Positions 1 through 23,587 of a DNA stretch of 23,587 nt are shown piece after piece. Positions within the stretch are counted from its first letter, which is position 1. Every line of letters begins with the position of its first letter. Source of the DNA: a virus; the IMG/VR virus record IMGVR_UViG_3300035698_021334, positions 1 to 23,587 of that record; one strand, written 5' to 3'. A program made the position numbers and the translations under genes. The notes beneath the pieces were generated by a model. The model had not been told where the DNA came from. It saw only the letters and a list, made by a program, of their open reading frames with translations, and searched no databases.

Positions 1-2
1 GA

Positions 3-194
3 AATGCTTTTCTGAAAGCGATTGAATTCATCAACCGTTTGCAGCAGAAATTCAGATTTTTCGAGAATGATTGGTATGCTTCTTTGGATCAACATGCAAA
101 AAGAATACCACTAAACCAGAATATTAATAAGCAAATATGGAGGCCGCGCTTCCCTCCCGCCCTAAAGGACGGGATCCCCGCGCGCGCAATTTGA
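3..194 (+). CDS. C-terminal end of an upstream phage gene (partial)
   Basis: Open frame running in from the left edge and closing at TGA 192-194; only about 63 residues are visible. The first part is a plausible amphipathic helix with several aromatic residues, and the last 18 residues are encoded by a GC-rich stretch unlike the rest. Its stop overlaps the next ATG (TGATG), as usual for coupled phage genes. The gene order suggests a head or neck protein, but no family is recognised. The GC-rich tail coincides with a hairpin at 156-173, so the original C-terminus may have been replaced by inserted sequence. Confidence 0.5.
   Translation, partial: NAFLKAIEFINRLQQKFRFFENDWYASLDQHAKRIPLNQNINKQIWRPRFPPALKDGIPARAI
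156..173. repeat. GC-rich imperfect hairpin, IS200/IS605-end-like
   Basis: CCCGCCC-TAAA-GGACGGG forms a 7-bp stem with one C/A mismatch and a TAAA loop, inside a markedly GC-rich 50-bp patch (about 140-190) in an AT-richer region. Hairpins of this composition with an unpaired base are typical of IS200/IS605-family subterminal ends. No transposase is present, so this could be a solo end, a small palindromic element, or coincidence. Confidence 0.35.
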
Positions 195-373
195 TGGCAA
201 AAGACTGGATTCAAGGGATGAAAATGAAAAAAGGCGCTCTTCGCTCTGAATTGGGCATCAAGAAAGGCAAGACCATCCCTAAAGCAATGCTGGCGAAAGC
301 AGCGAAAGGAAAAGGAGTGGAAGCTAAGCGTGCGCGCCTTGCTGAAACGCTTGGATCATTTAAAAAACGATAG
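194..373 (+). CDS. Small basic phage protein (conserved structural-region type)
   Basis: 59 residues from ATG 194, which overlaps the upstream stop. A longer reading from 137 exists but its extra N-terminus is encoded by the GC-rich hairpin patch and looks artefactual. The protein is very basic. It contains a pattern I recognise from small ORFs in many phage structural regions: a start followed by W-I-Q-G, then K-K-G-A-L-R, then K-K-G-K-x-I-P and a C-terminal K-R-A-R-L-A. The function of that family is unknown; it may be a virion-associated or DNA-binding protein. No good Shine-Dalgarno site precedes ATG 194, perhaps because the hairpin displaced it. Translation may depend on coupling. Confidence 0.65.
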   Translation: MAKDWIQGMKMKKGALRSELGIKKGKTIPKAMLAKAAKGKGVEAKRARLAETLGSFKKR

Positions 374-381
374 GAGAGAAA

Positions 382-621
382 ATGAAAAAGATGAAAGAAA
401 AGATGCCCCCATCCAAGAAATTGGTTAAGAGTGGTGGAAAGCAAGTAGCAGGACGGAAATATTCTCAAGCGAAAGAAGAGTATGATGATAAGATCGGCGA
501 TGAAGACAATTATCCATCACGCAAACCTGCGGATATTTCAGGCGCTTTGAGAAGAGACAAAGAGGGTTATTCCAAAAAGCCTCGTGTGAAGCCTTCTACA
601 GTGAAAGGTAAGGGGCGTTAA
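382..621 (+). CDS. Small basic protein of unknown function
   Basis: 79 residues, start fixed by AGGAGA six to seven bases upstream of ATG 382. Highly charged and lysine-rich at both ends, with a short acidic middle (Y-D-D-K-I-G-D-E-D). No membrane segment, probably largely disordered. It sits between two virion-region genes with gaps of 8 and 1 bases, so it is part of the late structural operon. It could be a scaffold-like, DNA-condensing or internal head protein, but nothing in the sequence settles this. Confidence 0.7.
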   Translation: MKKMKEKMPPSKKLVKSGGKQVAGRKYSQAKEEYDDKIGDEDNYPSRKPADISGALRRDKEGYSKKPRVKPSTVKGKGR

Positions 622-622
622 T

Positions 623-1213
623 ATGGCATGGAGTTCCACATTTCCAGACGGAACCCAGTCCGTAAAGGCGAATCAGCCTATTGGACAGGGCAATACTACA
701 TACATTGAAACGGAGCTCAATAAAGATCACTATTGGAATATAGGATCTGATGAGAATGGCCGTCACAAGTCGATCAATATGAAGAATCTTCCCTTAGACC
801 CCGCGGCTCCTTCATCTGGTATGGACGGAGTAATTTATCTAAAATTAGCTAATGCAACCGCTCAAGGGTTTTTTAAAAACACTCTTGCTGCCTATCAATT
901 CATTCCTGGATATTTGACAGGAGTATTTAATGTTGGAACTTCTTATGCAGATATGGTACTCCTTCCAGCTAATTGTTATGGACAGATTTATATGTATATA
1001 GTTGGGTCCGAGGATAGGTTTGCGTTTGGAACGTTTAACGTATCTCCAACCGTTTGTCAGGCTTTTATTACTCCTCAATTTGTAGGAAATTCAGGAACTG
1101 CTAGCTTTCCTCTTAGGTTTGGAAGTGGAACGGAAGCGGTCAATCTTAATCTTAGGGTGAAAAGTGTATCAACGGGAAACTGGCAATATAGAATCACATA
1201 TTGGGCGAAATAA
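623..1213 (+). CDS. Phage virion protein with fibre/decoration-type N-terminus
   Basis: 196 residues, starting one base after the upstream stop with a GGGG-rich ribosome site before ATG 623. The first 60 residues match a pattern I know from phage structural proteins: F-P-D-G-T-x-S-V-K-A-N, then N-T-T-Y-I-E-T, then N-K-D-H-Y-W-N-I-G, then R-H-K. This is usually an N-terminal attachment region of tail-fibre or decoration proteins. The rest is rich in beta-prone segments with regularly spaced glycines, consistent with a beta-sandwich. The stop is immediately followed by ATG of the tail-hub gene. The exact location in the particle is inferred only. Confidence 0.65.
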   Translation: MAWSSTFPDGTQSVKANQPIGQGNTTYIETELNKDHYWNIGSDENGRHKSINMKNLPLDPAAPSSGMDGVIYLKLANATAQGFFKNTLAAYQFIPGYLTGVFNVGTSYADMVLLPANCYGQIYMYIVGSEDRFAFGTFNVSPTVCQAFITPQFVGNSGTASFPLRFGSGTEAVNLNLRVKSVSTGNWQYRITYWAK

Positions 1214-3115
1214 ATGGACATTTATGAGATCACAGGATATCGGACAGGTCAGGATCAATCAGGTGTAAACTTTCTTGAGCCTCCCGATGCTTTTAGTCTC
1301 ATTAAAAACGGATATATCAACCGTCAAGTATTACAATCGCGCAAGGGATTTTCGCAATTTGCGAATAGACTAGGGTCTAACCTTGGAGAACAGGCGGACG
1401 GGACTCGTGTCATGGGTATTTTCGAACATGTACTGCCTAATAGGACAAAACAGCTTTTAGTTTGTTCTAAAAAATATCTGTATAAATATAATTCAACATC
1501 TAATCTTTTTGAGCAGATTCCTCCTATTGCTCCTGCGGCGGATTTTGCTATTTCTGGAAATGACGACTATGTCAGTGGCGTTTCTTACCCTACATTTACT
1601 TACGCAGCTCGATTCGTTTTCACTGGGAAGGGGATGACGGATATATATTTTTATGACGGTACAAATGTCAGAAGTTACACAAGTACAGCCGCGGCAGATA
1701 ATCCGGCCTTTGCTCAACCTCCTGCTGGAACGGGAAATATCACAAAAGCTTTTTATGTCCTGGTCTTTGGTGGGCGTATTAATTTCTGTTCTCCGACTAT
1801 TAATGGATTAGTGCAAGCTCAGATGATTTTGTATTCGGGGATTCGCAATGTTGCAGCTCTTGCCGCTGATGGAAAGGGTGATAAATTCAATGTCGCCGGA
1901 TCGGGAACAAAAGTTGCGAGCACATGGGAAAATATGAATGGGGCTTCCCTTCTAGGGCCAACGATAGCTCTCAATTTCCAGAGATCCCAATGGAGAATTG
2001 ATCTAACCTCCGATTTATTCAATCCTTATTCTTTACAACAAATCCCCTCAACTCTAGGAACTGATGCTCCTTTCTCGGCGGCTCAATGGGAATATAAAGT
2101 TGTTTCATTTGGGAAGCCTGGGATTATCGCAATGGATACGCGACAATCTGCACGAATCGATCAGAAGATTCCTTTATTCACTCAAGACTCGATGGATTCA
2201 GGTTTGTTCGGGTTGACATACGGAGGATTTGATCGGATAAATTCTCAATTTCTATGGGCTTATAAGGATGCTATTGAGAATCCAGAGGGGACTACTCAAG
2301 ATAAAGTGTTGTGCAAAAACTACCTCGAAAATAGTTGGTCCGTATTTGATATGTATTTCAGCGTCTTCGGCCAAACAGATTTAGGGACTGAATTAGCATG
2401 GAACAATATTGACGAAAACATAAATCCGTCATGGCTTGAATGGAATACAACCGAGGAGATCTGGAATCAGATCGGACAGACGAAAGATCAACAAAAAACT
2501 CTTGCCGGGGATAACGATGGATTTGTTTATCAGATTCACCAAGATTTCGATGATTACTTTCTCAATATTTCTGGAATTACCCAGGCCTTCCCAGCCGTTA
2601 TAACCGTCTCTCACCCTCAATTTGAAGTTGGGGATTTAGTGGTGATTGAAGGAGTGGTTGGCATGACAGAGATTAACGGCCAAACAGTAGCTATCGAATC
2701 GGTGTTGGGGGATACGATTACAGTACCAATAGATAGTACCAACTATTCGCCCTATATTTCTGGAGGGACCGTCTCAGGTATAATCGATTTTCAGGCGAAG
2801 ATGAATCCGTTTAATCCTTACAGATCATTGGGGCGTAAAATCTGGATTTCACATGTAGAGTTTTTGTTAGATACGAATGCGGGATTTTTAATGGTGGACG
2901 TTTATGAAGATGAGCAAGAGTCTCCTTTCCTGAGTGATATTCCGATTATCCCTTCCGTTTCATTGATAACACAGGCAAGAGAATGGATTACGATGAGTAT
3001 AAATTCGGAAGCTAACTTTTTGACATTTGTCTTGAAGCAAAAAAGCGCGGGTGTCCAGGTGCGTATGACCTCGATGAGGTTGCATTGCAAACAGGGAGGG
3101 TTTACAAGTGGGTAA
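1214..3115 (+). CDS. Large tail-hub / tail-accessory protein (P22 gp10-like role)
   Basis: 633 residues beginning directly after the previous stop (TAAATG). The N-terminus (G-V-N-F-L-E-P-P-D-A-x-x-L-I-K-N-G-Y-I, then R-K-G-F) resembles podovirus tail proteins that open with a short hook and continue into blade-like beta repeats. Aromatic/Gly-rich strands recur through residues 60-430, suggesting a beta-propeller. Residues about 464-520 carry the G-D-L-V-V-I-E-G-V-x-G-M-T-E-I-N-G pattern of the FCCH-like beta-barrel module widespread in phage tail proteins. The position ahead of the ejection genes fits P22 gp10 or a similar hub, where it would plug and extend the portal. Family assignment is by pattern only. 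Confidence 0.65.
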   Translation: MDIYEITGYRTGQDQSGVNFLEPPDAFSLIKNGYINRQVLQSRKGFSQFANRLGSNLGEQADGTRVMGIFEHVLPNRTKQLLVCSKKYLYKYNSTSNLFEQIPPIAPAADFAISGNDDYVSGVSYPTFTYAARFVFTGKGMTDIYFYDGTNVRSYTSTAAADNPAFAQPPAGTGNITKAFYVLVFGGRINFCSPTINGLVQAQMILYSGIRNVAALAADGKGDKFNVAGSGTKVASTWENMNGASLLGPTIALNFQRSQWRIDLTSDLFNPYSLQQIPSTLGTDAPFSAAQWEYKVVSFGKPGIIAMDTRQSARIDQKIPLFTQDSMDSGLFGLTYGGFDRINSQFLWAYKDAIENPEGTTQDKVLCKNYLENSWSVFDMYFSVFGQTDLGTELAWNNIDENINPSWLEWNTTEEIWNQIGQTKDQQKTLAGDNDGFVYQIHQDFDDYFLNISGITQAFPAVITVSHPQFEVGDLVVIEGVVGMTEINGQTVAIESVLGDTITVPIDSTNYSPYISGGTVSGIIDFQAKMNPFNPYRSLGRKIWISHVEFLLDTNAGFLMVDVYEDEQESPFLSDIPIIPSVSLITQAREWITMSINSEANFLTFVLKQKSAGVQVRMTSMRLHCKQGGFTSG

Positions 3116-3371
3116 AATTGCAGACGTTCTCTCAGTGGGCGATCGTGAAGGCATGACAGTTGAAGAGCTTTTGCGCATTGTTGAGGACATGTATATTAAG
3201 ATTGCCAGCTCTCTTAATTCGAAACCTGATATCGTGCAAAGAGATACAAATGGGCAAGCGTCCGATACATTTTTGAGTAACGGGGATATAAATATTAATC
3301 TCTCAACTAACAAGGTTGAGATGCTGACGAATCACCAAGCGACCACGGTCACTTGGACAACATTATCTTAG
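3108..3371 (+). CDS. Small conserved tail-region protein
   Basis: 87 residues starting at GTG 3108, eight bases inside the end of the tail-hub gene, with a GGAGG site eight bases upstream supporting that start. N-terminal half helical (about 1-35), C-terminal half beta (Q-A-S-D-T-F-L-S-N-G-D-I-N-I-N, then K-V-E-M-L-T-N). I have seen this layout in small proteins adjacent to tail-hub genes of environmental podophages; no biochemical role is known to me. Overlap and strand place it in the late virion operon. Confidence 0.7.
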   Translation: MGKIADVLSVGDREGMTVEELLRIVEDMYIKIASSLNSKPDIVQRDTNGQASDTFLSNGDININLSTNKVEMLTNHQATTVTWTTLS

Positions 3372-3380
3372 GGAGAGCTT

Positions 3381-4031
3381 ATGTCTTCAGCCATATCGAA
3401 TATAGCAAGCACAGCAGGAACAGGTTTCATGATGGGTGGTCCCTGGGGGGCGGCCGCAGGCGCAGGGCTTGGCGCATTAGGGTCAGTTTTCGGAGGTATG
3501 CTTGGAGGCCAAAAAGAAACTAAGCTCCAAGGTCAACAAAAGCAACTTGTCGATCAATTGCTCGGTTCTTTGCAAGGTAAAGGACCGTATAGCGATTTGT
3601 TCTCAGCCGATGAAGGGACATTCAAGAGAATGTACTCCGATCCTGCGCGCAGGCAATTTCAGAATATAACGGCTCCACAAATTCAGCAGCAATTCTTGGC
3701 TGCCGGACAAGAAGGAGGATCTGGTATTGAGGATGCGCTTGCACGGGCCGGCATTGATATGGATGCAAAACTCATTCAGGGATTCCAACAATTCCAACAG
3801 GGTGGTCAGAATCGTCAGATGGATGCGATGAGCCGGATTCTAAGCCAGCAAGGCGCGCCTGATGAGTTAGAATTTTGGGATAAGCTCAAAGGAGCTACGG
3901 GTGGGTATCTTTCAAGTCCTTCATTTGGCCAAGGTGCAAAAGATATTTTTGGCGCGTTTAGCCAACCTAAACCTCCCCTCGATCAATCGATAGTTAACCC
4001 ACCTTTACCAACAGTAGGATTCCTATCATGA
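3381..4031 (+). CDS. Probable ejection (internal virion) protein 1
   Basis: 216 residues with a good ribosome site (GGGAGAG) before ATG 3381. Residues about 15-45 form a Gly/Ala-rich hydrophobic stretch of the G-x-x-x-G type expected for membrane insertion. This is followed by a Gln-rich, helix-forming region (about 50-160), a combination seen in P22 gp7/gp14-like and T7 internal core proteins that are ejected to build a channel across the cell envelope. Its stop overlaps the next start as ATGA, and two further ejection-like genes follow. The role is inferred from composition and order. Confidence 0.65.
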   Translation: MSSAISNIASTAGTGFMMGGPWGAAAGAGLGALGSVFGGMLGGQKETKLQGQQKQLVDQLLGSLQGKGPYSDLFSADEGTFKRMYSDPARRQFQNITAPQIQQQFLAAGQEGGSGIEDALARAGIDMDAKLIQGFQQFQQGGQNRQMDAMSRILSQQGAPDELEFWDKLKGATGGYLSSPSFGQGAKDIFGAFSQPKPPLDQSIVNPPLPTVGFLS

Positions 4032-4690
4032 GCATGCCATCACCATTTGAATTAGCAAAAGGCATCGGAACACAGTTTGGAGATGTTCAAAAACATATTA
4101 GTGAACAAAACACGATGAATCAGATCTTGCAAGAGGCTCGCAATCCTCAAGGTGCTCCCGATATCGGAAAGATCCTCTCGTACGCTTCGAATTTATCACC
4201 AGAGAAACAACAGTTGGTGAATAATTATTTGCAGCAGATTCAAAAGCCACAGAAAGATGAAAGACAAATAAAATCTGAAGAAGCAACACAACAAGTCCAA
4301 GGTGCGTTCAGTAGAGCCGAGGAAATATTAGATTCTGGAAGTACTGGATTTAGTCTGGGCGCGCTAATGCCCAAAGGAAGGGAAATGCGGGCAGAATTAG
4401 ACACACTCGGAGAAGTGTTTATAAGTAATTTGATCCCTTTACTAAACCCACGAGGAACTATTTCTCAAGCCAGATTTAATTATATAAAAAGTTTAGTACC
4501 TGGTTCGTCGGATACGGATGCAACAATAAAAGGAAAGTTGGCCGCTCTTAAGGACATCTTTAAATTGCAAGGCCAAGAGAAGAAGATGGAAAAAACAGCG
4601 AAAACAAGAGAAATGAAAGATGCGCAAGGAAATTCTTATGATATTCCTGCTGAACTTTACGAAAAGGCTCTTGCTCAAGGACTAAAATAA
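4028..4690 (+). CDS. Probable ejection protein 2
   Basis: 220 residues, start in an ATGA overlap with the upstream gene. Predicted almost entirely alpha-helical and Gln/Glu/Lys rich, with a likely coiled coil around residues 45-100. The middle section (about 105-185, including L-N-P-R-G-x-I-S-x-A-R-F-N-Y-I) is more ordered and looks like a conserved domain; the C-terminus is basic. No signal peptide or membrane segment. Position between two ejection-type genes matches the three-protein set gp7/gp20/gp16 of P22, of which gp20 is similarly helical and Gln-rich. The product may be injected with the DNA. Confidence 0.6.
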   Translation: MSMPSPFELAKGIGTQFGDVQKHISEQNTMNQILQEARNPQGAPDIGKILSYASNLSPEKQQLVNNYLQQIQKPQKDERQIKSEEATQQVQGAFSRAEEILDSGSTGFSLGALMPKGREMRAELDTLGEVFISNLIPLLNPRGTISQARFNYIKSLVPGSSDTDATIKGKLAALKDIFKLQGQEKKMEKTAKTREMKDAQGNSYDIPAELYEKALAQGLK

Positions 4691-4691
4691 T

Positions 4692-6734
4692 ATGAGTGAA
4701 AAATTGGATTTTTCTCAATTTCTTAGAAAGACAGACAAAACTCCTTCACAAGAAGAGTCAATTTCCGAATTTGCTCAATATAAAAGAAAACCAGAAACTC
4801 CGAAGCGTGGACTTTACGAACAATTTGTAGAACGTCCGGGACAAATAGCCGGTCAAGCCGCAGTGGCTGGCATTCGGGCCCTTCCTAGGACAGCTTTTGA
4901 TTTACTAAAAACAGTTGTCTCAGCGACAGGTGGGGACATTTCTAAGTTGGAAAAAGCACAAAGTCAATCCCCTGAATGGTTGAAATCTGCTGCATCAAAA
5001 GCATTCCCTACTTACGAAGAAGTGCGCACAGGTCAACAAGGCCAGAAAACTTTTACTGAAGATAAATTGCTGGCTCAACCAGAAGGTGCATTTGAACGCG
5101 GAATTGAAAAATTCGGAAGATTTGTCGGAGAGGCCCCTGCATTTGGTGGAGTGGGAGGGGTAAAAGGATTAGCTTCTCTAGGTGGGTTAGCTACAGGTGT
5201 TCAGGTAGCTGAAGAGAGCGAATTAGGCCCTGTAGGACAGATCTTGTCAGGTGTGGCAGGAGCGTTCGTTCCTGGGGCTGCATTAGGTACACTCAAAGGC
5301 GTAGCTAAAGCGCTCACGGCTCCCAAGAAATTGATTGCGAAGGGCGTTTCTTTATTTACTCCAAAGGATACTCTTGCTCTTCAGAAACAAATTATAAGTG
5401 ATGCGCGAGAGGCTGGAGTTCAGTTAGATATCGGTTCTTTGACAAACAGTAAGATGATGAAAGGTCTTCAAACTCATTTAGCTCAATCCCCCCTCACTGG
5501 AAACGCTCTTGAAGAATTAAAGGGACGGTTATCGGCACAAGTAGTAGGTGGGTATAAGACTATCGCTGAAGATTTAGGTAATGCAAAATTTGAGACTGTG
5601 CATGATGCTGGAGAAGCGGTACAAAATAGACTTAGGGTCGAACGCGATGTAAGCAAAGCTCAATACAGCAATATCTATAATGAAGCTACAAAAAGACTAA
5701 CTGATAAGTCGACTGTTTATCCTGATCGAATCATTTCTATGATTGATAAATTAGAAACTCAGCTTAAGCCAGGGAGTTTAAAAGGAACTGAACAAAAAGC
5801 AGTCTTACAATTTATTGAAGATCTAAAAAAGGATGTGATGCATCCTACCGGGGAGTTGAAGTCTGCTAAAGTTAAAGACCTGATAAATGACAAGATCGCT
5901 ATACATGATATCGTAGATTATGAAATTGAAGGTGGCACAAAACAGTTATTAAAACAACTTGCGAAAGAGATTGATACGACAATTCAACAATACGGTCGAG
6001 AAGATGCTCAATTTGCTAAAAACTATAAGTTAGCTGACAAGAAATTTGGTGAGCATGCAAGCACTTTCCGCAATAAAAATATCGCCTCTTCATTAAAAAC
6101 ACAAGATCCGCGACAGATCCTCACAAAAATGAATACCACTCGGGGGATTAGAGATATCAAAAAGGCATTAGATTCCTCAGCTCAAGGCAAAGAGCTATTT
6201 AAAGATCTCTCAAGATTTAAATTGGATCAGATCCTAGAAAAAAATCTTGAGTACGGGCTTAACCATAATATTAAATTCGGAGGGTTCGCAGGATCCCTGA
6301 AACACGGAAATAACAGGGAGATAGTTAATGAGTTATTGGGTCCAGAAGCTTCTAATCGCCTCGACAAACTAATGAAAACATCAGGGACCATCGCCGATTC
6401 GGCTACTAAATTCTTGAATACGAGTCAATCTCAGGTATCTCTTGTAAGTTTAGCTTTTGCTGGCAAGTTAATGTCGGATATCGCTCGGGTATTTTCTGGG
6501 GATATTCTCCCTGTAGTAAAAACAGTGGGAACCTTGGTCGCAGTTCGCAAGGTATCCAAGTTGATATCTGATCCTAAGTTTCTTAAATTATTAGAAGAGG
6601 CTATTTTAGCATCTAAAACCAACAATCCTCATATCATGGAAAGGGCTGCATCTCGATTAAAAGATGGGTCTAAAATAGCCCTTCGAACAGCAAGCGATCT
6701 GCCTTCCGATGTCTCCTCTCCTCAAGACGAATAA
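4692..6734 (+). CDS. Probable large ejection protein (P22 gp16-like)
   Basis: 680 residues; ATG 4692 one base after the upstream stop. The first 80 residues are polar and disordered. Residues about 140-205 are Gly/Ala-rich and hydrophobic (runs such as G-G-V-G-G-V-K-G-L-A and V-G-Q-I-L-S-G-V-A-G-A), suggesting membrane-active segments. Residues about 215-540 are long charged helices, and a second hydrophobic Ala/Val/Leu patch lies near residues 575-625. Size, composition and third place in the set fit a pilot protein that enters the host membrane during DNA delivery. The last 65 bases overlap a convergent leftward gene. No enzymatic motif (for example lytic transglycosylase) is visible. Confidence 0.65.
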   Translation: MSEKLDFSQFLRKTDKTPSQEESISEFAQYKRKPETPKRGLYEQFVERPGQIAGQAAVAGIRALPRTAFDLLKTVVSATGGDISKLEKAQSQSPEWLKSAASKAFPTYEEVRTGQQGQKTFTEDKLLAQPEGAFERGIEKFGRFVGEAPAFGGVGGVKGLASLGGLATGVQVAEESELGPVGQILSGVAGAFVPGAALGTLKGVAKALTAPKKLIAKGVSLFTPKDTLALQKQIISDAREAGVQLDIGSLTNSKMMKGLQTHLAQSPLTGNALEELKGRLSAQVVGGYKTIAEDLGNAKFETVHDAGEAVQNRLRVERDVSKAQYSNIYNEATKRLTDKSTVYPDRIISMIDKLETQLKPGSLKGTEQKAVLQFIEDLKKDVMHPTGELKSAKVKDLINDKIAIHDIVDYEIEGGTKQLLKQLAKEIDTTIQQYGREDAQFAKNYKLADKKFGEHASTFRNKNIASSLKTQDPRQILTKMNTTRGIRDIKKALDSSAQGKELFKDLSRFKLDQILEKNLEYGLNHNIKFGGFAGSLKHGNNREIVNELLGPEASNRLDKLMKTSGTIADSATKFLNTSQSQVSLVSLAFAGKLMSDIARVFSGDILPVVKTVGTLVAVRKVSKLISDPKFLKLLEEAILASKTNNPHIMERAASRLKDGSKIALRTASDLPSDVSSPQDE

Positions 6735-6930
6735 GTTTCAAATCAATCACTTGTTGCCTCTCTAATTCTAAGTTGGCAATCTTGCATTCCTCTGCGATCC
6801 GATCCTCATCTTTACAAAAATCATAAAACCACTTCCATACTAAAGGGACGGCTAGAAATCCCAAAGGATACCCAAAAAAAAGGCCAACCAGCCCAGATAT
6901 AATTAAAACACCAATGATGTCTTTAAACAT
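6670..6930 (-). CDS. Small membrane protein, candidate superinfection-exclusion/moron product
   Basis: 86 residues read leftward, converging on and overlapping the large ejection gene by 65 bases. AGGGGG lies five bases before the ATG, and a sigma70-like promoter lies just upstream. Residues about 4-35 are strongly hydrophobic (one long or two short membrane segments around a G-Y-P-L-G turn). Residues 38-86 are a charged helix rich in Glu, Arg and Leu that could form a cytoplasmic coiled coil. Its own promoter and opposite strand mark it as an accessory gene. In P22 the membrane protein SieA lies at this place, next to gene 16, and blocks DNA entry of related phages. An equivalent role is inference; a holin or spanin-like role is also possible. 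Confidence 0.7.
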   Translation of the reverse strand: MFKDIIGVLIISGLVGLFFGYPLGFLAVPLVWKWFYDFCKDEDRIAEECKIANLELERQQVIDLKLIRLEERRHRKADRLLFEGLF

Positions 6931-6952
6931 AATCCCCCTATAATTTGACGAT

Positions 6953-6980
6953 ATAATACCACAACTGTCATTTAATTCAA
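6953..6980 (-). promoter_or_regulatory. Sigma70-like promoter for the 86-residue membrane protein
   Basis: On the minus strand TTGAAT (6975-6980) and TATTAT (6953-6958) are 16 bases apart, placing transcription start near 6945, about 15 bases before the ATG and just before its AGGGGG ribosome site. It overlaps the end of the upstream leftward reading frame, so this gene can be expressed on its own. Confidence 0.55.
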
Positions 6981-7162
6981 TTAGCGATCTTTCTTTTATT
7001 ATTACTAATTTTGATTTGATGTTTCGTGCGTCTTTTCCTTGGGATCTTGGTGTCCTCGGTGTTGATCACAGAAAAAATAAATTCAGAAGGCCGACCATTA
7101 GATTGAAACAGACCGTGATATTCGTTCGAGTTGGGTGACCGTCTATAGAATTCCTGACTTTG
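6977..7162 (-). other. Coding-like open frame without a start codon (possible frameshifted gene part)
   Basis: 61 codons are open in this frame between TGA (7163-7165) and TGA (6977-6979), without ATG, GTG or TTG in the first half. The translation looks like a real protein: S-P-N-S-N-E-Y-H-G-L-F-Q, then N-G-R-P-S-E-F-I-F-S-V-I-N-T-E-D-T-K-I-P, ending in a basic K-R-R-T-K-H-Q-I-K tail that could bind nucleic acid. The overlapping frame (7066-7227) has a good start but ends in an unconvincing hydrophobic tail. A single -1 shift near 7160 would join its first 22 codons to this frame, giving about 83 residues. Real frameshifting, a mutation or a base error are all possible. Confidence 0.45.
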
Positions 7163-7227
7163 TCAATCAAAAGAGCGCAAAGGGATGTATCATCTTTTTT
7201 GGACTTTTTGGTTAGATCATTTTTCAT
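7066..7227 (-). CDS. Small ORF coupled to the RHH gene (possibly frameshifted)
   Basis: 53 residues as read. ATG 7227 has AAGGAG seven bases upstream and lies inside the end of the RHH gene, so translation from here is well supported. The first 22 residues are Lys/Asp-rich and polar; after about residue 30 the reading turns into Thr/Asn/Leu/Phe-rich sequence ending in a hydrophobic run that looks out of frame. The alternative -1 frame downstream is more protein-like, so the native product may be longer and different at its C-terminus. Function unknown; location beside a small regulator suggests a partner or target gene. Confidence 0.45.
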   Translation of the reverse strand: MKNDLTKKSKKDDTSLCALLIDKVRNSIDGHPTRTNITVCFNLMVGLLNLFFL

Positions 7228-7366
7228 TTGCAGTCTCCTTGAGTTCTTTGATTCTGTCTTTCACGGCGATACGGATAAATTGGCTCATTGTCTTATGAGT
7301 GAGAACACACATGATTTTGAGCTCCGTCCATTCACTATCTGGAATTTCGAAAGTTATCCGTGCCAT
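7217..7366 (-). CDS. Ribbon-helix-helix (Arc/Mnt/CopG-type) DNA-binding protein
   Basis: 49 residues, ATG 7366 with AGG about eight bases upstream. The layout is that of a minimal RHH repressor: a basic N-terminal beta strand (R-I-T-F-E-I-P, residues 3-9), helix A (about 11-25), a T-M-S-Q turn, and helix B (about 28-44, F-I-R-I-A-V-K-D-R-I). Arc and Mnt of P22 are of this size and fold and act as dimers or tetramers on operators. This is the first gene of a leftward island between the ejection genes and the fibre gene, where P22 carries mnt and arc. It probably represses its own island, the facing fibre promoter, or both. An antitoxin of CopG/ParD type is an alternative. Confidence 0.65.
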   Translation of the reverse strand: MARITFEIPDSEWTELKIMCVLTHKTMSQFIRIAVKDRIKELKETANEK

Positions 7367-7428
7367 TTTTGTGCCTATATGTTTTTTGTAATTTTCTCAT
7401 GAATCGTCTTTAAAAGCGAAAAAAGATT

Positions 7429-7456
7429 TTGGATTAAAATAAGCTTTACATACATT
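7429..7456 (+). promoter_or_regulatory. Probable promoter of the first fibre gene
   Basis: TTGGAT (7429-7434) and TACATT (7451-7456) with a 16-base spacer, followed 35 bases later by ATG 7492 with AGGAG (7481-7485). A promoter is needed here because the preceding island is transcribed the other way. The region is AT-rich and could also hold operators for the RHH protein; I see no perfect palindrome. Confidence 0.45.
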
Positions 7457-7491
7457 GAGGTTAAGAAAGAAAAATTATTCAGGAGTTTAAG

Positions 7492-9855
7492 ATGCCAAAA
7501 TATGCTAGACCAAATTCGTACAACGGAAAACAAGGAACACAAGCATGGACGGGGCAATCTCGTTTCGCCAATGACAGTGAGGCCGCTGACGGAGCAATCA
7601 CCAACCTAGCTATTTCCCCTTCAACCCTTGCATCTGCCGTAGGATCTTTAGTCCCTCAAGCAACCACAACTGTTTTCGGATCAGTTAAGCTTACTGACTT
7701 GGGCGCACCTACAGGCACAGTCGCAACTAAATTCTATGCTGATAACTTGGCGATTGCGGGCGCACCTGCATGGAGTGAAACTGTATCGGGGATTGGTCAA
7801 TTGGCTACGTCGCTCGAAACAACTACATATACAAATGATAACGTTGCGATTACTCCACTAAAATTAAGTCTAGCTTTTGCATCCCCACCTGCTATGGGAG
7901 GCACATTGGCTGCTGCCGGTTTGTTTACAACAATCGGAGCAACGGGCCTTGCATCTTTGAGTGCATCAGCAACCATTACTACAGGCGCAACAGCCTTGAA
8001 TCTTGCTTCGGATGCTTCAACGGGCGCGGTGAATATTGGTACTGGTGCAGGAGCTAGAACACTGATTATCGGGAACGTTACTGGTGCAACAGCAGTTACG
8101 ATTAATACTGGAACAGGAGGCATTGCACTTAATACCACTGGTACAGGCGATATGGTATTTGCTTCAGCTGATACAGTATTGATCGATTCAGCGGGCGTTT
8201 TAGAGCTTAACTCTTCAGCAGGTGTGATTGGGATTGGTAACGATGCCGTTTCTCAAAACATTAATATGGGTACAGGCGCAGCAGCCCGAACTATCACTCT
8301 CGGAAATTCAACTGGTGCAACAAGCATTGTTTTGAATGCTGGTACAGGCGCTCTAAATATTGGAACAAACTTAATCGCCCATACAGTCACCATCGGTAAT
8401 GCAACGGGTGCTACTGCCTTAGTTCTCACAACTGGTACAGGAAACTTTGTCCTCGATGGGGTTGGTGCTTCTACATACTCTGTGGGGCCATCTACAACCA
8501 CAGGTACAATCGCAATCGGAGGAACAGCCCAGACAGGGACAACAACTCTTGGATCGTCTTCAGGTACTAATATCGTAGCGATCGGCGCAGGTGAGGGCGC
8601 AACTACGATCAACATTGCGAGAGGAGCAACAGCAGCTAAAGTGGTAAATATTGCTGATGGAGCTGTAGCCAACCTTGTAACGATCGGAACTACTTCAGGC
8701 GCAGCAGCTTTGACCTTGAAGGCAGGAACAGGTAACTTTAGCCTTGATGGAGCTGCAACTACTGCCTATACATTTGCTCCTTCAACAACCTCTGGACTTA
8801 TTAATATCGGCGGGACTGGTGCGAATACCGGTACAGTAACTCTATTTGGAGGTACTGGCGCACAGACAGTAAACCTAGCTAACTCTACAGGTGGTAAAAC
8901 TGTAGCAATTGCAACGGGAGCTGGCGCAAATCTAGTTTCCATCGGTTCAGCTACTGGGGCCGCGTCTCTTACTCTACGTGTTGGAACTGGCAACTATTCT
9001 CTCGATGGTGCAGCAACCTCAACCTATGCAACTGGCGCAAGCACAACCACAGGAACTATAACAATCGGTGGTACTGCGCAAACCGGAACGATGACTTTAG
9101 GGTCTTCTTCAGGTACTAATATTGTAGCTATCGGAGCGGGGGAAGGAGCTACCACTGTCAATATTGCAGGGGGAGCAACGGCTGCTAAAGTTGTAAATAT
9201 TGCAACAGGCGCGGTCGCTAACCTTGTGACCATAGGATCTTCATCTGGTGCGGCAGCCATGACTCTCTTGGTTGGGACTGGTAACTTCTCTCTGAACGGC
9301 GCAGCCACATCGGACTATACATTTGCTCCTTCAACAACCTCTGGTACGATCAACTTTGGTGGTACTGGAGCGAATACAGGGACTGCAACGATTCTTGGGG
9401 GATCTGGAATTCAGGCTATAAACGTCGCCAACTCTACGGGTGTCAAAACTCTACAGATCGCAACAGGAGCCGCGGCGAATATCGTTACTATCGGGTCTAC
9501 TAATACAACGGCTGCGACTACTATCCAAGCTGGATCTGGCAATGTCAATATAGTAGGAAATCTAAGTTTGCCAAGTGCAGCTACGAAAATTATTTTAAAT
9601 GGCGGGGCTGCAACTAGTGCGATAGGAACTGGTACTTTGATTGCTGGAACAGTAACAATAAGCAACACAAATATTGCGTCTTCTGACATAATCCTTATCA
9701 GCAGAAGCAATTTAAACGGGACTCCCGCTTTAGGATTTTTATCCTATACTATCAGTGCAGGTGCAAGCTTCACTGTAGCTTCGTTTGGTGTGACAGGGGC
9801 TGCCGTGGCAACTGATGTAAGTAGCTTTTCGTACATCGTATTCGGCCAATCATGA
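7492..9855 (+). CDS. Repeat-rich tail fibre / tailspike-type protein
   Basis: 787 residues, AGGAG eight bases before the ATG. Residues 1-80 are an attachment-type N-terminus (S-R-F-A-N-D-S-E-A, then A-I-S-P-S-T-L-A-S-A, then T-T-V-F-G-S-V-K-L-T-D), a pattern frequent in phage fibres. Residues about 130-685 are Gly/Thr/Ala/Ile repeats built on units like V-T-I-G-x-x-T-G-A-x-x-L-x-L, expected to form a long beta-helix or triple-stranded fibre. An alternating 97/86-residue double repeat occupies about 315-680. The last 110 residues lose the repeat and look like a globular C-terminal head domain with the common G-T-x-x-I-A-G-T-V-T-I-S-N-T motif, probably receptor-binding. It probably corresponds to the P22 gene 9 slot, though sequence and fold differ. 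Confidence 0.75.
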   Translation: MPKYARPNSYNGKQGTQAWTGQSRFANDSEAADGAITNLAISPSTLASAVGSLVPQATTTVFGSVKLTDLGAPTGTVATKFYADNLAIAGAPAWSETVSGIGQLATSLETTTYTNDNVAITPLKLSLAFASPPAMGGTLAAAGLFTTIGATGLASLSASATITTGATALNLASDASTGAVNIGTGAGARTLIIGNVTGATAVTINTGTGGIALNTTGTGDMVFASADTVLIDSAGVLELNSSAGVIGIGNDAVSQNINMGTGAAARTITLGNSTGATSIVLNAGTGALNIGTNLIAHTVTIGNATGATALVLTTGTGNFVLDGVGASTYSVGPSTTTGTIAIGGTAQTGTTTLGSSSGTNIVAIGAGEGATTINIARGATAAKVVNIADGAVANLVTIGTTSGAAALTLKAGTGNFSLDGAATTAYTFAPSTTSGLINIGGTGANTGTVTLFGGTGAQTVNLANSTGGKTVAIATGAGANLVSIGSATGAASLTLRVGTGNYSLDGAATSTYATGASTTTGTITIGGTAQTGTMTLGSSSGTNIVAIGAGEGATTVNIAGGATAAKVVNIATGAVANLVTIGSSSGAAAMTLLVGTGNFSLNGAATSDYTFAPSTTSGTINFGGTGANTGTATILGGSGIQAINVANSTGVKTLQIATGAAANIVTIGSTNTTAATTIQAGSGNVNIVGNLSLPSAATKIILNGGAATSAIGTGTLIAGTVTISNTNIASSDIILISRSNLNGTPALGFLSYTISAGASFTVASFGVTGAAVATDVSSFSYIVFGQS
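8434..9531 (+). repeat. Alternating A-B-A-B protein repeats inside the fibre gene
   Basis: Unit A spans 8434-8724 and 8983-9273 (97 codons each); unit B spans 8725-8982 and 9274-9531 (86 codons each). Each starts with a G-T-G-N-[FY] motif. The copies are very similar as protein but differ at many third codon positions, so the duplication is old and kept by selection on the protein rather than recent. Confidence 0.8.
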
Positions 9856-9895
9856 GTCGAAATAATAGAATAGTCGCCTAGGGGGCACCCGAAAA

Positions 9896-9947
9896 GTTGT
9901 ATCCGACAGCCTGGCGAATTTTTAAATCGGAGCAACTACGGAGGTTG
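9896..9947 (+). other. Potential alternative RNA hairpins in the 9856-10053 gap
   Basis: The 198 bases between the fibre gene and the next ORF hold no convincing gene. GTTG (9896-9899) plus TCCGA (9902-9906) can pair with TCGGA (9927-9931) plus CAAC (9933-9936). The same CAAC can instead pair with GTTG (9944-9947) around a GGAGG-containing loop, so the two structures exclude each other. A 22-codon frame (9989-10057) also lies here but lacks a ribosome site. Confidence 0.3.
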
Positions 9948-10053
9948 TGTGAAAAAAACTAGAGACTGTGTATGCAATAAGATATGAAATGACTATTCAG
10001 GCTATACATCTCATTAAAAATCAGAGAACCTGGAAACATGTAATAGGAGAAAA

Positions 10054-10257
10054 ATGATTAAGCAAAAAACCGTCCTAGAAGTAAAAATTGGCGACAGACT
10101 GTATGAATTCTGTGTAGCACCTGATTCCCCATTGGGAGAGATCCATGATGCAATTATGCAAATCAAGGGTGATATCGTGGATCGTATGGTAAAAGCATTT
10201 AACGACGAAAAAGAAGCCGTTGAAGTCCAGAAGAAGGCAGACGAACAAACAGAGTAA
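10054..10257 (+). CDS. Small acidic/helical protein of the fibre region
   Basis: 67 residues; start set by TAGGAG five bases upstream. N-terminal beta part (L-E-V-K-I-G-D-R-L-Y-E-F-C-V) followed by a long amphipathic helix (about 26-67), rich in Lys/Glu/Asp. No membrane segment. Placed between the fibre gene and a conserved small virion protein with a 12-base gap, it probably belongs to the same late operon, perhaps as a fibre chaperone or attachment protein. No family recognised. Confidence 0.65.
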   Translation: MIKQKTVLEVKIGDRLYEFCVAPDSPLGEIHDAIMQIKGDIVDRMVKAFNDEKEAVEVQKKADEQTE

Positions 10258-10269
10258 CGGAGAAAAATC

Positions 10270-10596
10270 ATGGTATCTAAGGCATCATTTGAAGCAATCA
10301 AAACGTTGGCTTTTGGGGGGATATCAGGTGCTTACGCCTCTGTAGGCGTGGCGACTCTTAATCCGGTGCGCGCATTTTGTATTTCAAATAGTACGGCGGG
10401 TGATCTTTACTTCACGACTACATTGACTCAAGATGAGATGTTTTTATCTGCGGGGAGCTTTCGCCTCTACGATCTTCAGTCTAACATTAATCCCCAATTT
10501 GACGATAAATTTGTATTGCCCGTTGGGACGCAATTTTCTGTGAAACAAATTACGGCTCCCGTATCGGGATCTGTCTACATAGAGTGTATTTACTGA
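10270..10596 (+). CDS. Conserved small virion-region protein, beta-rich
   Basis: 108 residues, GGAG upstream of ATG 10270. The whole protein follows a pattern I recognise from many phage structural regions: F-E-A-I-K-T-L-A-F-G-x-I-S-G-A-Y, then R-A-x-C-I-x-N-S-T, a stretch of Tyr/Phe/Thr strands, then Y-D-L-Q-S-N-I-N-x-Q-F-D-D-K and a final V-K-Q-I-T-A-P-x-S-G-S-V-Y-I-E. Predicted fold is a single beta-sandwich. Its role in the particle is not known to me; decoration, adaptor or fibre-base functions are possible. Confidence 0.75.
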   Translation: MVSKASFEAIKTLAFGGISGAYASVGVATLNPVRAFCISNSTAGDLYFTTTLTQDEMFLSAGSFRLYDLQSNINPQFDDKFVLPVGTQFSVKQITAPVSGSVYIECIY

Positions 10597-10603
10597 TATT
10601 GCT

Positions 10604-11284
10604 ATGCTTCAAAGAAAAGATCTAGCCCATGAGTTTAGCCTAATCGTGCAACAAGAAATTATTAACCATAATAATTCTATGTTGGCGACAAATGTGGCAA
10701 TAGATGGATTTCGGAGAGATCTTTTAGATATTGAAGAAAAAACATTAAGAAATATTGCATCCATGCAAGATAGTTTACGGCAGTATTCCGTCTGTTCTGG
10801 GGAAGATAAAGATAAAATGATCGGTTTGGTCAACTCTACAAATAGAGGACTTAGCGACCTATCAAAGAATATTGATTCGTCCTTAAAAAAGATAAATCAA
10901 AACTTAGAAAGTCGCTTTTCCTATTTCTTGACGATCGATGGATTCAAAGAATTTGAGAAGAAAGTAGATCAATGGATTTCCAGCTTAAAGGCTCTCTTCG
11001 CCGTTCAGAAAGATTATTTTGCGCAAGAAATAAAAAAATCATCAGATTGTTTACTTGGGATGATAGAAAACTACAAAGATGAAATTAATATTCGATTGAA
11101 TACTCAGAAAATAAATCATCAGGAAATAGAATCTAGTCTAGACGTTTTTGCGATTAATTTTGCTGGCCAAACCAAAGAAATTGAAGTCTGCAAGAAGCGA
11201 TGCTTTGTGATTGAAAAAAATATCGAGAATTTATACACGCACCTGGAACGGCTGAAATCAGATCAGCGCGGAGGCCTTTATTAG
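10604..11284 (+). CDS. Coiled-coil protein preceding the second fibre
   Basis: 226 residues, nearly all helical with heptad-like spacing of Leu/Ile (strongest around 30-110 and 120-215), typical of a trimeric stalk or of a tail-needle/fibre adaptor. No clear Shine-Dalgarno site precedes ATG 10604. It ends at TAG 11282-11284, overlapping the start proposed for the fibre gene in another frame. Together the two could make a two-part fibre: a coiled-coil stalk plus a beta-rich distal part. A +1 frameshift fusing them is conceivable but less likely than separate initiation, because a strong GGAGG site lies just before the next frame. Confidence 0.65.
   Translation: MLQRKDLAHEFSLIVQQEIINHNNSMLATNVAIDGFRRDLLDIEEKTLRNIASMQDSLRQYSVCSGEDKDKMIGLVNSTNRGLSDLSKNIDSSLKKINQNLESRFSYFLTIDGFKEFEKKVDQWISSLKALFAVQKDYFAQEIKKSSDCLLGMIENYKDEINIRLNTQKINHQEIESSLDVFAINFAGQTKEIEVCKKRCFVIEKNIENLYTHLERLKSDQRGGLY
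11270..11282 (+). promoter_or_regulatory. GGAGG ribosome site followed by ATT start
   Basis: GGAGG at 11270-11274, then five bases, then ATT at 11280-11282. No ATG, GTG or TTG lies in this frame between the upstream TGA (11253-11255) and GTG 11529, although the sequence between is clearly coding. The site sits inside the end of the coiled-coil gene, as in coupled pairs. Confidence 0.5.
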
Positions 11285-12725
11285 CCAAGCTGGAATTTTA
11301 GATATTGAGACTCACAATCCTCAAATCCCAACTCGTTTCGAAACAGATGGAGGAGGCGTTGCGATACCTCTTGCCAATATTTTAGAGGTACTCGGCGGGA
11401 CTGGTATTGTAACCAGTGGATCAGGAAATACGGTTACGATCACAGCAACGGCCGGATCTGGACTGACTCTTACGGGCAATGATCTGAATGCGATTTCACC
11501 TGTTCTTGGTAATTGGAATACAATCGGAGTGGGGAGCATTACAATTTCTGGAGCTGGGAATACTTTATCTACGCAACTCACTGGACTTACAAATCATTCA
11601 TTGCTGGTCGGCGCTGGAACTTCTACCATTACTAATCTTGGCGTTGCAGGTAATGGTAAAATTCCTATTGGAAGTACCGGAGCAAATCCAGTTTTAGCAA
11701 ATATCACATCTACTGCCGGGACTATTACAATTACGAATGGGGCTGGAACTATTAACCTAGATCTTGCTGGGGGAGATTTAGGGATTGATTCCTTTATTCC
11801 AAATTCCGGTACTAATCCTGTAGTTCCTACCGCGCTTGGTGTTGTTACTAATGTTGGTACGGGAAGTATAACAACGGTTGGATCATTAAATACGATCACT
11901 ACACAACTAACAGGCCTTACGCAACATGCAGTACTGATCGGAGCTGGAACAGCCACTATAACTAAAGTGGGACCCGTATCCTCAACAGGTGCTGTTTTAA
12001 TGTCCAATGGTGTAGGTAGTGATCCTGTATTTTCAACTGCTACATATCCTCTCACTACAACCGTATCTCAGGTTCTTTTTTCTTCAGCTACCAATACTGT
12101 TTCAGGACTCACCACAGCAAACAACGGGGTTTTGATTACGAGCGCTACTGGAATTCCATCCATTCTAGCTGCTGGGACTACTGGGCAAGTTATGGTTGCC
12201 ACTACAGGATCTCCCCCTACTTTCGGTACAGCCCTTGTCGCAGGCGGAGGGACGGGAGCAACTACTTTAACTGGTGTTTTGCTTGGCAATGGGACAAGTG
12301 CCTTTTCAACCTTAACCTATACTTCTCCAACAAGCTGGACTCCTGAGATACAAATTAACGGATCTAGTGTAGGGCTTACATACACCACTCAAACGGGATC
12401 TTATATGCAAATTGGATCTCTTGTTTTTATTTGGATGAATGTATTTCTTTCGGCTAAAGGAGCAAGTGTAGGAAACGTTACTATTTCCAATTTACCTGTA
12501 ATTACAGGTGCAAGCGGAGGAAGCCAGTCAATCGCTATAGGAAAGTGGCAAAGTGCTGGAGTTGTCAACTTTAGTTACTTAGGATTGTCTTTAAATAACA
12601 ATTCGGTCGTAGGGGATTTCTTTCTGTCTGCTGGAGAGGGGTTGCAAGGTCCTGTAAATTTACTTAACAGTACTATAAATATAAATTTCGGAATAAATAC
12701 TACGGGATTTTATTTTACAAATTAA
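11280..12725 (+). CDS. Second tail-fibre protein, probable ATT start
   Basis: 481 residues if started at ATT 11280; starting at GTG 11529 would drop 83 residues that are plainly part of the protein. Residues about 5-40 hold an N-terminal module (I-L-D-I-E, N-P-Q-I-P-T, T-D-G-G-G-V-A-I-P-L-A-N-I-L) of a kind common at the start of phage fibre repeats. Then come Gly/Thr-rich beta repeats (about 40-370) with G-S-I-T-T-V-G-S-L-N-T-I-T-type units and the T-G-Q-V-M-V-A-T-T-G-S-P-P-T-F motif. The last 130 residues form a C-terminal domain (S-W-T-P-E-I, then G-S-Y-M-Q-I-G-S-L-V-F) seen at the tips of many fibres, likely receptor-binding. ATT starts are rare but known (for example infC). Confidence 0.7.
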   Translation: MSQAGILDIETHNPQIPTRFETDGGGVAIPLANILEVLGGTGIVTSGSGNTVTITATAGSGLTLTGNDLNAISPVLGNWNTIGVGSITISGAGNTLSTQLTGLTNHSLLVGAGTSTITNLGVAGNGKIPIGSTGANPVLANITSTAGTITITNGAGTINLDLAGGDLGIDSFIPNSGTNPVVPTALGVVTNVGTGSITTVGSLNTITTQLTGLTQHAVLIGAGTATITKVGPVSSTGAVLMSNGVGSDPVFSTATYPLTTTVSQVLFSSATNTVSGLTTANNGVLITSATGIPSILAAGTTGQVMVATTGSPPTFGTALVAGGGTGATTLTGVLLGNGTSAFSTLTYTSPTSWTPEIQINGSSVGLTYTTQTGSYMQIGSLVFIWMNVFLSAKGASVGNVTISNLPVITGASGGSQSIAIGKWQSAGVVNFSYLGLSLNNNSVVGDFFLSAGEGLQGPVNLLNSTININFGINTTGFYFTN

Positions 12726-12758
12726 ATTGCAAAATGAAAGGCTGCAAGTAGAAATCAG

Positions 12759-12833
12759 ATGTTGACAATCGTTATTTTTTGTCTCATTGGAATTTCTCTT
12801 TTCAGCCTCTATAACTTATTTCTGAACTATTAA
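12759..12833 (+). CDS. Tiny hydrophobic peptide (tentative)
   Basis: 24 codons from ATG 12759 to TAA 12831-12833, reading almost entirely as one membrane helix (M-L-T-I-V-I-F-C-L-I-G and so on). It is the only thing of note in the 115 bases between the second fibre and the convergent exonuclease gene. The ribosome site is weak, so this could be chance; small membrane peptides are otherwise abundant in this genome. Confidence 0.3.
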   Translation: MLTIVIFCLIGISLFSLYNLFLNY

Positions 12834-12840
12834 TGGCAGA

Positions 12841-13725
12841 CTATTCGAAAGTAATCCTCCAAGATTCGGAGGAATGTTTTCTGTATTCCTCTGCATCTAG
12901 GACAAGATATTTTTCGATGATTTTCTCAACGTCATAGTTTCCTTTTCTCATAGTTTTCTGAATACAGACTTTCCCAATTTTCACTTTGGGGTGATTTAGA
13001 CCCTCGATCATTTGTTCTTTAAGCTCTTCTTTCTCATCTTCCAGATCAGAGATCATTTGACTAATCACCTTGTATCTGTGGCTCAATGCAAGGCTGTTTA
13101 AATCGTATTTCTCTACCCAGTCCATGTCAGAAGGCTCAGGAGGTCTAAACTCGTTCAAATCGGATAGGAACTTCAATTCAACGGCAAGTAGCTCAGATAT
13201 GCGTTTTTCGTCTCGTGAATGTTTTAGGAATGTTCCGTTCTCTCCATCAAAACTAAAATAAATAACGGAGTCTAGTCCAGAGACTAGGAGCTGATGATCG
13301 AGTTGAGGGATGTAATTTTTTGGGATGGTCCCCTCAAGTGCAAGTGTATGAGAAGCTATTCCCGGTACTTTTATCTCGAGAATATGGATCGTTCCGTCTT
13401 CTTTTTCCCAGTAGCCATCAAGACTTGCGATGAGTCCGGGATATTTCAGTGATTGAATGAGTGCAGGTTGATAATTTGACTTCATGATTTGATTGACGAA
13501 ATCCCTAGCTTTTGGTTCGAGTCTCGTCCCTCTTTGCATTGCAGGATTAGAAGGTGTAGAGGTCCCCTCTATTTTAGATGAGAATAACTGTAATCGCGTC
13601 ATCCAAGGACTCACGCCTAAAACTGCTGCTGCATCGGAGGCTCCGATACGATCTCTCCGAAATTGTAGCCACGATTCGGAACCTTGTAATGAGCACTCCC
13701 CTTCAACAATTTTGTAGCTTCTCAT
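12841..13725 (-). CDS. YqaJ/lambda-exonuclease-type recombination nuclease
   Basis: 294 residues. Degrades one strand of double-stranded DNA ends and pairs with an annealing protein in phage recombination. Family marks in order: E17-x-W19 with R24 and G-A-S-D (residues 28-31), R-G-T-R-L-E70-P71, D103 in the A-S-L-D-G segment, the metal-binding E117-x-K119 (L-E-I-K), and Q141 with Q145 in the Q-L-D-H-Q helix. The C-terminal 80 residues are a charged helical region. GGAG lies eight bases before the ATG, which overlaps the stop of the annealing gene as ATGA, so both are translated from one leftward message. Confidence 0.85.
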   Translation of the reverse strand: MRSYKIVEGECSLQGSESWLQFRRDRIGASDAAAVLGVSPWMTRLQLFSSKIEGTSTPSNPAMQRGTRLEPKARDFVNQIMKSNYQPALIQSLKYPGLIASLDGYWEKEDGTIHILEIKVPGIASHTLALEGTIPKNYIPQLDHQLLVSGLDSVIYFSFDGENGTFLKHSRDEKRISELLAVELKFLSDLNEFRPPEPSDMDWVEKYDLNSLALSHRYKVISQMISDLEDEKEELKEQMIEGLNHPKVKIGKVCIQKTMRKGNYDVEKIIEKYLVLDAEEYRKHSSESWRITFE

Positions 13726-14492
13726 TGTGTTTTCTCCGCTTTTGCAGTTTCGACCGCTCTGCGTTTATCGACAGATCTTAAACACGTTTCGTAATTTCTC
13801 ATAGGAAGAAATCTGAATGCCTCTACTTTAAAAAATGACAATAAATTTGCTCTATAGTCTCCTCCGACATGGATCAACATCGCCTCCAGATCATCGGCCT
13901 GTTCAGCAGAAATTAATAATTCTGGCATCTCCGGCACTTCAATGTAGGGAGGAATCTCGATTGCCTCTCTACTCTCGTTCTTAGGGGTGTTCTTTGGCGT
14001 TTCTGCCTCGATCTCACCATCGACATAGGCGGTTCCGATTACGTCAGGGAACAGCCTTCTAGCTAGCCTAGAAAGGCATCTTGCAAAACACATATCGGAG
14101 GGGTATTTTTCCCATGCGCTCGAGGGTTTTACAAGATGCGCGTTCCGTGCCTCCTCGACAGAAAAGGAAACGGAGCATGTCTCGCCCGTGTCATTTCTAG
14201 TTCCCTCGATGATGCACTTCAAGTCTGTGCAATCGATTTTGAGTTTATGTCCAGCTTTTCGGATCATGGAGTTCATCATTTGAGGAGATAGGGTAATTTT
14301 ACCCATGATATTGGATACACCTCCAAAAATTGCCGACATAACAGGGATCCCAAGTTCTCGGGCATAAATTGCGATAGAGAAAACTCCCGCGTACCCCCCC
14401 AATTTCACTACATAATTGCTTTCGACTGCCTGTTTAGCTATCTCTGCGATAGACTCCATTTCTTCACGTGTTGGGATTAAATCGTTTGCCAT
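13722..14492 (-). CDS. RecT/Erf-like single-strand annealing protein
   Basis: 256 residues from ATG 14492, chosen over an ATG 48 bases further out because AAGGA lies seven bases before it and the longer form would overlap the promoter. The central part (about 65-165) holds L-S-P-Q-M-M-N-S-M-I-R-K-A-G-H, then a G-T-R-N-D-T-G-E-x-x-S-V-S-F-S segment, and W-E-K-Y-P-S-D-M-x-F-A-R-C-L-S-R-L-A, a layout I associate with phage recombination annealing proteins. Residues about 175-205 are an acidic linker, and the C-terminus is basic. The exonuclease gene follows with an ATGA overlap, the classic Red-type pair. Exact subfamily not determined. Confidence 0.75.
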   Translation of the reverse strand: MANDLIPTREEMESIAEIAKQAVESNYVVKLGGYAGVFSIAIYARELGIPVMSAIFGGVSNIMGKITLSPQMMNSMIRKAGHKLKIDCTDLKCIIEGTRNDTGETCSVSFSVEEARNAHLVKPSSAWEKYPSDMCFARCLSRLARRLFPDVIGTAYVDGEIEAETPKNTPKNESREAIEIPPYIEVPEMPELLISAEQADDLEAMLIHVGGDYRANLLSFFKVEAFRFLPMRNYETCLRSVDKRRAVETAKAEKTQ

Positions 14493-14505
14493 ATTTTCCT
14501 TGTTG

Positions 14506-14534
14506 TTGTTTTTAATACAGGACCAATATACAAT
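14506..14534 (+). promoter_or_regulatory. Rightward promoter of the Cro-like gene
   Basis: TTGTTT (14506-14511) and TACAAT (14529-14534) with a 17-base spacer, placing the start near 14541 and the ATG about 40 bases later. Interleaved with the leftward promoter at 14525-14553. Confidence 0.55.
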
Positions 14535-14571
14535 CCTCAATGTATTCCGTCAACAGGCGGGTTTTGTATTC
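14514..14571. promoter_or_regulatory. Cluster of TGTATT-like half-sites (probable operators)
   Basis: AATACA at 14514-14519 and ATATACA at 14526-14532 are inverted relative to TGTATTC at 14541-14547 and TGTATTC at 14565-14571. The inner pair forms an imperfect palindrome, TACAAT-N4-AATGTA (14529-14544). All lie within the two overlapping promoters and are the likely targets of the 69-residue HTH protein. Confidence 0.5.
14525..14553 (-). promoter_or_regulatory. Strong leftward promoter of the recombination operon
   Basis: On the minus strand TTGACG (14548-14553) and TATATT (14525-14530) are separated by the ideal 17 bases. Transcription would begin near 14518, about 25 bases before ATG 14492. 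It overlaps the facing rightward promoter, so the two compete and can be controlled by the same operators. Confidence 0.7.
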
Positions 14572-14581
14572 AAGGAGAAAA

Positions 14582-14791
14582 ATGAAACTTAGAGAATGGA
14601 TGGATAAGAGAGACATAAGTGTAATGGATCTCGCTTATATTTTAGGAGTGTCTCGCGGACACACATACAACGTTTTGAAGGGGATAAAAAACCCTTCTAA
14701 AAAACTATTAGATAAAATATCCAAATTTACATATGGAGAAATATCCTCAATAGAGGAGGTAAGGGAAAGCAACGAAGGAAACGATGGCTAA
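14582..14791 (+). CDS. Cro/XRE-type HTH repressor
   Basis: 69 residues from ATG 14582, with AAGGAG five bases upstream; the longer in-frame start at 14540 lies within the promoters. Compact five-helix XRE layout: K-L-R-E-W-M-D, then S-V-M-D-L-A-Y-I-L-G-V-S-R-G-H-T-Y-N-V-L-K-G as the helix-turn-helix (about 13-34), then P-S-K-K-L-L-D-K-I-S. No oligomerisation or LexA-like cleavage domain, so it is closer to Cro than to CI. It faces the recombination operon and probably acts on the TGTATT-like sites between them. It overlaps the next gene by eight bases. Confidence 0.75.
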   Translation: MKLREWMDKRDISVMDLAYILGVSRGHTYNVLKGIKNPSKKLLDKISKFTYGEISSIEEVRESNEGNDG

Positions 14792-15044
14792 AAAAGGTGC
14801 ACCAGCGTGCGTAAATGTAAACAACAAAAACACAGCGACTTGCACGGAGATTAAAGATCCTCCTCTCAAGACTTTTTCTGTTGTTTGGGGGATAAATGAC
14901 CTGGAGGAAAGGGAGCAACTGATCAAGGCGCACTCCTTCCGTGACGATCTAGGATGTTTGTATATTTACAGAGAGATCAAAAGAAAGTCGGTTTTGACTG
15001 CCATGTTTAGAGATTGGGTAAGTATCGTTGAGGTGATCGAGTGA
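14784..15044 (+). CDS. Unknown protein cotranscribed with the Cro-like gene
   Basis: 86 residues; ATG 14784 lies inside the end of the repressor gene with AAGGA seven bases upstream. The N-terminal 30 residues are Lys/Asn/Thr-rich with two cysteines. The rest (V-V-W-G-I-N-D-L-E-E-R-E, then a D-D-L-G-C-L-Y-I-Y-R-E-I-K-R-K and an R-D-W-V-S-I-V-E-V-I end) looks like a small alpha/beta domain. No motif recognised. Being second in the switch transcript, it may modulate the lytic decision or early host functions. Confidence 0.65.
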   Translation: MAKKGAPACVNVNNKNTATCTEIKDPPLKTFSVVWGINDLEEREQLIKAHSFRDDLGCLYIYREIKRKSVLTAMFRDWVSIVEVIE

Positions 15045-15092
15045 AGCCACTTGGTATTGCGCTCATATTTTTTTTGAAGTGTTTGGAAATCA

Positions 15093-15203
15093 TTAATGCG
15101 CGCCCGGTGGATCTCCGTCTTCCAGATTGTCTATATATTTTTTAGATTTGTAGCCAACGAATATAACAAATGCCACGAAGAAAAAGATAAAGGCGATTTT
15201 CAT
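15093..15203 (-). CDS. 36-residue single-span membrane protein
   Basis: ATG 15203 overlaps the stop of the upstream tiny gene as ATGA, and GAGG lies about 11 bases before it. Residues 3-17 are a strong hydrophobic helix (I-A-F-I-F-F-F-V-A-F-V-I-F-V-G), followed by K-S-K-K and an acidic, proline-rich tail (N-L-E-D-G-D-P-P-G). Orientation by the positive-inside rule would put the tail in the cytoplasm. Last gene of the RusA operon, meeting the rightward 86-residue gene 48 bases away. Function unknown. Confidence 0.6.
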   Translation of the reverse strand: MKIAFIFFFVAFVIFVGYKSKKYIDNLEDGDPPGAH

Positions 15204-15349
15204 GTTATTCTTTTTACCTCTTCTTGAGCCAGCCAACAAGGAGTTATGCCTAGACCGAGAGCAAGACCCTCTACTTTCTTTTTGGAATTTGGATACATCT
15301 CGTGATCAAATTTTGTTTTTCTTTTTTCATAACTTTCCTTCTCAGTCAA
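15200..15349 (-). CDS. Tiny protein coupled between RusA and the 36-residue gene
   Basis: The frame ends at TGA 15200-15202 in an ATGA overlap with the next gene, which argues it is translated. The start is uncertain: TTG 15349 overlaps the RusA stop (TTGACTGA) with GAGG about ten bases upstream and gives 49 residues. ATG 15298 would give 32, and ATG 15424 would overlap RusA by 83 bases. Lys/Glu-rich N-terminus, then K-K-K-V-E-G-L-A-L-G-L-G-I-T-P-C-W-L-A-Q. Not recognised. Confidence 0.45.
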   Translation of the reverse strand: MTEKESYEKRKTKFDHEMYPNSKKKVEGLALGLGITPCWLAQEEVKRIT

Positions 15350-15740
15350 AATAAATATCCGCCTCTGTGCGAGGAGTGTCGGAATATCGTTTGTAAGCGT
15401 AGAAATGCGTGATTTGATTATCATCGTATATGATGATTCCTTTAATGCAATCGAAAAAAAACTTTACACAGTTGTCGAGGTCAGGTTTTTTTGTGTGAAG
15501 AATTTCCGTCCCTAGCATTTTCACGCGCTTTTTTTTTGAAGTGGTCTTTGGAATAGGTAGGTAAAAAAAAAGCTGAGCGGATACGGGGCCTCTATAGATT
15601 TCTCCTTGATACAGGCTCGATACTATCGCTCTGGAAGCGTTTTTTTCCTTGTCTTTTGGATTATACGCGAACCCGGCTCTCATTACTCTTGAAGGTGTCC
15701 ATGCTGTAGGGACGAGGGGTATGACAAGGGAAATTTTCAT
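15342..15740 (-). CDS. rusA: RusA-type Holliday-junction resolvase
   Basis: 132 residues, the usual RusA size. RusA enzymes are metal-dependent dimers that cut four-way junctions symmetrically. Visible marks: an N-terminal strand I-P-L-V-P-T-A-W-T-P-S-R followed by A-Y-N-P-K, and the catalytic core K-P-D87-L-D89-N with K93, D97, then G-I-I-I-Y-D106-D107-N-Q-I. The acidic residues correspond by pattern to the Asp set of E. coli RusA. The ribosome site before ATG 15740 is weak, but the start fits the family. It follows the Cys-rich gene by 12 bases and likely resolves recombination or replication intermediates before packaging. Confidence 0.88.
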   Translation of the reverse strand: MKISLVIPLVPTAWTPSRVMRAGFAYNPKDKEKNASRAIVSSLYQGEIYRGPVSAQLFFYLPIPKTTSKKKRVKMLGTEILHTKKPDLDNCVKFFFDCIKGIIIYDDNQITHFYAYKRYSDTPRTEADIYFD

Positions 15741-15752
15741 TGTTCGTGAATA

Positions 15753-15944
15753 TCAAATATATATATATGGGTGCAATGCCTTCCTATTTCCTAGGCATTT
15801 CTTGTCCCTTTTAGTCGACTTATTTGGAGCAAGCGAGTAAGCGCATCCCTGACACCACATCATGCACTGAACGCCGTTTGTATGCGTATTGCAGGCTTGC
15901 TGGGTATTCTGCACACCACAGAGCAAGCACTTGAAGTTTTCCAT
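15753..15944 (-). CDS. Cys-rich zinc-binding-type small protein
   Basis: 63 residues, first gene of the leftward RusA operon. Cysteines at 6, 9, 18, 27, 31 and 34 with H21 (C-L-L-C, then a C-N-T-H pair, C-M-M-W-C-Q-G-C) can hold one or two zinc ions; a basic segment follows (about 42-55). Such small zinc-finger proteins in phages are often HNH-like remnants or regulators, but no HNH core is present. Shine-Dalgarno site weak; transcription probably from the TATAAT promoter just upstream. Confidence 0.6.
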   Translation of the reverse strand: MENFKCLLCGVQNTQQACNTHTNGVQCMMWCQGCAYSLAPNKSTKRDKKCLGNRKALHPYIYI

Positions 15945-15973
15945 AGTAAATATTCCATTAATCGTTGTATTGG

Positions 15974-16002
15974 ATTATACAGGATTGCCGAAATTTAGGT
16001 AA
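15974..16002 (-). promoter_or_regulatory. Promoter of the RusA operon
   Basis: On the minus strand a perfect TATAAT (15974-15979) with a weak -35 TTACCT (15997-16002) at 17 bases. Start near 15967, about 24 bases before ATG 15944. The region is shared with the divergent zinc-ribbon gene (ATG 16007). Confidence 0.45.
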
Positions 16003-16006
16003 TCCG

Positions 16007-16192
16007 ATGCCGCCAAAACGAGGACCCAAAAATCTGTTCCTAAAACAAATCAATCGATGCCCACAATGTCGCGAGCATTTTAGGCGTGGGTATGCACGCG
16101 TTGTTTTTAAGGACATTCTCGAGTGTAAAAGTTGTGGATTCATTTGGGTCGCGCGTTCGATGCAAGAATTTGAGAAATGGTGTTGCGCGTGA
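16007..16192 (+). CDS. Zinc-ribbon protein
   Basis: 61 residues from ATG 16007 (AGGT seven bases upstream); a start 42 bases earlier lies in the promoter area. Two C-x-x-C knuckles, C18-P-Q-C21 and C40-K-S-C43, spaced by 18 residues form a standard zinc ribbon, preceded by a basic K-R-G-P-K-N segment. Likely a nucleic-acid or protein-binding adaptor of the transcription/replication machinery. Divergent from the RusA operon; 185 bases of regulatory DNA follow. Confidence 0.6.
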   Translation: MPPKRGPKNLFLKQINRCPQCREHFRRGYARVVFKDILECKSCGFIWVARSMQEFEKWCCA

Positions 16193-16324
16193 ATTTTCCT
16201 CCTTAATCTTCCACCTATAAACAACATTCAACTTATTGTAAATTAACTTGTTGCGATTATTTTCGCTTGAGCATTCCCGATCACTCGATCTTCTGATAAA
16301 GATGGGACTGCATGAGAAATAGAG

Positions 16325-16353
16325 TCGCAATTAAATTGTTTTCTATGTATAAT
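16325..16353 (+). promoter_or_regulatory. Promoter of the replication operon
   Basis: A perfect TATAAT at 16348-16353 with a poor -35 (TCGCAA, 16325-16330) 17 bases upstream; start near 16360, then AGGGGA and ATG 16378. The poor -35 suggests it needs an activator. Short inverted repeats upstream (GCGA/TCGC near 16257-16270 and ATCTT/AAAGAT near 16289-16305) could be binding sites. Confidence 0.45.
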
Positions 16354-16377
16354 AAATTACGTTTAAAAAAGGGGAAT

Positions 16378-16767
16378 ATGGCAACACTAACTATCAAAGA
16401 AGCGTGCGAAAAACTGAAGATCACAAAAGCGGCGATCCATCGAGCGATCGTCTTGAACAGGCTTCCGGCAATCAAAATTGCTAAGGAGTGGAAAGTTCAG
16501 GCTCACTGGATAATTGACTCTGAGGATTTGAGCGCCTATGTCAAATCAAAATACGATCGGAGTCACTCCCGAATTAATGGGGAGTTAAGATTCGACATCA
16601 AAAAAGGCGAAATGTCTGCGGAAACAGCGGGGCAGATTTTGGGAATCCCTACACAAAAAGTCTATTACAGGATTAGGGCTGGAGAGCTGAAGGCATCCAA
16701 AAAAATGAGTTCCTACATTATCAGCATTGAGGCTTTGGAATCGTTCAAAAAGAAGTTACGACCCTGA
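16378..16767 (+). CDS. Tandem excisionase/MerR-like helix-turn-helix protein
   Basis: 129 residues from ATG 16378 (AGGGGA upstream). Two copies of the small winged-helix seen in excisionases and MerR-like proteins: copy 1 about residues 3-58 (T-I-K-E-A-C-E-K-L-K-I-T-K-A-A-I-H-R-A-I, then L-P-A-I-K-I-A, then the W-I-I-D-S-E-D-L wing end), and copy 2 about 78-128 (M-S-A-E-T-A-G-Q-I-L-G-I-P-T-Q-K-V-Y-Y-R-I, then L-K-A-S-K, then Y-I-I-S-I-E-A-L). A double unit could bind repeated sites without dimerising. First gene of the replication operon; it overlaps the helicase by TGATG. Likely an early regulator or replication/recombination accessory. Confidence 0.7.
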   Translation: MATLTIKEACEKLKITKAAIHRAIVLNRLPAIKIAKEWKVQAHWIIDSEDLSAYVKSKYDRSHSRINGELRFDIKKGEMSAETAGQILGIPTQKVYYRIRAGELKASKKMSSYIISIEALESFKKKLRP

Positions 16768-18356
16768 TGGGAGAGATCGTTCCGTTCCAGCAAATGCCAC
16801 TTCGCGACTATCAAGACGAGTGTCTTAAGGCCGTCATCTCTAAATATCGAGAGGGTGTCCGTCGCCAATTGGTTTCCATGGCGACAGGCGCGGGGAAGAC
16901 GGTCGTTTTCGCGCACTTGATCAAGCTCTACAAAAATCCTGTTCTGGTTCTTGCGCACACCAACGAAATCTTGGAGCAGTCTCGGGACAAAATCAGAATG
17001 ATTTGCCCGGGGCTGGATGTTGGGATTTTCAATGGAAGCAGCAAAGAGGTGAGTAGTCATATTGTTGTGGCCAGCATTCAAACGGCGAGACAGAAAAAAT
17101 CATTGCTCTGTCTCGTCTCCAGGGATTTTGGGTTTCTCATTGTTGACGAGGCCCATCATTCAGCCGCCGATTCGTATCGGGACGTTATCAATGAGCTTGG
17201 GTTTCACAAGGGAACGCAAAAACTTCTCATTGGATTCACGGCGACACCATTTCGCCAAGACAACAAAGGCCTCGGAGAAGTTTTCGATTGCCTTGTTTTT
17301 GAAAAGACTCTCAAGTCTCTGATCGCGAGCGGTTATTTGTGTCCTCCTTGGGGTATTATGGTTTCCGCAAACCTTGATCTGAGCGAGGTCGCCTCAACAG
17401 CCGAGGATTTCTCGCCAGTTGGGATGGCTGAGTTAATGGATACGGAGCCGGTGCGTAAACTTGTGGTCGAGGCGTATCTTGAGCATGGGAAGGATCGTAA
17501 GGCCATTTGTTTCGCGTGTACAGTCCAGCACGCATATAGTCTGACTCGTGCTTTTCTATCGGCAGGAATACGCGCAGAAACGATTCACGGAGAAACGCCG
17601 AAAGAGGAAAGAGATCGGATTCTCAAGGCGTATCAATTCGGGGACGTTCAAGTCCTTTGCAATTGCGCAGTTTTGACAGAGGGCTACGATGCTCCCTGTA
17701 CGGCCTGTATCATCGTTGCAAGGCCTACAAAATCGAAAGGGCTTTATCAACAGATGGTTGGGAGAGGTCTTCGTCTCTATCCAAACAAACGCGATTGTGT
17801 AGTCCTCGATTTTAACGATCGGAAGGGGTCTCTTTGCAGTGTTGCGAATCTCGGTTTGGATATTGAAGTCATACCGAAACAAGAAGAAGCAGAAGAAGAC
17901 TACGAAAGTGAATCGTCTGATGCATTGCCCGAGCATCTTAATAAGAAGTTAAAGGCATCTTATTTAGAAATGAATATGTTTGGTGAAGAATTTAATTGGA
18001 AGCGTGAAGGAGAGGTATTTTACATGAAGGGCAACGGGGGACTTGTTCTTTCGATTACTCCGAGTGAAGAGGGGCATACCGTTGTTGCTGAAACGCCGAC
18101 AAAGAAACAGATCGTGGCTAAAGGTTTTTCTTTTGATTATGCCTTTGCGATGGCGGAAGATTTCGTAAAGAGCCACAGAGCCGAGTTTGTCCTTTCGGAT
18201 AAGAGCGCTCCTTGGCGCAGTCTACCGATCTCAGACAAGCAAATAGCTATCTTCCATTCAAAGGGTTACAAGCTAGGAATTGACGAGTTAACGAGAGGGC
18301 AAGCGAGCGATTTGATCTCAAGCGGAGCGCTCAGCAGAAGAGGAGATAGGAGTTGA
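16767..18356 (+). CDS. Superfamily 2 DEAH-type DNA helicase
   Basis: 529 residues. An ATP-driven DNA translocase of the Res/RAD25-like SF2 group. Motifs in order: R13-D-Y-Q (Q-motif region), Walker A A-T-G-A-G-K-T (39-45), motif Ia V-L-A-H-T-N-E, D-E-A-H (127-130), T-A-T-P-F (158-162), motif V region E-G-Y-D-A-P (305-310), and motif VI Q-M-V-G-R-G-L-R (329-336). After an acidic linker (about 373-393) a phage-specific C-terminal part ends with an S-D-K-Q-I-A-I-F-H-S-K-G-Y-K segment that resembles small zinc-less DNA-binding helices attached to such helicases. Coupled to the HTH gene; probably unwinds origin or fork DNA or remodels recombination intermediates. Confidence 0.88.
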   Translation: MGEIVPFQQMPLRDYQDECLKAVISKYREGVRRQLVSMATGAGKTVVFAHLIKLYKNPVLVLAHTNEILEQSRDKIRMICPGLDVGIFNGSSKEVSSHIVVASIQTARQKKSLLCLVSRDFGFLIVDEAHHSAADSYRDVINELGFHKGTQKLLIGFTATPFRQDNKGLGEVFDCLVFEKTLKSLIASGYLCPPWGIMVSANLDLSEVASTAEDFSPVGMAELMDTEPVRKLVVEAYLEHGKDRKAICFACTVQHAYSLTRAFLSAGIRAETIHGETPKEERDRILKAYQFGDVQVLCNCAVLTEGYDAPCTACIIVARPTKSKGLYQQMVGRGLRLYPNKRDCVVLDFNDRKGSLCSVANLGLDIEVIPKQEEAEEDYESESSDALPEHLNKKLKASYLEMNMFGEEFNWKREGEVFYMKGNGGLVLSITPSEEGHTVVAETPTKKQIVAKGFSFDYAFAMAEDFVKSHRAEFVLSDKSAPWRSLPISDKQIAIFHSKGYKLGIDELTRGQASDLISSGALSRRGDRS

Positions 18357-18545
18357 AAGAAATGATCTGAAGGAATACTGTTTTTTTAAAAGAAAACCCC
18401 CAAGCCTACGACGGAAAGGGGTAATCTAAAACATTATTGTAAGCTTCGATTATGTTACTGAAGTCCGGGATTAAAAACCAACTTAAGTAAAGATTGCCTT
18501 TTTTCAAATATTCGGTACGGGGTCTTCCAACCAAAAAGGAGACCT

Positions 18546-19667
18546 ATGAAAAATAATACGTCATTAATAGAAGCTAACTTATCCATCACCATAAAAACAA
18601 CTAAGCACGACAAAGATCATCCTTATGTGAAGATCTCAACGAAAATGATACGAGACAGATCTATCTCTCCAAAATCTAAGGGTATTCTTTGTTATTTCCT
18701 TTCACTTCCAAAAACATGGGAAACTCATCCCAAGGAAGTAGCTCGCTCATTGGGTATTAGCAAAGATCAGGTTTATACAGCTTTAAATGAGCTATTAAAA
18801 GAGGGGTACTCATTTAAGAAAGAAGTCAAAGGGGAGAAGGGAAGGTTTGGATCTATTATTTATGAATTCTACGAGGAGAAACTTCCTTTACATGAACGTT
18901 TTAAAGAAAAGACTTTACATGAACGTTTTAAAGAAAAGACTTTAAATGAACGTTTTAAAGAAAAGAGTACCGTGTCGGCAAAACCGGATCCGGACTTCCC
19001 GGATCCGGACTTCCCGGATCCGGATATCCCTCCTATAGTAAATATTGACCCTAGTAAGAAACCACAAACAAATTCTTCTTCCTCCTCTCCTCCTTCGGAG
19101 TCGCGGAGGGATGATGATGATGAAAAGATGGTCGGTTCTTCTGAAGAGAAGATTCCTAGAAATCCTAAAAATGCAAAACCTCTTTCTGGCGAACAGAAAT
19201 GGAAAAATAATGCAATATCTCAGGGATATTCCGAAAAAGAAGCCAATCAAACATGGGAAAAATATATTAAGATGCCCCCTGGGACGGTCAAACACCCCTC
19301 AGGATGGTTAAAGAGAGATTTGGAATCTGCTCAACTTACTAGCGACAAAGAAGAAGAACTTTCTTTTCGAGGGAAATCTCGGGCATCTGACTTAGAAAAA
19401 GATTTTATCGCTAAGGAAGTTTCTCAAGCCGAATCAGCGAAGGAAGCGATTAAGACCATAGCAACAAACAAAAAGATCCTAGAAGGCTATAAAGATATAC
19501 CGTGGATTGACCTCAAGAAATCTGACAATGGCAATGAATATCTTATCCTACTCTCATCGGAAAGATCCTTGAATAATACTTCCGTTTCTTATTGTGATCC
19601 GTTCCTGCCATCTCTTTTAGAAAGATTTGAGAATGAATGGGCTAGAGAAAAAATTACTTCAGGTTGA
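18546..19667 (+). CDS. Replication initiator / replisome organiser (lambda O-like role)
   Basis: 373 residues, AAGGAG before ATG 18546. Residues about 25-110 form a winged helix common to phage initiators (H-P-Y-V-K-I-S, then S-P-K-S-K-G-I-L-C-Y-F-L-S-L-P, then the helix-turn-helix V-A-R-S-L-G-I-S-K-D-Q-V-Y and E-G-Y). Residues 115-161 are two sets of short repeats (L-H-E-R-F-K-E-K-T three times, P-D-P-D-F three times) whose DNA resembles iterons. Residues about 165-205 are Ser/Pro/Asp-rich and disordered, and the C-terminal 150 residues contain K-H-P-S-G-W-L-K-R-D-L-E and probably contact the helicase. The DnaB gene follows one small gene later. The 189 bases upstream hold no gene; I see only weak promoter-like AT-rich stretches there. 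Confidence 0.75.
   Translation: MKNNTSLIEANLSITIKTTKHDKDHPYVKISTKMIRDRSISPKSKGILCYFLSLPKTWETHPKEVARSLGISKDQVYTALNELLKEGYSFKKEVKGEKGRFGSIIYEFYEEKLPLHERFKEKTLHERFKEKTLNERFKEKSTVSAKPDPDFPDPDFPDPDIPPIVNIDPSKKPQTNSSSSSPPSESRRDDDDEKMVGSSEEKIPRNPKNAKPLSGEQKWKNNAISQGYSEKEANQTWEKYIKMPPGTVKHPSGWLKRDLESAQLTSDKEEELSFRGKSRASDLEKDFIAKEVSQAESAKEAIKTIATNKKILEGYKDIPWIDLKKSDNGNEYLILLSSERSLNNTSVSYCDPFLPSLLERFENEWAREKITSG
18887..18967 (+). repeat. Three tandem 27-bp repeats in the initiator gene (iteron-like)
   Basis: Units at 18887-18913, 18914-18940 and 18941-18967, the first two identical and the third differing at two positions (C to A at position 5, C to G at the last). Each contains ATGAACGTTTTAAAG and an inverted pair CTTTA/TAAAG across a unit boundary; in the last copy the arms extend to CTTTAAA/TTTAAAG. 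They encode L-H/N-E-R-F-K-E-K-T. Lambda O carries its origin iterons in the same place. Confidence 0.85.
18984..19028 (+). repeat. Three tandem 15-bp GC-rich palindromic repeats
   Basis: Units at 18984-18998, 18999-19013 and 19014-19028, each beginning with the perfect palindrome CCGGATCCGG; the third ends GGATATC instead of GGACTTC. They encode P-D-P-D-F. The GC content is far above the surrounding gene, and an AT-rich stretch follows (about 19030-19080). Confidence 0.85.
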
Positions 19668-19723
19668 CTTATTTCATAAGAATACATATGATTCCAGGGA
19701 AAGTATTAACAATGAGGGTATGA

Positions 19724-20104
19724 GTGAAAATAGAATCCGCAGGGCTTCAGGAAAGAAACGATAAGCAGATTTTAAGAATTGCCAATTTGCCGAACTATTT
19801 AAAGCTTGAAATTATCCTTGCTTGGTCGGTCGGGAAACCTAATTTTAATCCAAATTTTCCAAACAGTTGTCTGAATCAGATTTGTCGAGGCCTTTCTTTG
19901 TCAGTAAGACAAATAGCTGTTATCGACAAGATTTTGATCAACCATGAGATTTGTATCGATTCGTGGCGGGATTCCGATCTTAGAAAAAGAGCGTTAAATG
20001 ATTTTTTCCGTAGTCGTCCGTTTTTTCACTATTGCGAATCAGGTTCCGCGGAAGAGAGATATGAAGATCGAGCTCTAACCCCCAACGAATGCAGAGCGGA
20101 ATAA
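19724..20104 (+). CDS. Small phage replication-region protein
   Basis: 126 residues from GTG 19724, with GAGGG eight bases upstream. The middle holds a pattern frequent in phage replication genes (a short helix, then L-S-L-S-V-R-Q-I-A-V-I-D-K-I-L, about 57-71), often found in primase- or helicase-loader-like proteins next to dnaB. The N-terminus is helical; the C-terminus is polar and disordered. Directly abuts the DnaB start (TAAATG). By position between an initiator and a helicase, a loader (lambda P-like) is attractive, but no ATPase motif is present. Confidence 0.6.
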   Translation: MKIESAGLQERNDKQILRIANLPNYLKLEIILAWSVGKPNFNPNFPNSCLNQICRGLSLSVRQIAVIDKILINHEICIDSWRDSDLRKRALNDFFRSRPFFHYCESGSAEERYEDRALTPNECRAE

Positions 20105-21511
20105 ATGAAAACAGAAGCTTTTGATATCGAGGTTGAGGCACGAGTTCTTGGAGGTTGTTTGAAAAGTTCGGATTGGGCTGGGCAAGTCATTTCGGAAGTG
20201 GTCGTAGGATATTTCTTTTGCTCCAGGAACGCTTCATTGTACTCAAAAATCAATTATCTTTACGAACATGAACTTCCAGTCACACCAGAGAACATAATTG
20301 CCAGAATCGACTCTAAAGACGATTTGATGATGGCTCTATCGACAGTCCTTCAGCTGGCCTCCACGGGATTCAGTCTCTCGGACTTGATCTCAACGCTCAA
20401 AGAGCTTTATATCAAACGCGAACTCCAGAGGCTTTTTGAATTGCTTGAAGGGCAGATCAAGACAAAAGAGCCTGACGGGCTACAGGTTCTCAGAAAGGTC
20501 GAGGAGGGACTCTTCCAAATATCTCAAGGCAACGAAGGGAAAATCTTCAAAAACATCAAAGAACTCATCGAGACTCCCGAGCACGCTTTAAAGCTCTATC
20601 AAGCCCGCCAGCAGCTATTTATGGAAGGCAAAACGGCCATTAAAGGAATTCCTACAGGATATCACGACCTCGATGCGCTTGTTGGTGGTTTCTGCCCAGG
20701 GCATTTAATGATTGTCGGTGCTCGCCCGGGGATGGGTAAAACTACATTTGCTCTGAATCTAATCGAAAAGCTCCTCGACAAAAACATTCACTCGCTCTTC
20801 TTTAGTTTGGAAATGCCAGCGAACGAAATTATGGAAAAGTTTTTGTGCCAAGTTGCTGAAGTCGAGTTCTCTAAGTTCTCTCAAGGCTCTTGCCAAGGGG
20901 CTGATTTTCAGAAAATGGTCGGCGCATCAGATAAGCTCATTAAAAAGAATACGATCGTTATCGATGATCAGCCCGCCCTCTCAATCGACAAGATTCGTAT
21001 CAGGGCGATGAGAGCAAAACGACTCTATGATATCAAGGTAATTTTCATTGACTATGTTCAACTCGTTTCTTCAAACAGAAAAGGAATAGATATTCGGCAT
21101 CTTGAGATAGCCGATATTTCTCGAACGCTTAAACAACTTGCAAAAGAATTGCAGGTTACGGTTGTAGGTCTTTGTCAGCTCAATCGCGAAACCGAAAAGA
21201 GGGAATCTAAAATTCCTTTCATTTCTGATTTGAGAGAGAGCGGATCTTTGGAGGCCGATGCCGATGAAATTATTTTACTGCATCGCCCTGAAATGTATGA
21301 TCAATACGATAGCCCGGGGCTGATTCATCTTCTATTAGCAAAAAATCGCTTTGGAGCTACGGGCGTAATTAAGTTAGTCTTTCAAAAAGAAATTGGAGCC
21401 ATGAAATCTTATGCAAACCCTCTCAAGCACGGTGCTACCGTATCTCAAACTGTACATGACTCAGAAGCTTCCTACAATCGTCTTTCAAAGAATTTCAATC
21501 CTGATGAATGA
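20105..21511 (+). CDS. dnaB: DnaB-type replicative helicase
   Basis: 468 residues, the normal DnaB length. Hexameric 5'-3' helicase that drives the replication fork. N-terminal primase-interacting domain (about 1-120), linker helix, and RecA-like domain with Walker A G-A-R-P-G-M-G-K-T (205-213), catalytic E in S-L-E-M-P (about 234-238), Walker B V-I-F-I-D-Y (312-317), motif G-L-C-Q-L-N-R-E (355-362) and the arginine-finger segment K-N-R-F-G-A-T-G (413-420). Starts immediately after the preceding stop and overlaps the next gene by eight bases. The phage thus supplies its own helicase rather than recruiting only the host's. Confidence 0.93.
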   Translation: MKTEAFDIEVEARVLGGCLKSSDWAGQVISEVVVGYFFCSRNASLYSKINYLYEHELPVTPENIIARIDSKDDLMMALSTVLQLASTGFSLSDLISTLKELYIKRELQRLFELLEGQIKTKEPDGLQVLRKVEEGLFQISQGNEGKIFKNIKELIETPEHALKLYQARQQLFMEGKTAIKGIPTGYHDLDALVGGFCPGHLMIVGARPGMGKTTFALNLIEKLLDKNIHSLFFSLEMPANEIMEKFLCQVAEVEFSKFSQGSCQGADFQKMVGASDKLIKKNTIVIDDQPALSIDKIRIRAMRAKRLYDIKVIFIDYVQLVSSNRKGIDIRHLEIADISRTLKQLAKELQVTVVGLCQLNRETEKRESKIPFISDLRESGSLEADADEIILLHRPEMYDQYDSPGLIHLLLAKNRFGATGVIKLVFQKEIGAMKSYANPLKHGATVSQTVHDSEASYNRLSKNFNPDE

Positions 21512-21701
21512 TCCATACGAATCTCTCGCAAGAACGATTCAAAGGCTTTTACTAGAAGGAAAAGAGGTCAGCGCAGAGAACATTTTCCTTGAGACAAAGA
21601 GTAAAGATCAGCTCTTGCAATTCATGAATCTCTGGGATACACTGGATTCAGAAAATCCAGAATGGAAAGACGAAGATTTTGTAGATCAAAAGAAAACCTA
21701 A
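21504..21701 (+). CDS. Small acidic protein coupled to dnaB
   Basis: 65 residues from ATG 21504, inside the end of dnaB; an in-frame start 93 bases earlier would overlap the helicase too deeply. Helical, with a D-P-Y-E-S-L-A-R-T-I-Q-R-L-L-L-E-G-K-E-V front and an acidic C-terminus (E-W-K-D-E-D-F-V-D). No motif recognised. Tight coupling suggests a partner of the helicase or SSB-like protein. Confidence 0.6.
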   Translation: MNDPYESLARTIQRLLLEGKEVSAENIFLETKSKDQLLQFMNLWDTLDSENPEWKDEDFVDQKKT

Positions 21702-21727
21702 AAACGAAAAAAAAGGATATCAAATAT

Positions 21728-22060
21728 ATGTCAAATATCAAATTTGTAAGTTACGAAGCTTTTCCAGAAGATCAATATGTAAAAGAATTAGTTTATCTCT
21801 GCATCGATGATAAATATCGGGTCGCATACACGCGCAAGACGTCTAAGATGGGCGGAATGTTTTGGAGCGTACCTACCGTTGGAGCAACCAAAGGCGGAGT
21901 TAAAGTCTATTTCGAATCCTTTCTACAGGACTCTTCTTTTCTAGAAAAAGATATCAAGGCATTTCTTGAAATGAGATCATGGGAGTCCCCTAAATCGGTT
22001 CCGGCCAGGGCTTCAGCACCCACTAAAACTGCATCGTTCGATGAAAAATTTCCTTTTTGA
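21728..22060 (+). CDS. Possible phage single-strand DNA-binding protein
   Basis: 110 residues from ATG 21728 (AAGGA upstream); an earlier in-frame start would overlap the upstream gene. Residues about 1-88 form a beta-rich domain with Y-V-K-E-L-V-Y-L-C-I-D-D-K-Y-R-V-A-Y, basic and aromatic residues (T-R-K-T-S-K-M-G-G-M-F-W) and a final helix. A proline/serine/alanine linker follows (about 90-103), and the protein ends F-D-E-K-F-P-F, much like the acidic D-D-x-I-P-F tip by which SSB proteins recruit partners. Location after the helicase supports the idea. A clear OB-fold cannot be proven from sequence by eye. Confidence 0.55.
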   Translation: MSNIKFVSYEAFPEDQYVKELVYLCIDDKYRVAYTRKTSKMGGMFWSVPTVGATKGGVKVYFESFLQDSSFLEKDIKAFLEMRSWESPKSVPARASAPTKTASFDEKFPF

Positions 22061-22069
22061 GGTGTCAAA

Positions 22070-22126
22070 ATGAAAGAATACTTTTCATTTGAATCACCAG
22101 ATCATACGGAGAAAACACATGACTGA
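22070..22126 (+). CDS. Tiny leader-type ORF (tentative)
   Basis: 18 codons from ATG 22070 (GAGG nine bases upstream) to TGA 22124-22126, overlapping the start of the following membrane protein. The peptide is acidic and carries no hydrophobic part. It may serve to couple translation of the next gene rather than make a functional product. Confidence 0.3.
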   Translation: MKEYFSFESPDHTEKTHD

Positions 22127-22337
22127 GAGTAGGGGCTTCTATTTATGGCTCTTGTGTGGCTTCCTTGCAATTTGTCTTGTGGGTGGTGTGGTCACATGCC
22201 AAAGCGATGGATCTTCCAAGAAACACCCCGAGGAATGCGTTCTTGAGGGATCGGTGGAAGTGATCGTAGCGCAAGAAATCTCTCCTCCTCCGCAAATTAC
22301 ACACCTGATCCAAAAACGAAGGGAAAGAAAATGGTGA
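22119..22337 (+). CDS. Small membrane-anchored protein
   Basis: 72 residues from ATG 22119 with GGAG eight bases upstream. A hydrophobic helix at about 8-29 (L-W-L-L-C-G-F-L-A-I-C-L-V-G-G-V-V) is followed by C-Q-S-D-G, which only loosely resembles a lipobox. The remainder is a short polar domain with P-P-P and a very basic K-R-R-E-R-K-W end. A late position in the replication operon fits an early membrane effector or a lysis-related protein such as a spanin, but no family is recognised. Confidence 0.6.
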   Translation: MTESRGFYLWLLCGFLAICLVGGVVTCQSDGSSKKHPEECVLEGSVEVIVAQEISPPPQITHLIQKRRERKW

Positions 22338-22341
22338 GAAG

Positions 22342-22503
22342 TTGAAAAAAACATTAATTAATGTGAATGGTAGAAAAGAACACGAGGACTGGTTAAAAGA
22401 TCATGCAAAATGTATAGCTCACGGGCTAGATCCTGTGTATGAGACAATGATTTATCTAAAAAGATGGGGAGGGTGGCTTAATGGAAACAATATCAAGGAG
22501 TGA
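22342..22503 (+). CDS. 53-residue protein with TTG start
   Basis: TTG 22342, four bases after the previous stop with GGTGAG just upstream, leads to a sound small protein ending at TGA 22501-22503. It is helical, with H-E-D-W-L-K-D-H-A-K-C-I-A-H-G-L-D-P-V-Y-E-T-M-I-Y-L-K-R-W-G-G-type content and three tryptophans. Last gene of the rightward operon; its 3' half overlaps a convergent leftward gene. Not recognised. Confidence 0.5.
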   Translation: MKKTLINVNGRKEHEDWLKDHAKCIAHGLDPVYETMIYLKRWGGWLNGNNIKE

Positions 22504-22623
22504 ACCCTCCTCATCAAACTCAATGTCCTCAGGTTCCTCAAAATCCTCAGGAAGCAATCCTTCCCACCAATCCATCATCGACATAAATCGTTTCATCTCG
22601 TAAGATGAGGCCGTGTAATCCAT
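22456..22623 (-). CDS. Small highly acidic protein
   Basis: 55 residues from ATG 22623 with GAGGTG about six bases upstream. Residues about 21-42 are mostly Glu and Asp (E-D-F-E-E-P-E-D-I-E-F-D-E-E-G), preceded by a Met/Trp-rich helix (M-K-R-F-M-S-M-M-D-W-W). Net charge is strongly negative, as in phage DNA-mimic or enzyme-inhibitor proteins, but that is only a suggestion. Last gene of the leftward cluster; overlaps the end of the rightward TTG gene tail-to-tail by 48 bases. Confidence 0.55.
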   Translation of the reverse strand: MDYTASSYEMKRFMSMMDWWEGLLPEDFEEPEDIEFDEEGSLLDIVSIKPPSPSF

Positions 22624-22646
22624 ATACACACCTCGTTGTTAGTTAT

Positions 22647-22682
22647 CCTCTCCGTTCATACACAGTCGGAGAGGAATTTTTT
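22647..22682 (+). terminator. Rho-independent terminator of the replication operon
   Basis: Perfect 8-bp stem CCTCTCCG (22647-22654) with CGGAGAGG (22667-22674), a 12-base loop, then AATTTTTT. It lies 144 bases beyond the last rightward gene and overlaps the end of a leftward gene. Read leftward it is a hairpin without a following T-run, so leftward transcripts may pass into the acidic-protein gene. Confidence 0.8.
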
Positions 22683-22835
22683 AATCCATTCTTCTATCTG
22701 ATATCGCAACTCTTCCAAGTACTTGATCTGTCTCTTGTAAGCGCTATTTGTCCCCAACGTATAACCTACCGAAAATGCCAATGCGGCAAATAGGAAGATT
22801 GGTATGCAGAAAATAACCATATGTAAAAAACTCAC
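22656..22835 (-). CDS. Small membrane protein with charged helical tail
   Basis: 59 residues from GTG 22835, which overlaps the upstream stop as GTGA and has GAGG seven bases before it; an in-frame ATG 15 bases later has no such support. A hydrophobic helix (about 6-24, M-V-I-F-C-I-P-I-F-L-F-A-A-L-A-F-S-V-G) is followed by an amphipathic charged helix (Y-K-R-Q-I-K-Y-L-E-E-L-R-Y-Q-I-E-E-W-I-K-K). This one-span-plus-coiled-coil shape recalls small phage membrane effectors. Function unknown. Confidence 0.6.
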   Translation of the reverse strand: MSFLHMVIFCIPIFLFAALAFSVGYTLGTNSAYKRQIKYLEELRYQIEEWIKKFLSDCV

Positions 22836-23029
22836 TTCTCTACCTCAAGGTGCGGGATCAACTCAATCTTAAATCCAATCGACTCAAGCAAATCCATTTC
22901 TAGCTTGGTGATGGTGTGCTCTTTAATGCGCTTGTCTCGCTGGAGAGATGCGATCGTTCTCGATATTTCACACTTAGGCCAGTAATAAACTTTCCCGTAA
23001 TTCCTACGGGGTTGTAATATCATTTTCAT
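22832..23029 (-). CDS. Small soluble protein, HTH-like
   Basis: 65 residues, ATG 23029 with AAGG seven bases upstream and in an ATGA overlap with the gene before. Y-W-P-K-C-E-I-S-R-T-I-A-S-L-Q-R-D-K-R-I-K, followed by T-I-T-K-L-E-M-D-L-L-E-S-I-G-F-K-I, gives three helices that could form a small helix-turn-helix. A comparable pattern occurs in small phage ORFs of unknown role. Coupled by GTGA to the membrane protein that follows. Confidence 0.6.
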   Translation of the reverse strand: MKMILQPRRNYGKVYYWPKCEISRTIASLQRDKRIKEHTITKLEMDLLESIGFKIELIPHLEVEK

Positions 23030-23112
23030 CGTGGTACCTTCATCTCGATTGCTGTTTTCAACATGGAAATAAAAGCAAATTGTGCATTCGCAGATAGGTC
23101 TTCAAGATTCAT
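23026..23112 (-). CDS. 28-residue coupled peptide
   Basis: ATG 23112 follows AGAGG by five bases and overlaps the upstream stop as ATGA; its own stop overlaps the next ATG the same way. The peptide is one amphipathic helix (N-L-E-D-L-S-A-N-A-Q-F-A-F-I-S-M-L-K-T-A-I-E). Being locked between two genes by overlaps at both ends is the main evidence that it is translated. Confidence 0.55.
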   Translation of the reverse strand: MNLEDLSANAQFAFISMLKTAIEMKVPR

Positions 23113-23315
23113 TTTTTCCTCTCTTCAATTGCACAGAGTCTTCCATGGAAATCTTTAGATTCGGCCTCGATCGCTCTAACTGCATCGATGAGATCCCTTC
23201 TCAACTGTTTGCTATCCTTCTCAAAGGAACGTCTGTCACTAGTCGATTCTGATCGACTCCACAGAAAGAGCCCCGCAATGGTGACTAAAAGTATTAAAAA
23301 TTGTGCCCATTCCAT
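23109..23315 (-). CDS. Small membrane protein, paralogue 2
   Basis: 68 residues from ATG 23315, overlapping the upstream stop (TAATG). N-terminal membrane helix (about 3-19), then W-S-R-S-E-S-x-x-D-R-R and a long charged helix with Q-L-R-R-D-L, K-D-F-H-G-R-L and E-E-R-K-K at the end. It shares F-L-W-[ST]-R-x-E with D-R-R and L-R-x-D-L with the neighbouring gene, so the two arose by duplication. Similar one-span coiled-coil ORFs occur in other phages and plasmids; role unknown, with entry exclusion or membrane anchoring as options. Confidence 0.65.
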   Translation of the reverse strand: MEWAQFLILLVTIAGLFLWSRSESTSDRRSFEKDSKQLRRDLIDAVRAIEAESKDFHGRLCAIEERKK

Positions 23316-23509
23316 TATTTTCTCCCCATTTTATCCAGTCTCTTCCAAATCCTTCCTAGATCATCTCGGAGCTTCTCAACGGAATCACTCCCATGTCTAC
23401 GATCCTCATTAGCTTCTCCCCTTGTCCACAGGAACATCGTAAGCATGCATCCTACAATGGTGAAGACTCCAAAACAAATCGCTATGATTAATCCTATACT
23501 ATTGTCCAT
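23315..23509 (-). CDS. Small membrane protein, paralogue 1
   Basis: 64 residues, first gene of the leftward cluster; GAGGAA about five bases before ATG 23509. Membrane helix at about 6-28 (I-G-L-I-I-A-I-C-F-G-V-F-T-I-V-G-C-M-L), then F-L-W-T-R-G-E-A-N-E-D-R-R and a charged helix ending in L-R-D-D-L-G-R-I-W-K-R-L-D. It shares the core pattern with the following gene but has a shorter tail. Predicted to sit in the inner membrane with the helix in the cytoplasm. Confidence 0.65.
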   Translation of the reverse strand: MDNSIGLIIAICFGVFTIVGCMLTMFLWTRGEANEDRRHGSDSVEKLRDDLGRIWKRLDKMGRK

Positions 23510-23533
23510 CTCGTTCCTCGTTGTTGTGTCTAC

Positions 23534-23562
23534 ATCATGACACTGTCACACAATTCGCGCAA
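23534..23562 (-). promoter_or_regulatory. Candidate promoter with operator for the small-gene cluster
   Basis: On the minus strand TTGCGC (23557-23562) and CATGAT (23534-23539) are 17 bases apart, moderate matches only. The perfect palindrome TGACACTGTCA (23538-23548) lies inside it, overlapping the -10, which is where a repressor would bind. Confidence 0.4.
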
Positions 23563-23587
23563 GTCAGAAACTTAATTTTAATGCAGA

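Follow-up and report, generated by a model that had tools for sequence, protein, structure and literature searches.

A core leftward gene with exchangeable cargo between the ejection-type and fibre genes of a phage family, in the slot and order known from P22

Phage morons and other accessory loci are antisense genes that have a promoter of their own and are set between structural genes. The closest described counterpart of the locus reported here is the immI/sieA region of phage P22. In the annotated P22 record, mnt, orf59a and sieA run leftward from divergent promoters and end beside gene 16, in an interval bounded by the last ejection gene and the tailspike. Among P22-like phages the mnt/sieA interval is variable, and phage L retains only an mnt-like gene and orf62 (PMC8022706). 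In the literature that our search covered, which takes in few subscription papers, such a locus is not described outside P22-like phages.

We find that a window of 23,587 bases, which is the complete IMG/VR record IMGVR_UViG_3300035698_021334 with open ends, contains a leftward island in the interval between an ejection-type gene and a fibre gene, the roles of both being read from position and relatives. The features of this slot are:

4692-6734, plus strand: 680-aa ejection-type gene, the last of the ejection-type genes by position and the left border of the slot
6670-6930, minus strand: 86-aa ORF, small membrane protein with a charged C-terminal half
7066-7227, minus strand: 53-aa ORF
7217-7366, minus strand: gene of a 49-aa ribbon-helix-helix (RHH) protein, first in the leftward series and pointing away from the fibre gene
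7367-7491, no strand: intergenic region of 125 bp between the RHH and fibre starts
7492-9855, plus strand: 787-aa repetitive fibre-type protein with a conserved N terminus, the right border of the slot

The three leftward ORFs of 86, 53 and 49 aa bear out the strand switch that a preliminary description of this DNA had placed between the ejection-type and fibre genes. The 86-aa ORF and the 680-aa gene, on opposite strands, share 65 nt at their 3′-ends, and the start of the 53-aa ORF overlaps the stop of the RHH gene by 11 nt. The order of RHH gene, 53-aa ORF and 86-aa ORF, running leftward into an ejection-type gene, parallels mnt-orf59a-sieA, with the 53-aa ORF in the position of orf59a, and the ejection-type and fibre genes bound the window's interval as the last ejection gene and the tailspike bound that of P22. 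The proposed equivalence to the immI/sieA slot therefore holds for order, strand and interval, but arc-ant is absent and homology to SieA or orf59a is undetected. The window has no rightward gene in the stretch from the RHH start to the fibre start and hence no arc/ant counterpart; its RHH gene is single, and arc, ant and sar are all missing. SieA has about 164 aa and three membrane segments, in contrast to the 86 aa of the window's membrane protein, and BLASTP between the two gave an E-value of 6.5; orf59a and the 53-aa ORF have no significant similarity, and the ejection-type and fibre families gave no clear match to P22 gp7, gp20, gp16 or gp9. The RHH profile compared with Mnt gave a probability of 10.8% and an E-value of 0.0028 that refers to one comparison (hmmsearch E 0.11), which is similarity at the level of the fold only, and compared with Arc it gave an E-value of 0.19. 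The proteins are thus, as had been surmised, not obviously homologous to those of P22.

The solid part of the leftward island is the 49-aa gene, which is predicted to encode a protein of the RHH fold. An AlphaFold model made from an alignment of 16 sequences is helix-helix with a mean pLDDT of 92.7; both helices are assigned in this monomer model and the short strand of the RHH fold is not. Among the 50 matches listed by Foldseek against the PDB most are RHH proteins, for example AtaR, KacA, ParG, ParD, CopG and Arc, with E-values of at least 0.07 because the 49-aa chain is short. Pfam RHH_1 (CopG) matches the window protein with 16.0 bits (E 0.012), below the curated cut-off of 20.5. The PHROG family phrog_582, ‘Arc-like repressor’, matches nine of the 14 RHH family members weakly (best E 0.0015); a PHROG search with the window protein itself gave no match, and the RHH family profile found no convincing relative by sequence among solved structures. 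The predicted fold together with the homologues in relatives makes the frame a real gene, and the minimal RHH protein first noticed in the island is upheld.

Relatives were collected by scans with the fibre N terminus (14 loci), the 680-aa ejection-type gene (two) and the 633-aa tail gene (three), and were searched with an HMM of two RHH proteins, one of which comes from one of the 14 fibre-fetched loci. Upstream of the fibre gene the model detects an RHH frame on the opposite strand in 13 of these 14 loci at E ≤ 7e-13, with a weak match in L018 (0.028). Exactly one RHH copy was found in 17 of 18 records searched in full, the gene being missing in G004, a 7-kb fragment, and tblastn with the window RHH protein alone matched 20 of 23 records (E 2e-13 to 6e-5), missing the fragments L004 and L005 and the divergent G015. 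The RHH gene is also divergent from the fibre gene in G002, in G003 and in four new contigs, all retrieved with non-fibre queries. The four contigs are among the nine loci returned by a scan with five RHH proteins, and the fibre gene adjoins the RHH gene in three of the four; in the last, L063, where the contig ends within the apparent fibre start, the fibre gene is inferred only. As a scan with RHH proteins alone gives fibre-adjoining loci, the association between the two genes does not depend on the fibre-based search. Blast families built at E 1e-4 from the window and 17 records class the RHH family, which has 16 members, as core, and since the RHH gene is retained alone in the slots of G007, G012, L061 and L062 it is a core gene and not cargo. 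Its presence does not depend on the membrane protein. Compared across related phages, the slot has a leftward RHH gene with variable, often membrane-protein, cargo at the equivalent position, so that the RHH gene is neither unconserved nor scattered over unrelated places.

G006 and G009 (L029/L030 and L039/L040) have their head-tail block inverted with respect to the fibre gene, from which the RHH gene is not separated; the block is likewise flipped against the fibre/RHH pair in L063. In G006 and L063 TerL thereby adjoins the RHH gene.

We tabulated cargo for the 15 slots having both borders, excluding the RHH gene and applying a Kyte-Doolittle cut of at least 1.6. Small membrane proteins are present in ten of the 15 by this cut and in 12 by eye, the proteins of G003 (1.44) and G016 (1.05) lying below the cut and being judged membrane-bound by eye. 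Cargo is absent from G007 and G012, and that of G013 includes no protein that passes the cut. The membrane families vary by genome (F27, F39, the 86-aa type and singletons), and annotation with PHROG, Pfam and PADLOC gave clear names only to a type III methyltransferase in G005 (L014) and a serine recombinase in G013 (PHROG integrase, E 2e-28). Candidate terminators shared at the slot end were found only in G007, G010 and G016 of the 15. The window carries an F27-family small membrane protein far from its slot (23109-23315, minus strand), and since F27 genes lie inside the slot in other members, such genes move between places. A second small membrane protein is encoded next to it (23315-23509, minus strand). 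The slot cargo of G009 (L010, 3772-4787) includes proteins with strongly hydrophobic stretches, which look endosymbiont-like by eye and have no PADLOC match.

For the control region between RHH and fibre genes, 17 intergenic regions were compared with dinucleotide shuffles. Sigma-70 matches toward the leftward genes exceed the shuffles (Fisher 7e-7, combined values being overstated because the records are related) and are individually at p ≤ 0.025 in G009, G011, G016, G017 and G018; those toward the fibre gene do not exceed them (Fisher 0.87). The 16-mer TTATTCAATTATTCAA occurs once each, exactly in G016, G017 and G018 and with one mismatch in G012, and G014 has its inverted form; in these five genomes the element is directly upstream of the first leftward gene and covers the candidate -10. 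Direct repeats scoring 7 or more, all with a period of 8, are found in seven of the 17 regions (individual p 0.010 to 0.164), and over all 17 the Fisher values are 0.016 for direct repeats and 0.020 for palindromes. The TTGAATAATTGAATAA region is present in G017. The eight-base boxes of these repeats presumably recall those of MetJ. Repeated operator-like elements at the putative promoter of the RHH gene thus appear in five to seven of the 17 regions and not in the window, in whose intergenic region neither promoter (leftward RHH promoter p = 0.557) nor palindrome nor repeat reaches significance, so that for the window the model of regulation is drawn from relatives. By analogy with them, 7367-7491 would be the expected site of an operator and a leftward promoter. 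A ATTTAAATTTAA-like AT-rich motif precedes the fibre start by 5-55 nt, with a Gibbs score of 226 where six shuffles reached 183 at the most, but it has no consistent recurrence before other late genes, and we therefore refrain from naming it a late promoter.

We suggest, with about even confidence, that the locus encodes an autoregulated Arc/Mnt-like RHH repressor that is core to this phage family and carries exchangeable, probably exclusion-type cargo. The 49-aa protein would be a dimeric repressor of the Arc/Mnt/CopG kind, made from a leftward promoter pointing away from the fibre gene, and it would bind the short repeated boxes over the -10 of that promoter and so limit its own operon. The operon could then serve as an antisense accessory locus whose cargo differs by phage and is most often a small membrane protein adjoining the ejection genes. 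Host polymerase may read it independently of the late message, which would allow it to act early or in a carrier or lysogenic state. Our guess, made by analogy, is that the membrane proteins might interfere with the entry of a second phage, and among the roles they could have we favor this one. It counts against the autorepressor that, in the four slots where it has no cargo, it needs another reason to persist.

That persistence without cargo is more readily understood if the RHH protein chiefly regulates the divergent fibre operon, by timing or repression, the cargo being a passive late addition, and this is the alternative we find hardest to set aside, though still doubtful. The RHH gene always adjoins the fibre start, even in records with an inverted head block (G006, G009 and L063), and the AT-rich motif described above precedes that start. 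Yet sigma-70 promoters toward the fibre gene are not above chance, the best operator-like repeats lie over the leftward -10, and the RHH protein does not co-vary with the fibre N terminus: RHH distances correlate with those of the portal (r 0.63), the exonuclease (0.64) and TerL (0.47), each at p ≤ 0.001 over 15 genomes, and with those of the fibre N terminus, a short segment, at r 0.08 (p 0.29, 17 genomes), which counts against a specific fibre pairing.

Somewhat less probable, to our judgement, is that the 53- and 86-aa ORFs arose by chance, which would leave the RHH gene as the one real gene of the three in the window. The preliminary description called the 53-aa ORF a coupled small gene; the 11-nt overlap stands, but the ORF has no relative at E ≤ 0.01 in 23 records. 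Of the 86-aa ORF it had claimed a small membrane protein with its own promoter. The hydrophobic N end (Kyte-Doolittle maximum 2.21) partly supports the former, whereas the promoter search gave one match upstream (minus strand, 6980-6953) where shuffles average 2.8, so that the promoter is not above chance. The 86-aa protein likewise has no match at E ≤ 0.01 when the 23 records are searched together, no match among exclusion, defence or lysis families, and no counterpart among the viral contigs searched. Against chance frames speaks a marginal relative in G002 (E 8.3e-5 when this one record is searched), which lies in the equivalent operon on the same strand and whose alignment with the 86-aa protein has p 0.006 against composition-kept shuffles, as does the recurrence of membrane proteins at the equivalent place in relatives.

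Small size and membrane segments, together with the weak PHROG holin match of a G010 cargo protein (E 0.018), could also fit holin-type lysis proteins in an operon that serves as a lysis control module. We consider this improbable, as the operon is antisense to the late genes, the membrane families vary by genome and are missing from several slots, and no endolysin adjoins by eye. A role of the RHH protein as an antitoxin or as a regulator of plasmid type, with the small leftward ORFs as toxin or partition partner, is very improbable, for although its nearest folds include AtaR, KacA, ParD and ParG, the gene behind it is not constant, four slots have none, and the window proteins have no PADLOC match.

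With regard to distribution, no near DNA match to the window was found among phages; tblastn against them gave nothing with the 680-aa gene and two weak Serratia phage records with the portal, and plasmids gave no match. One MAG contig labelled Bacteroidales carries a family member, but this is likely a binning artefact, as a search of 296 genomes of that phylum gave no match to the portal in 295. A chlamydial or other endosymbiont host, guessed from the look of some cargo, found no support, and a literature search for it gave nothing. The MAG of one family member has a second, partial portal-like frame with 40% identity (G018:C66:10477-10857, L065). Tyrosine recombinase-like frames (G010 30254-31318, G007 29261-30196) and ParA-like frames (F73 in G012 and G017), both named by eye, point to a temperate or plasmid-like life in some members. 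Elsewhere in the window, the tail protein encoded at 1214-3115 matches the E1_FCCH domain (E 3e-10), which also occurs in a ‘phage stabilization protein’ and in further records, the majority from Vibrio and Xanthomonas phages, and 18886-18966 holds three tandem 27-bp repeats within an ORF for a replication-type protein by eye.

It is a tentative and rather unlikely generalisation that the ejection-to-fibre interval is a repeatedly invented home of RHH-controlled exclusion genes, in which the RHH gene is fixed and the membrane protein is swapped between lineages because it targets the ejection of kin. If so, the P22 immI/sieA arrangement would not be peculiar to P22, and unrelated phages would have reached it independently. 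What the comparison supplies in any case is a fixed regulator of 49 aa and a set of small membrane proteins that are candidates for exclusion. With the CopG, Arc and ParD regulators the window protein has the predicted fold in common, although it falls under the Pfam RHH_1 cut-off. Unlike in phage morons, the regulator here is a conserved core gene and only the genes behind it are exchanged. In conclusion, slot and order are as in P22 and the genes are different, and the earlier proposal of an immunity or exclusion module in this slot is partly supported, the reading we favor being a core repressor with exchangeable cargo.

Follow-up and report, generated by a model that had tools for sequence, protein, structure and literature searches.

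In bacteriophage lambda, the origin of replication lies inside gene O and consists of four palindromic iterons with an AT-rich region to their right (PMC6022878). For the plasmid pSK41, one report (PMC5703833) places the origin within rep, where the N-terminal domain of the initiator binds four Rep boxes, and describes the linker encoded by ori as dispensable as protein. The same report (PMC5703833) presents pPR9, a plasmid of S. aureus, as a chimera with a PF13730 N-terminus, whose rep region as a whole supported a mini-replicon. When the gene sequence of pPR9 was inspected, the rep linker was found to carry CCGGATACGG repeats, which agree in 9 of 10 bases with the CCGGATCCGG unit of the present locus, followed by an AT-rich TAATAATACTAAT array.

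The locus examined here lies in a window that is the entire IMG/VR virus record of 23,587 bp, possibly a genome fragment. Its replication region is composed of the following features.

18546..19667, + strand: initiator gene, 373 aa, with matches to HTH_36 and PHROG 4707; winged-helix domain at about residues 11-112, linker encoded by the putative origin region at about residues 113-210, then a C-terminal domain
18886..18912, + strand: 27-bp copy 1, encoding LHERFKEKT
18913..18939, + strand: 27-bp copy 2, identical to copy 1 and encoding LHERFKEKT
18940..18966, + strand: 27-bp copy 3, 96% identity, encoding LNERFKEKS
18970..18983, + strand: iteron 0, degenerate, 14 bp, CCGTGTCGG plus CAAAA, in a codon frame different from that of copies 1-3
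18984..18998, + strand: iteron 1, CCGGATCCGG plus ACTTC
18999..19013, + strand: iteron 2, CCGGATCCGG plus ACTTC, identical to iteron 1
19014..19028, + strand: iteron 3, CCGGATCCGG plus ATATC, 87% identity
19034..19060, + strand: AT-rich element, candidate unwinding element, with two TAGTAA at 19036-19041 and 19052-19057
19724..20104, + strand: 126-aa ORF between initiator and helicase, without a match in the Pfam and PHROG searches
20105..21511, + strand: gene of a DnaB-like replicative helicase (DnaB_C E 7e-80, PHROG 19 E 5e-83)

The 15-bp repeats are very probably the iterons of an origin of replication that lies inside the initiator gene. A sequence-only reading of this stretch had described three near-identical 27-bp and three 15-bp repeats side by side in the initiator gene, spanning 18887-19028, with a helicase gene downstream. 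Both arrays (18886-18966 and 18984-19028) and the DnaB-like gene are indeed present and the location was right, but the first array starts at 18886, and the degenerate copy at 18970-18983 had been overlooked. This fourth copy weakens the earlier statement that the arrangement is not that of lambda, since with it the window has four palindromic iterons in the initiator gene and then a modest AT-rich region, which is the layout of ori-lambda (PMC6022878). Lambda differs from the window in its 18-bp iterons and in that the window phage encodes its own DnaB helicase.

The rep protein of pPR9 has an HTH_36-type N-terminal domain, and in its linker the CCGGATACGG repeats occupy the position of the window iterons; pPR9 is unlike the window in being a plasmid, in its pSK41-type C-terminal domain, in its far stronger AT-rich array and in the absence of a 27-bp array. 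The staphylococcal phage ROSA (L008 in our set of loci) encodes a homologous winged-helix domain (29.5% identity over 103 aa), and the domain is likewise followed by an in-frame 15-bp array and then an AT-rich array, but the array sequence has diverged to CGGAAAACGGAAAAA types and no 27-bp array is found. On most of the features that can be tested, the window initiator would belong with the HTH_36 phage and plasmid initiators that have an intragenic origin.

Upstream of the initiator, Pfam identified YqaJ, RecT-like and RusA genes. The position of the 126-aa ORF at 19724-20104 would suit a helicase loader or a primosome partner. Two adjoining small ORFs on the - strand (23109-23315 and 23315-23509) each encode a product with a hydrophobic stretch at the N-terminus and a tail that is charged; they are holin-like in appearance only and gave no PHROG match, and the ORF at 23109-23315 has two matches among the neighbouring ORFs of locus L093. 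Long repetitive proteins with TIGTTSGAAALTLKAGTGNFSLDGAA-type repeats are encoded at 7492-9855 and 11529-12725 and are perhaps tail fibres or adhesins; the one at 7492-9855 had no PHROG match.

The N-terminus of the initiator matched PF13730 (HTH_36) in Pfam with an E-value of 4.9e-6 and 26.7 bits against a cut-off of 25, and its best PHROG was 4707, a replication initiation protein (E 1.4e-14). Matches to the O-like PHROGs 678 and 345 were weak (E 4e-5 and 1.6e-4) and came after those to five other PHROGs of initiator or DnaD-like type. For the C-terminal half, no phage match was obtained at E values up to 1 and no family was found. The AlphaFold model of the initiator contains a confident domain at residues ~25-115. 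In fold comparisons of this model, residues 11-112 gave Z 10.0 with primosomal DnaB 5wtn (rmsd 2.6 over 96 residues), and the domain gave Z 8.1 with RctB domain 1. A Z value below 8 may stand for a shared fold and nothing more, and the rmsd is high for several of the RepA rows, so that pSK41-type RepA 4pt7 (Z 7.6, rmsd 7.2 over 104) and the Rep-DNA complex 5kbj (Z 7.4, rmsd 6.1 over 102) count as fold likeness only; DnaD 2v79 gave Z 6.9. Because sequence profiles against the PDB returned just winged-helix proteins of the MarR/SarA type, with E values near 0.01, the link to RepA and DnaD is one of fold comparison only; Foldseek alone gave nothing at E <= 0.001 for the initiator model. The domain as predicted resembles primosomal DnaB and pSK41 RepA. 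Beyond the N-terminal fold (4pt7 and 5kbj, Z 7.4-7.6), pSK41 RepA_N is unlike the window protein: Pfam assigns the latter to HTH_36, the RepA_N domain (PF06970) had no match in it at E up to 0.1, the iteron sequence differs, and the C-terminal domains show no sequence relation.

The 15-bp units are in frame in the ORF at 18546-19667 and lie about 420 bp inside the initiator gene. Exact CCGGATCCGG occurs three times in 23,587 bp, always within the 15-bp array, and with one mismatch allowed five matches were found in the window against 0.31 expected. Iteron 0 starts 14 bp ahead of iteron 1, the first of the perfect units; because this offset puts it in another codon frame, it is invisible in the peptide. 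Its codons ACC GTG TCG are all rare in the window. All six proline codons of the array are CCG, a codon that accounts for 13% of proline elsewhere in the window. Codon choice as extreme as that of the four-iteron segment was reached in 1 of 10,000 recodings (p=0.0001), a value that overstates the case if the iteron copies arose by duplication and are non-independent; a single 15-bp unit gave p 0.0096. The rare codons of the array are a sign of DNA constraint from within the genome, independent of relatives.

Relatives were drawn from IMG/VR, phages and plasmids, and gave 48 non-redundant HTH_36 loci, the window included; the majority were found by one peptide pattern, which tilts the sample towards Firmicute phages. 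The relatives are distant, with about 30-44% identity to the window initiator over the first ~110 residues. The viral contigs and genome contigs searched with the initiator contained no close relative of it, and conservation was hence judged across relatives at about this level of domain identity. A degenerate-DNA scan for the window's PDPDFPDPD peptide likewise gave no match. One genome-contig match, L097 from alignment A2, has the look of a regulator of the GntR type and was rejected as an initiator.

In 27 of the 48 loci, the window included, the winged-helix domain is followed by two or more CCG-n(3-5)-CGG palindromes. Their spacing in these 27 loci is 15 bp in 45 cases, 14 bp in 6 and 16 bp in 4. 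The palindromes keep to a single codon frame in 17 loci (frame 0 in 10, frame 1 in 7), and in the other 10 the frames are mixed within one gene. When every linker was recoded synonymously with the codon usage of its own locus, 13 such palindromes were expected against 97 observed, a motif defined on the very loci in which it was counted. The count of recurrent inverted repeats in the linkers, which is independent of the choice of arms, gave the same answer (119 observed against 4.8 under recoding). About 40% of the 48 loci are without two or more CCG..CGG palindromes, and three of these have CCA..TGG arms in the same layout. As the palindromes stand in differing reading frames, even within one gene, it is the DNA rather than the peptide that is conserved, and since the frames differ and mix among loci, selection on the linker peptide cannot explain the arrays. 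The sequence-only reading had held that its origin proposal would fail if related initiators kept the protein repeats with freely varied codons; the opposite was found, in that relatives keep the palindrome and the 14-16-bp spacing while peptide and frame change. Array periods that are not multiples of three were seen in L009 and L062 (16 bp) and in L019, L026 and L032 (14 bp), in which the DNA consequently repeats while the peptide does not.

In one locus, L021, three perfect DnaA boxes (TTATCCACA) lie on the + strand between the CCG..CGG iterons (1620-1658), the sole case in 48 linkers. This suggests that L021 may be a variant of the same origin type that also uses host DnaA. A literature search found no paper on HTH_36 iterons; it covered subscription journals thinly and is thus no proof of novelty.

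The nearest relatives with a readable linker are L093 and L014, each with 44% identity in the domain; L013 is also close, but its ORF is short, so it was set aside from the linker comparison. The L093 linker carries two CCGGCCCGG palindromes, 14 bp apart, in codon frames 2 and 1, and that of L014 carries one, in frame 1, unlike the three perfect copies of the window, which are in frame 0. In both loci the palindromes sit at the place of the window array and within quite different peptides (PNGENRPGSSGPENPG; PNLENQTGSSGPENPV). Local alignment of these linkers with the window array was matched or beaten by just 1 of 300 shuffles. Neither linker contains anything like the 27-bp array, past which the window iterons begin, about 80 bp farther from the domain than in L093 and L014. 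L093 has in common with the window YqaJ, a gene for a small membrane protein and a protein of the tail region; L094, which covers more of the contig of L014, also has YqaJ in common with it.

On the 3' side of the arrays, a second element recurs. The 3' flank is the least stable one in 28 of 30 loci with arrays, and TA[CG]TAA occurs in the 3' flanks 55 times on the + strand against 11.3 expected under recoding, compared with 5 against 4.4 on the - strand, so the enrichment concerns the + strand only. Strand-specific TA[CG]TAA or TAATAATGAT arrays are located 3' of the iterons in, for example, L010, L077 and L051, and also at L106:24085-24142 (pPR9). The motif resembles the strand-specific DnaA-trio/DnaD recognition element of B. 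subtilis oriC (PMC10201434), a resemblance only.

The stretch at 19034-19060 is a weak version of this 3' array, weaker than in most HTH_36 relatives, and TAGTAA occurs 14 times in the whole window against 9 expected. An AT-rich stretch after the repeats, as earlier claimed, is present 3' of the array but modest; on a 50-bp scale it ranks in the top ~4% of the window for instability. The 27-bp array exceeds it in this respect (top ~1%), and neither is among the stability minima of the window. Because of the 27-bp array, the 5' flank of the window is slightly less stable than the 3' one, which makes the window one of the two exceptions among the 30 loci. Cumulative GC skew over the window shows no turning point at the array. 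DnaA boxes were sought in the window and none was seen near the array.

In the putative origin region, nothing but the 27-bp array is unusual, and it falls outside the family pattern. Its units are in frame in the ORF at 18546-19667, and the 27-mer core has three matches in the window, all here, against 0.17 expected with up to 3 mismatches. In the surveyed relatives no comparable non-iteron tandem array lies upstream of the iterons, bar a low-scoring A-rich 13-bp pair in L010. The array is most likely a recent, lineage-specific tandem duplication of coding sequence that lengthened the helix after the domain, and at most it would add easily melted DNA on the 5' side.

That the 27-bp array works as peptide only, as a duplicated charged helix that extends the winged-helix domain and has no role as DNA, is rather probable; this is compatible with our explanation of the 15-bp array and is the reading of the 27-bp array that goes with it. 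Codon usage in the array is ordinary (p 0.51-0.65 by recoding), and AlphaFold predicts residues 115-140 as one helix, at a low confidence of pLDDT 83 falling to 51 that tells against this reading. A segment at 18781, in the domain's own helix (peptide LNELLKE), is a possible source: 19 of 27 bases are alike and 10 of 500 shuffles were as good, by which a derivation of the 27-mer from this helix is weakly supported. No relative with the same peptide was found among the searched viral and genome contigs, which also speaks against the peptide-only reading.

It is unlikely that the 27-bp array also functions as DNA in the origin, as a further element that is either a 5' unwinding element or a second class of site for the initiator or a host protein. 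The array does abut the iterons, it is 75% AT and the window is among the 2 of 30 loci whose 5' flank is the least stable, its copies are near-perfectly identical as DNA, and inverted arms of 7 bp are present in copy 3 (p about 0.05). However, recent duplication explains the identity of the copies equally well, in copies 1 and 2 the arms hardly exceed what chance would give (p 0.19-0.24), a single unit is not exceptional in AT content (p 0.13), the codons are ordinary, and the array is absent from L093, L014 and the other relatives surveyed. More doubtful still is that it would be a distinct second origin element gained in this lineage, by which the origin would be two-sided, in contrast to the relatives, where the iterons come first and the AT-rich DNA after them. 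The earlier suggestion of two binding proteins or two binding modes is unsupported, given the absence of the array from L093 and L014, the ordinary codons, the near-chance inverted arms and the low-confidence helix. As a whole, the earlier reading of the region as a replication origin is well supported for the 15-bp array, whereas the 27-bp array is not supported as a DNA element.

Two further explanations bear on the 15-bp array itself. It is very improbable that the palindromes serve as an autoregulatory operator only, with no origin: palindromic sites beside a winged-helix protein gene would fit an operator, but these lie ~420 bp into the gene, away from the promoter, and the same class of site is found in plasmid rep genes, including that of the pPR9 replicon. 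Least credible of all is that the two arrays merely repeat peptide in a disordered linker, with the origin elsewhere. Each is in frame and has a period divisible by three, and low complexity is frequent in the linkers of proteins of this kind, but the mixed frames and the 14- and 16-bp periods within the family, the 97 palindromes against 13 under recoding, the rare codons of the 15-bp array and the pPR9 and pSK41 precedents all argue otherwise.

We consider it highly probable that 18970-19060 is the origin, although the GC skew without a turning point, the weak 3' element, the roughly 40% of loci that have fewer than two CCG..CGG palindromes and the distance of the available relatives speak against it. 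Dimers of the initiator's winged-helix domain would bind the four CCG-n(3-4)-CGG palindromes at their 14-15 bp spacing, the array, once loaded, would open the AT-rich DNA with the TAGTAA motifs that adjoins it on the 3' side, and the DnaB helicase encoded by the phage itself would be loaded at the opened DNA. The conservation at the DNA level, the position and spacing of the palindromes and the fold class of the protein were obtained in this analysis, while binding, opening and helicase loading are what we infer.

The family pattern amounts to a rule for finding origins: CCG-n(3-5)-CGG palindromes at 14-16 bp spacing directly after an HTH_36 domain, followed by an AT-rich TA[CG]TAA element. 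The rule covers a large and little-studied class of phage and plasmid initiators. Since it is conserved as DNA across reading frames, the origins of uncultured phages may be predicted with it, and such predictions would be testable on small plasmids.
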